From NCBI GenBank assembly GCA_022826245.1, contig JAJDVG010000006.1:5001-69000 (forward strand): a DNA stretch of 64,000 bases, in the 5' to 3' direction. The position numbers and the translations under genes are program-made. Below the pieces are notes generated by a model that was not told the DNA's origin, searched no databases, and saw only the letters and a program-made list of their open reading frames with translations. The DNA is from Gammaproteobacteria bacterium. GTDB taxonomy: Bacteria; Pseudomonadota; Gammaproteobacteria; Steroidobacterales; Rariloculaceae. Of the stretch, positions 1-64,000 are shown piece after piece (position 1 is the stretch's first letter; each line of letters begins with the position of its first letter).

Positions 1-1003
<1,003 letters not shown>

Positions 1004-1030
1004 ACGCTCGGCTTCGCCGCAAGGCACGCT

Positions 1031-2425
1031 ATGAAACCGAACACTGGCGGTATCCGCCACGATTTTCACGACCCCTGGCTCAAGGCTCGCTTGCAGCCAC
1101 GCCGCCGGCGCTGGTCGTGGGTTGCCATCGGAATCGCGCCCCTGCTCGCGGTCGTCGCGCTGCTGTTCGTCAGCGAGACCAATCTGTCGAAACTGCCCGC
1201 AGCGGACAGTCTGGCGCCCGAAGCGGCGATCCCGCAGGTCGCCCTCGCAGCGACCACGGCAGAAAGCGCCGCACCGTCCTTTGTCGGTCCCGAGCAGCAT
1301 CCGGAGCTTGTTGGCGGGCTCGGTGACGCTGCAATCGTCGATCTTCTCGTCGGGCGCGGCGATACCCTGGAGCTCCTGTTTCGCCGCAACGGCCTGAAGC
1401 TCGCCGACCTCGCCGAGATGACCGTACTGCCCGACGCGGCCGAGCATCTGCGCGTGCTCATGCCCGGCAACGAGATTCAGGTCGCGCACCGCGACGGCGC
1501 GGTCGTGTCGCTGATCCGTGAAATCGACGAGATCCTGCTGCTCGAGATCCGGCGCGGCGAAGGCGGCTTCGAGGCGGTCACGACTGCACGCGACTTCGAC
1601 GTCCGCACAGTCGAGGCCCACGGCGAGATCCGCACGTCACTGTTCGAAGCGGCCGTCGACGCCGGAGTTTCCGACGCCCTGACGATGGAAATGGCCGGAA
1701 TTTTCCAGTGGGACATCGACTTCATACAGGACGTTCGCAGTGGCGACACGTTCACCGTGATCCATGAGGAATTGTGGCGCGAGGGCGAGAAGCTGCGCAA
1801 CGGCAACATCCTGGCGGCGGAGTTCGTCAACCGCGGAACGCGATTTCGCGCTGCGCGCTACACCGATGCCGCCGGAACCACCGGCTACTACACGCCCGAG
1901 GGCCTGAGCGTGCGCAAGGCGTTCATGCGCGCGCCGGTCGAGTTCACGCGCATCAGTTCGAACTTCAACCCGAACCGCAGGCATCCCGTTCTCAACACGA
2001 TCCGCGCTCACCGAGGTGTCGACTACGCGGCGCCGACGGGAACGCCCGTCATGGCGGCAGGTGACGGCACGGTCGAGTTCCGGGGCAGGGACGGCGGCTA
2101 CGGCAACGTCGTCGTGCTCAGGCACGGCGGCAACGTCACGACACTCTACGCGCACTTGGCGCGTTTCGGCACGGCGCGCGTCGGCAGTCGCGTCCGGCAG
2201 GGCGACATCATCGGCCATGTCGGCAGTACAGGGCTCGCAACGGGGCCGCACCTGCACTACGAGTACAGGATCGCAGGCGTGCACAGGAATCCGCGTACGG
2301 TGCCGCTGCCGCCCGCCGATCCGATCCCGGCAGACTACAGGCAGGACTTCGAGGCGACGGCGGCTGCACTGTGGCGCCGGCTCGATGTCAACGCGCAGAC
2401 CGGGCTCGCCAGCGCCGCGGATTGA
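1031..2425 (+). CDS. Membrane-anchored M23 family murein endopeptidase
   Basis: A 464-residue protein of the MepM/YebA type. It has one N-terminal membrane segment (about residues 27-47), a LysM/OapA-like middle (VGRGDTLELLFRRNGLKLADL, PGNEIQV) and a C-terminal LytM/M23 zinc peptidase domain. The metal-binding motifs HRGVDYAAPTGTPV and GPHLHYEYR are intact, so cleavage of peptidoglycan cross-bridges in the periplasm is expected. The gene lies 33 bases before anmK, which recycles cell-wall sugars, and is divergent from tyrS; the same neighbourhood occurs in Pseudomonas. The exact bond cleaved is not shown by the sequence. Confidence 0.88.
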   Translation: MKPNTGGIRHDFHDPWLKARLQPRRRRWSWVAIGIAPLLAVVALLFVSETNLSKLPAADSLAPEAAIPQVALAATTAESAAPSFVGPEQHPELVGGLGDAAIVDLLVGRGDTLELLFRRNGLKLADLAEMTVLPDAAEHLRVLMPGNEIQVAHRDGAVVSLIREIDEILLLEIRRGEGGFEAVTTARDFDVRTVEAHGEIRTSLFEAAVDAGVSDALTMEMAGIFQWDIDFIQDVRSGDTFTVIHEELWREGEKLRNGNILAAEFVNRGTRFRAARYTDAAGTTGYYTPEGLSVRKAFMRAPVEFTRISSNFNPNRRHPVLNTIRAHRGVDYAAPTGTPVMAAGDGTVEFRGRDGGYGNVVVLRHGGNVTTLYAHLARFGTARVGSRVRQGDIIGHVGSTGLATGPHLHYEYRIAGVHRNPRTVPLPPADPIPADYRQDFEATAAALWRRLDVNAQTGLASAAD

Positions 2426-2458
2426 CCACGCCGTTCCGATAACGGGTACGCTTGCCCA

Positions 2459-3559
2459 ATGAGCGAGCTGTACGTCGGCCTGATTTCCGGTACCAGCATC
2501 GACGGTGTCGACGCCGTGCTCGTCACGTTCGGCGACCGCGATTGCAGACTCCTGCATTCGCGCACGACGCCGTATCCGCCGAAGCTCCGTGAACGCGTGC
2601 GTGCGCTGATCGACAACCCGACGACGACGGTCGCCGAAGTCGGTGCGGTCGACGTTGCGCTCGGGAGATTCTTCGCCCGCTGCGCCATCGAACTCATCGA
2701 CCAAGCCGATGTCGCCAGGGCGGACGTCAGGGCGATCGGGCACCACGGCCAGACGGTCTACCATGAGCCGAACGGCCCGGAACCATTCACGCTGCAACTC
2801 GGCGATCCGAACAGCCTGGCCGCCCGGACGGCTATCGCGACGATCGCCGATTTTCGCCGTCTGGACATGGCCTGCGGCGGACAGGGCGCACCGCTCGTGC
2901 CCGCGTTCCACGAGTGGCTGTTCGGCGCCGACGACGAGCTGCGCGTCGTGGTCAACATCGGCGGAATCGCCAACGTGACCGTGCTGGCGCCGGGCCGGCC
3001 GACGACCGGATTCGATACCGGGCCGGGCAATACGCTGCTCGACGGCTGGATCAGGCACTGCAGGCAGCGCGACCGGGACGAGGACGGCTGTTGGGCCGCC
3101 TCGGGCACCGTCAACGAAGCCTTGCTGGATCGCTTCCGAACGGAACCGTATTTCTCCCTCGCCCCGCCGAAGTCGACCGGCCGCGAGCTGTTCAACCTCG
3201 GCTGGATCGAGCGGCGTCTCGGCGATCCGGCTGACGTGCCGGACGACGCCGACGTCCAGGCTACGCTGGCCGAGTTGACCGCGGCAACGATTGCCGGCGC
3301 GCTGGACTCGATGCAGCCGCAGCGCCTGATCGTGTGCGGCGGCGGCGCCTACAACCGCGACCTGATCGCCCGTCTCGGCAAGCATGCGCAGTGCCCGGTC
3401 GAGTCGACCGACGCGTACGGGATCGCACCGGACTGGGTCGAAGCCGCGGCGTTCGCCTGGCTCGCGCGAGCGCGCCTCGCCGGGAGCCCCGGTAACGTGC
3501 CCACCGCAACCGGCGCCGACCGGGCTCTCGTCCTTGGCGGGGTTTGGCGAGGGGCGTAA
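2459..3559 (+). CDS. anmK: Anhydro-N-acetylmuramic acid kinase
   Basis: Phosphorylates 1,6-anhydro-MurNAc from recycled murein, opening the anhydro ring to give MurNAc-6-phosphate. At 366 residues it has the family length. ISGTSIDGVDAVL at the N-terminus is the ATP-binding signature, followed by GHHGQTVYHEP, NIGGIANVTVL and GFDTGPGNTLLDGWI. It lies directly behind the M23 peptidase gene and is probably cotranscribed. AmpD, which acts on the same anhydro-muropeptides, is encoded about 12 kb away, so both ends of the recycling route are in this window. Confidence 0.95.
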   Translation: MSELYVGLISGTSIDGVDAVLVTFGDRDCRLLHSRTTPYPPKLRERVRALIDNPTTTVAEVGAVDVALGRFFARCAIELIDQADVARADVRAIGHHGQTVYHEPNGPEPFTLQLGDPNSLAARTAIATIADFRRLDMACGGQGAPLVPAFHEWLFGADDELRVVVNIGGIANVTVLAPGRPTTGFDTGPGNTLLDGWIRHCRQRDRDEDGCWAASGTVNEALLDRFRTEPYFSLAPPKSTGRELFNLGWIERRLGDPADVPDDADVQATLAELTAATIAGALDSMQPQRLIVCGGGAYNRDLIARLGKHAQCPVESTDAYGIAPDWVEAAAFAWLARARLAGSPGNVPTATGADRALVLGGVWRGA

Positions 3560-3598
3560 CCGCGACTCGAATCGTATACTGTTCCTTTCGTCCTGAAC

Positions 3599-5698
3599 GT
3601 GCTGCGCGGCCGCCCGTCGATCGTGGATACCCCGAATCTCAAGTCGCCTGATTTCTACATCAATCGCGAGCATTCCCAGCTCGAGTTCAACAAGCGCGTG
3701 CTCCACCAGGCCAAGGACACGACGGTCCCGCTGCTCGAGCGGCTCAAGTTCCTGTGCATCACGTCGACGAATCAGGACGAGTTCTTCGAGATTCGCGTCG
3801 CGGGTCTCAAGCAGCGTGTCGAAGTCAGTTCGGCGCCGCGAGGCCCCGAACAGTTGAGCCCGGGGGAGGTATTGCGAACGATCCACCAGGTCACTGCCGA
3901 AATCGTCACGGAACAGTATCGCCTGTTGAACGATGTGTTGATGCCCGAGCTGGACGAGGAGGGCATTCGTTTCGTACGGCGCGACGACTGGACAACGGAG
4001 CAGCGCCTGTGGCTCGAGCAGCATTTCAAGGACGAGATCGTCCCGGTACTGAGCCCGACGACTCTCGATCCGACTCGGCCCTTTCCCCGCATTCTGAACA
4101 AGAGCCTCAACTTCATCGTCAGCCTCGACGGCCGTGACGCGTTCGGACGGCAATGCCGCCGCGCGATCGTCCAGGCGCCGCGTTCGCTGCCCCGATTGAT
4201 CCAGCTCCCGCACGAACTGACCGGAACGGGCGGGACGGACTTCGTGTTCCTGTCCTCGGTCATTCACGCCTTCGTCGATCAACTCTTCGCCGGCATCAGG
4301 ATCACCGGCTGCTTCCAGTTCCGCGTCACGCGCAACAGTGAACTCTACGTCGACGACGAGGATGTCGACGATCTCATTCGAGCGCTTGAAGGCGAGCTCT
4401 TCGAGAGCCGCTACGGCGACGAAGTGAGGCTCGAACTCGCGCACAACTGCCCGGACGAGCTGGCCGAGTATCTGCTCGAACACTTCCACCTCACCCACGA
4501 GGATCTTTACCGGGTTCCGGGGCCGGTCAACCTCAATCGGCTGCTCGCGGTCTGCGACCTCGTCGACCGCAAGGACCTCAAGTACCCACCGTTCACGCCA
4601 GGCCTGCCGAAGACGCTCGTGAACCTGAGCCCCTTCGAGGCGGCGCGGAAAGGCGACATCCTGCTGCACCATCCGTACGAATCCTTCGCCCCGGTCATGG
4701 ATTTCGTGCACCGGGCAGCCAACGACCCCGACGTCGTGGCGATCAAGCAGACGCTGTATCGAACGACACCCGACTCGCCGATCGTCGCAAGCCTCGTTTC
4801 GGCCGCCCGGGCGGGCAAGGAAGTCACCGTGCTTATAGAGCTTCGCGCGCGATTCGACGAGGCGGCGAACATCGAGCTCGCGACCAAGCTCCAGGAGGCC
4901 GGCGCGCACGTCGTCTACGGCGTCGTCGGCTACAAGACGCACTGCAAGATGATTCTCGTCGTTCGCAGGGAGTCGGGGCGGCTCCGGCGCTACGTGCATC
5001 TCGGCACCGGCAACTACCACCCGCAGACGGCGCGCATCTATACGGACTACGGCCTGTTGTCATCCAATCCGGAGTTCGGTGAGGACGTGCACCAGGTCTT
5101 CATGCAGCTCACGAGCCTGACGAAGGCGTCCGAGCTCAAGCTGCTGACCCAGTCGCCGTTCGCCCTGCAGACGAAACTGCTCGAGCTGATCGGCCGGGAG
5201 ACGGAGATGGCCATGGCCGGAGGCAGCGGCCGCATCGTTGCGAAAATCAATGCGCTCGTCGAGCCGGGCGTCATCCGGGCGCTCTACAAGGCTTCGATGG
5301 CCGGCGTAGGCGTTGATCTGATCGTGCGCGGCGTTTGCTGCCTCAGAGCCGGAATACCCGGCATATCCGACAACATCCGTGTCGTTTCGATCGTCGGCCG
5401 CTTTCTCGAGCACACGCGCTGCTATTACTTCGCGAACGGCGGCAAGCCGGAAGTCTATTGCGCGAGTGCCGACTGGATGGACCGGAACCTCTTCCGCCGC
5501 ATCGAGGTCGCCTTCCCGATCCTCGACGGGGAACTCAAGGCGCGGCTCATCGGCGATCTGGAAACCTGCCTGGCCGACAACTGCCAGGCCTGGGAACTCG
5601 AAGCCGACGGCAGCTACACTCGTATCGAGCGTTCGCAGGACGAGGAAGCAGTGTCCGCGCAAATGCGCATGCTCGCTCAGCTCGCCGAGGCCTCCTGA
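3599..5698 (+). CDS. ppk1: Polyphosphate kinase 1
   Basis: Makes inorganic polyphosphate from ATP through a phosphohistidine intermediate. The 699 residues match family length. N domain: INREHSQLEFNKRVL. The two catalytic-region histidines are seen in YKTHCKMILVV and RYVHLGTGNYHPQTARIYTDY, and VVAIKQTLYRT is typical of the C1 domain. The GTG at 3599 gives MLRGRPSIVDTPNL; a GTG at 3623 is an alternative, and E. coli PPK1 also starts shortly before the conserved helix. A -10-like TATACT lies at 3575-3580. The gene is convergent with ppx and their 3' ends overlap by 22 bases. Confidence 0.95.
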   Translation: MLRGRPSIVDTPNLKSPDFYINREHSQLEFNKRVLHQAKDTTVPLLERLKFLCITSTNQDEFFEIRVAGLKQRVEVSSAPRGPEQLSPGEVLRTIHQVTAEIVTEQYRLLNDVLMPELDEEGIRFVRRDDWTTEQRLWLEQHFKDEIVPVLSPTTLDPTRPFPRILNKSLNFIVSLDGRDAFGRQCRRAIVQAPRSLPRLIQLPHELTGTGGTDFVFLSSVIHAFVDQLFAGIRITGCFQFRVTRNSELYVDDEDVDDLIRALEGELFESRYGDEVRLELAHNCPDELAEYLLEHFHLTHEDLYRVPGPVNLNRLLAVCDLVDRKDLKYPPFTPGLPKTLVNLSPFEAARKGDILLHHPYESFAPVMDFVHRAANDPDVVAIKQTLYRTTPDSPIVASLVSAARAGKEVTVLIELRARFDEAANIELATKLQEAGAHVVYGVVGYKTHCKMILVVRRESGRLRRYVHLGTGNYHPQTARIYTDYGLLSSNPEFGEDVHQVFMQLTSLTKASELKLLTQSPFALQTKLLELIGRETEMAMAGGSGRIVAKINALVEPGVIRALYKASMAGVGVDLIVRGVCCLRAGIPGISDNIRVVSIVGRFLEHTRCYYFANGGKPEVYCASADWMDRNLFRRIEVAFPILDGELKARLIGDLETCLADNCQAWELEADGSYTRIERSQDEEAVSAQMRMLAQLAEAS

Positions 5699-7182
5699 AC
5701 GGCCGCCAGCGTCCCGAGACTCAGTTCGAACCCGCGGGTCTCAAGCCAGGCCTGTTCCTGGCCGAGATCGGCCTGGGTCAGCGCGTTCTCGGCATACCAC
5801 GTGCGCGGCAGCAGCACCTTCAAGCCATCGGGCTCGCAGACCAGTCCGAGGTCGGGCAGCCTGACGGAGCTGCGCGTGCGGTTGAGCAGGACCGCGAGTC
5901 TTAGCAGCACGATGAGTCTGAACAGCGGTACGCGCCAGCTTTCCGGCAACGCGTCGAGCGACATGCCGTCCAGTTTGCGGCGATGGCAGGCAACGAGCTT
6001 CGCGACGAGCCGCTGTTCGAGGTGGGCGAACCCCGCCATGTCGGCGTTCGCGAGCAGGTAGCCGCCATGGTCGTGGTAGCGGGCGTGGGCGATATCGAGT
6101 CCGACCTCGTGCAGCCGCGCCGCCCAGCGCAGCAGCGGGCGCGACTGCGCGCCGTCGAGCTGCCACTGCCGCTCGACCTTGTCGAGCAACGCCAGCGCCG
6201 TCGTCTCCACGCGGCGGGCCTGCTCTTCGTCGACGTGGTAACGCTGCTGCATCGCCTGTACGGAAAGCTCGCGCGGGTCGTGGTGATGCATCCGGCCGAA
6301 CATGTCGTACAGCAGGCCCTCGCGCAGCGAGCCGTCGGTCACTTCCATGCGGTCGATCGACAGGCTGTTCATGATCTCGGCCAGGATCGCGATGCCGCCC
6401 GGAAAGACCGGCGTGCGATCCGCCGACAGGCCCGGCAGATCGAGATTCTCGATGCGCCGCGCCGCGATCATCTCGTCGATGAGCGTCTCGACCGAACCGA
6501 GCGTCACGCCGCGCTCCACGAGCCCCATCTGCTGTGCGATCTCGGCGGCCGCTCTGATCGTGCCGGAAGAGCCGATCGCCCGGCTCCAGCCGAGGCGCCG
6601 AAACGTCGTGCAGATCGGGCGCAGTTCGAGCTGGGCCGCGAGTCGCGCACGATCGAACCGTTTTCTGCTGAGTTTGCCGTTGCTGAAGAACCTGTTGCTC
6701 AGACGAACGCAACCGAGCGACAGACTCCCCATCCTCCGCGGCTCGCGACCCTCGCCGATGATGAGTTCCGTGCTGCCCCCGCCGATGTCGACGACTAGGT
6801 TCGTGGCGGCTTCGCTGCCGATGTGGTAGGCGACGCCGAGATAGATCAGGCGCGCCTCTTCCATGCCGGAAACGACCTCGACGGGGTGACCCAGCACGGA
6901 TTCGGCGGCTGCAAGGAAGCTGTAGGCATTGCGGGCCTTGCGCAGCGTGTTCGTACCGACGACACGCACGTTGCTCGCGTGCATGTCGCGCAGCCGCTGC
7001 CCGAAGCGCCGCAAGCAGCCCAGCGCCCTGTCCTGTGACGGGTTGTCGAGATAGCCATCGCTGTTGAGCCCCGACGCGAAGCGGACCATTTCGCGCAGGC
7101 GGTCGAGAATGACGAACTGGCCGTGGTGCAGCCGGGCTACGACCATGTGGAAACTGTTCGAACCGAGATCGACGGCCGCCAT
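5677..7182 (-). CDS. ppx: Exopolyphosphatase, Ppx/GppA family
   Basis: Hydrolyses polyphosphate (or pppGpp) in the cytoplasm, opposing PPK1. The ASKHA-fold phosphate loops are clear: AAVDLGSNSFHMVVARL at the N-terminus and VDIGGGSTELIIGEG further in, with SSGTIRAA, then an HD-like C-terminal region (ARLHEVGLDIAHARYHDHGGYL). I chose ATG 7182, giving 501 residues. A TTG at 7227 would add a short N-terminal extension like that of E. coli Ppx, and neither start has a good ribosome site. The reading frame continues into erpA, so a start above 7250 is unlikely. Ppx and GppA cannot be separated with certainty by eye; the ppk1 partner favours Ppx. Confidence 0.9.
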   Translation of the reverse strand: MAAVDLGSNSFHMVVARLHHGQFVILDRLREMVRFASGLNSDGYLDNPSQDRALGCLRRFGQRLRDMHASNVRVVGTNTLRKARNAYSFLAAAESVLGHPVEVVSGMEEARLIYLGVAYHIGSEAATNLVVDIGGGSTELIIGEGREPRRMGSLSLGCVRLSNRFFSNGKLSRKRFDRARLAAQLELRPICTTFRRLGWSRAIGSSGTIRAAAEIAQQMGLVERGVTLGSVETLIDEMIAARRIENLDLPGLSADRTPVFPGGIAILAEIMNSLSIDRMEVTDGSLREGLLYDMFGRMHHHDPRELSVQAMQQRYHVDEEQARRVETTALALLDKVERQWQLDGAQSRPLLRWAARLHEVGLDIAHARYHDHGGYLLANADMAGFAHLEQRLVAKLVACHRRKLDGMSLDALPESWRVPLFRLIVLLRLAVLLNRTRSSVRLPDLGLVCEPDGLKVLLPRTWYAENALTQADLGQEQAWLETRGFELSLGTLAAVQEASAS

Positions 7183-7249
7183 GATTTCGGCGGGCCTGTC
7201 CGAGGGCGTTTTGACCGTCGGGAACAATTGTCGTTGCAGGCGATCCGGG

Positions 7250-7606
7250 TCAGACGGAGAACGAGGAACCGCAACCGCAGGTCGTGGTCGCGTTCGGATT
7301 GCGGATGATGAACTGGGCGCCGGAAAGATCTTCCCGATAATCGATCTCCGCACCCGTCAGGTACTGAACGCTCAACGGATCGATCAGCAGCGTCACGCCG
7401 CCGTTCTCGATCTCGGTGTCGCCATCCTGGATCTGCTCGTCGAACGTGAAGCCGTACTGGAACCCCGAGCATCCGCCGCCCTGGATGTAGACGCGGAGCT
7501 TGAGCTCGGGATTGCCTTCCTGATCGATGAGTTCGCCGACCTTGTGCGCAGCCGCATCCGTGAAGTTAAGCGCCTGCTCGTGGTCTGCCCAACGCGGTTC
7601 GTTCAT
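7250..7606 (-). CDS. erpA: A-type iron-sulfur insertion protein ErpA
   Basis: A 118-residue A-type carrier that hands Fe-S clusters to apoproteins. The three conserved cysteines are present: one in [12 protein letters not shown] and two in the C-terminal CGCGSSFSV. The acidic, LTFTD-like N-terminus ([16 protein letters not shown]) is typical of ErpA. It sits four bases downstream of the bactofilin stop on the same strand and reads towards ppx. In Pseudomonas the gene also sits beside anmK, which supports ErpA rather than IscA. Confidence 0.93.
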
Positions 7607-7610
7607 GCGG

Positions 7611-8096
7611 CTACTCTCCGACTACGTTGATCTTGGATACACGCGGGGTCTGCTGCCGCGCGTCCGTCGGCGGTTCGACCTCGTCAGTTGTGGCCCTGCT
7701 CGAGTCCGGATCGTCCCGTGCGGCCTGCGTCACGGCTTTCGCGCTCGTGCGAACGAGCTTGCCGTTGACCTCGGCGCCGACCTCGATTCCGATCAACTTG
7801 TACCTGACGTTGCCGTCGACCCGCGCCTTGGCGCCGAGTTCCAGTCTTTCCAATGCGTACACGTCGCCCTTGACCTTGCCGTTCAGCAGCACATGCGGGG
7901 CGGTAACCACGCCCTGCACGCTGCCCCGCTCGCTGATGCTCAACACCGAACTCTTGTTGCCGACGGCCTTGATGTCGCCGTTGACATTGCCATCGATGTG
8001 CAAGCCGCCGCTGAACTCGATGTTGCCGGTGACCTTCGTACCGGCGCCGACGAGCGTGCCGATCGACGATGATGGGCGCTTGTTCCTACCGAGCAT
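7611..8096 (-). CDS. Bactofilin family protein
   Basis: A 161-residue protein with a central right-handed beta-helix of the bactofilin (DUF583) family: repeated short strands from about residues 12 to 110 ([30 protein letters not shown] ... [29 protein letters not shown]). The C-terminal 50 residues are charged and probably disordered. Bactofilins polymerise without nucleotide and help with cell shape and envelope positioning. The gene lies between DUF6776 and erpA with gaps of 13 and 4 bases, so all three are probably one transcript. M23 peptidases are frequent functional partners of bactofilins, and one is encoded 5 kb away. Confidence 0.88.
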
Positions 8097-8109
8097 ATGC
8101 CGAACTCCG

Positions 8110-8817
8110 CTATTGGCTGCCGACGACCGACCACTGAAAACGCTGTGTCACGGGATCGCCTGGAGGACTCGTCGGCCGGATCGATACTTCCACGATGTCA
8201 GGTTCGAATCCCGCTGGCAAGACCATCTGCCGCTCGAAATTCTGGAAGTATCGAAACTCATATGCAAGGACCTCCGTCGCGCCGTCGGCGGCAAGTTGTC
8301 GGAGACCGAATTCCGCGGGCTCGCCGCCGATGGCGCCGGTCATCGTGACCTCGGCCGTGCCCCTGACCTGATCGGTGTGGATGATCGCCTGGACCAGCAT
8401 CAGTCTCAGCACGTGACGGCCTTCCGGACCGATCGGTCGAACCTCGAGATTCTGGATGCGCAAGCCCGCCACGCCGTCCTCGGGCGATACGATCCCCCGG
8501 TAGAACGCAAGCTCCTCCTCGCTGGCCTGCAGTTGTGCCTGCAGCGAGCCGAGGTCCCCTTCGACCTGAGCGTAGGTCGCCCGGTCGATCTCGCGCGACG
8601 TTTCCAGAATGGCGATCTGGCGCCTGAGTTCCTCGATGGTGTAATCGAGTTCCGCCGCCTGCCGCTCGAAGTCGGCAACCTGACGCCGATGATCGAGAAT
8701 CGAGTAACCGGACTGATACCGTCCGAGTTCGTAGCTCAAATAGATGGCCGCGCCGATCAACAGGACCGCGACGCCGCGGATCAGCATCCCGACGCCGGTC
8801 TTTCGATCCGGATTCAT
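8110..8817 (-). CDS. DUF6776-like membrane coiled-coil protein
   Basis: 235 residues. An N-terminal membrane helix (about residues 11-29, MLIRGVAVLLIGAAIYLSYELGR) is followed by a coiled coil over about residues 40-105 (DFERQAAELDYTIEELRRQIAILETSREIDRATYAQVEGDLGSLQAQLQ) and a C-terminal beta-rich domain. This matches the DUF6776 family often found beside erpA or bactofilin in gammaproteobacteria. Function is unknown. The single-span, coiled-coil layout and the partner gene suggest an inner-membrane scaffold, which is inference. Confidence 0.75.
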   Translation of the reverse strand: MNPDRKTGVGMLIRGVAVLLIGAAIYLSYELGRYQSGYSILDHRRQVADFERQAAELDYTIEELRRQIAILETSREIDRATYAQVEGDLGSLQAQLQASEEELAFYRGIVSPEDGVAGLRIQNLEVRPIGPEGRHVLRLMLVQAIIHTDQVRGTAEVTMTGAIGGEPAEFGLRQLAADGATEVLAYEFRYFQNFERQMVLPAGFEPDIVEVSIRPTSPPGDPVTQRFQWSVVGSQ

Positions 8818-8888
8818 CGGTCCATCAGCCTCCCGGATTTGGCTGCCGTAATTCCCACGAACACGCGTTCAGCAACCCGGCTCAAGGG

Positions 8889-9416
8889 TCAGGTTCCGCG
8901 CCGCCCGGCGTTCTGGCCCTGAGCGGCCGCTTGCTTGCCGGGAAACGCGAGCGGCCAGAGTTCGGTAAGCGCTTTCTGGTAGACGCGCCGCTTGAAGTAG
9001 ATCACCTCCCTGACGGGCTGCCAGTAGTCCACCCACCGGCAGCGGTCGAATTCGGGCTGTTCGCCCCGGTCGAAACGCAGCGCTTCCGGGTTGCTGAGCA
9101 GGTGGAGCAGGAACCAGCGCTGCTTCTGGCCGACGCACAGCGGGCTGCTGTCGCGGCGGATGTAGCGCCCGGGCAGGCGGTAACGCAGCCAGTCGCGCGT
9201 GGCGCCCACGACATCGACATCGTCAGGTTCAAGGCCGACTTCTTCCCTGAGTTCCCGGTACATGGCGTCCTCGATGGGCTCGTCCCGGCCCACACCGCCC
9301 TGCGGGAACTGCCAGCCGCTCTGCCCGCGTCGCCCGGCGATCAGTACCTGCCCGCGACCGTCGGTGATGATCATCCCGACATTGGCGCGATACCCGTGTT
9401 CGTCGATGAAGTCCAT
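8889..9416 (-). CDS. rppH: RNA pyrophosphohydrolase
   Basis: NUDIX hydrolase that removes pyrophosphate from 5'-triphosphorylated mRNA to start decay. The complete NUDIX box is visible (GGVGRDEPIEDAMYRELREEVGL), preceded by the family signature YRANVGMII and RGQSGWQFPQGG. ATG 9416 gives MDFIDEHGYRANVG, matching known RppH starts, and 175 residues. The reading frame is open further upstream to 9461, but that would add an unusual leader. It is on the same strand as tyrA, 115 bases away. Confidence 0.92.
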   Translation of the reverse strand: MDFIDEHGYRANVGMIITDGRGQVLIAGRRGQSGWQFPQGGVGRDEPIEDAMYRELREEVGLEPDDVDVVGATRDWLRYRLPGRYIRRDSSPLCVGQKQRWFLLHLLSNPEALRFDRGEQPEFDRCRWVDYWQPVREVIYFKRRVYQKALTELWPLAFPGKQAAAQGQNAGRRGT

Positions 9417-9531
9417 ATCGCGGTGAATGACGCTTCGGCCGTGCGGCTTGCCGATCTGCACCCGCCGATCATAAGCGATTTGCGACCGTCGCGCGGATGC
9501 CAGCCGAATGCGGCCCTTGCCCGCGGTCGAG

Positions 9532-10620
9532 TCAATCGCGGCTTTGCAGGTAGCGGCGCCCGGCCTCCATCAACTCGGCGAAACCGGCGGAATCGCGCTG
9601 CTCGACCAGTCGCCGGATACGTTCCGTTGCCTCGCCGAGGGCCTCGAGCGCGGCGCCGCCGTAGTCGTTCAGCGCCTGGATCTCGAAGTACAGATGCGGA
9701 TTATCGCTCGCGACGAGGCTTGCGACCTTGAGCTGCTCGTCGAACGTCGTGCTCGACAGCGTCCTGAGCCGTGGAACGAGTTCGCCGCTCTCCGCGAGCG
9801 CCGTGAAGAACGCCAGGTTCAGGGCATGCGACAGGCCGAGCACGTAGGCGATGAGGCGGTCGTGCTCGTCGAGCGTCATGTCGATGAGCTCGGCCATCGT
9901 GGACGCGAACAGTGCGCGCGCTTCGGCGGTCGCTTCAGGGACGCCGGCATCGACGAACACCACATGGCGCCCGGAGAGCAACCGGATCTCCGGGCCGAAC
10001 ATCGGATGGATGGAGGCGACCCGGCAGCCGGCGTCGACGAGCCGTGCAAGGCCTTCCCTGAGCGGCGTCTTCAACGAGCCGATGTCGACGACGAGCCCCG
10101 GCGGGCGCCGTTCGGCGAGCGTGCCAAGCACTTCGGCCGCCGTCCTGATCGGCGTCGCGACGACGATGAGCTCGTGGTCGAGTTCAACGCTCCGCCAGTC
10201 GCCGATGTTGCGCGGACCCGCGCCGGCTTCGGCAGGGTCCGCAATCTCTACGTCGTAACCCTGCGAACCCAGGAACGCCGCAAACCAGCGGCCCATCTTG
10301 CCCGCGCCGCCGATGATGAGCGCGCGTTTGCCCGCGCCGCTGGTCTGGGAGGCGACACGCGTGCGTTCCTGCTGGGTGAGCGACGAGCGGATGAGCGCGG
10401 TCATGATGTTCTCGGCGAGCTCCGGTTCGACGCCGAGCTCGACCGCGTGGTCGCGCGCACCTTTCAAGACTTCGCGCTCGCGCTCATAATCGCGCGTCGG
10501 TACGGCCGTCTCCATCTTGTGCGCGCCGACTTCGGCAACCATGCGCTGGCGGTCCGCGACGAGCGCGATGAGTTGGCGGTCTATGCTTGTCAGGCGCCGG
10601 CGTAGCTGGTCGAGTGTCAT
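9532..10620 (-). CDS. tyrA: Bifunctional chorismate mutase / prephenate dehydrogenase (T-protein)
   Basis: Two steps of tyrosine synthesis in one 362-residue chain. The N-terminal AroQ-type chorismate mutase helices ([33 protein letters not shown]) cover about residues 3-90. The prephenate dehydrogenase domain begins at [30 protein letters not shown] with the NAD(P)-binding glycines, then IHPMFGPEI and [16 protein letters not shown]. This fusion is typical of gammaproteobacteria. It is divergent from fghA with 116 bases between them. Confidence 0.95.
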
Positions 10621-10736
10621 GCGCGGTCTCCGTGGAAGCGGTTTGTACTCGCCCTGCCTCGCCAGTGCAAGGCGGGCGCGTCAGGAGTCGGGTACCTTAC
10701 GCTTGCGGCCGGGCAGGGCGACACGGCGAAGGAGTC

Positions 10737-11579
10737 ATGAAGATGCAACTGGAATTGATCGGCGAAGCGCGCTGCTTCGAGGGAAGGCAGCAGACCTGGA
10801 AGCATCGTTCCGAAGTCTGCGACTGCGACATGCGGTTCGCGGTGTTTCTGCCGCCCGCGGCCGAGACCGGCCCGGTCCCGGCCCTGTACTGGCTCTCGGG
10901 GCTGACCTGCACGGAGGAGAACTTCAGCGTCAAGTCGGGCGCGCAGAGGCACGCCGCGGAGCTCGGACTCGCGCTGATCATTCCGGATACGAGCCCGCGC
11001 GGCGTCGCCATCGACGGCGAAGACGAATTCATGAATGTCGGCACCGGTGCGGGTTTCTACGTCAACGCCACGCAAGCGCCGTGGGCTGCGCACTACCGCA
11101 TGTACGACTACGTGGCGCGCGAACTCGTCGCCGCCGTGAACGCGAATCTTCCCGTTGACCCGCAGCGCAAATCGATCAGCGGCCATTCGATGGGCGGTCA
11201 CGGCGCGCTGACCGTCGGCCTGCGCAACGCCGGGGAGTACCGGTCGATCTCGGCCTTTTCGCCGATCGCCTCGGCCAGCCGGTCGGATTGGGGCAGACAG
11301 GCGCTAGCCGCGTACCTCGGTCCGGACGAATCTGCGTGGGCCGACTACGATGCCTGCGCGGTCATTCGGTCGGCGCCGAGCCGCCATGAGCTGCTTGTCG
11401 ACCAGGGCGGCGCCGACCCGTTTCTCGATGAGCTGCGTCCGGACGATCTGAAACAGGCTTGCGAGAGCGCCGGACAGAAACTGAACTTCCGCGAACGCCC
11501 CGGTTACGATCACGGCTACTTTTTTGTCGGGACGTTCATCGGCGAACACCTGCGCTTCCACGCGAAGGCGCTGGCCTGA
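10737..11579 (+). CDS. fghA: S-formylglutathione hydrolase
   Basis: Hydrolyses S-formylglutathione to formate and glutathione, the second step of glutathione-dependent formaldehyde removal. The 280 residues match the esterase D family. Nucleophile motif SGHSMGGHGAL, plus SGLTCTEENF and a late His in YDHGYFF complete the alpha/beta-hydrolase signature. ATG 10737 is preceded by GAAGGAGTC, a strong ribosome site. No formaldehyde dehydrogenase is adjacent; pdxH follows after 19 bases. A GFA-domain protein at 51057 is the only other possible member of this pathway in the window. Confidence 0.93.
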   Translation: MKMQLELIGEARCFEGRQQTWKHRSEVCDCDMRFAVFLPPAAETGPVPALYWLSGLTCTEENFSVKSGAQRHAAELGLALIIPDTSPRGVAIDGEDEFMNVGTGAGFYVNATQAPWAAHYRMYDYVARELVAAVNANLPVDPQRKSISGHSMGGHGALTVGLRNAGEYRSISAFSPIASASRSDWGRQALAAYLGPDESAWADYDACAVIRSAPSRHELLVDQGGADPFLDELRPDDLKQACESAGQKLNFRERPGYDHGYFFVGTFIGEHLRFHAKALA

Positions 11580-11598
11580 CCGCGCGGGCGCCGATGCC

Positions 11599-12270
11599 AT
11601 GAGGACGCTGCCGCGGCCGCTGCCCAAAGATCCTCTGCCGTTGCTCGAGCAGTGGCTCGCCGCGGTAGCCGCGAGCGGCCAGTTGCGCAACCCGAACACC
11701 ATGGCGCTGGCGACTGCCGACGCGCAGGGCCGACCGGCCGTGCGCATGGTGTTGCTCAAGCACCTGTCGGTCGCTGCGGGGTTCGCCGTGTTCTATACCC
11801 ACTACGGCTCGCGCAAGGGCCGCGAACTCGATGCCAACGCGCGCGCGGCCGGCGCGCTCTATTGGGAAGAACTCGGCGTCCAGGTACGGCTCGAAGGGCC
11901 CGTGGTCCGTTCGCCCGAGGCTGAAAGCGACGCTTACTTCGCAACGCGTCCCCGGGGAAGTCGGATCAACGCGCTCGTGAGCCAGCAAAGTTCGCCGCTT
12001 GAGGACTTCGATGCGTTCCTGCGCACGATGCGCGAGACAGTGGAAGAACTCGGCGCCGAGCCCACTGAGGCGAGCCCGGAAGCCGGCGGCCCCGCGATCG
12101 GGCGACCGGCGTACTGGGGCGGCTACCGGCTCTGGCTCGAAGGTGTGGAACTCTGGCTCGAAGGGATCGACCGCTGTCACGAGCGGGTCCGCTACGAGCG
12201 CACGCTGACGCGCGACGATGCCTGGACGTTCTGCGGCGGGGCCTGGCGCAGTCAACGGCTGCAACCCTGA
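11599..12270 (+). CDS. pdxH: Pyridoxamine 5'-phosphate oxidase
   Basis: FMN enzyme making pyridoxal 5'-phosphate from PNP or PMP. 223 residues, family length. Signatures: PNTMALATADAQGRPAVRMVLLKH (FMN site), FYTHYGSRKGRELDANARAAGALYWEELGVQVRLEG, and the C-terminal WEFGGRPDRLHER-like segment, divergent here as DDAWTFCGGAWRSQRLQP, which keeps R-x-QRL-x-P. ATG 11599 is the first start after fghA; an ATG inside fghA at 11524 is rejected. Several PLP enzymes occur further along, but no regulatory link is visible. Confidence 0.93.
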   Translation: MRTLPRPLPKDPLPLLEQWLAAVAASGQLRNPNTMALATADAQGRPAVRMVLLKHLSVAAGFAVFYTHYGSRKGRELDANARAAGALYWEELGVQVRLEGPVVRSPEAESDAYFATRPRGSRINALVSQQSSPLEDFDAFLRTMRETVEELGAEPTEASPEAGGPAIGRPAYWGGYRLWLEGVELWLEGIDRCHERVRYERTLTRDDAWTFCGGAWRSQRLQP

Positions 12271-12307
12271 TTCAGTGAGAAGAACACAACGTGCCACGGT
12301 GCCGACG

Positions 12308-15004
12308 ATGAGTCGCGCGTCCCGGTCCGGGAGACTGGCCGTACGCGTTGCGGCGATGCGGCTCGCTGTAGCGGCGGCGCTCGCCTGCGCGTTGCCGCTT
12401 GCGGCCGCCGAGGCGCAGACGCGCGTCGCCGAAATCCGCGAGGGGACCAATATGGCGATTGCCCTCTCGCCGGACGGCGCGACGCTCGTCACGGATCTGC
12501 TCGGCGGGCTCTGGAGCATGCCGGTCAGCGGCGGCGCCGCCACGCCGCTGATACCGGTGCGCGAAGGAGTACACCATCCGCGTTTCGATCCCGGCGGCGG
12601 AACGATCGTCTACCAGAAGCTCGCCGACGGACAGTGGGACCTTTGGTCGTTCGATGTCGCCTCGGGCCGTCAGACGCAGTTGACGGACACGCGCTACGAC
12701 GAACGCGAACCGGCCTTCAGCGCCGACGGCCGGGCGGTCGTCTTCGCAGCCAACCCGGACGGTCGATTCAGCCTCTGGTCGTTGACGCTCGCGACGGGTG
12801 AACTCGCCCGGTTGACCGACGAACCGGGCGACAACAGTTTTCCGGTCGTCTCCGATACCGGCGAACTCGTCTATGTCAATCGCCGCGGCGGCCAGTGGAC
12901 ATTGCGGCTGTTCCGCCCGGGAGGGCGAGGCGCGGAACTCGTTCGCGGCGGCAACGCGCTGAGCGCGCCGAGCTGGCGGCCCGGAGGAAGCGTGTTCGTC
13001 TACAACGAGCGCGACCGCCGCGGCAGGAGCGCGCTGAAGCTCATGGTGATCGCCGAGGAGTTCGTCATCAAGACGCTGGTCCAGGGCGAGGACATCTTCG
13101 CGACCCGGGCCGTGTGGATCTCGCCGGCCGAGTACGCTTATACGGCCGACGGACGGATCTGGCGCCGCGGTATCGCCCGGATCGCGCGCGATCCGGTGCA
13201 TCTCTTCGCCGGGGTCGCCGTCGACATCGCTCCGCGCGCACTTGTCGTCGACAGGCTCGACAGGCCCGGGCCGCACGCCGCCGCGGGGCTTGCAGGCGTT
13301 GCCGCCGGGGCGCAGGGTCGGCGCCGGGCGTTCACGGCGCTCGGCGATCTGTGGCTCGCGGAGCGGCGCAACCTGCGGCGGCTGACCGACGATCCCTGGG
13401 TCGAGACCGATCCGGATTTCACACCTGACGGCGGCACGCTCGTGTTCGCAAGCGACCGCGGCGGAACGATGGCGCTTTGGCGCCTGGAGCTGGCGACCGG
13501 CGCCGCCTCGCAACTGACGCGCGAGCCGGGCAAGGCTTTCTTGCCCTCGATCGATCCGACGGGCCGCTACGTCGCGTACCTGCACACCGACGGCTTCGGA
13601 TCGTGGGCGCCGAGCACGCTCAGGATCGCGGCTCTCGATGCGGACGGTGAGACGAGGACGATCGCCGCTGGGCTGCGCGATGTTGCCGAACTCGACTGGA
13701 CCTACAGCGACGGCGCCTGGCGGATCGACGCCAGCATGCGACCGCGCGGACCGGGCGAACGGCGTCTGACATCGAGTTTCGATACGGGTGTAAGCGGCGG
13801 CACGGCGCGCGAACGCCGGCAGCGCCGCGAGCCTGCGCCCGCCGATCTGCCGCGACTTGCGGGCGGTCTGCCCGAATGGTCGCCGAGCGCGCCGGACGCT
13901 CCGTACGTCGTGCAGGCGGGGCGCGTGTTCGACGGCATCCGCAACGAGTATCGCTACAACGTCGATGTGCACGTTGCCGGTCAAAGGATCACGGCGGTCG
14001 TCACGCGGGGAATGGAGCCGCTCCCCGCCAGAGTCATCGACGCGCGCGACCATACCGTCATTCCCGGGCTCATCGACGTCCATGTCCACCAGTCCTCGCT
14101 GAGCGGCGAACGCCTCGGCCGCATCTGGCTCGCGCACGGCGTGACGACCGTCCGTGAGCTGACCGGCGATGTCGCGGCGGCGCTCGAGCGCGCCGAATCG
14201 TGGGCCAGCGGGCGCCGCCTCGGGCCGCGCCTGATCGTTTCCCCCGAACTCGATGCGCCGGCTGGCGAAGCGGTCGCGGCGGCGCCATCACCGATCGTCG
14301 TCAGGTCGTACTCAGGCCTCGCCGACGGCGTCGCCCACGGCCTCGGCCGATTGCGGCAACAGCTCGGTACCGCCGCACCGCCCGCGCGTCCCGCGATTGC
14401 CGTGCTCGAGTCGATCGCGCGTCCCCGCGTCGCACGCTCAGCCCACGGGCTGACCCTGTCGCCACTGAATCGCAGCTATCAGGATTCATTCGGCACCGTG
14501 CTCGCGTCAGGCACCTTCGTCAGTTCTTCCCTGGCTGCGCTTGCCGGCAGCAGCTTATCGAGTGGCGCGACGTCCCGCGGTGTGCTCGAGCGGCTCTACA
14601 GCAGTGCGGAACTGCGTCGCTGGACAAACATGTCCGAAGCCGTCGGGCCTGCGGCGCTGCGTGCGATGCAGAACACCGTAGCCCGGCTCGTGCGCAACGG
14701 CGGCCGCGTACCGATCGGCAGCGACGCGCCGGTCGTGCCGTACGGCCACGGAGTGCACATGGAACTGGAGATGCTCGTCGACGCCGGAATCGCGCCGGCT
14801 CAGGCGCTCAGGCTCGCCACGGCGCAGGGCGCTCAGGCGCTCGGCCTCGACCTCCAACTCGGGACACTCGAGCAGGGCAAGCTCGCCGACTTCCTCGTCA
14901 TCGACGGCAACCCGCTCGAGCGGATCGCCGACACGCGATCGTTGGTGGCGGTCGTCAAGGGCGGTGTGTGGCATGCGCACGGAGAATTGCTCGAACGACC
15001 CTAA
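12308..15004 (+). CDS. Exported TolB-like propeller fused to an amidohydrolase
   Basis: 898 residues. A signal peptide (RLAVAAALACALPLAAAEAQ) is followed by WD40/PD40-type TolB repeats (about residues 35-470; for example FDPGGGTIVYQKLADGQWDLWSFDVASG, FTPDGGTLVFASDRGGTMALWRLELATG). A C-terminal amidohydrolase domain starts with VIPGLIDVHVHQS and ends with GSDAPVVPYGHGVHMELEMLVDAGI and GKLADFLVIDGNPLERI. HxH, a likely later His (SAHGLTLSP) and the final Asp are seen. The segment that usually holds the lysine and Glu-rich metal region reads VVRSYSGL and looks shortened, so activity is uncertain. Substrate unknown. ATG 12356 is an alternative start. Confidence 0.75.
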   Translation: MSRASRSGRLAVRVAAMRLAVAAALACALPLAAAEAQTRVAEIREGTNMAIALSPDGATLVTDLLGGLWSMPVSGGAATPLIPVREGVHHPRFDPGGGTIVYQKLADGQWDLWSFDVASGRQTQLTDTRYDEREPAFSADGRAVVFAANPDGRFSLWSLTLATGELARLTDEPGDNSFPVVSDTGELVYVNRRGGQWTLRLFRPGGRGAELVRGGNALSAPSWRPGGSVFVYNERDRRGRSALKLMVIAEEFVIKTLVQGEDIFATRAVWISPAEYAYTADGRIWRRGIARIARDPVHLFAGVAVDIAPRALVVDRLDRPGPHAAAGLAGVAAGAQGRRRAFTALGDLWLAERRNLRRLTDDPWVETDPDFTPDGGTLVFASDRGGTMALWRLELATGAASQLTREPGKAFLPSIDPTGRYVAYLHTDGFGSWAPSTLRIAALDADGETRTIAAGLRDVAELDWTYSDGAWRIDASMRPRGPGERRLTSSFDTGVSGGTARERRQRREPAPADLPRLAGGLPEWSPSAPDAPYVVQAGRVFDGIRNEYRYNVDVHVAGQRITAVVTRGMEPLPARVIDARDHTVIPGLIDVHVHQSSLSGERLGRIWLAHGVTTVRELTGDVAAALERAESWASGRRLGPRLIVSPELDAPAGEAVAAAPSPIVVRSYSGLADGVAHGLGRLRQQLGTAAPPARPAIAVLESIARPRVARSAHGLTLSPLNRSYQDSFGTVLASGTFVSSSLAALAGSSLSSGATSRGVLERLYSSAELRRWTNMSEAVGPAALRAMQNTVARLVRNGGRVPIGSDAPVVPYGHGVHMELEMLVDAGIAPAQALRLATAQGAQALGLDLQLGTLEQGKLADFLVIDGNPLERIADTRSLVAVVKGGVWHAHGELLERP

Positions 15005-15063
15005 CCTGCAGGATCGGAAGCCTGCGCAGCCTTTAAAATCAATAAGATATATCAATCATGAGA

Positions 15064-15085
15064 GAGACAATATTATAAATGTCTC
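15064..15085. promoter_or_regulatory. Inverted repeat, possible operator or activator site
   Basis: GAGACA (15064-15069) and TGTCTC (15080-15085) are perfect inverted half-sites with a 10-bp A/T-only spacer, which puts their centres 16 bp apart. No T run follows, so it is not a terminator. It lies about 190 bases upstream of the candidate small RNA start, a distance compatible with an enhancer-type activator site. Its binding protein is unknown. Confidence 0.35.
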
Positions 15086-15163
15086 GTAAGCATCATGGCC
15101 GGAAAATCGTTCCTGCAGTCGGCCGCGAATCGGTGCAGACTTCGAGGTATAGCTTATAAACAT

Positions 15164-15190
15164 TTGAATTTAAATAAATTATCTGATAAT
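15164..15190 (+). promoter_or_regulatory. Candidate sigma-70 promoter in AT-rich island
   Basis: TTGAAT (15164-15169), a short 15-bp spacer and GATAAT (15185-15190), within a 15-bp palindrome. Reads towards the candidate small RNA and its terminator. The short spacer and the general AT richness make this only a possibility. Confidence 0.3.
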
Positions 15191-15246
15191 TCCGGGACTG
15201 TTTCACGATTCGCCTGGCCCCGAAACTCACGCCTTGCAACGCGCGC

Positions 15247-15261
15247 CGGCAAAAAACGTGC
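15247..15261 (+). promoter_or_regulatory. Possible sigma-54 (-24/-12) element
   Basis: CGGCA with GG at 15248-15249, exactly ten bases, then GC at 15260-15261 inside GTGC. This has the obligatory GG-N10-GC spacing and partial TGGCA/TTGC matches. It would start transcription near 15273. Such matches arise often by chance in GC-rich DNA, so this is weak on its own; it is noted because the Pseudomonas CrcZ RNAs are sigma-54 transcribed. Confidence 0.25.
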
Positions 15262-15272
15262 GCATTGGTGCA

Positions 15273-15473
15273 AGGTTCTGGTAGATTTGGGGATGAGCAC
15301 AAGAACAAGAGAGAACAAGAAGCAGAAAGGAAACCGGCTGCACCAACAAAAAGACAATCGCTCGTTGCGCGAAAGCGGGGCGAGTCGCAGCCAGGCCGCA
15401 TACTTGAAACCGTAAACTCCAATAAAAACAAGTGAAGTGCCTGACCCGGCGTTCCCACCGCCGGGTTTTCTTT
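15273..15473 (+). ncRNA. Candidate CrcZ-like Hfq-binding small RNA
   Basis: About 200 nt with no coding potential. Four AAnAAnAA motifs are present: AAGAACAA (15301), AACAAGAA (15314), AACAAAAA (15345) and AATAAAAA (15421), all in predicted unpaired stretches. Between them CCGGCTGC (15334-15341) can pair with GCAGCC-A-GG (15387-15395), enclosing a hairpin at 15361-15384 with a GAAA tetraloop (CTCGTTGCGC/GCGGGGCGAG with one mismatch). The RNA ends in an intrinsic terminator. AAnAAnAA (CA) motifs are the known Hfq/Crc target of Pseudomonas CrcZ/CrcY. The 5' end is a guess and depends on which promoter is used. Motifs, structure and terminator are seen; function is inference. Confidence 0.5.
15445..15473 (+). 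terminator. Rho-independent terminator
   Basis: CCCGGCG (15445-15451), a 7-nt loop and CGCCGGG (15459-15465) form a perfect 7-bp GC stem followed directly by TTTTCTTT. The T run exists only on the + strand. The nearest + strand gene ends 440 bases upstream, so the terminator implies a separate transcript in this gap. Confidence 0.85.
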
Positions 15474-15493
15474 GTACGCCCGGAATTCGCGCG

Positions 15494-16054
15494 TCAGTCC
15501 ACGCCGCCGGCCAGCAGCCGTTCGAGGCGCGACCAGTCGAACGAGGGGCCCGGATCGGTCTTGCGGCCCGGCGCGATGTCGCAGTGCCCGACGATTTCGG
15601 CAGCGCCCAGACTCGGCCACGTTCGCCTGAGCGCGCCGATGAGTTCGGCGAGCGCGCGGTACTGGGCGCGGGCGTAGGGGATGTCATCGGCGCCTTCAAG
15701 CTCGATGCCCACGGAGAAGTCGTTGCACCATTCACGCCCGCGATGGACCGACTCGCCCGCATGCCAGGCCCGATCGGTAAACGCCACATACTGCGTCAGC
15801 TCGCCGCCGCGCGAAATGAGTACATGAGCCGACACGCGCAGATCGCACACGGTCGCGAAATAGGGATGCCGGTCCGCCGGCAGCTCGTTCGCGAACAGCC
15901 TGTCGATCCAGGGCCCGCCGAACTCGCCCGGCGGCAGGCTGATGCCGTGCACGACGATGAGCTCGAGTTCGCAGCCCGGCGGCCGGGCGTCGCAGTTCGG
16001 CGACGGGACCCGGTCGACGCCGTCAATCCAGCCGCTGTCGCGATCGATGATCAA
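15494..16054 (-). CDS. ampD: 1,6-anhydro-N-acetylmuramyl-L-alanine amidase
   Basis: Cytoplasmic zinc amidase that cleaves the peptide from anhydro-muropeptides during cell-wall recycling; loss of AmpD classically derepresses AmpC beta-lactamase. The 186 residues match AmpD. Zinc ligands are seen in ELIVVHGISLPPGEFGG (first His), ERAWHAGES-like AWHAGESVHRGREWCNDFSVGIELEG and VGHCDIAPGRKTDPGPSFDW (last His and Asp). No signal peptide, which favours AmpD over periplasmic AmiD. It works on products related to the AnmK substrate. No ampE or ampR is adjacent. Confidence 0.94.
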   Translation of the reverse strand: MIIDRDSGWIDGVDRVPSPNCDARPPGCELELIVVHGISLPPGEFGGPWIDRLFANELPADRHPYFATVCDLRVSAHVLISRGGELTQYVAFTDRAWHAGESVHRGREWCNDFSVGIELEGADDIPYARAQYRALAELIGALRRTWPSLGAAEIVGHCDIAPGRKTDPGPSFDWSRLERLLAGGVD

Positions 16055-16093
16055 GCGCCCGGCTCAAGCTGATAAACTGCGGCCCGTCCACAG

Positions 16094-16189
16094 CGATGGG
16101 GCGAAACGCCTGGCCGAATACGTCCGATAGCCGGAGGACCGCCTTGCCGAAGACGTCCGATGGGGCGAAACGCCTGGTCGAAGACGGCC
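16094..16189. repeat. Three tandem copies of a 32-bp repeat
   Basis: Units begin at 16094, 16126 and 16158, each with CGAT. Units 1 and 3 share CGATGGGGCGAAACGCCTGG followed by a CGAA-ACG segment; unit 2 diverges in its first half but keeps CCGAAGACGTC. A partial fourth start follows at 16190. Units 1 and 3 contain the small hairpin GGCG-AAA-CGCC. The array lies between the divergent ampD and rsmE genes and ends about 54 bases before the rsmE start. It has no clear coding value. Confidence 0.7.
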
Positions 16190-16243
16190 GATGTCGGCGA
16201 GGCGATCCCACCCACATGGCCGCGAGCGGCGCCTGGAATGCTC

Positions 16244-16990
16244 ATGCGCAACTGCACCCACAACGTCTCACGCCTGTTCATCGACGGGGACCTTAGCAGA
16301 AACGTCGTCGATATCGGCAACCGCGAAGCACACTATCTCGGCCACGTCCTGCGCCTGAAGCGGGGCGATCGCGTGGTCGTCTTCAATGGTCGCGGCGAGG
16401 AGCGCCTCGCGGCCATCACGAGCCTCGCGCGGCGGCGCCCGGAACTTGCGATCGTGGCGGATCTCGAGCCGCTGGCCGAGCCGAGGCTCGACCTGATCCT
16501 GGTGCAGGCGCTCGTCAAATCCGAGGCGATGGACGCCATCGTCCAGAAATCGGCCGAACTCGGCGTGCGCAGGCTGTACGCGGTCAAGACCGACTTCAGC
16601 GTCATAAAACTCGACGACGAGCGCACCGCGCGGCGCATTGCGCACTGGAACAAGGTCGCGCGCAGCGCCTGCGAGCAGTCCGGCCGCCACCGCCCGACCG
16701 AGATCGGCGTCGCCCCTTCGCTCACGCAATGCCTCGACGATCTGCCGCCGCGCGGCATCCGGGTCGTCTGTCAGCCGGGCTCGACAACCGAGTTCGCGGC
16801 ACTCGAGCGCGGGACCGGGAGCGTGAGCGTGCTCGTCGGTCCCGAAGGCGGTTTCAGCGCAAGCGATCTCGACACGATCGACGCCGCCGGTTTCGCGCGT
16901 GTCGGTCTCGGGCCACGCGTGCTGCGCGCCGATACGGCCGCCATTGCCGCCTGTACGCTCGCACAGAGCATCTGGGGAGACTTCAATTGA
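16244..16990 (+). CDS. rsmE: 16S rRNA m3U1498 methyltransferase
   Basis: SPOUT-class methyltransferase that methylates N3 of U1498 in 16S rRNA. 248 residues with an N-terminal PUA-like part (RLFIDGDLSR ... HYLGHVLRLKRGDRVVVFNG) and the knotted C-terminal domain with VSVLVGPEGGFSASDLD and LGPRVLRADTAAIAA. ATG 16244 has GGA eight bases upstream; ATG 16238 is two codons earlier with poorer spacing. The stop codon overlaps the start of gshB, an arrangement common in gammaproteobacteria. Confidence 0.94.
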   Translation: MRNCTHNVSRLFIDGDLSRNVVDIGNREAHYLGHVLRLKRGDRVVVFNGRGEERLAAITSLARRRPELAIVADLEPLAEPRLDLILVQALVKSEAMDAIVQKSAELGVRRLYAVKTDFSVIKLDDERTARRIAHWNKVARSACEQSGRHRPTEIGVAPSLTQCLDDLPPRGIRVVCQPGSTTEFAALERGTGSVSVLVGPEGGFSASDLDTIDAAGFARVGLGPRVLRADTAAIAACTLAQSIWGDFN

Positions 16991-17946
16991 ACCGCGTACG
17001 CTGCCGGCTTGGCGTCGTCATGGATCCGATCGAGTCGATCCAGCCCAAAAAGGACTCCACGCTCGCGATGCTGCTTGCCGCACAGCGGCTCGACTGGGAG
17101 GTCGTGTACTTCCTGCAGCGCGACCTGTCGGTGCGCGACGGCGTGGCTCGAGGCGACGGGCGCTACCTGACCGTTACCGACGACCCGGAGGGATGGTTCG
17201 ACATCGGCGGACAGTGGAGCGGCGAACTCGGCGAACTCGATGTCGTCCTCATGCGCAAGGATCCGCCTTTCGACATGGAGTACATCTACACGACCTACAT
17301 CCTGCAGCTCGCCGAACAGCGCGGCGCGCTGGTCGTCAATACGCCATCGAGCCTGCGCGAGATCAACGAGAAGGCCTGCACGACCTGGTTCCCGCATTGC
17401 GCGCCGCCGAGCCTGATCGCCCGGTCCGCAGAGGAGCTGCGCGGTTTCGTGCGCGAACACGAAAAAGTCGTGCTCAAGCCGCTCGACGGCATGGGCGGGC
17501 GTTCGATCTTTGTCGTCGCCGAGAACGACATCAACGTGAACGTGATCATCGAGACGCTGACCGACTATTCGACGCGGTTCATCCTTGCCCAGCGGCATGT
17601 CCCGGAGATCGTGCACGGCGACAAGCGCATCCTGCTGATCGACGGCGTGCCGATCGATTACGCGCTGGCCCGGATTCCCGCGCCCGGCGAGAGCCGGGGC
17701 AACCTCGTCGTGGGCGCGATCGCCGAAGGCAGGGAACTCACGCAACGCGACCGCTGGATCTGCGACCAGATCGGGCCGACGCTGGTCGAGCATGGTGTCA
17801 CGTTCGCGGGCATCGACGTGATCGGCGACTATCTGACCGAGATCAACGTCACGAGCCCGACGGGGATTCGCGAGCTCGACCGCGAGTACGGCATCGACAT
17901 CGGCGGCGAGCTCATGTCGGCGATCCAGGGCAAGCTCCAACCCTGA
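16987..17946 (+). CDS. gshB: Glutathione synthetase
   Basis: ATP-grasp ligase joining gamma-glutamylcysteine and glycine. 319 residues; LGVVMDPIESIQPKKDSTLAMLLAAQ at the N-terminus, ATP-binding VVLKPLDGMGGRSIF, and EINVTSPTGIRELD near the C-terminus are diagnostic. I chose the TTG at 16987 because it overlaps the rsmE stop as TTGA, has the strong site GGGGAGA upstream, and gives the N-terminus seen in known GshB. The ATG at 17020 would cut into the conserved first strand. Glutathione use fits the FghA protein encoded earlier. Confidence 0.95.
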   Translation: MNRVRCRLGVVMDPIESIQPKKDSTLAMLLAAQRLDWEVVYFLQRDLSVRDGVARGDGRYLTVTDDPEGWFDIGGQWSGELGELDVVLMRKDPPFDMEYIYTTYILQLAEQRGALVVNTPSSLREINEKACTTWFPHCAPPSLIARSAEELRGFVREHEKVVLKPLDGMGGRSIFVVAENDINVNVIIETLTDYSTRFILAQRHVPEIVHGDKRILLIDGVPIDYALARIPAPGESRGNLVVGAIAEGRELTQRDRWICDQIGPTLVEHGVTFAGIDVIGDYLTEINVTSPTGIRELDREYGIDIGGELMSAIQGKLQP

Positions 17947-17952
17947 CAGCCC

Positions 17953-18993
17953 GTGGCGCTACGCACGCTTGTCGCCGCGTCCGTTGCGCTGCTTGCCGCC
18001 TGCGCGGCGGACGAAGATCGCGTCGTCGAGCAACGGTTGCTCGCGATGGGCACGCAGGTCGATATCACGCTCGCCGCGGCCGACCCCGATGCCGCGCGCG
18101 ACGCGCTTGCCGAAATCGAAACCATGTTGTCGGGCTACGAGCGCGACTATTACGCGTGGGGCGACGGCGAACTCGCACGGCTCAACGCCGGTCTTCAAGA
18201 GGGGCGTCCGGTCGAGGTCAGCGCCGAACTTGCCGAGCTGCTCGAAGCGGCACGGCGCCTGTCGGAGCAAAGCGGCGGCGTATTCGATCCCGGTGTCGGT
18301 GCGCTCGTGGAGCTTTGGGGATTTCACGCCGATACGGGCGCCGAGCGGCAACCGCCGGATCCCGCCGCGATCGATGCCTGGCTCGCTGTCCGACCGGGCA
18401 TCGCGGATCTCACGATCGGCGGTTCGCTCGTCGGTACGGACGCCGACGGCTTGCTGATCGATCTCGGCGGCATCGCGAAGGGCGACGCCGTGGACCGCAT
18501 GATCCGGATTCTGAGGCGCAACGGTATCGACGATGCCATCGTCAACGCCGGCGGCGACCTGCGCGCGATCGGCAGTCGGGACGGGCGTGCCTGGCGAATC
18601 GGCATCCAGTCGCCGCGCGCCGCCGCCATCCTGGGCGCGGTCGAACTCGGCGACGGCGAAGCCGCGTTCACGTCGGGAGACTATGAGCGCTACTTCGACC
18701 ACGAGGGAGAGCGCCTGCACCACATCCTCGATCCGACGACCGGCTATCCGGCCACACACACGCGGGCGATTAGCGTCATCGCCGCGGACGGCGTCACGGC
18801 CGACGCGGCGGCGACGGCGCTGTTCGTCGCGGGTCCCGGGCGATGGCCGGATGTCGCCCGAGCCATGGGCGTGCGCCACGTTCTGCGCGTGGACGCGTCC
18901 GGCCGCATCGAGGCAACGCGGCAGATGCGCGATCGGCTCGAACTTGGCGACTCGCCCGGCGCCGATATAATTGTCGTCGGTTCCGAGGGCTGA
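17953..18993 (+). CDS. apbE: ApbE-type FAD:protein FMN transferase lipoprotein
   Basis: Attaches FMN to Thr residues of periplasmic or membrane proteins such as NqrB/NqrC and RnfG/RnfD. 346 residues, starting at GTG 17953, with a lipoprotein signal (ASVALLAACAAD). Conserved segments: LLAMGTQVDITL, VDLGGIAKGDAVDRMI-like LIDLGGIAKGDAVDRMI, VNAGGDLRAIG, FTSGDYERYF and HHILDPTTGYPATHTRAISVIA. It follows gshB by six bases and precedes the tonB-like gene by two, so the four genes from rsmE appear to be one operon. No nqr or rnf genes are in the window, so its target is unknown. Confidence 0.92.
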   Translation: MALRTLVAASVALLAACAADEDRVVEQRLLAMGTQVDITLAAADPDAARDALAEIETMLSGYERDYYAWGDGELARLNAGLQEGRPVEVSAELAELLEAARRLSEQSGGVFDPGVGALVELWGFHADTGAERQPPDPAAIDAWLAVRPGIADLTIGGSLVGTDADGLLIDLGGIAKGDAVDRMIRILRRNGIDDAIVNAGGDLRAIGSRDGRAWRIGIQSPRAAAILGAVELGDGEAAFTSGDYERYFDHEGERLHHILDPTTGYPATHTRAISVIAADGVTADAAATALFVAGPGRWPDVARAMGVRHVLRVDASGRIEATRQMRDRLELGDSPGADIIVVGSEG

Positions 18994-18995
18994 AT

Positions 18996-19913
18996 ATGAG
19001 CTTGTCAGGGCCGAAGTCCGCTCAGGCAACGACGAGCGTCTCCGACCGTCTCGGTTCGACGCTCTTTCTCGCGGCGCTTGCCCATGGGGTCGTGATCCTG
19101 GGCGTCACGTTCGCGGGCGATTCCCCGCCCGACAGCGAGCCCTTGCCGTCGCTGCGCGTGACACTGCTCAACGACAACCGCGAAACCGAACGCGAGCCTG
19201 AAGATGCCGAGTTTCTCGCCGAACGCAGCCGGCGCGGCGCCGGCCCCGAGGAGGAGGGGCTGCGGATCACGACGACGCTGTCCTCGGACGATCCGGAAAT
19301 GCGATTCGGCGAGCCGCTGGTCACGGATCTGAGCGACGCCGCGCCGGATGCCGCGAGCGAACAGCCCGAGCAGCTCCTGGCCCGCAGCCGGTCCGACGCC
19401 GCGACTCGCGCGCCACCGGAGCTGGACGGCGATTCGGCCAGCACGCCGACGCAGGCGGCAGCGCAGATCCTGCCGACGGACCGCCGCACCCTGGCCGCCG
19501 AGATCGACGTCGAGGCGCGCGTTCCGCGCAGCGCCGACGACGAGGGGGCTGCAAGCCCGGCGACGCGAGAGTCGGCCCTCGCGGCCTATCTCGTCGACTG
19601 GAGGCGGCGTGTCGAACGTATCGGCACGGGCAATTTCCCGCGACGATTGCTGGCACAGGGCCGCGAACTCGGCAATCCCACGCTCGAAGTCACGCTCGCG
19701 GCCGACGGGCAGCTCGAGCAGGTCGTCGTCAGGCGTTCCTCCGGCGACGCGCAGCTCGATCAGGCGGCGCTGGCGATCCTGCGCCGCGCCGCGCCGTTCG
19801 AACCGTTGCCGGCCAGCATCCGCGCCGAATACGACGTGCTGAGATTCGCCTACGATTGGGAGTTCTCGCCTAGCCGTGAGCCCGCGACCGAAGGGTTGCC
19901 GCTGCCGCAATGA
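18996..19913 (+). CDS. TonB family energy transducer-like protein
   Basis: 305 residues with one membrane segment near the N-terminus (TLFLAALAHGVVILGVTF), a long acidic and Ala/Pro-rich periplasmic linker (about residues 45-200) and a C-terminal TonB domain (NPTLEVTLAADGQLEQVVVRRSSGDAQLDQAALAILRRAAPFEPLP). TonB passes inner-membrane proton-motive energy to outer-membrane receptors. The linker is acidic rather than the usual Pro-Lys/Pro-Glu repeats, and no exbB/exbD is nearby, so it is probably a TonB paralogue. It starts two bases after apbE behind a GAGGG site. Confidence 0.85.
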   Translation: MSLSGPKSAQATTSVSDRLGSTLFLAALAHGVVILGVTFAGDSPPDSEPLPSLRVTLLNDNRETEREPEDAEFLAERSRRGAGPEEEGLRITTTLSSDDPEMRFGEPLVTDLSDAAPDAASEQPEQLLARSRSDAATRAPPELDGDSASTPTQAAAQILPTDRRTLAAEIDVEARVPRSADDEGAASPATRESALAAYLVDWRRRVERIGTGNFPRRLLAQGRELGNPTLEVTLAADGQLEQVVVRRSSGDAQLDQAALAILRRAAPFEPLPASIRAEYDVLRFAYDWEFSPSREPATEGLPLPQ

Positions 19914-19972
19914 CGGCGGTGGTCGGTGGCCGATCCGGCGCGGCAAGGCCGACGCTGAGACTCGCGGTACGA

Positions 19973-20001
19973 TAGAATGGCGCCGGGTTCATAGGAACCC
20001 G
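19973..20001 (+). promoter_or_regulatory. Candidate promoter -10 and 5' hairpin before yqgE
   Basis: TAGAAT (19973-19978), within GATAGAAT, could be a -10 box; no good -35 is visible. It is followed by the hairpin CGGGTTC (19984-19990)-ATAG-GAACCCG (19995-20001), which would sit at the extreme 5' end of the yqgE mRNA and could protect it from 5' decay. Speculative. Confidence 0.3.
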
Positions 20002-20019
20002 CCGACGCACCGAGACGAA

Positions 20020-20574
20020 ATGCGGTCATTGCAGGACCATTTCCTGATCGCCATGCCGGCGATGGGAGACCCCAATTTCAACGAGACCGTGACGTACCTC
20101 TGCAAGCACGATGACGAGGGCGCGCTCGGCATCGTGATCAACCGGCAGACGGACATGGCGCTCGGCGACATCTTCGCGCAACTCTCGCTCGACATGCCGG
20201 ACCCGGAGCAGGCGCAGCAGCGCGTACTCTCCGGCGGCCCGGTGCAGCCCGACCGCGGCTTTGTCCTGCATCAGGGCGCGGACGGTTTCGAGTCGACGTT
20301 CAATCCGGAAGCGCCGGTCAAGGTCACGGTTTCGCTCGACATACTCTCTGCCATGGCGCGCGGCGAGGGACCTGCACCGGCCGTCGTGGCACTGGGTTAC
20401 GCGGGTTGGGGCGCGGGTCAACTGGAATCGGAACTGGCCGCAAATGCCTGGCTCAGTACGCCGGCCGATGCGACGATCATCTTCAATACGCCGATCGAAC
20501 AACGCTGGAGCGCGGCGGCGGGTCTGCTCGGCATCGACATTCACCAGATCGCGAACTATGCCGGACGTGCCTGA
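20020..20574 (+). CDS. YqgE/AlgH family protein
   Basis: 184 residues of the UPF0301 family: LQDHFLIAMPAMGDPNFNETVTYLCKHDDEGALGIVINR at the N-terminus, VLSGGPVQPDRGFVLH and the C-terminal ALGYAGWGAGQLESELAANAWL are all family signatures. The biochemical role is unresolved; AlgH was first described as an alginate regulator in Pseudomonas. It lies directly before ruvX, with the two genes overlapping as TGATG, as in most gammaproteobacteria. Confidence 0.92.
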   Translation: MRSLQDHFLIAMPAMGDPNFNETVTYLCKHDDEGALGIVINRQTDMALGDIFAQLSLDMPDPEQAQQRVLSGGPVQPDRGFVLHQGADGFESTFNPEAPVKVTVSLDILSAMARGEGPAPAVVALGYAGWGAGQLESELAANAWLSTPADATIIFNTPIEQRWSAAAGLLGIDIHQIANYAGRA

Positions 20575-21044
20575 TGGGGGCGCGTGCGGTATCGGGCACG
20601 GGCGACGGCCAGGTGCTGCTCGCGTTTGACTATGGCATACGCCGAATCGGCGTCGCATCCGGCAATCTGCTGACCCGCACGGCCTCGCCGCTCACGACGC
20701 TCGGCGTGGGCCGCGAGCTGCCGTGGCCCGAAATCGACAGCCTGATCGAGGAGTGGCGACCCGGCCGGCTCGTCGTCGGCATGCCGCCGCACGACGGCGC
20801 GGCGCAGGTCGCCCAACGCGTGCGCGCGTTCGTCGCCGAGCTTCGCGAGCGCTATGCACTTGAAGTCGAGACGATCGACGAATCGCTGACATCGCGCGCG
20901 GCATACGCGACGCTGACCGAACAGCGCCGCTCCGGACTGGCGCAGGGACGCATCGGCAAGGAGCGGCTCGACCGCCACGCGGCTTGCCTGATCGCGGAGC
21001 AATGGCTTGGCGAACCGGAACATGAGCTTCGAGCAGATCAATAG
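20574..21044 (+). CDS. ruvX: RuvX/YqgF RNase H-like Holliday junction resolvase
   Basis: 156-residue RNase H-fold protein, implicated in processing of 16S pre-rRNA 5' ends and Holliday-junction DNA. Catalytic acidic motifs: LAFDYGIRRIGVASGN, VVGMPPHDG and the ETIDESLTSRAA segment, with a final Asp in ERLDRHAACLI. ATG 20574 overlaps the yqgE stop by one base. The end overlaps the start of pyrB by 23 bases. Confidence 0.92.
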   Translation: MGARAVSGTGDGQVLLAFDYGIRRIGVASGNLLTRTASPLTTLGVGRELPWPEIDSLIEEWRPGRLVVGMPPHDGAAQVAQRVRAFVAELRERYALEVETIDESLTSRAAYATLTEQRRSGLAQGRIGKERLDRHAACLIAEQWLGEPEHELRADQ

Positions 21045-21999
21045 TTTCGGCAATCTCAGGCACCTGATCACGCTCGACGGCCTGCCGAGGAGCCAGGTCG
21101 AGCTGATCCTCGAGCGCGCCCGCCGCTACCTGACGCCGGTCGGTACGCCGCCGCCGCGCGCCGCTACCTTGCGCGGCCAGACGGTCGCCAATCTGTTCTT
21201 CGAGGCCAGCACGCGGACTCGCGCCTCGTTCGAACTCGCGGCCAAGAGGCTCAGCGCGGACGTGCTCAATCTCGATGTCAACATGTCGTCGCGCGCCAAG
21301 GGCGAGGGCATCAAGGATACGATCTTCACGCTCGAGGCCATGCAGGTGGATATCTTCGTCGTGCGCGACGCGGGGCCCGGCATCCCGGCGATGATCGCGC
21401 GCCAGGTCGAGCCTCACGTGTGCGTGCTCAATGCCGGCGAGGCGGACATCTCCCATCCGACCCAGGGACTGCTCGACCTCCTGACGATCGTGCTGCACAA
21501 GGGGGATCCGGCGCAGCTCACCGTCGCGATCGTGGGCGACATACGCCACTCGCGCGTCGCGCGGTCGGCTTTTCGGGCGCTTCAGACGTACGAGGTCGGC
21601 GAGTTCAGGCTCGTGGGGCCTGCCGAGTTGCTGCCCGACGACGACGAGTTTCCCGGCGCCGTGAGGGCGACAGACCTCGCCGACGGGATCGCAGGCGCCG
21701 ACGTCGTCATGGCACTGCGCCTGCAGAAGGAGCGTTTCGCGCAACTGAGCGAGATTCCGGATCCGCAGGAGTACTTTCGCCGCTACGGGCTGACCGAACA
21801 CAGATTCGCCGCCGCGAAGCCCGACGCCATCGTCATGCATCCGGGACCCATGAACCGTGGCGTCGAGATCGAGGGCGCAGTCGCCGACGGTCCCCGATCC
21901 GTCATCCGGGAGCAGGTGACCAACGGTCTGGCGATCCGGATGGGGGTGCTCGATCTCGTTCACGACCACGTCCGCCGCGCGCGCGGAGAGCACGAATGA
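21022..21999 (+). CDS. pyrB: Aspartate carbamoyltransferase catalytic chain
   Basis: Forms carbamoyl aspartate from aspartate and carbamoyl phosphate in pyrimidine synthesis. 325 residues. FFEASTRTRASFELAAKRL is the carbamoyl-phosphate site; NMSSRAKGEGIKDT, HPTQGLLDLLTI, VGDIRHSRVARS and VMHPGPMNRGVEI follow. ATG 21022 gives MSFEQINSFGNLRHL; an ATG at 21007 is deeper in ruvX. The usual gammaproteobacterial pyrR between ruvX and pyrB is absent, and no dihydroorotase-like gene follows; instead a pyrK homologue does. Confidence 0.94.
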   Translation: MSFEQINSFGNLRHLITLDGLPRSQVELILERARRYLTPVGTPPPRAATLRGQTVANLFFEASTRTRASFELAAKRLSADVLNLDVNMSSRAKGEGIKDTIFTLEAMQVDIFVVRDAGPGIPAMIARQVEPHVCVLNAGEADISHPTQGLLDLLTIVLHKGDPAQLTVAIVGDIRHSRVARSAFRALQTYEVGEFRLVGPAELLPDDDEFPGAVRATDLADGIAGADVVMALRLQKERFAQLSEIPDPQEYFRRYGLTEHRFAAAKPDAIVMHPGPMNRGVEIEGAVADGPRSVIREQVTNGLAIRMGVLDLVHDHVRRARGEHE

Positions 22000-22000
22000 T

Positions 22001-22942
22001 GTGCGCTATCTGGATACCGACGGCTATCCGTGGCCGTCGCGCACGCGGAGAATACCGCTGACGATACGCGGCACAATCTTTCTCGAGGAGGCGGAAATCC
22101 TCGAACATCGGGCGTATCCGGCCGAGCAATACATCGTTACCGTGAGTGCGCCCGAGGCGGCGCGGCACGCGACCCCGGGCAGTTTCGCGCATATCCGCTG
22201 CGACCCGGGCATACCGCTCAGGCGCCCGCTCTCGATCATGCGGGCAGAGCGCGCCTCGGGCAGGCTCCAGTTCCTCTACAAGCCGGTCGGCGCGGGGCTT
22301 GCGGCGCTCGCGACGCGCGAACCCGGCGAGCGGATCAGCGTCCTTGCGCCGATAGGCCGGGGATTCGAGCCGGATCCGGCGCGGCCCAGGATCCTCGCGG
22401 TCGGCGGCGGCGTGGGCATTCCACCGATCGTCTTCCTGGCCGAGGATCTCAGGGAACGAGCGGGGCTCGAACTCATGGTGATGATGGGCTCCGAAGTCCC
22501 GTTTCCGTTCGATCTGGTTCCCGCAACGCGGGCCATCGACGGCGTCCCCGAAACCGCATCGCAGTCGCTCGCGCTGTTCGAGCAGTGGGGCATCGAATCG
22601 CGGCTCGCGAGCGGGGCGGGGCTTGCCGGCTGCTTCGACGGATTCGTCACCGACCTCGCCAATGGATGGCTACGGGCGAGCACGAAGCAGGAACTCGCAA
22701 GGACGCAGATCGTGTCCTGCGGTCCGGAGCCGATGCTGCGCGCGACCGCCGAGCTTGCATACGCGTACGATCTGCCGTGCCAGGTTGCCGTCGAGGAGTA
22801 CATGGCCTGCGGCGTGGGCGGCTGCGCCGGGTGCACTCTGGAGGTGCACGGCGCCAACGGCGCGGCGATGAAACGCGTCTGCGTCGACGGCCCGGTCTTC
22901 GATGTGCGTTCGATCTACGCGAAGCCGTCGATCGGCAGCTAG
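22001..22942 (+). CDS. pyrK: PyrK-type dihydroorotate dehydrogenase electron-transfer subunit
   Basis: 313 residues. FAD-binding segment RRPLSIMRAE, NAD-binding ILAVGGGVGIPPIVFLAEDLRER, and a C-terminal 2Fe-2S motif with four cysteines (MACGVGGCAGCTLEVHG and, later, RVCVDGPVF). In class 1B systems PyrK passes electrons from dihydroorotate, via the catalytic PyrDB, to NAD+. GTG 22001 starts one base after the pyrB stop. The first 25 residues are not typical of PyrK. A PyrK-like oxidoreductase of other function is possible because no pyrD is adjacent, but the link to pyrB supports pyrimidine synthesis. Confidence 0.85.
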   Translation: MRYLDTDGYPWPSRTRRIPLTIRGTIFLEEAEILEHRAYPAEQYIVTVSAPEAARHATPGSFAHIRCDPGIPLRRPLSIMRAERASGRLQFLYKPVGAGLAALATREPGERISVLAPIGRGFEPDPARPRILAVGGGVGIPPIVFLAEDLRERAGLELMVMMGSEVPFPFDLVPATRAIDGVPETASQSLALFEQWGIESRLASGAGLAGCFDGFVTDLANGWLRASTKQELARTQIVSCGPEPMLRATAELAYAYDLPCQVAVEEYMACGVGGCAGCTLEVHGANGAAMKRVCVDGPVFDVRSIYAKPSIGS

Positions 22943-23982
22943 AAGCGCTGTTTGTCGACGGCCCGAAAGCGGGCTTCCTCCCGGCTCACGAGCCCGTTCC
23001 TGACGAGTTCGCCGAGACTCTGGTCGAGCGTTCGCATGCCGTGCGCCTGCCCCGTCTGGATGGCCGAGTACATCTGCGCGAGCTTGCCCTCGCGAATCAG
23101 ATTGCGAATCGCAGGCGTGCCGATCATGATCTCGTGCGCCGCCACGCGGCCTCCGCCCGTCTTCCCGAGCAGCGTCTGCGCTATCACGGCGCGCAGCGAC
23201 TCCGAAAGCATGCCGCGCACCATCTCCTTCTCGGCCGCGGGAAACACGTCGACGACGCGGTCGATCGTTTTTGCCGCCGAACTCGTGTGCAGCGTCGCGA
23301 ACACGAGATGGCCCGTTTCCGCGGCGGTGAGCGCGAGCCGGATCGTTTCGAGATCGCGCATCTCCCCGACGAGCACGATGTCCGGATCCTCGCGCAGCGC
23401 CGACCGCAGAGCCGCGCCGAAGCCGAGCGTGTCGCGGTGGACCTCGCGCTGGTTCACGAGGCAGTTCCGGCTCTCATGCAGGAATTCGATCGGATCCTCG
23501 ATCGTGATGATGTGATTCGCGCGGCTGCGGTTGATGTGGTCGATCATCGCGGCGAGTGTCGTGGACTTGCCGGAGCCGGTGGGCCCCGTCACGAGCACGA
23601 GGCCGCGCGCGTGCGTCGCAATCTCCCTGAAAATCGGCGGCGCGGCGAGCTCGTCGAGCGTCGGGATAACCGTGGGGATCGTGCGCAAGACGGCGGCGCA
23701 GCCGCGATTCTGACTGAACACGTTGACCCTGAAGCGCGCAAGTTCGGCAATCTCGAACGAAAAGTCGGTTTCGAGCCGTGTCTCGAAGTCCTTGCGCTGT
23801 TTGTCGTTCATTATGCCGTGCACCATACTGTGCACGGCGTCGTGCGTGAGCCTCGGCATATCGATGCGCGTGACCTCGCCGTCGACGCGGATCATCGGCG
23901 CGACGCCGGCCGAGAGGTGCAGGTCCGAGGCGTTGCGCGCAACGGCAAGCGCGAGCAACTGAGCGAGATCGACGGTCGGCAT
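22939..23982 (-). CDS. pilT: Type IV pilus retraction ATPase PilT
   Basis: Hexameric secretion-family ATPase that depolymerises the type IV pilus for twitching. 347 residues: SDLHLSAGVAPMIRVDGEV, Walker A GPTGSGKSTTLAAM, Asp box TIEDPIEFLH, Walker B DPDIVLVGEMRDLETI, His box HLVFATLHTSSAAKTIDRVVDVFP and the C-terminal AIRNLIREGK motif of PilT. GCAAGGAGTGTC precedes the ATG. It is divergent from yggS, the usual gammaproteobacterial layout. Its 3' end overlaps pyrK by four bases. No pilU follows. Confidence 0.95.
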   Translation of the reverse strand: MPTVDLAQLLALAVARNASDLHLSAGVAPMIRVDGEVTRIDMPRLTHDAVHSMVHGIMNDKQRKDFETRLETDFSFEIAELARFRVNVFSQNRGCAAVLRTIPTVIPTLDELAAPPIFREIATHARGLVLVTGPTGSGKSTTLAAMIDHINRSRANHIITIEDPIEFLHESRNCLVNQREVHRDTLGFGAALRSALREDPDIVLVGEMRDLETIRLALTAAETGHLVFATLHTSSAAKTIDRVVDVFPAAEKEMVRGMLSESLRAVIAQTLLGKTGGGRVAAHEIMIGTPAIRNLIREGKLAQMYSAIQTGQAHGMRTLDQSLGELVRNGLVSREEARFRAVDKQRF

Positions 23983-24062
23983 GACACTCCTTGCGCAGAC
24001 ACCGGCGCGGCAGCGTTCCGGTACAGGATGACGGCAGTCTAGAGCGGGGTCGGCGCGAGGTC

Positions 24063-24758
24063 GTGACTCGAATCCGGGACGATCTGGGCGAAATTCAGGC
24101 GCGCGTCGCCAACGCGCTCACGGCCGCTTCGCGCGACGGCGAGAAGGTCATCGTCCTCGCGGTCAGCAAGCAGCAGTCGGCCGACGCCATCGAGGCGGCC
24201 CGTCAGGCCGGGCAAAGGCACTTCGGCGAGAACTACGTCCAGGACGCGCTCGCCAAGATGGACCGGCTCACGGGGCTCGACATCGAGTGGCACTTCATCG
24301 GCCGCATCCAGTCGAACAAGACGCGGCCGATCGCGGAGCGGTTCGGCTGGGTGCACACCGTGGATCGGGCGCGGATCGCGTTGCGCCTGAACGAGCACAG
24401 ACCCGCGTCGCTGCCGCCGCTCAGGGTGTTCATCCAGGTCAACCAGGCCGGCGAGTCGCAGAAGGCCGGCATCGACCCGACCGGAGTCGAGACGCTTGCG
24501 AGGCTGATTCACGCACAGCCGCGGCTCAAGCTTGCCGGCCTCATGACACTGCCGCCCGCGGCCGACCCTCCCGACGGTAACGCGGTGTATTTTCACCGTT
24601 TGCGCGAGCTCCTCGAGCGTCTGCGCGCACGCGGTATCGAGATGGATTCGCTGTCGATGGGGATGTCGGCCGATTTCGAAACCGCGATCGCCTGCGGTTC
24701 GACCTGCGTGCGTATCGGCACGGCGATCTTCGGTTCGCGCCGGGACAACCCGGGCTAG
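24063..24758 (+). CDS. yggS: YggS family pyridoxal phosphate homeostasis protein
   Basis: 231-residue PLP-binding TIM-barrel protein (PLPBP/PROSC family) with no known catalytic reaction; it buffers cellular PLP. Seen: VIVLAVSKQQSADAIEAARQAGQRHFGENYVQDALAKM (PLP lysine in AVSK), IEWHFIGRIQSNKTRPIAE, LSMGMSADFETAIACGSTCVRIGTAIFG. GTG 24063 has GAGG close upstream. proC, which usually lies between yggS and yggT, is missing here. A hairpin AACGCC-AACA-GGCGTT (24784-24799) lies in the gap to yggT but lacks a T run. Confidence 0.93.
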   Translation: MTRIRDDLGEIQARVANALTAASRDGEKVIVLAVSKQQSADAIEAARQAGQRHFGENYVQDALAKMDRLTGLDIEWHFIGRIQSNKTRPIAERFGWVHTVDRARIALRLNEHRPASLPPLRVFIQVNQAGESQKAGIDPTGVETLARLIHAQPRLKLAGLMTLPPAADPPDGNAVYFHRLRELLERLRARGIEMDSLSMGMSADFETAIACGSTCVRIGTAIFGSRRDNPG

Positions 24759-24860
24759 ACCGAAGCCCCTCGGCTCAGCCTTTAACGCCAACAGGCGTTC
24801 ACGCCCGGCCGGCGGACTCGTGGTATCTTGCGGCGCTTGATTCCCGGCTCACGACCTGTC

Positions 24861-25418
24861 ATGCAGAATTCGCTGCTTTTCCTGCTCAAGACGCTCTCGG
24901 ATCTATACCTCGTTACGTTTGTCCTGAGACTCATACTGCAGCGCGTCGGGGCTGACTTTTACAACCCCGTTTCGCAGTTCGTGCTGCGGGTGACCAACCC
25001 GGTCGTCGCACGCGTCGGACGCATCGTGCCGACGATGCAGGGCATCGACCTGCCGACGCTCGTTGCATTGATCGCCCTGCAATGTCTCGTGACCTGGTTG
25101 TTGCTGGCGCTCGCAAACGTGATCTACAGCGGCGGTCAATTCGTTCAATACGTGTTCTTCCGGCTGATCAATCTAGCGCTCTGGCTGTACTCGATCTGCC
25201 TCATCGGCTACATCGTGCTGAGCTGGATCATGACGATCCAGTACAACAGCTCGCTGAGAGCGCTGCTCGGCGCGATCGACGAGATCGTCGCACCGGTGCT
25301 CCGGCCCGTCCGGCGCTTCCTGCCGACGATCGGCGGTCTGGATCTTTCGCCCATTCCCGTGTTCATCCTGATCCAGGCGATCGAGATCGCCCTGCCGCTG
25401 CCGGGCTTTCTTCGCTAG
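24861..25418 (+). CDS. yggT: YggT family integral membrane protein
   Basis: 185 residues with two YGGT units, each a pair of membrane helices: LYLVTFVLRLILQRVGADFYNPVSQFVLRVTNPV then VALIALQCLVTWLLLALANV, and LALWLYSICLIGYIVLSWI then PVFILIQAIEIALPL. NPV and APVLRPVRRFLP segments are family hallmarks. Linked in other bacteria to osmotic stress or envelope and division functions; no reaction known. It follows yggS without proC. ATG 24861 was chosen over an ATG 33 bases upstream because it starts directly before the first helix. Confidence 0.9.
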   Translation: MQNSLLFLLKTLSDLYLVTFVLRLILQRVGADFYNPVSQFVLRVTNPVVARVGRIVPTMQGIDLPTLVALIALQCLVTWLLLALANVIYSGGQFVQYVFFRLINLALWLYSICLIGYIVLSWIMTIQYNSSLRALLGAIDEIVAPVLRPVRRFLPTIGGLDLSPIPVFILIQAIEIALPLPGFLR

Positions 25419-25485
25419 CCGTGCGCAGCGACACGCCGCGCGGCAAATCGTTTATATTCGAGCGCGACAGGAACAGGGGGCGCGC

Positions 25486-25986
25486 ATGAACGGTCACTTA
25501 CGACTGCTGCCGGGAATATTCGGCGCACTGGCATTGCTTACCGGTTGCGAGCAGGCTGCGAATACGGCCGCGTCGACGGGTGACGACATCGAAGTCCTGC
25601 CAGCCACGGAATCGTCGCAGGCTTTCGGCGATTACGAACTGCATTTCAACGCGTTGGGAACGAATCAGCTCACGCCGGAAATCGCCGGCGAGTACGGCAT
25701 CGTCCGCAACCCCAACCGCGTCATGCTGACGCTGAGCATCCTCGACACCAGCGGCGGCGGGATCGGTTCCGCCGTATCGGGCAGCGTCGAGGCATCGGCA
25801 ATCAACCTGACCGGTCAGTTCAAGAACATCCCGGTCAGGGAAATCGATGAAGGCGACGCGATCTACTACATCGGCGAGACCACGGTCGCGGATACCGAAA
25901 CCCTGATCTTCACGGTGGATGTCACCCCGGCCGACGAGCCCGACCCGTTCACGGTGAGATTCCAGAAGCAGTTCTTCGTCGACTAG
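25486..25986 (+). CDS. DUF4426 family lipoprotein
   Basis: 166 residues. A lipoprotein signal (LLPGIFGALALLTGC, Cys at residue 21) is followed by a DUF4426 domain, recognised by FGDYELHFNALGTNQLTPEIAGEYGIVRNPNRVMLTLSIL and an Ig-like C-terminus. Its position after yggS-yggT is typical for gammaproteobacteria. Function unknown. A -10-like TATATT (25453-25458) lies in the short gap before it. Confidence 0.85.
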   Translation: MNGHLRLLPGIFGALALLTGCEQAANTAASTGDDIEVLPATESSQAFGDYELHFNALGTNQLTPEIAGEYGIVRNPNRVMLTLSILDTSGGGIGSAVSGSVEASAINLTGQFKNIPVREIDEGDAIYYIGETTVADTETLIFTVDVTPADEPDPFTVRFQKQFFVD

Positions 25987-26085
25987 ACAATCCCCGTTTC
26001 TCACCGGGTCGCGACGGCCGTGCCGGCGTCGGCCTCCGGGCGCGTCCCCGCGACGATATCGGAGGGATTCGGGAAGGGTGGGAAA

Positions 26086-26562
26086 CTAACCGGCTTGGAG
26101 CCCCGGCGTGGTCTGCCTGACCCTGTTGCGGATCCGGATCATGTCGCCGTGCGAGACGTAGAGCAGTCCCGCGACCTTGCGCACGAGATGGTCTTCATGC
26201 CTGTCGAGATGCAGATCGGCGAACGCGACGCGCCACAGCATTTCGATCACATGGTGTTTTTCACTGACGGTGAGCTGCTCGTGAAGCGTCCGCGTGAACG
26301 CCTGCAAGGACGCCGAGTGATCGGATTCCGCGCGAGCCTCCTCGACCAGCAGCGCAAGTTCCTCGTCGTCGAGCGCAAACGAGTTGCGTAACAGCGCGAC
26401 GATTTCCTCGTCTTCGGTCAGGTCCGTCTCGTAGTCGGCGCGGGCGACCTCGATGAGCAACAGCGCCGTCGCGAGCTGAATGCCGTGCTCACGCGATTCG
26501 GGAACCTGTTCGACCTGTCCGCTCAGGGCCGTATCGAACAGCTCGGTCAGGGCCTTCAGCAT
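26086..26562 (-). CDS. TerB-like tellurite resistance family protein
   Basis: 158 residues, all helical, matching the TerB fold: LATALLLIEVARADYETDLTEDEEIVALLRNSFALDDEE carries the acidic metal-site helix, and HVIEMLWRVAFADLHLDRHEDHLVRKVAGLLYVSHGDMIRIRNRV is the second conserved half. TerB-like proteins are small cytoplasmic proteins of unclear role; no other ter genes are present, so the name does not imply tellurite resistance. ATG 26562 overlaps the msrB stop by one base, indicating translational coupling. Confidence 0.85.
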   Translation of the reverse strand: MLKALTELFDTALSGQVEQVPESREHGIQLATALLLIEVARADYETDLTEDEEIVALLRNSFALDDEELALLVEEARAESDHSASLQAFTRTLHEQLTVSEKHHVIEMLWRVAFADLHLDRHEDHLVRKVAGLLYVSHGDMIRIRNRVRQTTPGLQAG

Positions 26563-26969
26563 CAGTTCGCTTCCGGGTCCTCGAAGTCGAGCGAGGCGGA
26601 GTTGATGCAGTAGCGTCGCCCGGTCGGTTCGGGGCCGTCGGCGAAGACGTGCCCGAGGTGCGCGCCGCAGCCGGCGCAACAGATCTCCTCGCGCACCATG
26701 CCGTGACTCGTGTCGCGCCTCGACGTGACCGCGGCGTCGGAGCTCGGCGCCCAGAAACTCGGCCAGCCGGTGCCCGAGTCGTACTTCTGCTCCGAGGAGA
26801 ACAGGCGATTGCCGCAGCAAACGCACAGGTATTCTCCGCGGTCCCTGCTGGCGTAATACGCGCCGGTGAACGGCGGCTCCGTGCCGCCTTCCTGGGTCAC
26901 GTGGTATTGCTGCGGGCTCAGTCTCTGCCGCAATTCACCGGCCTCGCCAGGCCGGGTTTTTTCCGCCAT
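26562..26969 (-). CDS. msrB: Peptide-methionine (R)-S-oxide reductase
   Basis: Reduces the R epimer of methionine sulfoxide in proteins. 135 residues with two zinc CxxC motifs (CVCC and CAGC), the substrate segment GTGWPSFW and the C-terminal RYCINSASLDF with the catalytic Cys. No signal peptide, so cytoplasmic. AAGGAG lies nine bases before the ATG. Overlaps the TerB-like gene, an uncommon pairing whose purpose is unknown. Confidence 0.94.
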   Translation of the reverse strand: MAEKTRPGEAGELRQRLSPQQYHVTQEGGTEPPFTGAYYASRDRGEYLCVCCGNRLFSSEQKYDSGTGWPSFWAPSSDAAVTSRRDTSHGMVREEICCAGCGAHLGHVFADGPEPTGRRYCINSASLDFEDPEAN

Positions 26970-27057
26970 CGAAATGCTCCTTGCAACTGTCGCCGGGACG
27001 TCCCGCCCGCCGCGACGCGGCTGAGGCGAAACGCCGAAATGTTATCGTATCGCGGTT

Positions 27058-27795
27058 GTGCACGAGATCATCGAGTTTCTCGACGTCTCCAAGCGCTTTG
27101 GCGACGTCGCCGTCTTCGAGCACCTCGATCTCGCCATCGGCACGGGGAGGGTCACGGCGCTCGTCGGCGCGAGCGGCAGCGGCAAGTCGACGCTCCTGCA
27201 GATGATCAACGGCGTGCTCGTGCCCGATGACGGCCGCGTCGAGGTTTTCGGCGATCCCGTGCCGGACGCGCACCATTCGGCTTTTCGCCGCCGGATCGGT
27301 TACGCCGTTCAGGGTACGGGACTGTTTCCGCACCTTCGCATCGACGCCAACATCGGCTTGCTCGGCAAGCTCGAGCGCTGGTCCGCACTGGAACTCGACG
27401 GCCGGATCGACGAGCTCATGACGCTCATGGACCTCGATCCCGAGCTCAGGAACCGCTATCCGCACGAACTCTCGGGCGGGCAACAGCAACGCGTCGGCAT
27501 ATGCCGCGCGATGCTGCTGCGCCCGGAGATCCTGCTGCTCGATGAGCCGTTCTCGGGCGTCGATCCGCTGACCCGCGATGAGATCCACGAGCGTTTCGGC
27601 GAACTCATGCGAGTGGAACCGGCCACGGTCGTGCTCGTCACGCACGACATGCACGAAGCGGTGCGCCTCGCCTCGGAACTCGTCGTGCTCGAAGCCGGGC
27701 GCGTGCTGCAGGCCGGCGGCGTCAACGAAGTCGTCGAGCAACCCGCCAATGCGGCCGTCGCCCGGCTGGTCGAGCGAGTGCACGGTGTCCATTAG
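27058..27795 (+). CDS. Osmoprotectant-type ABC transporter ATP-binding protein
   Basis: 245 residues; Walker [16 protein letters not shown]-loop region [11 protein letters not shown], signature [16 protein letters not shown], Walker [15 protein letters not shown] and the switch His in [10 protein letters not shown]. The sequence is of the OpuCA/proline-glycine betaine kind but lacks the C-terminal CBS domains found in many of these ATPases. GTG 27058 is the start. The next gene, the membrane and binding partner, overlaps its end, so the two make a complete importer for a compatible solute or a related quaternary amine. Confidence 0.88.
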
Positions 27796-29347
27796 CTCAG
27801 GAAAGACTCCAGCCTGGCTGTGTGCCGGCCCTGCGCGGCGGGAGCGCGGTCGAAGGACTGCCGGCGCCGCGATCGCGGGCCTGTGCTGCGCACTGCTCGG
27901 GCCGCTTGCGGCAGCGCAGCCGATCGTCATCGGCAGCAAGACGTTTACCGAGAGCTACGTGCTCGCCGAGATCATGGCGCAGCTACTTGAGGCTGAGGGC
28001 CACGAGGTCGAACGGCGGTTCGGTTTCGGCGGCACGCGAGTCGTCTTCGAGGCGCTCAGGGCCGGGGAAGTGGACATCTATCCCGAGTACAGCGGCACGA
28101 TCACGCAGGCCATCCTGACATCGGGCGCGGAGTTTGGCACGGAGGAATTCACGGCGGAGCTCGAGTCCTTCGGGCTCGAGCCGCTCGCGACGCTTGGCTT
28201 CAACAATACGTACGCACTGGCCGTCACGGGCGATACGGCCGAACGGCTGGGGCTCACCACGGTCTCCGATCTCGCCGACCATCCGGAGCTCCGGTTCGGG
28301 GTGAGCCATGAGTTTCACGATCGCACCGACGGATGGCCGGGCGTCAGTACGGAGTACGGTCTGCCGCAGACGACTGTCGGCATCGAGCACGGGCTCGCGT
28401 ACCGCGCCATGCTGGAGGGGGCGCTCGATGTCACAGACGCCTACTCGACCGACGGCGATCTGGCGCGTTTCGATTTCGTCGTTCTTGAAGATGACCGGAA
28501 CTTTTTCCCGAGCTACTTCGCATTGCCGCTCGTCAGGCGCGCGCTGGCTCCGGAGGTCAAGGAGATCCTGAACCGGCTGGCCGACTCGCTGAGCGATGCC
28601 GCCATGCGCGAGCTCAACGCCGAGGTTTCGATCGAGCGGCGCACGTTCGGCGATGTCGCGGGGCAGTTCCTGCGCGAGCGGAGTTTCGTTGCCGCCGGAC
28701 AGGACGAACGGCGGGCCAACTCGCTTGCCGCGAATCTGCTCGACAACACGATCGTGCACCTGAAGCTCACCGGTATCGCCGTTGCCGCCGCGTGCGTGCT
28801 CGGAGTCGGGCTCGCGCTCGCGGTTCACCGCTCGCGGCCGCTGTCGCGCGCGGTGCTCTACGTGACGGGTCTGTTGCAGACGATCCCGTCGATCGCGCTG
28901 CTGGCATTGATGATTCCGCTCGTCGGGATCGGTCAGGTGCCGGCGATCATCGCGCTGTTCCTGTACTCCCTGCTGCCCATCGTGCGCAACACGATCACGG
29001 CGCTGCTCACGATCGATCCGTTGCTCAAGCGCGTTGCGGCCGGCATGGGGATGACCCAATCCGAGCAGCTCCGGCACGTCCATCTGCCGCTCGCGCTGCC
29101 GCACCTGCTCGCGGGGCTGCGCATCGCCGCGGTGGTCAGCATCGGCACGGCGACGCTCGCGGCGTTCATCGGCGCGGGCGGGCTCGGTGAGCCGATCGTG
29201 ACCGGGCTCGCATTGAACGACACGGCGCTGATCCTGCAGGGGGCGATCCCCGCGGCCGGTCTTGCGCTCGCGACGGAGCTCGTCTTCGAGCTGCTCGAAC
29301 GCCGGCTCGTGCCGGGGCACATGATGACCTCCCGGCTGCCGGCTTGA
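27785..29347 (+). CDS. Fused substrate-binding protein and permease of an osmoprotectant ABC importer
   Basis: 520 residues in one chain. A signal-like helix ([21 protein letters not shown]) leads to an OpuAC/QAT binding domain at about residues 40-310 ([64 protein letters not shown]). It is followed by a BPD-type permease of about five helices ([20 protein letters not shown] ... [47 protein letters not shown] is the EAA loop). The order is binding domain first, the reverse of OpuABC-like fusions. GTG 27785 overlaps the ATPase gene by 11 bases. The ligand is not certain: betaine, choline, carnitine or ergothioneine-like compounds are possible. Confidence 0.88.
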
Positions 29348-29380
29348 GCTGACGGGTCCGGCCGCCGGGTAAAGCGCGCG

Positions 29381-31279
29381 TCAGCTCGAGCCGGTTTCGA
29401 TCAGCAGGTCATTGATGCGCTTTACGAACGCGGCCGGGTCGTCGAGCTGGCGGCCTTCGGCAAGAGCGGCCTGATCGAGAATCACCGCCGAAAGCGTCTC
29501 GAACCTGTCGTCGTCGTTCTCGGCGGCGAGCTTGACGATCAGCGGGTGCGACGGGTTGATCTCGAGGTTGGGCAGCGCGGCCGGAGCTTCCTGGCCCGAG
29601 GCCTTGAGCAGCTCGCGCATCTGGTAGCCGAGGTCATGCTCGTTGAGCACGAGGCAGGCTGCCGACTCCTTGAGCCGCGTGCTGACGCGGACTTCCTCGA
29701 CGCGTTCGCGCAGGGCGCGCTTGATGCGCTTGACGAGGTGCTTGCGTTCCTTGTCGTCGCCGGCCTCGATGGATTCGGCAGCGTCGTCGCCCGGCAGGTC
29801 CAGCTCGCCGCGGCCGATGTCCCTGAACGACTTGCCGTTGTATTCGTCGAGGTATTGCATCGCCCATTCGTCGATCCGGTCCGACAGCAGCAACACTTCG
29901 ATGCCGCGCTCCCTGAAGGCCTCGAGGTGCGGGCTGGAGCGGGCGGCCAGCGGTGAGTCGGCCAGCAGGTAATAGATCGACGCCTGGTCGTCCGGCGCGT
30001 CCCCGAGGTAGTCGCCGAGGCTTCGGTCCGGCGCGACGCCGTCGGATTTCGTCGTGTTGTACCTCAGGAGCCCGGCGATCTTGTCGCGATTGGCCGGATC
30101 CTCGGCCAGACCTTCCTTGAGCGTCGTGCCGAACTGTTCCCAGAAGGTCGCGTACTTCGCCGCATCGTCGTTGGACAGCTTCCCGAGCAGGTCGAGCACG
30201 CGTTTGGTCAATGCGCTCTTCATCGCCCCGACGGCGGGGTCCTGCTGGATCATCTCGCGCGACACGTTCAGCGACAGATCGCCGCAGTCGACGATGCCCC
30301 TGACGAACCTGAGATAAAGCGGCAGGAATTCGGTGGCCCGATCGGTGATGAACACGCGCTGCACGTAGAGCTTCACGCCCTTCGGCGATTCCCGGTTCCA
30401 CAGATCGAACGGGGCCACCGACGGGACGTAGAGCAGGCTCGTGTATTCGCGCTTGCCTTCGACGCGGTTGTGACTCCACGTCAGTGGATCGCTGAAGTCG
30501 TGGGCGATGTGCCGGTAGAACTCGATGTATTCGTCGTCGCCGACTTCGGTGCGCGGCCGAGTCCACAGGGCTTTCGCGCGATTGACGGTTTGCTCGTCGG
30601 CCGTTTCGTCGTCGTCTTCGCCGTCGCCGGCCGCGCTCGCGCGCATGCGTACGGGGAAGCTGATGTGATCGGAGTACTTCCTGATCAGCGAGCGGATGCG
30701 CACTTCCTGGAGGAACTCGTTCGCGTCGGACTTGAGCTTGAGCCTGACCGTCGTGCCGCGGTCCGTCTTCTCGATTTGCCGCAGGCTGTATTCGCCCTGA
30801 CCGTCGGAACGCCAGAGCACGCCGTCTTCCGCCGGGAGATCGGCACGGCGGCTTGCGACCTCGACTTCCTCGGCGACGATGAACGCCGAGTAGAAGCCGA
30901 CGCCGAACTGGCCTATGAGCTGCGCGTCCTTTTGCTGGTCGCCCGTCAGGCTTTCGAGATACCGCTCCGTGCCCGAATGGGCGATCGTGCCCAACTGCTC
31001 GATGATGTCGTCGCGGCTCATGCCGATGCCGTTGTCGGCGACCGTGAGCGTGCCCGCGTCGCGATCGATCGCGATGTCGATCGCAAGCTCGTCATCGCCG
31101 ACGAGCTCGGCGTTCGCGAGCGCCTCGAAGCGCAGGCGGTCCGCCGCATCGGAGGCGTTGGAGATCAGCTCGCGCAGGAAGATCTCCCGGTCGCTGTACA
31201 GGGAATGCACCATGAGGTGCAGCAGTTGTCTGACTTCGGCCTGAAAGCCGAAGGTCTCGGGAGTCGCGGCCTCCGACAT
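29381..31279 (-). CDS. htpG: Molecular chaperone HtpG (Hsp90)
   Basis: Cytosolic Hsp90 homodimer that remodels client proteins with DnaK. 632 residues. The GHKL ATPase motifs are intact: LRELISNASDAADRLRFEAL, TVADNGIGMSRDDI, IGQFGVGFYSAFIVA and DRGTTVRLKLK. Middle and C-terminal domains are complete (VQRVFITDRATEFLPLYLRFVRGIVDCGDLSLNVSRE). The ATG has GAGGAC upstream, and a heat-shock promoter lies 38-63 bases before it. Monocistronic as far as can be seen. Confidence 0.97.
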   Translation of the reverse strand: MSEAATPETFGFQAEVRQLLHLMVHSLYSDREIFLRELISNASDAADRLRFEALANAELVGDDELAIDIAIDRDAGTLTVADNGIGMSRDDIIEQLGTIAHSGTERYLESLTGDQQKDAQLIGQFGVGFYSAFIVAEEVEVASRRADLPAEDGVLWRSDGQGEYSLRQIEKTDRGTTVRLKLKSDANEFLQEVRIRSLIRKYSDHISFPVRMRASAAGDGEDDDETADEQTVNRAKALWTRPRTEVGDDEYIEFYRHIAHDFSDPLTWSHNRVEGKREYTSLLYVPSVAPFDLWNRESPKGVKLYVQRVFITDRATEFLPLYLRFVRGIVDCGDLSLNVSREMIQQDPAVGAMKSALTKRVLDLLGKLSNDDAAKYATFWEQFGTTLKEGLAEDPANRDKIAGLLRYNTTKSDGVAPDRSLGDYLGDAPDDQASIYYLLADSPLAARSSPHLEAFRERGIEVLLLSDRIDEWAMQYLDEYNGKSFRDIGRGELDLPGDDAAESIEAGDDKERKHLVKRIKRALRERVEEVRVSTRLKESAACLVLNEHDLGYQMRELLKASGQEAPAALPNLEINPSHPLIVKLAAENDDDRFETLSAVILDQAALAEGRQLDDPAAFVKRINDLLIETGSS

Positions 31280-31316
31280 GGGCGAGTCCTCAGCAAACCG
31301 TCACTTGACGGCTACC

Positions 31317-31342
31317 ATGGGGTCGGATGGACGTTTTTCAAG
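31317..31342 (-). promoter_or_regulatory. Sigma-32 heat-shock promoter of htpG
   Basis: On the minus strand, CTTGAAA (31342-31336), a 13-bp spacer and CCCCAT (31322-31317, continuing GG). This fits the sigma-32 consensus CTTGAAA-N11-16-CCCCATNT in all but one position, and lies directly upstream of a classical heat-shock gene. Expected transcription start is near 31308, giving a leader of about 30 nt. Confidence 0.85.
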
Positions 31343-31504
31343 GCGGTTCCAGGCGTTCCGTCGGACAGGGGCGGCCCGATGCGGCGGTCAAGTCCAAGCC
31401 GTCGCGGCAGGATCGCCGTTTACCGAGCCGTCTTCGGCGAGGCGGTCTTGCGCTCCATGCACAGCGCGCCCGCTATGGCCCGTCAGGGCCGGCGCTCCAG
31501 ATTG

Positions 31505-32026
31505 CTACGGTCGAATCTCGATCGGCGTCGGCACTTCCGTCATGAGCCAGATATCGATCATGTCGGAGTTCGAGACGGCGATACAGCCGTCGGTCCAGTC
31601 CCCGTACTTGTACCAGTTCTCGTCGTATCTGGGCTCGTTGGGTTGGCCGTGAATCATGATCTGGCCGCCGGGACTGACGTCGAGAGCTTGTGCGCGGGCC
31701 CGATCCTGCTCGTTCGGATAGGAGATCTTGAGCGACAGGAAATAATCGCTCGCGGTGTTTCTGGCCTCGATCCAGTAGAGGCCTTCGGGCGTCTTGAAGT
31801 CGCCGGCGCGCTGCTTGTGGCCCCTCGGCGCGAGGCCGAGCGCGATGTCGAACTCCCTGAGCACCCTGCCGGCCTTGAGCAGATACATCTTGCGCTCGGA
31901 CTTCTCGACGAGAATCCGGTCGGCCATCTCGTACGCCGGCGCGGATCCGTTCTGCGCATGGGCGAGGCCGGCCGCCGCGAGCGCCGCGAGAACCGAAAGC
32001 GACCAAAGGAAGCGGAGCATGCCCAT
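31505..32026 (-). CDS. Exported L,D-transpeptidase, YkuD family
   Basis: 173 residues: signal peptide (LRFLWSLSVLAALAAAGLAHAQ), then a compact YkuD domain. ILVEKSERKMYLLKAGRVLREFDIALG is the first strand pair; catalytic motif IMIHGQPNEP and, later, TDGCIAVSNSDM supply the His and the nucleophilic Cys, corresponding to the family HXX14-17[S/T]HGCh pattern with D before G. Acts in the periplasm on peptidoglycan or lipoprotein attachment. No LysM domain. Stands alone, reading away from lpxL. Confidence 0.88.
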   Translation of the reverse strand: MGMLRFLWSLSVLAALAAAGLAHAQNGSAPAYEMADRILVEKSERKMYLLKAGRVLREFDIALGLAPRGHKQRAGDFKTPEGLYWIEARNTASDYFLSLKISYPNEQDRARAQALDVSPGGQIMIHGQPNEPRYDENWYKYGDWTDGCIAVSNSDMIDIWLMTEVPTPIEIRP

Positions 32027-32181
32027 CGGTCGGAGACTCTAAAGCATCGCTGCCGCGATTCGCAATTCCGGGCGGGAGGTCCGGCCGGTCGCGGATCGAG
32101 CGCCCGCGCGGTGCCGCAGTGCCGCCTTCGATCGTCCCCGCGCTGTTAACATGCACCGCATCGATCCGCTTGCCGTTGACG

Positions 32182-33147
32182 ATGTCATCCGCTCCCTCTG
32201 CTGACAACAGTTCCGCCGGCCCACTTGCATCCGGGGACCTGTCGCTCGCGCAGTTCCGCGCGCCGCGCTACTGGCCGACCTGGCTGCTTTGGCTGTTCCT
32301 GCACGCTGTCGCGCGCTTGCCGCTGTCCGTGCAGATGGCGCTCGGCAGGCGGCTCGGCCCGATCCTCGCCCGCATCAGGAAGCGAGACCGTGCCGTGGCG
32401 CGCCGCAACCTCGAGCTTTGCTTCGGAGATCTTTCGGCGGCGGATCGCGAGCAACTTCTCGAGCAGCATTTCGAGTCGGTGGGCCTGTCGCTCGTCGAGA
32501 TGGCGATCGGCTGGTTCGCTCCGCTCGAGCGCCTGGGCCGCATCGTCCGGGTCGAAGGGCGCGAGCACCTGGATGGCGCGCTGGCCCGCGGCAGGGGCGT
32601 GCTGCTGATCAGCGCCCATTTCACGACGCTGGAGGTGGGCGTCTCCATCCTCGAGGATCTGTGTCCGCGCATCGCGACGATGTACCGGACCCAGCGCAAC
32701 CCGATGATGGACGTGATGATCCGGCGCGGCCGCAGCCGCTTCGCGAGCGTGCAGATTCCCCGCGACAACGTCCGCGAGCTGCTCAGGCGGCTCAAGGCGA
32801 ACGATGTCGTCGCTTACATGCCCGACCAGACGTATCTCGGCAACCAGAGCGCCATGCTGCCGTTCTTCGGCGAACCCGCCATGACGAACATCGTGACGAG
32901 CAAGCTCGCGCGGATCAGCGGCGCGGCGGCTTTGCCTTATTTCTTCCGCCGGCTGCCCGACGATTCGGGCTATGTCGTTGAGATCGGGCCGCCGATACCG
33001 GGCTTTCCGAGCGACGATCCCGAGGCCGACACACGCGAGTTCGTGGCGCGCCTGGAGGACTACATCCGCCGCGCGCCCGAGCAGTACCTGTGGCTCTACA
33101 AGAAGTTCAAGCGCCGGCCGGAGCCCTACGGTAATCCCTATCGGTAG
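32182..33147 (+). CDS. lpxL: Lipid A biosynthesis lauroyl-type acyltransferase
   Basis: Inner-membrane acyltransferase adding a secondary acyl chain to Kdo2-lipid A. 321 residues; N-terminal hydrophobic helix (YWPTWLLWLFLHAVARLP), RKRDRAVARRNLELCFGDLS, the HX4E catalytic pair in ISAHFTTLEVG, MYRTQRNPMMDVMI and YMPDQTYLGNQSAMLPFFGEPAMT, closing with EQYLWLYKKFKRRPE. HX4E resembles LpxL more than LpxM, but chain length and position cannot be read by eye. ATG 32182 is preferred; an upstream start at 32119 would give an unusual leader. Confidence 0.88.
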   Translation: MSSAPSADNSSAGPLASGDLSLAQFRAPRYWPTWLLWLFLHAVARLPLSVQMALGRRLGPILARIRKRDRAVARRNLELCFGDLSAADREQLLEQHFESVGLSLVEMAIGWFAPLERLGRIVRVEGREHLDGALARGRGVLLISAHFTTLEVGVSILEDLCPRIATMYRTQRNPMMDVMIRRGRSRFASVQIPRDNVRELLRRLKANDVVAYMPDQTYLGNQSAMLPFFGEPAMTNIVTSKLARISGAAALPYFFRRLPDDSGYVVEIGPPIPGFPSDDPEADTREFVARLEDYIRRAPEQYLWLYKKFKRRPEPYGNPYR

Positions 33148-33195
33148 CCGCGTTCCTGTCGGCGTGCCGGCCGACGGGAGTCGCCCCGCGATCCG

Positions 33196-34284
33196 CTACT
33201 CCTGCAGCAGCAACTCCTCAAGCCTGCCGCGCTCGAGCATGTCGATGTAGTGCTGGGTCGGATCGCAGGGCGGGCTTTCGAACAGGTTTCGCGCGTCGCC
33301 GCGCTGCGAGCCGCGCGTGCGGACGAGCGGCGCGGTGTAGAGCGAGTCGTGGATCGTCATCGTGCGGTCGATGGTCAGGCCGTCCTCGGCAATCTCCCAG
33401 CGCTCCACGATGCGCGTGTCGTCGCCGCCCGACATCGGGTAGCCCGAACCGTCGAGCCAGCCGGGCTCGAGCAGCGTCGTCTCGATGACGAGCGTACGGT
33501 CTTCCCAGCGGCCGACGGAGAAGCCCATCGAGGACAGGGGCCGGTCGTCGGGTTCGCCGCGCTCGTCCATCCAGACCCAGCGCGGCGTGTTGTCCTGCAG
33601 GAAGATCATGACGTAGTGAGTGCCCGCGTCGACGATCTCCATCGGGTACGGCGAGCCGAAGATGCGCGGCAGTCCCGCGGGCAGGCAGCGCAGCACGTGA
33701 TCGTCGCCGAATTCGCGGGCTTCGTAGACGGCCCGGCTCTCGGCCGTGAGCGGCATGGGATCGGGTTCGAAGTCGTCGACCGTCGTCCGGAATCGGTAGC
33801 GGTTGTCCCAGAACCCGGAAATGTCGATTTCGTAGTCGTTCGTCGAGTAGGTGTAGTCGATGTTCGGGTCGGCGGTCACCTGAGCGACGCTACCCGCGTT
33901 CACGCATCGTCCGAAACGCCGGCCGCTCTCGTGGACGATGCACTCCGGGTACATCTTTTTCGCGCCGTCGCGGCCGAGGTTGCCGTTCGCCCTGACCATG
34001 TCGCCGACCTGTATGGAGTCGCGTGTCCAGCCCTCGCGGCGGTAGGTCGGCAGGTTGCCGGGCGGCTGCAGCGACCACTCCTGGATCGTGCCGTCCGGCA
34101 TGCGGGCGTCGATGATGTAGCGGATATGCGGGTTCGCCCACCATACGCGCGTGACCTCGCCCTCGAGCTCGCCTTCGATGTTGGCGTCGAATTCGGTGCT
34201 GAATGCGTGGTGCGCCAGCGTTTGCGCGGTGCCTCCCAGCGTGAGGGCTGCCCCGATCACCATGAAGCCTGTTGCAAATCTCAT
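33196..34284 (-). CDS. Exported DUF6152 domain protein, fused form
   Basis: 362 residues with a signal peptide (FATGFMVIGAALTLGGTAQTLAHH). An N-terminal DUF6152-type domain (HHAFSTEFDANIEGELEGEVTRVWWANPHIRYIIDARMPDGTIQEWSLQPPGN ... GDMVRANGNLGRDG) is followed by a second conserved module (LPAGLPRIFGSPYPMEIVDAGTHYVMIFLQDN ... SVGRWEDRTLVIETTLLEPGWLDGSGYPMSGGDDTRIVERW). The second module resembles the separate 265-residue protein encoded at 48465. DUF6152 has no assigned activity. A 9-bp hairpin lies 27 bases before the start. Confidence 0.75.
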   Translation of the reverse strand: MRFATGFMVIGAALTLGGTAQTLAHHAFSTEFDANIEGELEGEVTRVWWANPHIRYIIDARMPDGTIQEWSLQPPGNLPTYRREGWTRDSIQVGDMVRANGNLGRDGAKKMYPECIVHESGRRFGRCVNAGSVAQVTADPNIDYTYSTNDYEIDISGFWDNRYRFRTTVDDFEPDPMPLTAESRAVYEAREFGDDHVLRCLPAGLPRIFGSPYPMEIVDAGTHYVMIFLQDNTPRWVWMDERGEPDDRPLSSMGFSVGRWEDRTLVIETTLLEPGWLDGSGYPMSGGDDTRIVERWEIAEDGLTIDRTMTIHDSLYTAPLVRTRGSQRGDARNLFESPPCDPTQHYIDMLERGRLEELLLQE

Positions 34285-34310
34285 TGCCGTGTTTCCCTGC
34301 TCGGACTGGA

Positions 34311-34333
34311 CCCCGATGTCCCCCACATCGGGG
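34311..34333. repeat. Perfect hairpin upstream of the fused DUF6152 gene
   Basis: CCCCGATGT (34311-34319), loop CCCCC, ACATCGGGG (34325-34333): a perfect 9-bp stem. It is 27 bases upstream of the ATG at 34284, so either a leader hairpin or an operator. No T run on either strand. A second palindrome, AGCGGCTC-C-GAGCCGCT, lies at 34477-34493, 28 bases before the phoD start on the other side. Confidence 0.5.
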
Positions 34334-34521
34334 CCGAACGACTCTAGTCTACATTTTCGCGCGGACGGTGCGGAAGCCGGATCCGCGGCCAGGGATGCCC
34401 CTGACGATTGTGTGTACCATAGCCGCCAACAGTGAACGGGCCGCAAGTGCCCGCGCAGATACCGCAGAACGCGCGCAGCGGCTCCGAGCCGCTGAGCCGC
34501 AAACAACAGGTAAACGATCCA

Positions 34522-36597
34522 ATGCAACAGACGCGCCGCGAGTTCCTCGCGCTCTTCTCCCGCACCGCGGGCTGCTTTGTCGCGACGGCATCGGTCAATG
34601 CGCTCGTCGGCTGTTCGATCCCGCGGTCGGGCGCGTCCGCCTACGGCTTTCCGCAGGGCGTCGCTTCCGCCGATCCCCAGCCCGACGCGGTCGTGCTCTG
34701 GACGCGAGTCGTGCCCGAAGCTCCGGACGCGGAGGAATCCGTGGCGCTGCGCCTGCAGCTCGCCCGCGACGAGGAGTTTTCCGAAGTCGTGCTCGAGGAT
34801 ACGTTCACGGCCGAGCGCGAGCTCGACTACACGGTGCGCTGTTTCGTCGATGGGCTGGAACCGGCGCGGACCTGGTACTACCGCTTCATCGATCCCGACG
34901 ACGGAACGAGCCGTACGGGCCGAACGCGCACCGCGCCGGCGCCGGACGCGGACGCGACGCTCACGGCCGGGCTCTGCTCCTGCCAGCACTACGAGGAGGG
35001 GCTCTTCAGCGCCTATCGAAGGCTCGTGCTCGACGATGCCGAAGCCCCGGCCGACCGCAAGATCGATCTCGTCATCCACACCGGCGATTACATCTACGAG
35101 GGCAACGAACGGCGGCAGACCGACGCGGACGGCCAGCCGATCGAGATCGTCAACCGCGACGGCTCGCCGCGCCGCGTTCCCGACGTCCCCGAGGCGGTGA
35201 CGCTCGATGACTACAGGGAACTGTACCGGACCTATCTGTCCGACCCGGACCTGCAGGAAGCTCGCGCCATGTTTCCATTCGTCCACACCTGGGACGACCA
35301 TGAACTCTTCAACGATTACTGGCAGAGCTTTCATCCGTCGGGTCCCATGCAGCGGCGCAAGGTCGATGCCAACCAGGCTTGGTTCGAGTACATACCGGCG
35401 GCCTTGAGCTTCGCTCAGGCCGGGCCGACGGGCACGAATCCGGCGCGCGACTTCATTCCGGGCGAAGTCGAAGACATGGAGCCGGCCGACTTCGACGACG
35501 ACTACCTGAGCCACGAGCCGAACAATCTCGCCGCGATCGGCACGCTCGCGATCCATCGCACGCTGCGCTGGGGAAGGATGGTGGAACTCATCGTCGTCGA
35601 CGGGCGCAGCTACCGCGGTCCGCGCGGTCTCGACAACGCGATCCTGGGCTCGGCAACGGTCGCCTATACGAACGCGCCGCTGCCGGCGCAACTGATCGAG
35701 GTCCAGAATGCGGGGCGCACGGCGAACGGCGGCAATCCGCCCGAAACGGTCGAACTCAACGGCGAGGAGCTCACCAATACGCGCCGGGATGCCCCGCGCA
35801 GCTCCCTGCTCGGCGCCGCTCAGAAGGCCTGGCTCAAGGAATCGCTCACGGCCAGCGACGCGCGCTGGAAGGCGATCTGCAACGATGTGCCGCTGCTGCG
35901 CTTCGGCTTCGACATGAGCTTTCGCGAGCACGGCAATCTCGACGATCTGTGGTGGACGGATAGCTGGGACGGCTATCCCGTCGAGCGCCGCGAACTGATG
36001 AGCTTCGTTCGCGACAACAGCCTGAGCAATGTCGTTTCGCTGACGGGCGACCGCCACGCCCACTTCGCGGGCCTCGTCTACGACGACTTCGATGGCGACG
36101 CCCCGACGCCGGCGGTACCCGAATTCGCGGGCACGGCCATCAGCGCCGGACCCCGGCTGAAGAACCAGGTGGCTTTCTCGGGCGGCGATCCGGAGGTCGA
36201 TCGCCTCATCGTGTTCGACGGCCGCGACGTTGGGATCGAGGGAGCGGTGCTGCCGGCGCTCAATGCCTGGCTGCTGTTCGGGCACGAAGCCGCCGCGACG
36301 CTCTCGGCAACCGGCGATACGGACGCTGCGCGCGGCGCCGCCAATCCGGCCGTGAATCCTCATCTGAGCTATGCGGACACGGACGCGCTCGGCTACACCG
36401 TCGTGCGGTTCACGACCGAACGGGCGGAAGCGGAATTCGTGACGATCGAGCAACCGGACCGGGACTACGGTGACGCCGGTCCGCCGGTACGGCGCCGGGT
36501 CAGGTTCTCGGTGCCGGTCTGGGAGCCGGGCGACGCGCCGACCCTGGTCGCCGGCGGCTCCGAGGGCGAGCCGCCGCTGATGGGGTTCAAGGTCTGA
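34522..36597 (+). CDS. PhoD-like alkaline phosphatase with Tat signal
   Basis: 691 residues. The twin-arginine signal TRREFLALFSRTAGCFVATASVNALVGC ends with a lipobox-like LVGC, so the exported protein may be lipidated. A PhoD N-terminal Ig-like domain (FPQGVASADPQPDAVVLWTRV) precedes the metallophosphatase domain: HTGDYIYEG, TWDDHELFNDYW and SLTGDRHAHFAG are the metal motifs. Phosphodiester or phosphomonoester hydrolysis in the periplasm is expected, with Fe/Ca in related enzymes. I chose ATG 34522, directly before the Tat motif; a GTG at 34432 is possible. It is divergent from the DUF6152 gene. Confidence 0.88.
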   Translation: MQQTRREFLALFSRTAGCFVATASVNALVGCSIPRSGASAYGFPQGVASADPQPDAVVLWTRVVPEAPDAEESVALRLQLARDEEFSEVVLEDTFTAERELDYTVRCFVDGLEPARTWYYRFIDPDDGTSRTGRTRTAPAPDADATLTAGLCSCQHYEEGLFSAYRRLVLDDAEAPADRKIDLVIHTGDYIYEGNERRQTDADGQPIEIVNRDGSPRRVPDVPEAVTLDDYRELYRTYLSDPDLQEARAMFPFVHTWDDHELFNDYWQSFHPSGPMQRRKVDANQAWFEYIPAALSFAQAGPTGTNPARDFIPGEVEDMEPADFDDDYLSHEPNNLAAIGTLAIHRTLRWGRMVELIVVDGRSYRGPRGLDNAILGSATVAYTNAPLPAQLIEVQNAGRTANGGNPPETVELNGEELTNTRRDAPRSSLLGAAQKAWLKESLTASDARWKAICNDVPLLRFGFDMSFREHGNLDDLWWTDSWDGYPVERRELMSFVRDNSLSNVVSLTGDRHAHFAGLVYDDFDGDAPTPAVPEFAGTAISAGPRLKNQVAFSGGDPEVDRLIVFDGRDVGIEGAVLPALNAWLLFGHEAAATLSATGDTDAARGAANPAVNPHLSYADTDALGYTVVRFTTERAEAEFVTIEQPDRDYGDAGPPVRRRVRFSVPVWEPGDAPTLVAGGSEGEPPLMGFKV

Positions 36598-36653
36598 AAG
36601 GAATCGGCCGGCAGCAATTTTCTCGTGGGGTCGCGGCTGGCAGCGCTTTCCCT

Positions 36654-37907
36654 TCAGTCGGCCGGCTCGATCCTGAGCACGGCGCCGGCCTGCTCATCCG
36701 TGATCACGTAAAGCAGTTCGTCAGGACCCTGCCTGACATCGCGGATGCGCTGGCGCAGCTCCGCAAGCAGCACCTCGCGCCGCAGCTCTTCCATGTCCTG
36801 GTTGAACAGAATGCGCTGCAGTTGACCCGTGCCCGGGATCTCGCCGTAACGCAGGCCGCCGACGAACACGTCTCCCGTCCACTTCGACAGCGCGTCGCCG
36901 GTGTAGAACGCCATGCCTGACGCGGCGATCGCCGGCATCCAGTAGACGATCGGCGGCACGTAAGCTTCGTGGCCCGGACCCTTGCCGTCCTGCCACGGGC
37001 CGGGATAGGTGCGGCCAAGGCTTACGATCGGCCAGCCATAGTTCGCGCCCGGAGCGAGTATGTTGATCTCGTCGCCGCCGTTGGGGCCGTTCTCGTGCTG
37101 CCAGACGTCGCCCGTGCCCGGATGCACGGCGAGCCCGAGCGAATTGCGGTGGCCGATCGTGTAGATCTCGGGCAAGGCGCCCTCCTTGCCGACGAACGGG
37201 TTGTCGTCGGGAATGCTGCCGTCGTCGTTGATGCGCAGGACCTTGCCGCCGAGGTTGTCCATGTCCTGAGCCGAGCCGCCGCTGGCCGCGAAATAGAGCA
37301 TGCCGTCGTGACCGAAGGCCATGCGCGAGGGGCCCGCGCTGCCGTCGTATCCGACGTAGATGTCCTCGAATCCGACGAGCGACTCGCCGTCCCAGCGAGC
37401 GCGGCCGAGTCCGAGCGCCGTGGCCTGGTCGCCGACGGGCTTGGTGTAGGTCAGGTAGACCATGCCGTTGTCGGCGAAATCCGGGTGCAGCACGATGTCC
37501 TGGTAGCCGTGTACGGCGCCGGGCAGCCCGGAGATTCCCGTCCAGAACGAATCCGGGCCGCCGGCGACAGGTTCCGGATCGAGCACCCCGTCGCGAATGA
37601 CGCGAACGAGGCCCGGGCGCGTCGTGATGAGCATGTCGAGGTTGGGCAGGATGGCCAGGCTCCACGGAAACTCGATCTCGTTCGTGACGACGACGACGCG
37701 GATGTCCATGTCCTCGCCCGTCCTGAACGTGAACGGCCCGTCGCCCAGGGGCTGGTTGGCGAGCCCGAGCGGCGCGACGGGAACGTTGAAGAATCCATCG
37801 AACTCGACGTCCTGCTGGGCGTCGGCCGCCGGTGCGATGAGGAGTGCCGCGAACAGGGCGGCGATCGGGAACGGGACGGTATCCCGGATAGTACGTTGAG
37901 CGTTCAT
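36654..37907 (-). CDS. Exported PQQ-type glucose/sorbosone dehydrogenase family protein
   Basis: 417 residues: signal peptide (FPIAALFAALLIAPAADAQ), then a six-bladed propeller of the GSDH/YliI family. Key segments: FPWSLAILPNLDMLITTRPGLVRVI, HGYQDIVLHPDFADNGMVYLTYT, GKVLRINDDGSIPDDNPF, YTIGHRNSLGLAVHPGTGDVWQHENGPNGGDEINIL, ANYGWPIVS. These hold the catalytic His and PQQ-contact Arg seen in family members. It would oxidise an aldose sugar in the periplasm if PQQ is supplied; no pqq genes are in the window. GGAGG lies ten bases before the ATG. Confidence 0.88.
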   Translation of the reverse strand: MNAQRTIRDTVPFPIAALFAALLIAPAADAQQDVEFDGFFNVPVAPLGLANQPLGDGPFTFRTGEDMDIRVVVVTNEIEFPWSLAILPNLDMLITTRPGLVRVIRDGVLDPEPVAGGPDSFWTGISGLPGAVHGYQDIVLHPDFADNGMVYLTYTKPVGDQATALGLGRARWDGESLVGFEDIYVGYDGSAGPSRMAFGHDGMLYFAASGGSAQDMDNLGGKVLRINDDGSIPDDNPFVGKEGALPEIYTIGHRNSLGLAVHPGTGDVWQHENGPNGGDEINILAPGANYGWPIVSLGRTYPGPWQDGKGPGHEAYVPPIVYWMPAIAASGMAFYTGDALSKWTGDVFVGGLRYGEIPGTGQLQRILFNQDMEELRREVLLAELRQRIRDVRQGPDELLYVITDEQAGAVLRIEPAD

Positions 37908-38088
37908 TATCGACTGACCTCCGGAGGGGATGCCGAGTATAAACGAGCCCGTTGCCCCCGACACGCCGAAGCTACGGCAGTCCCGGGCGCAAGCTCCGTC
38001 GGACCTGAATGCGGCGCGGCTTGTGCGACCGGCCGCCAGGGGCCTGCGCCGCAGGAAGTCGCGATAGCGAATTTGCAGCCGTGAATTC

Positions 38089-38634
38089 CTACGGCGCAGG
38101 CCCTTGGCCGGGCGCTGAGAGTATCGCTTCGGGAACGGCCCTCATCTGCGCCGGCGTGAACTCCTCCGGCAGGAAGCGACGCACGGTCGCGGGGTCGTCG
38201 ATCTGCATACGCAGACGCTCGTGCGCCAGCGCGAGAATTTCCCGATGATCGAATGCGAGTTCCGGCAGAGCCCGCATCGGGAACCAGGCCGCGTCGGCCG
38301 CGTCCGAGGCCGCCCGTATCGATGCACGGCCGGCGCGCAGAATCGTCATCCAGGCGATCGTGATCACGCGCTCGCGGGGATCGCGATCGGGCCGGCCGAA
38401 CGCATGCAGTTGCTCGAGTTCGCCGACCGCGACCCCCGTTTCCTCGAGAAGCTCCCGGCGTGCGGCCGCCTCGAGATCCTCGTCGATGCCGATGAAGCCG
38501 CCCGGAATCGCCCAGCGGCCGCGCTCGGGGTCCGCGCCGCGCTCGATCAGCAGCACTTCGAGTTCGGTGTCGCGGATCGTGAAAACGACGACGTCGGTCG
38601 TTACGGCCGGGTGCGGATATTCGTAGCTGTACAT
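38089..38634 (-). CDS. NUDIX hydrolase
   Basis: 181 residues with a full NUDIX box, GGFIGIDEDLEAAARRELLEETGV, after VVVFTIRDTELEVLLIERGADPERGRWAIPGG. This N-terminus is like the sugar-nucleotide or ADP-ribose NUDIX group related to NrtR, but the winged-helix DNA-binding part of NrtR is not evident. Cytoplasmic, substrate unknown. Divergent from the M23 gene at 38822. Confidence 0.85.
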   Translation of the reverse strand: MYSYEYPHPAVTTDVVVFTIRDTELEVLLIERGADPERGRWAIPGGFIGIDEDLEAAARRELLEETGVAVGELEQLHAFGRPDRDPRERVITIAWMTILRAGRASIRAASDAADAAWFPMRALPELAFDHREILALAHERLRMQIDDPATVRRFLPEEFTPAQMRAVPEAILSAPGQGPAP

Positions 38635-38821
38635 CGCGTCCGATGGCTGACATTACGCGCACTCCAGTTCGCGTCATGCCCGCTCCGATGTCAAGGTGGG
38701 CTGTCGCTCGCTGCGTCCGTTCCGAAGCGCGCCGCGCCGCTGCCGGGACGCGCCCGAGCCCGCCGATCCGGACGCGTTTTTTTGGCCACCGCGTTCGCCT
38801 CCCCTGATAGAATCGTGCTCC

Positions 38822-40309
38822 ATGCGCAAGTCAATCCTGATCATTATTCCGGTCGTCCTGATCGCGGCGGCCGCAGGCACGGCCGTAATCTGGGAACAGG
38901 CCGGCCGCGCACCGGGTCCAACCATCGTCATCAGCGAGCCTGGCACGGTCGGCCGGGTCGGCGAACTCGTCCTGGTCGTCGAAACGCCGCGCGGCGAACT
39001 TAATTCGCTAGAGGTCGCGCTCGAGCAGAACGGCGCGAGCGTGCCGGTCTTCAGCCTGCCGCGAGCAGATGGCGGCGATGAAGATGTTGTTGCCGATGCC
39101 GCTGCCGACGCAGATGCTCCGGCAGACGCCGATACCGCCCCCGCCGGGGCTGCCGGCGCAGCGCTCGAGCGCGAGGGCGCGAATCGGCTCGTGCTCAGGC
39201 AGCCGCTCGGCAGGAATCGGTACGAATCGCTGGTACAGGGTCCGGCGACCATCGCCGTGACCGCCACCCGCCCGGTGCTGTTCGGTTATCGCGAAGCCAC
39301 AACGAACTTCGAACACGAATTCGAGGTCAACCTCAGGCCACCGCTGCTCGGCGTGCAATCGCAGTTCCACTACATCAACCACGGCGGGGCCGAGGTCGTC
39401 GTCTATCGCGTCACGCCGCCGGATGCGGAGTCGGGCGTGCGCGTCGGCGAGCACGAGTATCCTGGCTACCCGGCCGCGGGCGCCGGTATCGAAGGCGCCG
39501 ATCCGTCATTGCACGTCGCTTTCTTCGCGTTGCTCTGGAACCAGCCGATCGAGACGCCCATCTCGGTGTTTGCCCGCGACACGCTCGGCAACGAGGGCAC
39601 CGCGACGTTCGCCTACCGCACGTTCGCGCAGCAGTTTCGCCAAAGCCGGATCAATCTCAGCGATGGATTCTTCAGGAACGTCGTGCCCGCAATCCTGCAG
39701 AACTCGCCCGACTTCCGGGTCGACGACCCGAGCGATCTGCTGGCTTCGTATCTGAGCATCAATCGCGACATGCGCGTCGAGAACGATGCCTATATCACGG
39801 AACTCGGCCGGACGGCGTCGCCCGAGATTCTCTGGCAGGGTCCCTTCAAGCAACTCATCAACACGGCCGTGCAGTCGGGTTTTGCCGACCAGCGCGACTA
39901 TTACTACGAGGGTGAGGTCGTCGATCATCAGACCCACCTCGGCTTCGACCTCGCATCGACCGCCGCCGCCCCCGTGCTTGCGGCGAATCGCGGCCGCGTC
40001 GTGCACGCCGGATGGTTAGGCATCTACGGCAACTGCGTCATCCTCGATCACGGCATGGGCCTGCAGTCGCTGTACGCGCACCTGTCGTCGATCGATGTCA
40101 TCGACGGCGATATGGTCGAACTCGACGACCAGCTCGGCCGCAGCGGCGCAACCGGGCTCGCCGGCGGCGATCATCTGCATTTCACGATGCTGCTAAACGG
40201 CAACGCCGTCACGCCGATCGACTGGTGGAGCGCGCAGTGGGTCGAGGACCGGATTCTGCGCAAGTTCCGCGAGGCCGGCGTTACCGTCCCCGAACCCGAG
40301 GATCAATGA
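38822..40309 (+). CDS. Membrane-anchored M23 peptidase with Ig-like region
   Basis: 495 residues. One N-terminal membrane helix (ILIIIPVVLIAAAAGTAVIW), a linker with an Ala/Asp run (EDVVADAAADADAPADADTAPAGAAGAA), Ig-like strands, and a C-terminal M23 domain. Metal ligands lie in THLGFDLASTAAAPV and GGDHLHFTMLLNGN, with the middle histidine in LYAHLSSID. It is a second murein endopeptidase, different from that at 1031. A -10-like TAGAAT (38808-38813, in GATAGAAT) lies just upstream. It overlaps the next gene as ATGA. Confidence 0.85.
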   Translation: MRKSILIIIPVVLIAAAAGTAVIWEQAGRAPGPTIVISEPGTVGRVGELVLVVETPRGELNSLEVALEQNGASVPVFSLPRADGGDEDVVADAAADADAPADADTAPAGAAGAALEREGANRLVLRQPLGRNRYESLVQGPATIAVTATRPVLFGYREATTNFEHEFEVNLRPPLLGVQSQFHYINHGGAEVVVYRVTPPDAESGVRVGEHEYPGYPAAGAGIEGADPSLHVAFFALLWNQPIETPISVFARDTLGNEGTATFAYRTFAQQFRQSRINLSDGFFRNVVPAILQNSPDFRVDDPSDLLASYLSINRDMRVENDAYITELGRTASPEILWQGPFKQLINTAVQSGFADQRDYYYEGEVVDHQTHLGFDLASTAAAPVLAANRGRVVHAGWLGIYGNCVILDHGMGLQSLYAHLSSIDVIDGDMVELDDQLGRSGATGLAGGDHLHFTMLLNGNAVTPIDWWSAQWVEDRILRKFREAGVTVPEPEDQ

Positions 40310-40797
40310 ACACGATGTCTGACGCGACCGTCTCCGTACAAACACTCGAAGCACAGCCGATCCTCTTCGTCCGCCGCGAACTCGCCAAACGGGAGGAGAT
40401 CGCCGACGCGATCGGCACTTCGCTCGGCGCGGTTTTTCAGCACTGTCAGGCGGCCGGCCTTCAGTTCGCGGCGCCGCCGTTTGCCCGTTACACCGCCTTC
40501 GGTCCCGACGGAATCACAGTCGAATCCGGCATCCCGCTGACCGCGCCCGCGGAAGGCGCCGACGAGATCGAGGCGGGCTACCTGCAGGCCGGCCGCGCCG
40601 CCGTCTGCCTGCACAAGGGCGACTATGCGGGGCTTGAGCGCACCTACAAGGCCATCGAGGAGTGGGTCGAGACGAACGGCGAGCAGTTCAGCGGGCCGTG
40701 CTGGGAATCCTATCTGACCGACCCCGCGGAGTTGCCGAACCCCGCGGACTGGCGCACTGAAGTCTTCTGGCCGATCGCCGACCGCGACACGACGTAA
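40306..40797 (+). CDS. GyrI-like small-molecule-binding domain protein
   Basis: 163 residues of the GyrI-like/AraC effector-binding fold without a DNA-binding domain: SVQTLEAQPILFVRRELAKREEIADAIGTSLGAVFQHCQAAGL, PPFARYTAFGPDGITVESGIPL, and the C-terminal CWESYLTDPAELPNPADWRTEVFWPI. Such stand-alone proteins bind or hydrolyse small organic molecules. It is translationally coupled to the M23 peptidase through an ATGA overlap, but no functional link is known. Confidence 0.8.
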   Translation: MNTMSDATVSVQTLEAQPILFVRRELAKREEIADAIGTSLGAVFQHCQAAGLQFAAPPFARYTAFGPDGITVESGIPLTAPAEGADEIEAGYLQAGRAAVCLHKGDYAGLERTYKAIEEWVETNGEQFSGPCWESYLTDPAELPNPADWRTEVFWPIADRDTT

Positions 40798-40853
40798 CGC
40801 GCCGAGTGCGCGTCGTCGTCGGCGAAATCGGCGTATTACATGGGGAAACGACG

Positions 40854-41525
40854 ATGCCGAAGCGAATCCTGACCACGATGCTGACGGGCGCCTTGCTTGC
40901 GGCTGCGCCCGCGCTGTTCGCCCAGTCGCAGTCCGGCGAAGCGCTGCCGGCCGACATTGATCCCGTATCGCTGTCGCGCCTTCCGGCGATTACTCGCGAA
41001 GATCTCGACGAAGAGGGCAAGCGGGTCTACGACCTCGTGGTCGGCGACGGCCCGCCGCCGACGACGGGTCCGCGCCACTTCACGCTCTACAGCCCGACGC
41101 TTGCCGAGGGCTATCACATCATCAACGACTACCTGCGCTACAACGGCGTGCTGAGCCCGCGGCACACCGAGGTGGCGATCCTCGTTGCGGCCTGGGAGAT
41201 CGAGCAGCAGTACGAGTATTCGGCGCATGAGCCCGCGGCGCTGCGCTACGGCGCTCCGCAGGAAGTGATCGACACGATCAAGTACGACCGCGAGCCCGAG
41301 GGCCTGAGTCCGGAGGAGACCTTGATCATCAACTTCGGCCGGCAGCTCTTTCGCGAGCACCGGCTCGATTCGGAACTCTACGCCGAGGCTGTCGGGTACT
41401 GGGGTGAGCAAGGCGTCGTCGAGCTTGCGACGGTCATGGGGGACTACGTCATGGCCGGGCTCGTGCTCACGGCCATCGACCAGCACCTGCCCCCGGATCG
41501 GCCTGCGCTGCTGCCGCCGCGCTGA
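40854..41525 (+). CDS. Exported carboxymuconolactone decarboxylase-fold protein lacking the cysteine pair
   Basis: 223 residues: signal peptide (RILTTMLTGALLAAAPALFAQ), then a CMD/AhpD-like helical domain (ITREDLDEEGKRVYDLVVGD, LSPRHTEVAILVAAWEIEQQYEYSAHEPAALRYGAPQEVIDTI). The usual AhpD-type ExxCxxCxxxH is replaced by EYSAHEPAA, so no redox CxxC is present; the His is kept. Peroxidase function is therefore unlikely. ATG 40854 follows GGGGAAA and starts the signal peptide. Confidence 0.8.
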   Translation: MPKRILTTMLTGALLAAAPALFAQSQSGEALPADIDPVSLSRLPAITREDLDEEGKRVYDLVVGDGPPPTTGPRHFTLYSPTLAEGYHIINDYLRYNGVLSPRHTEVAILVAAWEIEQQYEYSAHEPAALRYGAPQEVIDTIKYDREPEGLSPEETLIINFGRQLFREHRLDSELYAEAVGYWGEQGVVELATVMGDYVMAGLVLTAIDQHLPPDRPALLPPR

Positions 41526-41570
41526 CGCTTCGCCGCGCCGCGGGCCTTGCGTTCGCTCGCGCGGAGCCTT

Positions 41571-42512
41571 TCAGGCGGCGAGGAAGGGAAGCAGCTCGGC
41601 GAGCGTCTCTTCCGGATGCGTCTCGTGGAAGGAGTGCCCGCCGGGCATTGCCTTGCCGGTCACGTTCGTGGCCCGCATACGCCAGGTTTCGAGCACGTCG
41701 TAGAGCCTGCCCATCGACCCGCGCTCGGCCCAGAGCGCGAGCACCGGACACTCGATCTTCCTGTGCATGTCGGCTTCGTCGAACTCCAGATCGATCGACG
41801 CCGAGGCGCGATAGTCCTCGCACATCGCATGGATGGTCGCGGGGTTCGAGAAGGTGCGGGCGTATTCGGCGGCAACGACCGGATGCGGGCCGCTGCGCTG
41901 CCGGTTCGCCATCTGCCCGGCGATGATGTTCTCGGGGAACGGCGCGGGGCGGATGTACAGGAACCAGTGGAAATAGGCGTTCACGAATTCCTTCGTGAGT
42001 CCCTCGTTGTACAGATAATGGGCGGGCACGATATCGAGCACGGCGAGCTTCTCGACGCGCTCGGGATGGTCGAGTGCCATGCGCCGCATGACGCGCCCGC
42101 CCCGATCGTGGCCGACGGCCAGAAACCGCTCGAAACCGAAGTGCTGCATGACCTCGACCTGGTCGAGCGCCATCGCCCGCTTTGAATGGTTGTAGTGGTT
42201 CTCGCCGTCTTCGGGCTTGCTGCTGTCGCCGTAGCCGCGCAGGTCCGCCGCAATGACCGTGTAGCGCCTCGCAAGCTCCGGAGCGCATGCGAACCACGAC
42301 GCGTGCGATTGCGGTGCGCCGTGCAGCAGCAACAGCGGCGGGCCCTCGCCGCCGATCACGCAATTGATCTCGGCGCCGCTCGTTGCGACGCGCTCGGTGC
42401 TGAAGCCGGGAAACAGAATCGCGTCCGCCTCGTTCGACTGGGCCGCCGCGGTTCTGATCGCGGCCGCCGCGGTAAGCGCGGCCGCGCCCCTCAACAGTTC
42501 GCGCCTGTCCAT
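41571..42512 (-). CDS. Exported alpha/beta hydrolase resembling haloacetate dehalogenase
   Basis: 313 residues. Tat-like signal MDRRELLRGAAALTAAAAIRTAAAQ. The hydrolase core shows LLLLHGAPQSHASW, nucleophile elbow GHDRGGRVMRRMALDHPERV (Asp, with the two Arg that bind the substrate carboxylate in fluoroacetate dehalogenase), cap motif YFHWFLYIRPAPFPENII with the His-Trp pair of that enzyme, and a late catalytic His in GGHSFHETHPEETL. Fluoroacetate/haloacetate dehalogenase or a related hydrolase is the best call. Export is unusual for this family. It lies 17 bases after the DUF1552 gene on the same strand. Confidence 0.8.
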   Translation of the reverse strand: MDRRELLRGAAALTAAAAIRTAAAQSNEADAILFPGFSTERVATSGAEINCVIGGEGPPLLLLHGAPQSHASWFACAPELARRYTVIAADLRGYGDSSKPEDGENHYNHSKRAMALDQVEVMQHFGFERFLAVGHDRGGRVMRRMALDHPERVEKLAVLDIVPAHYLYNEGLTKEFVNAYFHWFLYIRPAPFPENIIAGQMANRQRSGPHPVVAAEYARTFSNPATIHAMCEDYRASASIDLEFDEADMHRKIECPVLALWAERGSMGRLYDVLETWRMRATNVTGKAMPGGHSFHETHPEETLAELLPFLAA

Positions 42513-42529
42513 CGGTCCCTCCGAACGAC

Positions 42530-43861
42530 TCAGGAGTCGAGATCGAGCGCGCCCGAGCTGTCGCCGAACTGCTCGATGTCGACGCCCACCTGCTGCAGCA
42601 CCGTCACGAGCAGATTGCACATGGGCGTATCCATCTCGTAAGCGAGGTGGCGGCCGGTCTCGATGCGGTCGCCGAGCGAGCCGAAGGTCAGGCAGGGGAT
42701 GTCGGAATGCCGGTGCAGATTGCCGTTGCCCATGCCGCCGCCGTAGACGATCAGGCTCTGATCGAGCAGCGAGCCGTCACCGTCGGGTGTCGCGGCAAGC
42801 TGCTCGATGAACGGCGCGAACACGCGCAGATTGTGCGTGTCGATGCGCGACTTGAGCGCCATGAGCGCCGGATCGTCGCGGTGGTGGGACACGCCGTGGT
42901 GATTGCCGCCGACGCCGATCTGCGCGTAGCTGCGGCCGCTCAATTCGCGGGCGTAAATCATCGAAAAGACGCGCGTGGCGTCGGTCTGAAAGGCGAGGCG
43001 CTGCAGATCCAGCATGAGCCCCGTGTGCGCCTCGAACGTATCGGGGATCGAGGTCGGCCGCTCCGGCAATTCGAGCGTCTGTTCGCCGCGCGCTTCGGCG
43101 TTCTGGATCCGGCGTTCGATCTCGCGGACCGTGTCGAGATATTCGTTGATCTTCGAGCGGTCGCCACCGCCGAGCCTGCCCGCCAGCCGCCGGGCTTCGG
43201 CGTCGACGGAGTCGAGGAGGCTGCCGGTGCGCCTCGTCCGGGCAAGCCGGTCGGCGCTCGTGCCGCCGTCGCCGAACAAGCGCTCGAAAACCACGCGCGG
43301 ATGGATCTCGGTCATGTTCGGCGTCGTCTCGTTGCGCCAGGAGACCGTGTTGACGTAGAAGCAGTCGCCTGAGTCGCAGCCGCCCTGCTGAGGCGTCTCG
43401 ACGGTCAGTTCGAGCGACTGGATCGGCGAGTCGGCGCCGATCCGGCGCGCCGCGAGCTGGTCCGCGCTCGTGGCGACCTTGACCTCGACGCCCGGACGCG
43501 TGCGGTCGTAGACATGCACGCCCGTAAGCCAGGCCGCACAGGCCCGCGTGTGGTCGCCCGAGCCGTCGCCCCTGGAGTCGGCCTCCAGATGCGAGAGTCC
43601 CGTCAGCACGTTCATGTGCTCGCGGACCGACGCGAGCGGGCGGAGATTCGGCGGCAGCTCGAAGTTCGCGCCGGTTGTCGCCGGTTTTCAGTCGTCGTGA
43701 ATGACGCCGTTGCCGACATAGACGAAGCCGAGCCGCGGGACCGGCGCCGGCGCCTGGCTGAACGCGGGGACCATCGCGTCGAGCATCGGCAGCGCGACCG
43801 CGGCGCCCGCGCCGCGCAGGAAGGTGCGTCGGGCGATGGCCTTGCGTGTGACATATCTCAT
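42530..43861 (-). pseudogene. DUF1552 family protein gene with an internal stop codon
   Basis: Read from ATG 43861, the frame encodes a Tat-type signal (RRTFLRGAGAAVALPMLDAMVPAF) and LGFVYVGNGVIHDD, then a TGA at 43690-43688 (codon 58), and continues in the same frame with KPATTGANFELPPNLRPLASVREHMNVLTGLSHLEADS to the end, 443 codons in total. In DUF1552 proteins this position is normally Trp (xWxPAxxGxxFELP), so a single TGG to TGA change explains it. Past the stop the domain is complete (SIPDTFEAHTGLMLDLQRLAFQTDATRVFSMIYARE). It overlaps the DUF1592 gene as ATGA. Either a recent pseudogene, an assembly error, or a downstream start with loss of export. Confidence 0.8.
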
Positions 43862-46242
43862 CGGTTGGCCTCCGTTTCCGCGGCGGCGTTCGCAGCCGTG
43901 TCGTCGCGCGGCTTGCGCATCCGGAACGGTACGCTACGCACGATGCCCGCGACGATCGACGCGAACGCGTAGCCTTCCTCGGCGGCGTCGCGAACGATGG
44001 CTCGCACGGCGGGCGCATCGTAGTACTGAACGTTGCGCCCCAGAGCATACATCAGAAGCTTCTCGGTAAACGCTCGTGCGAAGCGCTCCGGACGCTGCGC
44101 AAGATGGTTGCGCAAGCCCGCGATGCCGTCGATCACCGTACCGTCGGGCAGCACGCTCGTTGCGTCGATCTCCGTGCCGGCGTCGCGGTCGCGCCATTGG
44201 CCGACGGCGTCGAAGTTCTCGAGCGCGAAACCGATCGCGTCCATTTCAACATGGCAGCCGGCGCAGGCCGGGTCTTCGCGGTGCCTTGCGAGCGCCTCGC
44301 GCATCGTCAGCGCGGCGCCGTCCCGCTCGGTGACGAGGGTCGGCACGTCCGGCGGCGGTGGCGGCGGCGGTGCGGCGAGCAGGTTCTCGAGCACGTACTT
44401 GCCGCGCAGCACCGGCGAGGTTCGCGTCGCGTAGGACGTCAGCGTCAGGATGCCGCCCTTGCCGAGCAGCCCCGCGCGGGGGCCGCCGGCCGGCAGCTCG
44501 ACCCGCCTGAAATGACTGCCTTCGACGTTCGCGATGCCGTAGTGTTCGGCGAGCCGCTCGTTGACGAAGGTGTACTCCGCCGTGAGCAGATCCAGGATGC
44601 TGCCGTTGCCGCCGAGCACGCTGTCGATGAAGAGTTCCGCTTCGATCGCGAGCGCGTCGCGCAACGACTCGTCGTAATCGCGGAACAGATACAGGTCCGG
44701 GTCGTTGGTCTCGACATCGCCGAGAAACAGCCATTGGGACGCGAAATTGTTCACGAGCGACGTGGAGCGCGGGTCGGCGAGCATGCGCAAGATCTGCGCT
44801 TCGAGCGTATCGGACGCCCGCAACTGTCCGGTCGTCGCAAGGTCGAGCAGTTCGTCGTCGGGAATGCTGCTCCAGAGAAAGAACGACAGGCGCGATGCGA
44901 GTTCGAGATCGCTGATGGCATAGGCCTCGCCGGGACGCGCGTCGGGCGGATCGGGCTCGACGCGATACAGGAACTGCGGGCTGATCAGGATGCGATCGAG
45001 GGCGTACTGGATGCCGCGGTCGAAACCGGCTTCGGCACGGCCGCTCTCGTAAAACGGCCACAGTTCCTCGAGATCCGTGTCCGTTACGGTCCGCCGGTAC
45101 GCGCGCCGCGCGAGCGTCGTGAGGATCTCGTTCGCACAGGCGCGCTCAGCGGGATCGTCCGCAGATTGGCACGTGAAGATTCTTGCGCGGCTCGGTGTAT
45201 CGCCGGGTCCGGTCGGATTGAAAGGCCCCGCGATCGTGACGAGTTCGATATCCGGCAGCGCGCCGCGGCTCCTGCGCCGGACCCGCAGCGTCGATTCGTC
45301 GAAGGCTTCGCTGCGTTCGATGAAGGTGACGCCGAGCTCGGCCGGACCTGCGGACAGCGGCAGCCGAAACTCGAGCGGCGGCGGCCGGCGCGGGAATCCC
45401 CGGCTGCCGCTCACGACCGTCGCTACCGCGACCTGCTCGCCGTTGAGCAGGACTTCCAGTTCATGCGGCTCGCGCGAGCCGCCGGCGAACTCGACACTGA
45501 CGACATATTCGCCGTCGAGCGGGAAGTAGCTGTCGATCAGCAGCCCGCCGCGCGTTCCGATGGGCAGGCCCGGCACATGGGCGTCCTGCGGCAACTGCAA
45601 CTCCATGCGGTGTCGGTTGACGAGCGGCGGAGCGCTCATGTCGCCGACAGCAAGCCGGCTGATCTTCCTCGCCGTGTCGATGTAGCGCTCCATCGTGCTC
45701 GGCGAGACGAAGAGCAGTTCGGAAATGTTGTCGAAGCCGCTCGATCGGTTGTCGGCCGGCAAGAGCAGCGTGAAGTCGAGTTCTGCCGGCAAGCCGTCGA
45801 GCGCGAGCAGATCGCGGATTGCGTTGCGGTACTCGGTGCGCGTCAGCCGGTGCAGTTGCGGCAGTTCGCCCGGGTTCGGCCGTGCCGCCGCCAATGCGTC
45901 GAGCTCGCGGACCAGGAAGCGTTCGATCGTGAGGTAGTCGCGCTCGGGAGGTCGTGGCTCTTCAGGTGGCGGCATCGCTCGGTCGCTGACCTTGCGAACG
46001 ACCTTCTCCCAGACTTCCGCGTGCCCGCCGATGTCCTCGAGCGTGGCCGGATCGAGCACGAGACCGCCGGACTGCGTGATGTCGTCGTGACAATCCAGGC
46101 AATGTGCACCGATTGCGGACTGCGTCGCGGCGAGGCCCCGGTCGAAGAGCCCGCTAGCGAGGGCAAGCCAGACCCCGACGAGCGCGGCTGCGCTCGCGAG
46201 CACAGCAGCGTAGAGAGGCTTCGTGCCGGGCATCGCACGCAT
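43858..46242 (-). CDS. DUF1592/DUF1588/DUF1585 planctomycete-type cytochrome protein
   Basis: 794 residues. A membrane anchor or signal (PLYAAVLASAAALVGVWLALA) is followed by a haem c motif CLDCH, then DUF1587-like (LHRLTRTEYRNAIRDLLALDGLPAELDFTLLLPADNRSSGFDNIS), DUF1595, DUF1592 (FDRGIQYALDRILISPQFLYRVEPDP ... ASRLSFFLWSSIPDDELLDLA), DUF1588 (YGIANVEGSHFRRVELPAGGPRAGLLGKGGILTLTSYATRTSPVLRGKYVLENLL), and a second haem-like CAGCH before DUF1585. These proteins, always paired with DUF1552, are abundant in planctomycetes and are thought to be exported redox proteins with unknown substrates. ATG 46242 has GGAG nine bases upstream. Confidence 0.9.
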   Translation of the reverse strand: MRAMPGTKPLYAAVLASAAALVGVWLALASGLFDRGLAATQSAIGAHCLDCHDDITQSGGLVLDPATLEDIGGHAEVWEKVVRKVSDRAMPPPEEPRPPERDYLTIERFLVRELDALAAARPNPGELPQLHRLTRTEYRNAIRDLLALDGLPAELDFTLLLPADNRSSGFDNISELLFVSPSTMERYIDTARKISRLAVGDMSAPPLVNRHRMELQLPQDAHVPGLPIGTRGGLLIDSYFPLDGEYVVSVEFAGGSREPHELEVLLNGEQVAVATVVSGSRGFPRRPPPLEFRLPLSAGPAELGVTFIERSEAFDESTLRVRRRSRGALPDIELVTIAGPFNPTGPGDTPSRARIFTCQSADDPAERACANEILTTLARRAYRRTVTDTDLEELWPFYESGRAEAGFDRGIQYALDRILISPQFLYRVEPDPPDARPGEAYAISDLELASRLSFFLWSSIPDDELLDLATTGQLRASDTLEAQILRMLADPRSTSLVNNFASQWLFLGDVETNDPDLYLFRDYDESLRDALAIEAELFIDSVLGGNGSILDLLTAEYTFVNERLAEHYGIANVEGSHFRRVELPAGGPRAGLLGKGGILTLTSYATRTSPVLRGKYVLENLLAAPPPPPPPDVPTLVTERDGAALTMREALARHREDPACAGCHVEMDAIGFALENFDAVGQWRDRDAGTEIDATSVLPDGTVIDGIAGLRNHLAQRPERFARAFTEKLLMYALGRNVQYYDAPAVRAIVRDAAEEGYAFASIVAGIVRSVPFRMRKPRDDTAANAAAETEANR

Positions 46243-46291
46243 CGAGATTCTCCGCCACGGTCTGCTCGGCCGGGTACGCCGGGCAACGGTA

Positions 46292-46320
46292 TTCGATCCG
46301 TTTTCAAACATTGCTATAGT
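46292..46320 (+). promoter_or_regulatory. Candidate promoter for the ankyrin gene
   Basis: TTCGAT (46292-46297), 17-bp spacer, TATAGT (46315-46320). The -10 is good, the -35 poor. It lies 30 bases before the ATG at 46350, in the divergent region with the DUF1592 gene. Confidence 0.35.
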
Positions 46321-46349
46321 GCCTGAAACGGCACGCTGGGGCACGACGG

Positions 46350-47954
46350 ATGGAAGCAGGAACAAGCAATCCCGGTTTGATGCCCGTCCTGGCGGCGATC
46401 TCGTTGTCCTTGTTGCCGGCAGTAGCGGGGGCCGGTACGCCGCTGCACGACGCTGTTGCCGACAACGACGGTGCCACCGTGCGTGTCTTGCTCGACGAAG
46501 GCGCCGATGCCAACGCTCGCGATGCCGACGGCACGACGGCGCTGCACGTTGCCGCGCGGCTTGGTGCGACCGAGACTGCGGAACTGCTTATCGATGCAGG
46601 CGCCGGGATCGACGCGACGACGCGCTACGGCGTCACGCCGCTCGCGCTCGCCGCGGCGAGCGGCAGTCCGGAACTCGTGACGCATCTGCTTTCGGCCGGC
46701 GCGGATCCCGACGCGACGTCGCGAGAAGGGCAGACGGTGCTCATGAGCGCGGCATTGAACGGCACACCTGAGTCGATCGACACACTGCTCGAGCACGGCG
46801 CGGACGTGAACGCCGCGGAGCAGTTCCGGGGCCAGACGGCGCTCATGTGGGCGGCCGCGAGGGGCAATACGCAGGCCGTCGAGACGCTCGTCGCGGCCGG
46901 CGCGGAAATTCCGGCGCGCTCGACCGCCGGCTTCACGGCATTGCTGTTCGCCGTACGCGAAAACCGCATCGACACGGCACGTGCCCTGCTCGCGCTCGGC
47001 GCCGATGTCGAGGACAAGGCGCCCGACGGCACGAGCGCGCTCAACGTCGCCATGGTCAACGCCTATTACGACCTCGCGGCGCTGTTGCTCGACCACGGAG
47101 CGGATCCGAACGCGCCCGACCCGCGGGGGTCTGCGCTGCACACGCTCGCCTGGCTGCACAAGCCGGGGTCGACCTGGGACGCCGCGGCGCTCAGCAGCGA
47201 ACCGGAAACCGCGCCCCGGCCGCTGGGCCACCTGACCGCGCTCGACATCGGCCGCAAGCTTCTCGAACACGGCGCCCATCCCGATTTCCGCATCGACTTC
47301 GAAGAGCAGAGATTCACCAAGGGCCTCGGCACGACACGCAACCTGCCGGGCCTCATGCTCGGGCGCCACTATCTGAGCTACCGCGGCGCGACGCCCTTCT
47401 ACGTGGCCGCGCGCAACGGCGACTACCGGCTCATGCAACTTCTGGCCGAGTTCGGAGCCGATGCGACGATCCCGACGCTCGCGGGCGTCACCCCGCTCAT
47501 GGCCGCGGCCGGTCTCGATTACTACGAGGGAGAAACGCCCGGGCCCTTCGTCGGCGTGCCCGAGGCCGAGCGGCTCAGCGCCGTCAGGCTCGCGCACGAA
47601 CTGGGCAACGATATCGAGGCGCGCACCGACTTCGGCGACTACGAAATGATCGGCAGTGCCGCGTTCACCTTGCTGACGTATCCGGAGAACTTCGAAGAAC
47701 TCGTGCATCTCGGAGTCGGCGATTTCCGCTTCGACGGGATGCGCGCGATCCACGGCGCCGTGATCTCGAACCAGCCGTCGATCTTGCGTTACCTCATCGA
47801 CCAGGGCGCCGACGTCGACGCGACGAACGAGCTCGGCTGGACGCCGTACATGATGACGCAGGGGCTGTTTCTCGCCAACGCCAGGAAGGACTTTCCGATC
47901 GCCGCCGGGATGCTGATCGCGGCCGGGGCCGACACGACCGTCGAGAGGTATTGA
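46350..47954 (+). CDS. Exported ankyrin-repeat protein
   Basis: 534 residues: signal peptide (LMPVLAAISLSLLPAVAGAG), then about six clear ankyrin repeats in the first 250 residues (TPLHDAVADNDGATVRVLLDEGADANARDADGTTALHVAARLGATETAELLIDAGAGIDA...), a less regular middle, and two or three more at the C-terminus (GATPFYVAARNGDYRLMQLLAEFGADATI, AIHGAVISNQPSILRYLIDQGADVDATNELGWTP). Periplasmic or secreted protein-binding scaffold. In environmental gammaproteobacteria such genes commonly accompany DUF6152 and DUF1592 genes, as here. Partner unknown. Confidence 0.88.
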   Translation: MEAGTSNPGLMPVLAAISLSLLPAVAGAGTPLHDAVADNDGATVRVLLDEGADANARDADGTTALHVAARLGATETAELLIDAGAGIDATTRYGVTPLALAAASGSPELVTHLLSAGADPDATSREGQTVLMSAALNGTPESIDTLLEHGADVNAAEQFRGQTALMWAAARGNTQAVETLVAAGAEIPARSTAGFTALLFAVRENRIDTARALLALGADVEDKAPDGTSALNVAMVNAYYDLAALLLDHGADPNAPDPRGSALHTLAWLHKPGSTWDAAALSSEPETAPRPLGHLTALDIGRKLLEHGAHPDFRIDFEEQRFTKGLGTTRNLPGLMLGRHYLSYRGATPFYVAARNGDYRLMQLLAEFGADATIPTLAGVTPLMAAAGLDYYEGETPGPFVGVPEAERLSAVRLAHELGNDIEARTDFGDYEMIGSAAFTLLTYPENFEELVHLGVGDFRFDGMRAIHGAVISNQPSILRYLIDQGADVDATNELGWTPYMMTQGLFLANARKDFPIAAGMLIAAGADTTVERY

Positions 47955-48060
47955 GCCGGGTGTCGAAAGACCTGACTGCCCCCGGCGGCTGCGCGAGCAT
48001 TGAAGCCTCTCCCTGTCGCCCGTTCCATGACGGCGAAGCCGTCGAGGAGGAGTTGATCTC

Positions 48061-48468
48061 ATGAACAAGACGCGAATCGCGCTCGCCGCACTGGCGACGA
48101 TCGGAATGATCGGCGCGGCAGGTAGCACGCTTGCCCATCACTCCTTCGCTGCCATCTACGACACCGAGCAAAGCGTGACCCTGAGCGGCGTCGTCACGAA
48201 CGTCGAGTGGCTCAACCCGCACGCACATTTTTTCGTCGACGTCACGAACGACGACGGCAGCGTCGCGAACTGGGACTTCGAACTCGCGAGCCCGAACGGT
48301 CTCATGCGGCTCGGCTGGCGGCGCGATTCGCTCCGGCCCGGTGATGAGGTCACGGTCGTCGGGGTTCCGGCGCGCGACGGTTCCGCACGGGCGAACACGC
48401 GTTCCGTGACGATGGCCGACGGACGCAGCCTGTTTTCGGGCGACGGCCAGCAGGGAGGGCTCCAGTGA
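48061..48468 (+). CDS. Exported DUF6152 family protein
   Basis: 135 residues. Signal peptide (ALAALATIGMIGAAGSTLAHH) then HHSFAAIYDTEQSVTLSGVVTNVEWLNPHAHFFVDVTNDDGSVANWDFELASPNGLMRLGWRRDSLRPGDEVTVVGVPARDGSARANTRSVTMADG, a small beta-barrel domain of DUF6152. It corresponds to the N-terminal half of the protein encoded at 33196-34284. A strong GAGGAG precedes the ATG. Its stop overlaps the start of the next gene, so the two are made together. Function unknown. Confidence 0.85.
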   Translation: MNKTRIALAALATIGMIGAAGSTLAHHSFAAIYDTEQSVTLSGVVTNVEWLNPHAHFFVDVTNDDGSVANWDFELASPNGLMRLGWRRDSLRPGDEVTVVGVPARDGSARANTRSVTMADGRSLFSGDGQQGGLQ

Positions 48469-49262
48469 GTGCCTCGTCGGCCGGCCGGGGCCTCGCGGCG
48501 CTGGTCGTGGCGGGCGCCTTCCTCGTAGCGGCCGAGGCTCGCGCCCAGTGGTTCTACCATCCCGAACCCGACATTCCGCGCCTCGCGGACGGCTCGGTAG
48601 ACCTCGACGGCCCGGTGCCGATGCTCGCCAACGGCAGGCCGTCGCTCGCGGGTCTCTGGGAGCACGACAACCCGCTCAGGTACCTGTTCAACATCGCGTC
48701 CGATCTCGAAGGCGATGTGCCTTTTCAGCCCTGGGCACGCGAAGTCTACGAACAGCGTATGGCGCGGCGCGGCGCCGACGATCCGAACAACTTCTGCATG
48801 CCGAGCGGCACGGTCATGAAGCACGCCATACCGGCGCCGTTCAAGATCGTTCAGAATCCGGATCTGCTCGTGCTTCTCTACGAATCGCGCACGATCTACA
48901 GGCAGATCTTTACTGACGGGCGCCCGTTTCCCGAGGACCCGCAACCGGCCTGGTACGGCTATTCGGTCGGCCACTGGGAAGGCGACACGCTCGTCGTCGA
49001 ATCGATGGGCTACAACGACAGGTTCTGGCTCGATACCCAGGGGCGCCCGTCGACGGAGCAGCTTCGCGTCATGGAACGATTCACGCGGCCGAGCTTCGGC
49101 CGCCTCGAGGTGGAGATCACGGTCGACGACCCTGGCGCGTACACGGCGCCATGGACCGTCCATCAGACGATGCACTACCTGCCCGATACGGACCTGATCG
49201 AGCACATCTGTCAGGAAGCCAACAGGTTCCCTGAGCAGATTGGCCTGGAAACCGACGAATAG
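48465..49262 (+). CDS. Exported partner of DUF6152, function unknown
   Basis: 265 residues: signal peptide (GRGLAALVVAGAFLVAAEARAQ), then a domain with NGRPSLAGLWEHDNPLRYLFN, FCMPSGTVMKHAIPAPFKIVQNPDLLVLLYESRTIYRQIFTDGRPFPEDPQPAWYGYSVGHWEGDTLVVESMGYNDRFWLDTQGRPSTEQLRVMERF. GHWEGDTLVVE and the conserved Pro-rich and Trp segments match the C-terminal module of the fused protein at 33196. GTG 48465 overlaps the DUF6152 stop by four bases. No family activity known to me. Confidence 0.8.
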   Translation: MSASSAGRGLAALVVAGAFLVAAEARAQWFYHPEPDIPRLADGSVDLDGPVPMLANGRPSLAGLWEHDNPLRYLFNIASDLEGDVPFQPWAREVYEQRMARRGADDPNNFCMPSGTVMKHAIPAPFKIVQNPDLLVLLYESRTIYRQIFTDGRPFPEDPQPAWYGYSVGHWEGDTLVVESMGYNDRFWLDTQGRPSTEQLRVMERFTRPSFGRLEVEITVDDPGAYTAPWTVHQTMHYLPDTDLIEHICQEANRFPEQIGLETDE

Positions 49263-49398
49263 CCCTCCGGGCAGCCGCCCACGCCACGCCTGACCCGCCT
49301 CCGCGTTGAACCGCCCGGTCGCGCGCGATGCGCCGCGTGGTTATGATGCGGGCGGTATCCATCTGATCAGGTGCAAACCCTTGAAGAGGACAAAGGCC

Positions 49399-50115
49399 AT
49401 GACAACCACGACAAGATTCCTTGCAAGCCTCCTGCCCGCGGCGCTGATTTCCGTCGCGTTGCAGGCGCCCGCAGCGGCCGAGACGATCGCCATAATCGGG
49501 ACGGGTAACGTCGGCGGAGCGCTCGGTCCCGAATTTGCCGCGCAGGGACACACGATCATCTATGGTTCGAGAGAGCCCGGGCGGGACGATGTCGTCGCGC
49601 TCGTCGAACGTACGGGCGGCGGAGCATCCGCGACGACGCCGAGCGAGGCCGTCGCGGGCGCCGACATGGTCGTGCTCGCGGTGCCCGGCACCGCCGCGGA
49701 GGAGATCACGCGCGGCCTCGGCGACCTGTCGGGCAAGATCATCCTCGACCCGACGAACCGCATCGCCCGCGGCGGGGACTATCCCATGCATGGTGTCGAG
49801 GGCAAGGGTTCGAACGCAGCGCTGATCCAGGCCGCCGCACCCGGCTCGCGCGTCGTCAAGGCTTTCAACACGCTCAACTACCTCCAGATGGTGGACCCTG
49901 AGACCTCAGGCGGACCGCTGACGATCCCGCTGGCCGGTGACGACGCCGAGGCCAAGGCCTTCGTCGCGACCCTCGTTGAAGGCATGGGGCTGCACGCGAT
50001 GGATGTCGGTCCGCTCGACTACGCGTACGTGCTCGAGGGGATGCTGGTCATCTGGGCCAATGCGCGCGGTATGGGCACGCCATACAATTACTATCTCAGG
50101 CCGCAGCCGGAGTAA
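49399..50115 (+). CDS. Exported NADPH-dependent F420 reductase-like protein
   Basis: 238 residues. A Rossmann domain begins at IAIIGTGNVGGALGPEFAAQGHTIIYGSREP, with VVLAVPGTAAEEI, KIILDPTNRI and VVKAFNTLNYLQM, matching F420H2:NADP oxidoreductase-like proteins (related to the NADP-binding part of STEAP reductases). It is preceded by a clear signal peptide (RFLASLLPAALISVALQAPAAAE), which is unexpected because NADP(H) is scarce outside the cytoplasm. AAAGG precedes ATG 49399. It follows the DUF6152 pair. Cofactor and substrate are unknown. Confidence 0.78.
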   Translation: MTTTTRFLASLLPAALISVALQAPAAAETIAIIGTGNVGGALGPEFAAQGHTIIYGSREPGRDDVVALVERTGGGASATTPSEAVAGADMVVLAVPGTAAEEITRGLGDLSGKIILDPTNRIARGGDYPMHGVEGKGSNAALIQAAAPGSRVVKAFNTLNYLQMVDPETSGGPLTIPLAGDDAEAKAFVATLVEGMGLHAMDVGPLDYAYVLEGMLVIWANARGMGTPYNYYLRPQPE

Positions 50116-50202
50116 GGTCCGCGCAGGGCGCAGCCGCAGCAACCGCAACAGGGGCAGCACGGCAGCGGCGGCAGCATCGCACCTTGAGCCCTGCGCTGCC
50201 GC

Positions 50203-51087
50203 GTGACCGTTTCGATGCACTCGTCCACGCTCGCGAGGTTGCAGATCCTGCTCGGCGCGGCGCTCTTCTCGACGGGGGGCGTCGCGATCAAGCTGTCGTC
50301 GTTGAACGGCTGGCAGGTCGCGGGCTTTCGCGCGGCCGCCGCGGCGGTCTTCATGGCGCTGCTGCTGCCCGCCGCCCGGCGGAGCATCGGCTGGCGCAGC
50401 GCCCTCGTCGCCGTGCCCTGGGCCGCCACGCTCGTCCTCTATACGCTCGCGAACAAGGAGACGACGGCGGCCAACGCGATATTCCTCCAGGATACGGCGC
50501 CGTTCTACGTGCTGATCCTTGGACCCTGGCTACTGCGCGAGCGGATCGTGAGATCCGACCTCGCGTTTCTCGCCGCGCTCGTTGTCGGTGCGGCATTGAT
50601 GGCCGTATCGACTTCCGAGCCGCTCGCCACGGCGCCCCGGCCGGTCCTCGGCAATATGTACGGCCTCGCTTCGGGCCTGACCTGGGCGCTGGCGCTGACA
50701 GGGCTTCGCTGGATTGGCCGGCGCGCGGGCGACGGGAACGAGGATCCGTTGACTGTCATCGTGGCGGGCTGCGTGCTCGCTTTCGTCTTTTGCGCCCCGG
50801 TCGCGTTTCCGGTCGCCTCGATGCCTCTGCTCGACTGGGGCATCGTGCTTTATCTCGGTCTTTTCCAGATCGGTCTGGCCTACGTCTTCATCACGCGCGG
50901 GGTGCGGCGGATCCCCGCGTTCGAGTCGTCGCTGCTGATCCTGTTCGAACCCGCGTTGTCCGTGCTCTGGGCCTGGCTCGTGCTGGCCGAGATGCCGCCG
51001 GGCGCCGCGCTCATCGGCTGCGCGGTCATCCTCGCGGCGACCGCGACGCATACCGTTTACAAGGGTCGTTCGAGACCGAGACGCTGA
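50203..51087 (+). CDS. EamA/DMT superfamily transporter
   Basis: 294 residues with ten hydrophobic helices in two EamA repeats: LQILLGAALFSTGGVAIKLSSLNGWQVAGFRAAAAAVFMALLLP begins the first, GNMYGLASGLTWALALTGLRWI the second, ending VLWAWLVLAEMPPGAALIGCAVILAAT. Drug/metabolite exporter family; substrate unknown. The first codon could be GTG 50203 or ATG 50215; neither has a good ribosome site. The 3' end overlaps the convergent GFA gene by 31 bases. Confidence 0.87.
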   Translation: MTVSMHSSTLARLQILLGAALFSTGGVAIKLSSLNGWQVAGFRAAAAAVFMALLLPAARRSIGWRSALVAVPWAATLVLYTLANKETTAANAIFLQDTAPFYVLILGPWLLRERIVRSDLAFLAALVVGAALMAVSTSEPLATAPRPVLGNMYGLASGLTWALALTGLRWIGRRAGDGNEDPLTVIVAGCVLAFVFCAPVAFPVASMPLLDWGIVLYLGLFQIGLAYVFITRGVRRIPAFESSLLILFEPALSVLWAWLVLAEMPPGAALIGCAVILAATATHTVYKGRSRPRR

Positions 51088-51551
51088 TGCCAGGACGCGA
51101 TCGATTCCGACGGATAATGCTCGAAGAACCTGTCTTGCGGATCGGCACGCACGCCGACCCAGTTCGCGCGGGAGCCGAGCATGAGATGGGTCCGCTCCGG
51201 CGGTACCGGCAGCGGCGTGTCGACGGCCGATGCGAACGGATGGATGAGTTCGGGCCAGTCGGGCGCCCAACACCAGAGCATGCTGCCGCAGAGCGAGCAG
51301 AAGTGCCGTTCGCCGCTGCTCGTGCGCGTCTCCCCCGATTCGGCGTCCCGGACCTTCGCCCGGTAGATCGTGACGTGCTCGCGGCCCTCGACCTCGAGCG
51401 TGCCGGAGTCGCCGCTCAGGTTGATCGCGAAGCCGCCGGCGCCGGCGGTCTTTCGGCAAATCCCGCAGTAGCAGATGTTGTACGGATACGGGTGCGCGGA
51501 CTTGAGCCTGAACCGCACCTTCCCGCACTGACAGGAACCTTCAAGTAGCAT
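51057..51551 (-). CDS. GFA (glutathione-dependent formaldehyde-activating) domain protein
   Basis: 164 residues with the zinc-binding Mss4-like GFA fold: GSCQCGKVRF, ICYCGICRKTAGAGGFAI and HFCSLCGSMLW supply the cysteines. The domain is also called CENP-V/GFA. The prototype accelerates condensation of formaldehyde and glutathione, though many members have other roles. FghA at 10737 acts in that pathway, but the genes are 40 kb apart. ATG 51551 is nearest to the domain start; an ATG eleven codons upstream is possible. Confidence 0.87.
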   Translation of the reverse strand: MLLEGSCQCGKVRFRLKSAHPYPYNICYCGICRKTAGAGGFAINLSGDSGTLEVEGREHVTIYRAKVRDAESGETRTSSGERHFCSLCGSMLWCWAPDWPELIHPFASAVDTPLPVPPERTHLMLGSRANWVGVRADPQDRFFEHYPSESIASWHQRLGLERPL

Positions 51552-51865
51552 CGCCAGACCTCGACTGCCGCGAAGGGTCGCCATTGTAGCGCGCACGTCC
51601 CGTTCACCCTGCGCTTTCGAAAGGGAGTGTTCGGCTACCACCCGTTCGAGCGTCGTCGTTGCGGAGCGACCCAGGGATGGCGAAAACGACGCGACGCCGA
51701 TTCGAGTCGCGCCAGGACGGCGCGGCGAGATTCAGCGCGAACAGGTGGTACGCGAACGGGCCCCAACGCCGTTGTGACATCTCGGTGCGGCGCGCGTTTT
51801 GGACACTGGGCCGTAGCCGCTTTTCCGGTATCATCCCCGCCTCACCGCGTTCTGGAGACAAGCCG

Positions 51866-53017
51866 ATGGGCTTTTCGACACAGCAGATACACGCCGGCGT
51901 CGAGCCCGACCCCGTAACGGGGTCGATCCTCACGCCCGTCTACCAGACGACGACGTTCGTGCAGGACTCGGTCGATGAGTACCTGGCGAAGGGCTATTCG
52001 TACTCGCGCAGCGGCAACCCGACCGTGCAGGCGCTCGAGCAAAAGCTCGCCGTGCTCGAGAGCGGCGCCGCGTGCACCTGCTACGCGACCGGCATGGCGG
52101 CAATTCAGGCCGTCATTCAGGCCGTTCTGAGCGGCGGCGACCACGCGATCGTCTCCGACGTCGCCTATGGCGGCACCTATCGGCTCTGCACGACCGTGTA
52201 CCAGCGCTACGGCGTCGAGTTCTCGTTCGTCAACACGGCCGACCCCGACGAGGTACGAGCTGCGGTCAGGGACAACACGCGATTGATCCTGACCGAGACG
52301 CCGGCCAATCCGACGCTCAAGCTCACCGACATCGCCGCGGTTTCGGCGATCGCGAGCGAGCACGGTATACCGCATGCGGTCGACAACACGTTTCTGACGC
52401 CGTTCTACCAGCGACCGCTCGACCTCGGCGCCAATGTCTCGATTCACAGCACGACGAAGTATTTCGACGGCCACAATGCGACGGTTGGCGGCGCCGTGAT
52501 CACCGACAGCGACGAGCTCGACGAGAAGATCCGTTTCGTGCAGAACGCGGGCGGCGTCATCATGTCGCCCTGGGTCGCCTGGCTGACGCTGCAGGGGATC
52601 AAGACCCTGTCGATCCGGATGGAGAGACAGTCGGCCAACGCCCAGGCGATCGCGGAGTTTCTCGAAGCGCACCCGAAGGTCACGCGCGCGTTCTACCCTG
52701 GGCTCGAATCGTTCCCGCAGCACGAGCTCGCGGCCAGCCAGGCGAGCGGCTTCGGTGCGATGCTCTGGTTCGAGGTCGAAGGCGGCGTCGCCGCGGGCAA
52801 GGAGCTCATGGATTCGGTGCGGTTGTGCACACTGGCGGAGAACCTGGGTTCGGTCGAGACGCTGATCACCCATCCCGTGACGATGACCCATGCCGATGTG
52901 GAAGAGGCCGAGCGCCATCGGGTCGGCATCACGGACGGTCTCGTGAGGCTGTCCGTCGGGCTCGAAGATGTCGAGGACCTGATCGACGATCTGAGCGGCG
53001 CGTTGCAGCGCATCTGA
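51866..53017 (+). CDS. Cystathionine gamma-lyase/synthase family PLP enzyme
   Basis: 383 residues, fold-type I Cys/Met metabolism enzyme. QQIHAGVEPDPVTGSILTPVYQTTTFVQ, YSYSRSGNPTVQALEQKLAVLE, ATGMAAIQAVIQAVLSGGDH, VDNTFLTPFYQRPLDLGANVSIHSTTKYFDGHNATVGG (PLP lysine) and the C-terminal ENLGSVETLITHPVTMTHADV are all intact. Gamma-lyase, gamma-synthase and methionine gamma-lyase cannot be separated by eye, though SSVETLI-like C-terminus and active-site Tyr residues fit cystathionine gamma-lyase/synthase. TCTGGAGACA precedes the ATG. Confidence 0.9.
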   Translation: MGFSTQQIHAGVEPDPVTGSILTPVYQTTTFVQDSVDEYLAKGYSYSRSGNPTVQALEQKLAVLESGAACTCYATGMAAIQAVIQAVLSGGDHAIVSDVAYGGTYRLCTTVYQRYGVEFSFVNTADPDEVRAAVRDNTRLILTETPANPTLKLTDIAAVSAIASEHGIPHAVDNTFLTPFYQRPLDLGANVSIHSTTKYFDGHNATVGGAVITDSDELDEKIRFVQNAGGVIMSPWVAWLTLQGIKTLSIRMERQSANAQAIAEFLEAHPKVTRAFYPGLESFPQHELAASQASGFGAMLWFEVEGGVAAGKELMDSVRLCTLAENLGSVETLITHPVTMTHADVEEAERHRVGITDGLVRLSVGLEDVEDLIDDLSGALQRI

Positions 53018-53063
53018 TGCGGTTTCGAGGACCTGAACGATGTCCGCCACGTCGCGGTGTTGC

Positions 53064-53173
53064 GGGGAGTCGCACTACGGGCCGCTTGAAACACGCCGTG
53101 AATCCATCCCTGGAGGCTCCGCGCGCGCGTCCCTGCGCGCGAGGGTTTCAAGCGGCCCGTAGTACGCCTCCCC
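53064..53173. repeat. Long imperfect inverted repeat with an inner GC hairpin
   Basis: The 29-bp arms 53064-53092 and 53145-53173 are complementary with two mismatches; the inner 19 bp (ACTACGGGCCGCTTGAAAC and its complement) are perfect. The 52-bp centre contains CCATCCCTGGAGG and an alternating GC hairpin CGCGCG...CGCGCG. It lies between two genes of the same strand and has no T run. The size and structure resemble dispersed palindromic (REP/MITE-like) elements of gammaproteobacteria. There is no transposase here. Confidence 0.7.
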
Positions 53174-53278
53174 TTGGCTCATCGTTAGATTGGGCGAGGG
53201 TGCGTACGCCATCCGTCAACCTCCAGGCCGTTGACACTGCGCGTGGTCGCCGCAACCCGGTGCAGTCGGTGTAGAGGC

Positions 53279-54094
53279 GTGCGTTCCAAGGTCACCGACA
53301 TCCTGATCTACCCGATCAAGTCCTGCCGGGGCGTCTCGCTGCCGAGCGCGATCGTCGAACCGCGCGGTCTGGCTCGCGACCGCCGTTTCATGCTCGTCGA
53401 CGCCGGGGGGCGTTTCATCAGCCAGCGCGAGCAGCCGAGGATGGCGTTGATCGAAGTCAGCGAGACGGGGGACGGTTATCGCGTGGAAGCGCCGGGCCAG
53501 GATGCGCTCGAGCTGCCGCTCGACCTCGAAAGCGCGCGCGAATGCAGCGTGCGGGTTCACCGCGACGTGCTCGACGCGCAGCTCGCCGACGCCGGGATCA
53601 ACCGCTGGTTCACGCGGTTCATGGGCATGGATTGCGGGCTCGTCTACATGGCCGCCCATCATCATCGAGCCGTGCGCCACGAGAGCGCCGCGTTCGACGA
53701 CGAGGTCAGTTTCGCTGACGGCGCGCCGCTGCTGCTGATTTCCGAAGCTTCGCTCGATGAACTCAACGCCCGGCTCGACAAGCCCGTGTCGATGCGGCGC
53801 TTCCGGCCCAACCTGGTCGTGACGGCCGAGAGCCCTTTCGACGAGGACGGCTGGAGCCGCATTCGCGTCGGCGAAGCGCAGTTCGACGTGGCCTGGCAAT
53901 GTTCCCGATGTATCCTGACGACGGTTGACCCGGACACCGGCGTGCGCGATCGGAGCGGCGAACCGCTCAAGACGCTCAGGACCTTCCGGCGGGTCAACGG
54001 TCCCGTGATGTTCGGTCAGAACCTCATTCCGCGGAAACTCGGCGAGATCCGGGTCGGCGACGAGGTTGAAATCTTCCAAGAGCAAAGGGCATGA
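53279..54094 (+). CDS. MOSC domain protein
   Basis: 271 residues with an N-terminal MOSC beta-barrel (VTDILIYPIKSCRGVSLPSAIVEPRGLARDRRFMLVDAGGRFISQREQPRMALIEV) and C-terminal MOSC domain (MRRFRPNLVVTAESPFDEDGWSRIRVGEAQFDVAWQCSRCILTTVDPDTG). The Cys in QCSRC is in the position that ligates molybdenum in mARC/YcbX-like enzymes, so reduction of N-hydroxylated bases is a reasonable guess. GTG 53279 has GAGG four bases upstream. It overlaps the next gene as ATGA. Confidence 0.87.
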   Translation: MRSKVTDILIYPIKSCRGVSLPSAIVEPRGLARDRRFMLVDAGGRFISQREQPRMALIEVSETGDGYRVEAPGQDALELPLDLESARECSVRVHRDVLDAQLADAGINRWFTRFMGMDCGLVYMAAHHHRAVRHESAAFDDEVSFADGAPLLLISEASLDELNARLDKPVSMRRFRPNLVVTAESPFDEDGWSRIRVGEAQFDVAWQCSRCILTTVDPDTGVRDRSGEPLKTLRTFRRVNGPVMFGQNLIPRKLGEIRVGDEVEIFQEQRA

Positions 54095-55260
54095 AGAAAG
54101 AGACCCGCGTGACGCATCAGCCCAAAGTGACGCTGCCTGAGGGCAACATCCCGGTCGTGAGCCCGGTGTACCGGTCGGTCAAGTTCACCTATCCGACGAT
54201 CGAAGCTTCGCTCGGCGCCGACGCGAAGGCCCGCGGCTACGACTATTCGCGAGACTCGAACCCGACGACGCGTCAGCTCGAACTCCTCGCCGCGGAACTG
54301 CAGGACCGCGACGACGCCATCGCCGTGGCCTCGGGCATGGCGTCGATCTGGCTGGTATTGCTCGGCAAGCTCAAGGCAGGCGATCGAATCGTCATCTTCG
54401 CCGAAACCTATCGGCCGACGCGGGTAGCGGTGCGTGAGCTTCTGCCGCGCTTCGGCATCGAATTCACGATGCTCGGTATAGAGGACCGGGCGGGGATCGA
54501 GCGCGAGTTTGCAAGAGACGACACGAAGCTCGTGCTGTTCGAATCGCCGACCAATCCGATGATGCTCGTACCCGACATCGCCGCGTTCGTCGCGCTTGCG
54601 CAGCGGCACGGCGTGACGACCGTCCTCGACAACACGTTCGCGGGCTTGCACAGCCATGGGCAGTTCGACATCGACTATTACGTCCACAGCATGACCAAGT
54701 ACGGTGGCGGTCACGGCGATACGCTCGGCGGCATGGTCATTGGCAGCAGCGAACGCATCGCGGCGTTGCGGAAGCTGGCCGTGAACATGGGTTCGACGAT
54801 GGATCCGGGCGTGTCGTATCTGACGCTCAGGGGGCTCAAGACCTATTACCTGCGATACGAGCGCCACTCCGAGAACGCCCTGGCGATCGCCGAGTACCTG
54901 AACGGGCGCGACGAGGTGGAGCGGGTCTGCTATCCGGGGCTGCCGGACGATCCGAACCACGAGCTCGCCGCGCGACAGATGGACGACTTCGGCGGCGTGC
55001 TGAGCTTCGACCTGCGCGCCGACAAGGCCGAGACCTGGGCTTTCATCGATGCGCTCGAACTGTTCGCGACGGCGGCGAGCCTCGGCGCCACCGAGTCGCT
55101 CGTCTCGCCCGTCGATCTGTACCAAGCGGGCGACCTGAGCGCCGAGGAAGCGGCGGGAGCCGGCATCCGGGAGTCGACGGTGCGCCTGGCGGTCGGAATC
55201 GAGCACGTCGACGACCTGCTCGGCGATCTCGAGCAGGCATTCGGGAAAGTCTTCGGCTGA
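54091..55260 (+). CDS. Second Cys/Met metabolism PLP-dependent enzyme
   Basis: 389 residues, same superfamily as the protein at 51866 but clearly different: PVVSPVYRSVKFTYPTIEASL, YDYSRDSNPTTRQLELLAAELQDRDDAIAVASGMASIWLVLLG, VLDNTFAGLHSHGQFDIDYYVHSMTKYGGGHGDTLGG (PLP lysine in MTKY). The C-terminus ASLGATESLVSPVDLYQAG replaces the usual ESLVSHPAS. Elimination or replacement at C-beta/C-gamma of a sulfur amino acid is expected. It is translationally coupled to the MOSC gene, suggesting a shared pathway that cannot be named. Confidence 0.85.
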   Translation: MKKETRVTHQPKVTLPEGNIPVVSPVYRSVKFTYPTIEASLGADAKARGYDYSRDSNPTTRQLELLAAELQDRDDAIAVASGMASIWLVLLGKLKAGDRIVIFAETYRPTRVAVRELLPRFGIEFTMLGIEDRAGIEREFARDDTKLVLFESPTNPMMLVPDIAAFVALAQRHGVTTVLDNTFAGLHSHGQFDIDYYVHSMTKYGGGHGDTLGGMVIGSSERIAALRKLAVNMGSTMDPGVSYLTLRGLKTYYLRYERHSENALAIAEYLNGRDEVERVCYPGLPDDPNHELAARQMDDFGGVLSFDLRADKAETWAFIDALELFATAASLGATESLVSPVDLYQAGDLSAEEAAGAGIRESTVRLAVGIEHVDDLLGDLEQAFGKVFG

Positions 55261-55402
55261 ACTGCGCGGACAACGCTGAGCGTGAGGCTCCCATTGGCGT
55301 TCGGCGCCTTGCGGCAGCTCTTCGGTTTGGTGGCGCCCGGGAAGCTGCGCGGCGCAGTACGCCACGCAAGCGTTGCGTCGGAGTGCAGGGTCCCTGCGGG
55401 CG

Positions 55403-56107
55403 TCAGAACTTCTCCACGAACGGCCGCAGATCCAGTTCCTGCGTCCAGGCGCTGCGCGGCTGGCGGTGCAGCTTCACGTACGCATCGGCGATCGCGGCCG
55501 GCTCGAGCAGCGAGTCGGGGCCACGGTCGTCGAGCAGGTGGGCGTAGCGTTCCGAATGGATCTGACCGTCGATGATCGCGTGCGCCACGTGGATGCCCTT
55601 CGGCCCGAGTTCCCGCGCCATGCTCTGCGCGACAGCGCGCAGCGCGAACTTGGGCGAAGCCAGATTGACGAAGCCCGCGCCGCCGCGCAGCGATGCGGTT
55701 GCGCCGGTAAAGATGATCGTGCCTTCGCCGTGCTCGAGCATCGCGCGCGCCGCGGCCTGACCGACGAGGAACCCGGCGAAGCAGCCGACGCGCCAGCAGC
55801 GCTCGAACTCGGCGGGATCCGTGCCGGCGACATCGCCGCGCGCGAACGCTCCGGCATTGAAGACGGCCAGGCGCAACGGTCCTTGGCTTTCGATGGCGCT
55901 GAAGAGTGCCCGGACCTGCTCAGGCTCCGTGGCATCGCAGTCGAACGCGATGACGCGGCCTGAGTCGCGTGCATCGTCGAGACCGGCAAGCTTCGTCGCG
56001 CGCCGCGCCGCCGCGAAAACGGCATAGCCCTCGTTGGCGAAGGCGTCGACGAGGGCCGAGCCGAGACCCGGTCCGACACCGACGACGACGGCGGTCGCTT
56101 CACTCAT
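55403..56107 (-). CDS. SDR-family protein lacking the catalytic tyrosine
   Basis: 234 residues. Rossmann start TAVVVGVGPGLGSALVDAFANEGYAVFAAARR (GxGxGxG variant), then VFNAGAFARGDVAG (NAG motif). The active-site helix reads FVNLASPKFALRAVAQSMARELGPKGIHVAHAIIDG: the Lys is there but the Tyr four residues earlier is Leu. This matches a subfamily seen in many bacteria with FxxxAKFALR. Reductase chemistry by the classical mechanism is doubtful. It is convergent with the PLP gene. Confidence 0.82.
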   Translation of the reverse strand: MSEATAVVVGVGPGLGSALVDAFANEGYAVFAAARRATKLAGLDDARDSGRVIAFDCDATEPEQVRALFSAIESQGPLRLAVFNAGAFARGDVAGTDPAEFERCWRVGCFAGFLVGQAAARAMLEHGEGTIIFTGATASLRGGAGFVNLASPKFALRAVAQSMARELGPKGIHVAHAIIDGQIHSERYAHLLDDRGPDSLLEPAAIADAYVKLHRQPRSAWTQELDLRPFVEKF

Positions 56108-56171
56108 CGGATTCGCTCTCCTGCAGCCGGCATGGGCGCTTGACTCGGCGTGTCGCGTTCAGCCGCGATGG

Positions 56172-58196
56172 CTAACGGCCGCGAAAGTGGCTGCAGGCGC
56201 GGCCCATCGCCATGAGCGGAAAATAGTGGCGGTAGAGGTTGTAGTTGAGCATGAAACCGCGCTGCAGCTCCGTGCCCTGGGCGATCCGTCGCCGCGTGCG
56301 CTCGTCCCTGAAGTCCAGGCGCGCGCCGAAGCCGTAGCCCGGGAAGCCCGTGCCGGTGTAGTAGGGCTCATCCCACGTTCCGTCCGGGCGCTGCGTGTCG
56401 ATCAGGAAGGCGAGGCCCCGGCGCAGAAGCGGGTCGTAGTCGCGGTTGCCCGTCGCGAGCAGCGCCATGAGGCTCCAGGCGGTCTGCGAAGCCGTGCTCG
56501 GACCCTGGCCGCGCAGCGATTCGTCCATGTACGAGGCGCAGGTTTCGCCCCAGCCGCCGTCGGCGTTCTGGCAGCCGACGAGCCACTCGGCCGCACGCCG
56601 GACGTACGGGGCGTTCATGTCTTCGCCGATCGCGGCCAGCGCCGGCAGCACGGCGGCCGTACCGTAGATGTAGTTGACGCCCCAGCGCCCGAACCAGGGC
56701 CCGTCGGGCTCCTGCTCGTCGCGCAGGAAGCGGTAGGCTTTCCCGATCGCGGGATCGGAGCGCGAGTAGCCGAGCAGGGCGAGGGCCTCGACCATGTGTG
56801 CGGTGACGTCGGCGGACGGCGGGTCGAGTGCTTCGCCGAAATCGCTGAACGGGATCGTCGTGAGGATCAGTTTGTTGTTGTCGCGGTCGAACGCTGCCCA
56901 GCCGCCGTTGCGCGACTGCATGCCGAGCGACCAGTGGAGGGCGCGGTCGAGCGCCGCCTTGACCCGAGGCCGGTTGCGCAAGCCGATCGGGAGGCGGGCG
57001 AGCACGCAGAGCGCGACCGCCGTGTCGTCGATGTCCGGATAATGCAGATTGGCGCGCTCGAAGGCCCAGCCGCTGGGTTCGAGTTCAGGGGTCTGTTCGG
57101 CCCAGTCGCCCCGGTACCTGATTTCGTTGTCGAGCAGCCAGTCGAGCGCGCGCTCCATGCCGGGCGTGAAATCGCGCTCGCAGTCGCGCATCGCAAGCAG
57201 CGTGAGCCAGGTGTCCCAGACCGGCGATTCGCTGGCCTGGATGTGCAGCGAGCCGTTGCGCTCATAGGACCAGTGCGCATCGAGCGTCGACAGGCCCTTC
57301 GCGATCACGGGATGCGTGATGTCGTAGCCTTCGGAGTTGAGCGCCATCAGGCTGTAGATCCACGGCGGCTGGATTCCGCCCCATGCGCCGTCGGCGTCCT
57401 GGTGACGGACTATCCACTCCAAACACGCCTTGAGAGCGAGCTCTCTGCCCGGCGTGAGTCCGACCTTCTGGTACCCGTGGAGCAACCGGTCGGTAGCGAG
57501 GAATAGCCGTTTGAATGAAAACAGCGGCTGGTCGTGCCGCAAGCGGTAATCTTCGCGGTCGCGTCCCTCGGGGAACAGCTCGTCGAGCCGTCGGCCCTCC
57601 GGCAGCGGCCGGACAACCTGCCGAGCGGAGAGCACCGTGAGCGGCAGCAGCGTGGCGCGCGCCCAGCTCGAGAAGTTATAGAGGTTGAACGGCAGCCACT
57701 TCGGGTACGCGATGACTTCGGGCGGAAGGTTCGGCGTCCGATCCCAGGGCCATTCGCCGATCAGGGCGAGCCAGTAGCGCGTGAAGACGCGTATCTTGCG
57801 CAGCCCGCCATTGTCCGCGATCCATCGCCGGGCGCGCACGAGCGGTTCGGCATCGGCCGGCATGCCCGTGGACCTGAGCGCCGCATAGCACTCGACGGTG
57901 CTGTTGATGTCGCCGCTTGGCGCCGCGTAATAGCTTTCCCAGGCGCCGTCGGCACGTTGACCGGCCAGCAGGGTGGCGACGAGATCGACCTTGCGCGGAT
58001 GCTCGTAACCGAGAAAGTGCATGGCCAGCAGCCATTCCGCTTCCATGCAGTAACTCGATTCGAGCATGCCGACCCAGAATCCTTCCTCGGTCTGTTCGCG
58101 GTCGAGCCACGCCATCGCTTTTGCGATCGCCCGGTCGAGCAAGGGCTCACGTTCGCTTGGCAGCGGTGCGCTGATGTCGGCTTGGGAAGTCTGCAT
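56172..58196 (-). CDS. shc: Squalene-hopene cyclase
   Basis: Cyclises squalene to hopene/hopanol at the membrane, making hopanoids. 674 residues, full family length. The catalytic DxDD is seen as YPDIDDTAV, and QW repeats are spaced through the chain (for example QDADGAWGG, QNADGGWGE, QRPDGTWDE, QSRNGGWAA). Further signatures: AEWLLAMHFLG, GDINSTVECYAALR, PPWIYSLMAL, SPVWDTWLTLLAM and the C-terminal GTGFPGYGFGARLDF...FMLNYNLYRHYFPLMAMGR. No other hpn genes accompany it. Confidence 0.96.
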   Translation of the reverse strand: MQTSQADISAPLPSEREPLLDRAIAKAMAWLDREQTEEGFWVGMLESSYCMEAEWLLAMHFLGYEHPRKVDLVATLLAGQRADGAWESYYAAPSGDINSTVECYAALRSTGMPADAEPLVRARRWIADNGGLRKIRVFTRYWLALIGEWPWDRTPNLPPEVIAYPKWLPFNLYNFSSWARATLLPLTVLSARQVVRPLPEGRRLDELFPEGRDREDYRLRHDQPLFSFKRLFLATDRLLHGYQKVGLTPGRELALKACLEWIVRHQDADGAWGGIQPPWIYSLMALNSEGYDITHPVIAKGLSTLDAHWSYERNGSLHIQASESPVWDTWLTLLAMRDCERDFTPGMERALDWLLDNEIRYRGDWAEQTPELEPSGWAFERANLHYPDIDDTAVALCVLARLPIGLRNRPRVKAALDRALHWSLGMQSRNGGWAAFDRDNNKLILTTIPFSDFGEALDPPSADVTAHMVEALALLGYSRSDPAIGKAYRFLRDEQEPDGPWFGRWGVNYIYGTAAVLPALAAIGEDMNAPYVRRAAEWLVGCQNADGGWGETCASYMDESLRGQGPSTASQTAWSLMALLATGNRDYDPLLRRGLAFLIDTQRPDGTWDEPYYTGTGFPGYGFGARLDFRDERTRRRIAQGTELQRGFMLNYNLYRHYFPLMAMGRACSHFRGR

Positions 58197-58313
58197 GGCG
58201 GCGCGGGATTATCGCACATGCCGCTTGCAAGCGTAGCAGGCAACGCGCCGATCGGGCGCCGGCCCGAGCGACGATCCATGACGCGATTACCGCGGCCGCA
58301 GTTCGACGCGCCG

Positions 58314-59315
58314 CTAGTCGAGCCAGGGCGGCGGCGGCAGGTCCTTCGAACGCAGGAACTCGGGGTTGAAAAGCTTCGACTGATACCGCTGCCCCGAGTC
58401 GCAAAGCACCGTCACGATCGTCTTGCCGGGTCCGAGATCGCGCGCCAGCCTGATTGCGCCGGCAACGTTGATGCCGCTCGAGCCGCCGAGCAGCAAACCT
58501 TCCGCCTGCAGCAGATCGTAGACCACGGGCAGCATCTCGGTGTCGGGAATCTGGTAGGAATCGTCGATCCTGGCGCCGTCGAGATTGCCCGTGACCCGCC
58601 CCTGGCCGATGCCTTCGGTAATGGAACTGCCGCTCGAGGCGAGTTCGCCGGTCTTGATCCAGCTATGGATGGCGGCGCCCATCGGGTCGGCGGCCGCGGT
58701 GACGATGCCGGGATCGCGGTCCTTGAGAAAGGCGCTGACGCCGGCAAGCGTGCCGCCCGTGCCGACCGCGCAGATGAACCCGTCGACGCGGCCTCCCGTC
58801 TGTTGCCAGATCTCCGGCGCCGTGCTTGCCGTGTGGCCGTCGCGGTTGGCCTCGTTGTCCCACTGGTTCGCGTACAGAACGCCATGCTGCTCGGTGGCGG
58901 CAAGTTCCCGCGCCGTGCGTTCGGCGATGTGCACGTAGTTGTTCGGGTCGCGGTACGGCACGGCGGGGACTTCCCGGAGTTCGGCGCCGCAGAGCCTGAG
59001 CGCGTCCTTCTTCTCCTGGGTCTGGGTGTCGGGCATCAGGATCAGCGTCCGATAGCCGCGTGAGTTGCCGACCAGCGCGAGGCCGATCCCGGTATTGCCG
59101 GCCGTGCCCTCGACAATCACACCGCCCGGCTCGATCAGCCCGCGCTCCTCGGCGTCGAGCACGATGTACTTCGCGGCCCGGTCCTTGACCGACCCGCCCG
59201 GGTTCAGGAACTCGGCCTTGCCGAGAATCGTGCAGCCGGTGAGTTCCGACGCCTTGCGCAGCTTGATGAGCGGAGTATTGCCGACCGAGTCGACGAAGTC
59301 GTCACGAGTGTCCAT
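58314..59315 (-). CDS. Cysteine synthase family protein
   Basis: 333 residues, fold-type II PLP enzyme forming cysteine from O-acetylserine and sulfide. SVGNTPLIKLRKAS, NPGGSVKDRAAKYIV (PLP lysine), EGTAGNTGIGLALVG (substrate loop, TAGNTG rather than TSGNTG), GTGGTLAGVSAFLKD and GLLLGGSSGINVAGAIRLA are all present. The TAGNTG form is typical of a CysK-related branch near cystathionine beta-synthase, so O-phosphoserine or homocysteine activity is not excluded. With the PLP genes at 51866 and 54091 it makes a loose sulfur-amino-acid neighbourhood. Confidence 0.9.
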   Translation of the reverse strand: MDTRDDFVDSVGNTPLIKLRKASELTGCTILGKAEFLNPGGSVKDRAAKYIVLDAEERGLIEPGGVIVEGTAGNTGIGLALVGNSRGYRTLILMPDTQTQEKKDALRLCGAELREVPAVPYRDPNNYVHIAERTARELAATEQHGVLYANQWDNEANRDGHTASTAPEIWQQTGGRVDGFICAVGTGGTLAGVSAFLKDRDPGIVTAAADPMGAAIHSWIKTGELASSGSSITEGIGQGRVTGNLDGARIDDSYQIPDTEMLPVVYDLLQAEGLLLGGSSGINVAGAIRLARDLGPGKTIVTVLCDSGQRYQSKLFNPEFLRSKDLPPPPWLD

Positions 59316-59365
59316 CGGATCGTGCGTCCGTAAACCTTGGCGGGTTGTGGAGTGAACGCGATCGG

Positions 59366-59821
59366 CTACGGAGCGGCGACCGTGACGGTGATTACATCGG
59401 ACCGCACCGGCGGGTCATGCGGAATGTGCAGTGGATCGCCGAGCACGAGCTGCAGCGTGTGTTCGCCCGGCGGAAGCTCGAGTTCGGTTTCCGTCTGACC
59501 GCCCCCGAAGTGGAGGATGCGGTCCGTCGTCGGCAGCGGCAGGCCTTCCGGAGGCGCCTCTTCGACATCGACGAGCAGGTGATGATGACCGCTGTCAGCG
59601 AACGTGATGCCCGCGGGCGCGACACCCATACCCCGCAGGCCGAAGCTTACGGTGAACGGCGACGAGACCGTCGCGCCGTCCTGAGGTTCGATGAAGTAGA
59701 CCATGGCGCCATCAGGCGATGGCGTTCTCGGCAGTTCGACTGCGTCGGGTTCATCCTGGGCACCTGCGAGGCCTGGGGAAACCGATAGAAGCAGGCAGGC
59801 GAACAGTGGTATTGTTCTCAT
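59366..59821 (-). CDS. Exported DUF4399 family protein
   Basis: 151 residues: signal peptide (RTIPLFACLLLSVSPGLAGAQ) then DUF4399: VYFIEPQDGATVSSPFTVSFGLRGMGVAPAGITFADSGHHHLLVDVEEAPP ... LHFGGGQTETELELPPGEHTLQLVLGDPLHIPHDPPVRSDVITVTV. The HHHLL and HTLQL segments may bind metal. Function unknown. The leader carries a 10-bp tandem duplication (59829-59848) that doubles the GAGGA ribosome site. Confidence 0.85.
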   Translation of the reverse strand: MRTIPLFACLLLSVSPGLAGAQDEPDAVELPRTPSPDGAMVYFIEPQDGATVSSPFTVSFGLRGMGVAPAGITFADSGHHHLLVDVEEAPPEGLPLPTTDRILHFGGGQTETELELPPGEHTLQLVLGDPLHIPHDPPVRSDVITVTVAAP

Positions 59822-59860
59822 CGACAGGTTCCTCAAGATTCCTCAAGCAGGTCCGGTGAA

Positions 59861-59896
59861 CTTATGCTCGCGACGCGGCGACTAACATAACATAAG
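59861..59896. promoter_or_regulatory. Inverted half-sites in divergent region
   Basis: CTTATG (59861-59866) and CATAAG (59891-59896), separated by 24 bp, between the divergent DUF4399 and lipoprotein genes. It is the only AT-rich part of that region. A possible regulator site; the binding protein is unknown. Confidence 0.3.
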
Positions 59897-59923
59897 CTCG
59901 AGGAAGGGCTGTATCGCGTACGA

Positions 59924-59942
59924 CCTTCGGTCCGGCCGAAGG
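59924..59942 (+). promoter_or_regulatory. Hairpin overlapping the ribosome site of the lipoprotein operon
   Basis: CCTTCGG (59924-59930), loop TCCGG, CCGAAGG (59936-59942). The 3' arm shares its AAGG with the ribosome site AAGGAGG (59939-59945), seven bases before the GTG at 59952. Folding of the leader would hide part of the ribosome site, which could make translation of the operon dependent on temperature, a protein or an RNA. Confidence 0.55.
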
Positions 59943-59951
59943 AGGTGGGCA

Positions 59952-61217
59952 GTGAAACAAAGAATACTTCGGATACTTCTTGCGATCGGTCTCGCGGCCG
60001 GTCTCGCCGCTTGCAGTTCAACGCCGCCGATGAGCCAGCAGGGTTCCCAGGGTGCGCCGAGCACGCCTAGCCCCTCGAGCAGCGGCCCGAGTTCCCCGTC
60101 CGGCGGCCAGAGTTCGCCGGCAGGGGGTCCGAGTTCGCCGTCGGGCGGCCAAAGCTCGCCCGCGGGCGGACAGCCCGGCCCGCAGAGTTCGATCCCGTCG
60201 CCGTCGTCCGGCATCCCGTCGCCGCCATCGTCAGGCATTCCCTCGCCACCGTCGTCGGGCATCCCTTCGCCGTCGTCAGGGATCCCATCGCCTTCCGCGG
60301 GGATACCTTCACCGCCGAGTTCGCAGGGTCAGAGCGGTGATTCGGGATCGGACTCGCAGCGCGGCTCGACGGACGGCGATTCGGCCGGCGGCCGGCAGGC
60401 TCAGACAGGCGGCCGGGATCAGCAGGACCAGGCCGGCGCCGACGGTCAACAGGCCGCGGGCGGCGGGCCGGATGAAGCCTCCGCTGCCGGCGGCGAGGAA
60501 CAGGCCGCGGGGGCCGGTGGGCAGGACGAAGCCTCAGGCGTCGGTGGCGATGATCAGGTCGCCGGAGCCGGCGGGCAGGACGAGACCTCAGGCGCCGGCG
60601 GCGATGAGGAATCCGGCGGAGCCGGCGGCGAGGAAGAGCTCGCCGGAGCCGGCGGACCGGAAGAAGGCGACGGCGCCGGCGGCGACTCGAGAACCGCGTC
60701 GGCAGGCGGTGAGGAAGGCGTTCCCGGCGGTCGCCAAGGCGACGGTGCGGGCGTCGAGGATGGTGTCTTTGGCGACGGTACCCAGGCTGCGGCAGGTTCC
60801 GGCGGCGAGGATGCATTCGACCGCTCGCTCGAGGACTTCGATGCGATCCTGGGCGCCGAACAGGAAGTGCTCGCCCGTACGGGCACGGGCACTGCCGCCG
60901 ACCAGGTGTTGTCCGAGGCAGCCGGTGTCGGCGCCGCCACAGGCGGCTTCCCGGCAGGCGGTCCCGGCGGCGACGAACAGGACGAAGCGACGGGCGGTAG
61001 CGTTGGCGCCACCCAATCGTCGGGCCCGCGCACGGCCGATCGACGTCCTCCGGACTTTGTCGAAGACGAACCTGCCGAGGCGGTTGAAGGTTGCAACGAC
61101 GAAGACACCGTCGCGCGGCAGTTGTGCGAACTCGCTACCAACGAGGAAGACCCGGCGCTGCGCGAGTCGCTCTGGGAGGAGTACAACGAGTACGTCAAGA
61201 TCGTTGCGCGCCAGTAG
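59952..61217 (+). CDS. Highly repetitive Ser/Pro/Gly/Glu-rich lipoprotein
   Basis: 421 residues. Lipoprotein signal (ILLAIGLAAGLAACSS, Cys 21). Residues 45-75: repeats of PSSPSGGQSSPAGG. Residues 80-124: five GIPSP(P/S)SS repeats. Residues 170-258: acidic Gly-Ala repeats such as GGQDEASGVGGDDQVAGAGGQDETSGAGGDEE. The last 135 residues look folded (DAFDRSLEDFDAILGAEQEVLART; CNDEDTVARQLCELATNEEDPALRESLWEEYNEYVKIV) with two Cys that could pair. GTG start behind AAGGAGG. First gene of an apparent operon running to the window end. The low-complexity part probably spans or extends from the envelope; family unknown to me. Confidence 0.78.
   Translation: MKQRILRILLAIGLAAGLAACSSTPPMSQQGSQGAPSTPSPSSSGPSSPSGGQSSPAGGPSSPSGGQSSPAGGQPGPQSSIPSPSSGIPSPPSSGIPSPPSSGIPSPSSGIPSPSAGIPSPPSSQGQSGDSGSDSQRGSTDGDSAGGRQAQTGGRDQQDQAGADGQQAAGGGPDEASAAGGEEQAAGAGGQDEASGVGGDDQVAGAGGQDETSGAGGDEESGGAGGEEELAGAGGPEEGDGAGGDSRTASAGGEEGVPGGRQGDGAGVEDGVFGDGTQAAAGSGGEDAFDRSLEDFDAILGAEQEVLARTGTGTAADQVLSEAAGVGAATGGFPAGGPGGDEQDEATGGSVGATQSSGPRTADRRPPDFVEDEPAEAVEGCNDEDTVARQLCELATNEEDPALRESLWEEYNEYVKIVARQ
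60084..60725 (+). repeat. In-frame repeats within the lipoprotein gene
   Basis: Three consecutive repeat types at DNA level: a Ser-Pro-Gly-Gly unit (about 60084-60180), an about 24-bp unit encoding GIPSPxSS (about 60190-60323), and a looser 30-33-bp unit encoding acidic GGxxEA-like blocks (about 60459-60725). Such arrays change length by slippage, so copy number may vary between strains. Confidence 0.7.
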
Positions 61218-61233
61218 ATTTGGAGAAGGACTG

Positions 61234-62574
61234 ATGCACCGGATTTGCATATTGTTGGTCGGGCTGTTTTCGCTGACGGCCTGCACCACCTCGGAGGTGC
61301 TCGTCGCCCATTCGGTCGATCTCGTGTCGAGCGTCGAGGCGATCCCCGAGGAGCAACTGCTCGATGTCGGGATCGTGGTGTTCGATCCCGGCGTTCCGGA
61401 AGGCGAGCTGCCCGAGGAAGTCGTCGAGGAGCTCATGACCGAAGGCAGTTTCCCGCAGGTGCGGCGCGCCGAATCGCTGTACATGGCCGTGGAGCTGCGC
61501 GACACGCTGCAACAGAGCGGCCATTGGGGCGGCGTCTGGGTCACGCCCGAAGAGTCCGTGGCGTCGGACCTCAACATCACCGGCGAGATCCTGCATTCCG
61601 ACGGCGCCAACGTGACCCTGCGGATCAGGGCCGAGGACGCGGCGGGCCGCGTCTGGCTCGACGAGCCCTATGAACTGGAAACGGCGGCCGGCGTCTACAA
61701 CCGGGGTCGTTATCCGGACAAGGACCCGTACCAAGACCTCTTCAATTCGATCGCCAACGATCTGGCGACGGCTCAGGCCGAACTGTCGGCCGAGGACGCG
61801 CGGCAGATCCGCACCGTGGCCGATCTGCGCTACGCGGAGGACCTGAGCCCCGAAGCCTTCGACGGCTATGTCGCCGAGCGCCGCAACGGCGAGTTCGAGC
61901 CGGTACGGTTGCCCGCCGCCGGAGATCCGATGTTCGATCGCACGCAACGAATACGGCAACGCGAGCAACTGTTCTTCGATACGCTGAACCAGCACTACGC
62001 TAGTTTCTCGGCCGACGCTTCGGAGTCCTACGATAGCTGGCGGGAGTATGCGCGCGAGGAGGCGATCGCGATCCGCGAGATCACGCGCCAGTCGCGCTGG
62101 CAGACGGGTCTCGGCATCGCGACGATCCTGGCGGCGATCGCCTACGGGACCAATTCCTCCAACGACAGCTACTCCGACTACCTGATCCAGCAGGGCGTCA
62201 CGTACATCGGCATGGAAATGATCCGCTCCGGCGCGATCAGGCGCCAGGAGAGGCGCATGCATACCGAAACGCTCGAAGAGTTGTCGCTGAGTTTCGACGA
62301 GTCCGTCGAGCCGCTCGTCGTGGACATTCAGGGCACGCAGCACCGCCTGACCGGAACGGTCGATACGCAGTACGCGGAGTGGCGCGAACTGCTCAAGCAG
62401 CTCTTCGTCAGCGAGACGGGTCTGGCGCCGGAGAACATCGACGTCTACAGGGAAGTGGAGTCCGAAGCGGTGGACGAAGTCCAGTTGCTCGAGATCGACG
62501 TTCCTGCGGACGAAGGGACGGGGGCCGAGGAAACCGACACCGATGCAGACGGGGGCGCAGTCAGCGGAGTCTAG
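61234..62574 (+). CDS. Lipoprotein of unknown function
   Basis: 446 residues. Lipoprotein signal (ICILLVGLFSLTACTTSE, Cys 17). A conserved-looking N-terminal domain follows (LLDVGIVVFDPGVPEGELPEEVVEELMTEGSFPQVRRAESLYMAVELRDTLQQSGHWGGVWVTPEESVASDLNITGEILHSDGANVTLRIRAEDAAGRVWLDEPYEL), which resembles outer-membrane lipoprotein folds for binding. A central helical region (RQREQLFFDTLNQHYASFSADASESYDSWREYAREEAIAIREITRQ) and a hydrophobic Ala/Gly helix (GLGIATILAAIAYGTNS) come next. It starts 16 bases after the repetitive lipoprotein, behind AGAAGGA. I do not recognise the family. Confidence 0.72.
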   Translation: MHRICILLVGLFSLTACTTSEVLVAHSVDLVSSVEAIPEEQLLDVGIVVFDPGVPEGELPEEVVEELMTEGSFPQVRRAESLYMAVELRDTLQQSGHWGGVWVTPEESVASDLNITGEILHSDGANVTLRIRAEDAAGRVWLDEPYELETAAGVYNRGRYPDKDPYQDLFNSIANDLATAQAELSAEDARQIRTVADLRYAEDLSPEAFDGYVAERRNGEFEPVRLPAAGDPMFDRTQRIRQREQLFFDTLNQHYASFSADASESYDSWREYAREEAIAIREITRQSRWQTGLGIATILAAIAYGTNSSNDSYSDYLIQQGVTYIGMEMIRSGAIRRQERRMHTETLEELSLSFDESVEPLVVDIQGTQHRLTGTVDTQYAEWRELLKQLFVSETGLAPENIDVYREVESEAVDEVQLLEIDVPADEGTGAEETDTDADGGAVSGV

Positions 62575-62611
62575 GAGCCCGTGGCCAAAGCCCCGCTGCG
62601 GTCAAGCGGCG

Positions 62612-63427
62612 ATGCAGCCCGGCCGTCGCCGGCGCTGGTCGCCTGACCGCACCCTTCGTTTCGAAAGGCGGCTCGCTTCGGGCCGCATGACCGAAATCTG
62701 GTTCTGTTCCACCGACGGCGGTCGTCCGCTGGCCGTCAAGACCCTGAAGCCCGACTGGCTGTCGACACCCGGCGCCCGGGCCGTGCTCAGGCGCGAGTAC
62801 GAGGTCCTTTCGAGCCTGCGCCATCCCGCCATCGTCGCCGCGGACGCCTTCATCGACGAACCGGAACGTGCGGCGCTCGTGCTCGAGTATCTGGGCGGCG
62901 GCGACCTCGTGAGCCTCGCCGGCATCGCGCCGCGCCACTGGATCGCCCCGGTGCGCGATGTCCTCACCGCGCTCGACCACCTGCACGAGCGCGGTTACGC
63001 GTACCGTGACGTCAAGGCGCGCAACGTGATGTTCGACGCTACAGGGCGGGCGCGCCTGATCGATTTCGGTTCAGTTGCCCGAATCGGCGCGCCCGGTTCG
63101 GAGCATGGCACGACCGCCGCGCACCGTCCTTCGCGAGCCCGGTTGACGCGCGTGAGGGCTGAACAGGATCTCCATGCGTTCGCCGTGCTGCTCTTCGAAC
63201 TCCTGGCCGGGCGGTTGCCTTTCGGTGTCGAGCCGGACACCGATTCCGCGGCGAATGCGCCCGAACCGACGCTCGCGATCGAGAGCGCCGACCGCCCGGA
63301 TCTCGACGCTCTTTGCAAGCTCGTGCTCGCTGCGCTCGATACGGGCGGCGAACCCGAAGTCCCGGGCGTTGCCGAGTTCGCTAATGTCATAGAATCAGTG
63401 CTCGCCACAGAGTCGAAACAGCCGTGA
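62612..63427 (+). CDS. Ser/Thr protein kinase-like protein with divergent activation segment
   Basis: 271 residues, Hanks-type kinase fold. Recognised: AVKTLKPDW (VAIK lysine), EYEVLSSLRHPAIV (helix C Glu), YRDVKARNVMFD (HRD as YRD, with catalytic Asp, Lys and Asn), LIDFGSVARIG (DFG), and LHAFAVLLFELLAGRLPF. The glycine loop (LASGRMTEIW) is irregular and no APE motif is visible; the segment after DFG reads GTTAAHRPSRARLTRVRAEQ. Kinase activity is plausible but not certain. No transmembrane helix. It ends overlapping the next gene as GTGA, and probably phosphorylates or interacts with its product. Confidence 0.8.
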   Translation: MQPGRRRRWSPDRTLRFERRLASGRMTEIWFCSTDGGRPLAVKTLKPDWLSTPGARAVLRREYEVLSSLRHPAIVAADAFIDEPERAALVLEYLGGGDLVSLAGIAPRHWIAPVRDVLTALDHLHERGYAYRDVKARNVMFDATGRARLIDFGSVARIGAPGSEHGTTAAHRPSRARLTRVRAEQDLHAFAVLLFELLAGRLPFGVEPDTDSAANAPEPTLAIESADRPDLDALCKLVLAALDTGGEPEVPGVAEFANVIESVLATESKQP

Positions 63428-64000
63428 CCGAAGCTGAGCAGCGCCCGCAGCACGAAGAGACCATCATCGCGGTCAAGCCCGGCTTCGGCGCCGCGAAACG
63501 CAAGTCCGCGCGGCCGGATCAGGTCCAACGAAGGCTGCCGTGGCTCGGCATCGCCGCCGCGGGATTGCTCGCACTTGCCGCCGCCGTGTTCTTCGTGTTG
63601 CCGAGCTGGGTCGAGGAACGCTCCGCGAGCGCGCCCGTCGCGGCGCCGCCCGTCGTCGAAGCACCGGAGCCAGCGGGACCTGTCCTGAGCGAAGAAGAAT
63701 ACGCGGCGCTCCGGGAACAGGCCGAATCGCTGCTCGCCGATGTCCTGGCCCAGAAAGCGCGGCTCGAAGAGTTGTCGGCGCCTGTCTGGGGCGCGGATGA
63801 ATGGCTGCGTTACGACGCAACCGCACGCGCCGGCGATGACGCGCTGCTCGACGACGCCGTACAAGCGGCTGTAGCGGCTTACGAGGAAGCGCTCGCTGTC
63901 GGCGAAGGCTTGCTCGGGCGCTCGGACGAGATCATGGGCACGGCACTGGACAATGGCCGGCAGGCGCTCGAGGCCGGCAATCCCGAACTTGCGATCGAGC
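63424..64000 (+). CDS. Membrane-anchored protein, partial, possible formylglycine-generating-enzyme family
   Basis: Only the first 192 codons are present. GTG 63424 overlaps the kinase stop. A charged cytoplasmic N-terminus (TEAEQRPQHEETIIAVKPGFGAAKRKSARP) precedes a single membrane helix (LPWLGIAAAGLLALAAAVFFVLPSW) and a periplasmic helical region (LSEEEYAALREQAESLLADVLAQKARLEEL...). In similar kinase operons such proteins carry TPR-like helices and a C-terminal SUMF1/FGE domain, but that part lies beyond the window and this identity is inference. Confidence 0.6.
   Translation, partial: MTEAEQRPQHEETIIAVKPGFGAAKRKSARPDQVQRRLPWLGIAAAGLLALAAAVFFVLPSWVEERSASAPVAAPPVVEAPEPAGPVLSEEEYAALREQAESLLADVLAQKARLEELSAPVWGADEWLRYDATARAGDDALLDDAVQAAVAAYEEALAVGEGLLGRSDEIMGTALDNGRQALEAGNPELAIE

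Follow-up and report, generated by a model that had tools for sequence, protein, structure and literature searches.

The 64,000-nucleotide window (the whole stretch of DNA that was analyzed) contains a stretch that an earlier note proposed as a CrcZ-like Hfq sponge, possibly outside Pseudomonadaceae. In the CbrAB-CrcZ switch, Hfq is titrated by an RNA that depends on sigma-54. This switch has been described as unique to Pseudomonadaceae (PMC8871633), Crc has been called Pseudomonad-specific (PMC9890229), and our literature search, with most subscription papers outside its reach, returned no CrcZ-like RNA elsewhere. Does this locus, then, encode a small RNA, and would that RNA act on Hfq as CrcZ does? 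Our reading, to which we assign a probability of about 0.6, is that it encodes a small non-coding RNA that would bind Hfq via A-A-N repeats and sequester it, CrcZ-like but belonging to a separate family.

The small RNA and its locus

The stretch is gene-free, as the earlier note had it: upstream, a PD40/amidohydrolase gene stops at 15004, and downstream lies an ampD-type amidase gene (15494-16054) convergent with the small RNA. The window's family, the Ca. Rariloculus group of Gammaproteobacteria, comprised 22 genomes, and blastn with positions 15200-15480 found the RNA in 18 of them, counting the window's own; all 17 genomes from other families of the same order were without a hit. A model of the 3' core recovered the identical 18 genomes. 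The remaining four include small or incomplete ones, and absence from them is only partly shown. Named records bearing the core are metagenome-assembled bacteria, among them Candidatus Rariloculus versatilis. Across the class (369 genomes), the core search matched the window genome alone. A weak second core hit within G004 (24 bits) was dismissed as unconvincing. The relatives keep the phase of the AAN tracts as well as the core, and the claim of a small RNA outside Pseudomonadaceae is borne out.

The elements run 5' to 3' as promoter, AAN tract, P1 (enclosing an A-rich strand and a hairpin), core, second AAN tract, and terminator (Table 1). The closing helix P1 has the consensus GGCTGY with RCAGCC, in which all scored cells pair and two pairs show two-sided changes; no shuffle reached the covariation score of the structure, and sliding P1 by 1 to 3 columns destroys its pairing. 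No part of the RNA is more strongly conserved than the core, which the consensus structure leaves mostly single-stranded. The terminator stem, ACCCGGCG-N7-CGCCGGGT, is followed by a T tract running to 15473; the perfect 7-bp stem described earlier is present, reaching 8 bp when an outer A-U pair is counted, and the GAAA hairpin and the four AAnAAnAA sites also lie where they had been placed.

Table 1. Coordinates of predicted features in the window
Feature	Positions	Strand	Remarks
-35-like element TGCGCA, inferred promoter	15259-15264	+	TGCG..-N17-TARATT spacing in most of 18 members
Extended -10, TCTGGTAGATT	15277-15287	+	TCTGKTARATT in 17/18 members, TCTGATATAGT in the remaining one
Small RNA	15295-15473	+	~180 nt; 5' end predicted
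5' AAN tract AAGAACAAGAGAGAACAAGAAG, candidate Hfq distal-face site	15301-15322	+	AAN phase kept, third base varies
Closing helix P1, 5' arm GGCTGC	15336-15341	+	covariation
AACAAAAA, candidate Hfq site within P1 domain	15345-15352	+	
GAAA-tetraloop hairpin	15359-15384	+	sequence unconserved; hairpin predicted here in 17/18 members
Closing helix P1, 3' arm GCAGCC	15387-15392	+	covariation
Ultraconserved core AGGCCGCATACTTGAAACCGTAAACTCC, 28 nt	15393-15420	+	sequence alignment
3' AAN tract AATAAAAACAAG, candidate Hfq site	15421-15432	+	GATAACAAYAAnAA in relatives
Intrinsic terminator	15444-15473	+	8-bp stem, T tract, conserved

A short protein gene is one competing reading of this stretch, and a 106-amino-acid frame (15095-15415) is open in the window. 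The frame has a stop in L003, however, its start is absent in L002 and L003, it has no Pfam match, and the changes among relatives follow base pairing. With the frame broken in same-genus relatives and without a Pfam match, we rejected a protein gene as having next to no chance of being correct. Conservation, covariation, promoter, and terminator, together with the lack of a conserved reading frame, strongly support a small RNA, and we conclude from these sequence features that 15295-15473 encodes a conserved small RNA whose transcription is predicted. No match in Rfam 15 reached the gathering score, and a lax threshold gave nothing relevant. The RNA is a new family, missing from Rfam 15, and one that is probably Hfq-binding and most likely Hfq-sequestering.

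Promoters and a candidate enhancer element

Positions 15259-15287 form a conserved, predicted sigma-70-like promoter with an extended -10, still present in the window's genus and expected to start transcription at about 15294-15296. A weak sigma-54 candidate, GG-N10-GC at 15248-15261, had also been proposed; it agrees with 7 of 12 scored consensus positions and is lost in two same-genus relatives, and we discarded it as unconserved in the window's genus. Further upstream, 15023-15047 of the window holds TGCGCAGCCTTTAAAATCAATAAGATA, which looks like an IHF site and is conserved across most of the family.

Elsewhere in the family, the sigma-54 consensus TGGCAYN5TTGC is found in 7 of the 18 members, 87 to 89 nt upstream of the conserved TTCTGKTA (TTCTGTTA), and a count over both strands of the family loci, 110 kb in all, gives seven sigma-54 consensus sites, every one at -87 to -89. 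In these members (L004, L005, L006, L007, L010, L014, and L016), a leader ACAGAA just upstream of TTCTGTTA can pair with TTCTGT, a sequence that overlaps the second promoter's extended -10.

Across the order, a sigma-54 site followed after 75 to 105 nt by an AAN run occurs in 123 of 396 genomes, and the same pattern read backward occurs in none of the 396. Most of the matches belong to f6 and f15, two families that each have a leader sequence of their own; in f10, a large family, there are hardly any. Across the class, the pattern is found in 34 of 369 genomes, including two f6/f15 genomes and the f89 pair; the remaining matches, only a few of which were inspected, have mostly the look of coding sequence or of isolated chance occurrences. 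Weak core matches had also pointed to f15, where the sigma-54 promoter is present in all five loci. In both f6 and f15 the AAN tracts and sigma-54 control are retained, and the core survives only in traces. These families share a locus with the window's family: amidohydrolase and/or pdxH on the upstream side and cob(I)alamin adenosyltransferase and/or ampD on the downstream side; f15, like the window, also has tyrA close by. On the strength of this shared locus we regard the RNAs of the three families as orthologous; in sequence they resemble each other only weakly.

The element GTCGR-N6-TTACA precedes the sigma-54 site in 6 of 7 loci in the window's family (f1), 9 of 10 in f6, and 20 of 26 in f15, nearly always at a distance of 89 to 95 nt (three f15 matches are farther). 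It occurs in 1.8% of shuffled sequences and in none of the 11 family members that lack the sigma-54 site, the window included. The element was discovered and counted on one sequence set, which makes these counts descriptive and no test; its constant distance and its joint absence with the sigma-54 site are the stronger points. An enhancer-binding protein may bind at this element. GTTAC/GTAAC, a CbrB-like motif, lies upstream of all seven f1 members with a sigma-54 site, but because it is patchy in f6 and f15, it was not taken as the common enhancer. The window's genus has neither the sigma-54 promoter nor the upstream element and has kept the sigma-70-like promoter, so that its RNA may be constitutive or otherwise controlled.

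Family f4 (G024) has a similarly designed but shorter sequence, made up of a sigma-54 site, AAN runs, and a terminator, at about 1500-1720 of the reverse complement of L108, with GTCGG-N6-TTACA at -80. Outside the window's order, the f89 loci L181 (G597) and L182 (G111) carry a sigma-54 site, TGGCACAGCC[AG]TTGCA, ~5.0 kb into the locus and downstream of ruvC-ruvA-like genes. It is closely followed by an AAN-rich stretch of ~300 nt that contains hairpins and repeated units, possibly another CrcZ-like RNA; one of the two loci was compared with Rfam and gave no match.

AAN repeats, Hfq, and comparison with known RNAs

The motif AANAANAA (AAnAAnAA) occurs seven times on the two strands of the window, and five of these copies lie within 131 nt (15301-15431), starting at 15301, 15314, 15345, 15421, and 15424; overlap between the final pair reduces these to four sites. 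The other copies are at 63692 on the + strand and 56879 on the - strand. Dinucleotide shuffles of the RNA hold 0.61 motifs on average and five or more in 0.3% of cases, and the clustering is far above chance. The motifs are also mostly unpaired in the predicted fold (0.62-0.99), in agreement with their earlier assignment to single strands. Each of 36 orthologs has 4 to 16 motifs (shuffle means, 0.3 to 1.9), and the Pseudomonas CrcZ control has 11 in 396 nt. The several (A-R-N)n repeats with n ≥ 4 that mark CrcZ are represented by three runs in the window RNA, one to five in the orthologs, and five in the CrcZ control; six (A-R-N)n repeats are given for P. aeruginosa CrcZ (PMC4063720). The third base of the AAN runs is nearly free across the 36 orthologs (G, 159; T, 148; C, 138; A, 82), as expected if these runs are read by the distal face of Hfq, which reads A-R-N (PMC9890229).

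Of the 22 family genomes, 20 have hfq and all 22 have rpoN, and the genome search for hfq shows that the window genome's Hfq retains the distal-face residues Y25, G29, I30, K31, L32, Q52, and T61. In the mechanism we propose, the ~180-nt RNA would bind Hfq by tandem A-A-N repeats, and Hfq held in this way would be sequestered from A-rich mRNA leaders. Relatives in two other families and in part of the window's own would transcribe it from a sigma-54 promoter, with GTCGR-N6-TTACA as the candidate enhancer element for an activator, and the sigma-70-like promoter would remain in the window's genus. Transcription, Hfq binding, sequestration, and any link to a nutrient signal are all what we infer from these features.

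The likeness to the CrcZ/CrcY/CrcX RNAs of Pseudomonas and Azotobacter lies in single-stranded A-R-N/AAN repeats, the sigma-54 promoter of the relatives (the 7 of 18 family members, f6, and f15), a terminator, and a genome that also carries hfq and rpoN. This shared design could reflect a common ancestor, with the new RNA a distant and rearranged CrcZ homologue. The CrcZ covariance model (RF01675; gathering score, 95 bits), however, has no match in the window or the window genome, yet the identical search finds a Pseudomonas-type CrcZ in G199, our positive control, at 306.8 bits. The new RNA is also about half the length of CrcZ (180-230 nt versus ~400 nt) and has its own conserved core, closing helix, and upstream element, and it lies in an amidohydrolase-RNA-ampD locus, whereas the CrcZ gene is downstream of cbrB and activated by CbrAB. 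Unlike CrcZ, the window copy has no sigma-54 promoter, and it has fewer ARN runs. The genome search for cbrAB did not find CbrA or CbrB among the matches examined: those listed for CbrA in the 22 family genomes covered the kinase half only, and CbrB-like ones turned out to be of NtrC, PilR, or other types, so CbrA/CbrB was rejected as the activator. The mismatch to the model, the other locus, the other upstream element, and the lack of CbrA/CbrB among the matches examined speak against membership in RF01675, and we consider shared ancestry with CrcZ most unlikely. What survives of the sponge proposal is its CrcZ-like design, favored by the conserved AAN repeats, the free third base, the intact Hfq distal face, and the relatives' sigma-54 promoters; its tie to CrcZ itself finds no backing from the model or from CbrA/CbrB.

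The strongest rival takes the RNA to be an Hfq-dependent base-pairing sRNA whose AAN tracts dock on the distal face and whose single-stranded core pairs with mRNAs. Class II sRNAs such as ChiX and MgrR combine A-R-N motifs for the distal face with a U-tract terminator, and the new RNA resembles them in both respects. ARN tracts are present in ordinary Hfq-dependent sRNAs too, which counts against sequestration, and the strong conservation and exposure of the core are what pairing with targets would lead one to find. Set against this, f6 and f15 have held on to the AAN tracts and sigma-54 control with mere traces of the core, and the several AAN tracts spread throughout the RNA exceed what docking needs. 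We regard base pairing through the core as possible rather than likely, and it could hold together with Hfq sequestration; a pure sponge would have no need of the 28-nt ultraconserved core, whose presence hints at some additional function. The proposed sequestration of a global RNA-binding protein by a repeated short motif also has a parallel in RsmY/RsmZ, decoy RNAs that sequester RsmA/CsrA; these use GGA in hairpin loops, whereas the new RNA uses AAN and its presumed partner is Hfq.

Possible implications for regulation outside Pseudomonas

The comparison suggests that regulation of the CrcZ kind exists well outside Pseudomonas. In its fullest form, the proposal is of an Hfq-sequestering RNA under sigma-54 control that has no sequence relationship to CrcZ, answers to an enhancer-binding protein, and occurs in three or more families of a single gammaproteobacterial order; this would be a second, independently built Hfq-titration switch outside Pseudomonadaceae, whose control in the window's genus has passed to a sigma-70-like promoter. 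We see the case for this wider picture as evenly balanced. If true, a global post-transcriptional switch would be more general than described, with the same design recurring at one conserved locus across three or more families of a different order. The RNA also adds a family that Rfam 15 lacks. The families that carry the RNA are known here mostly from metagenome assemblies, and the defined promoter and upstream element would offer a handle for seeking its regulator and signal.
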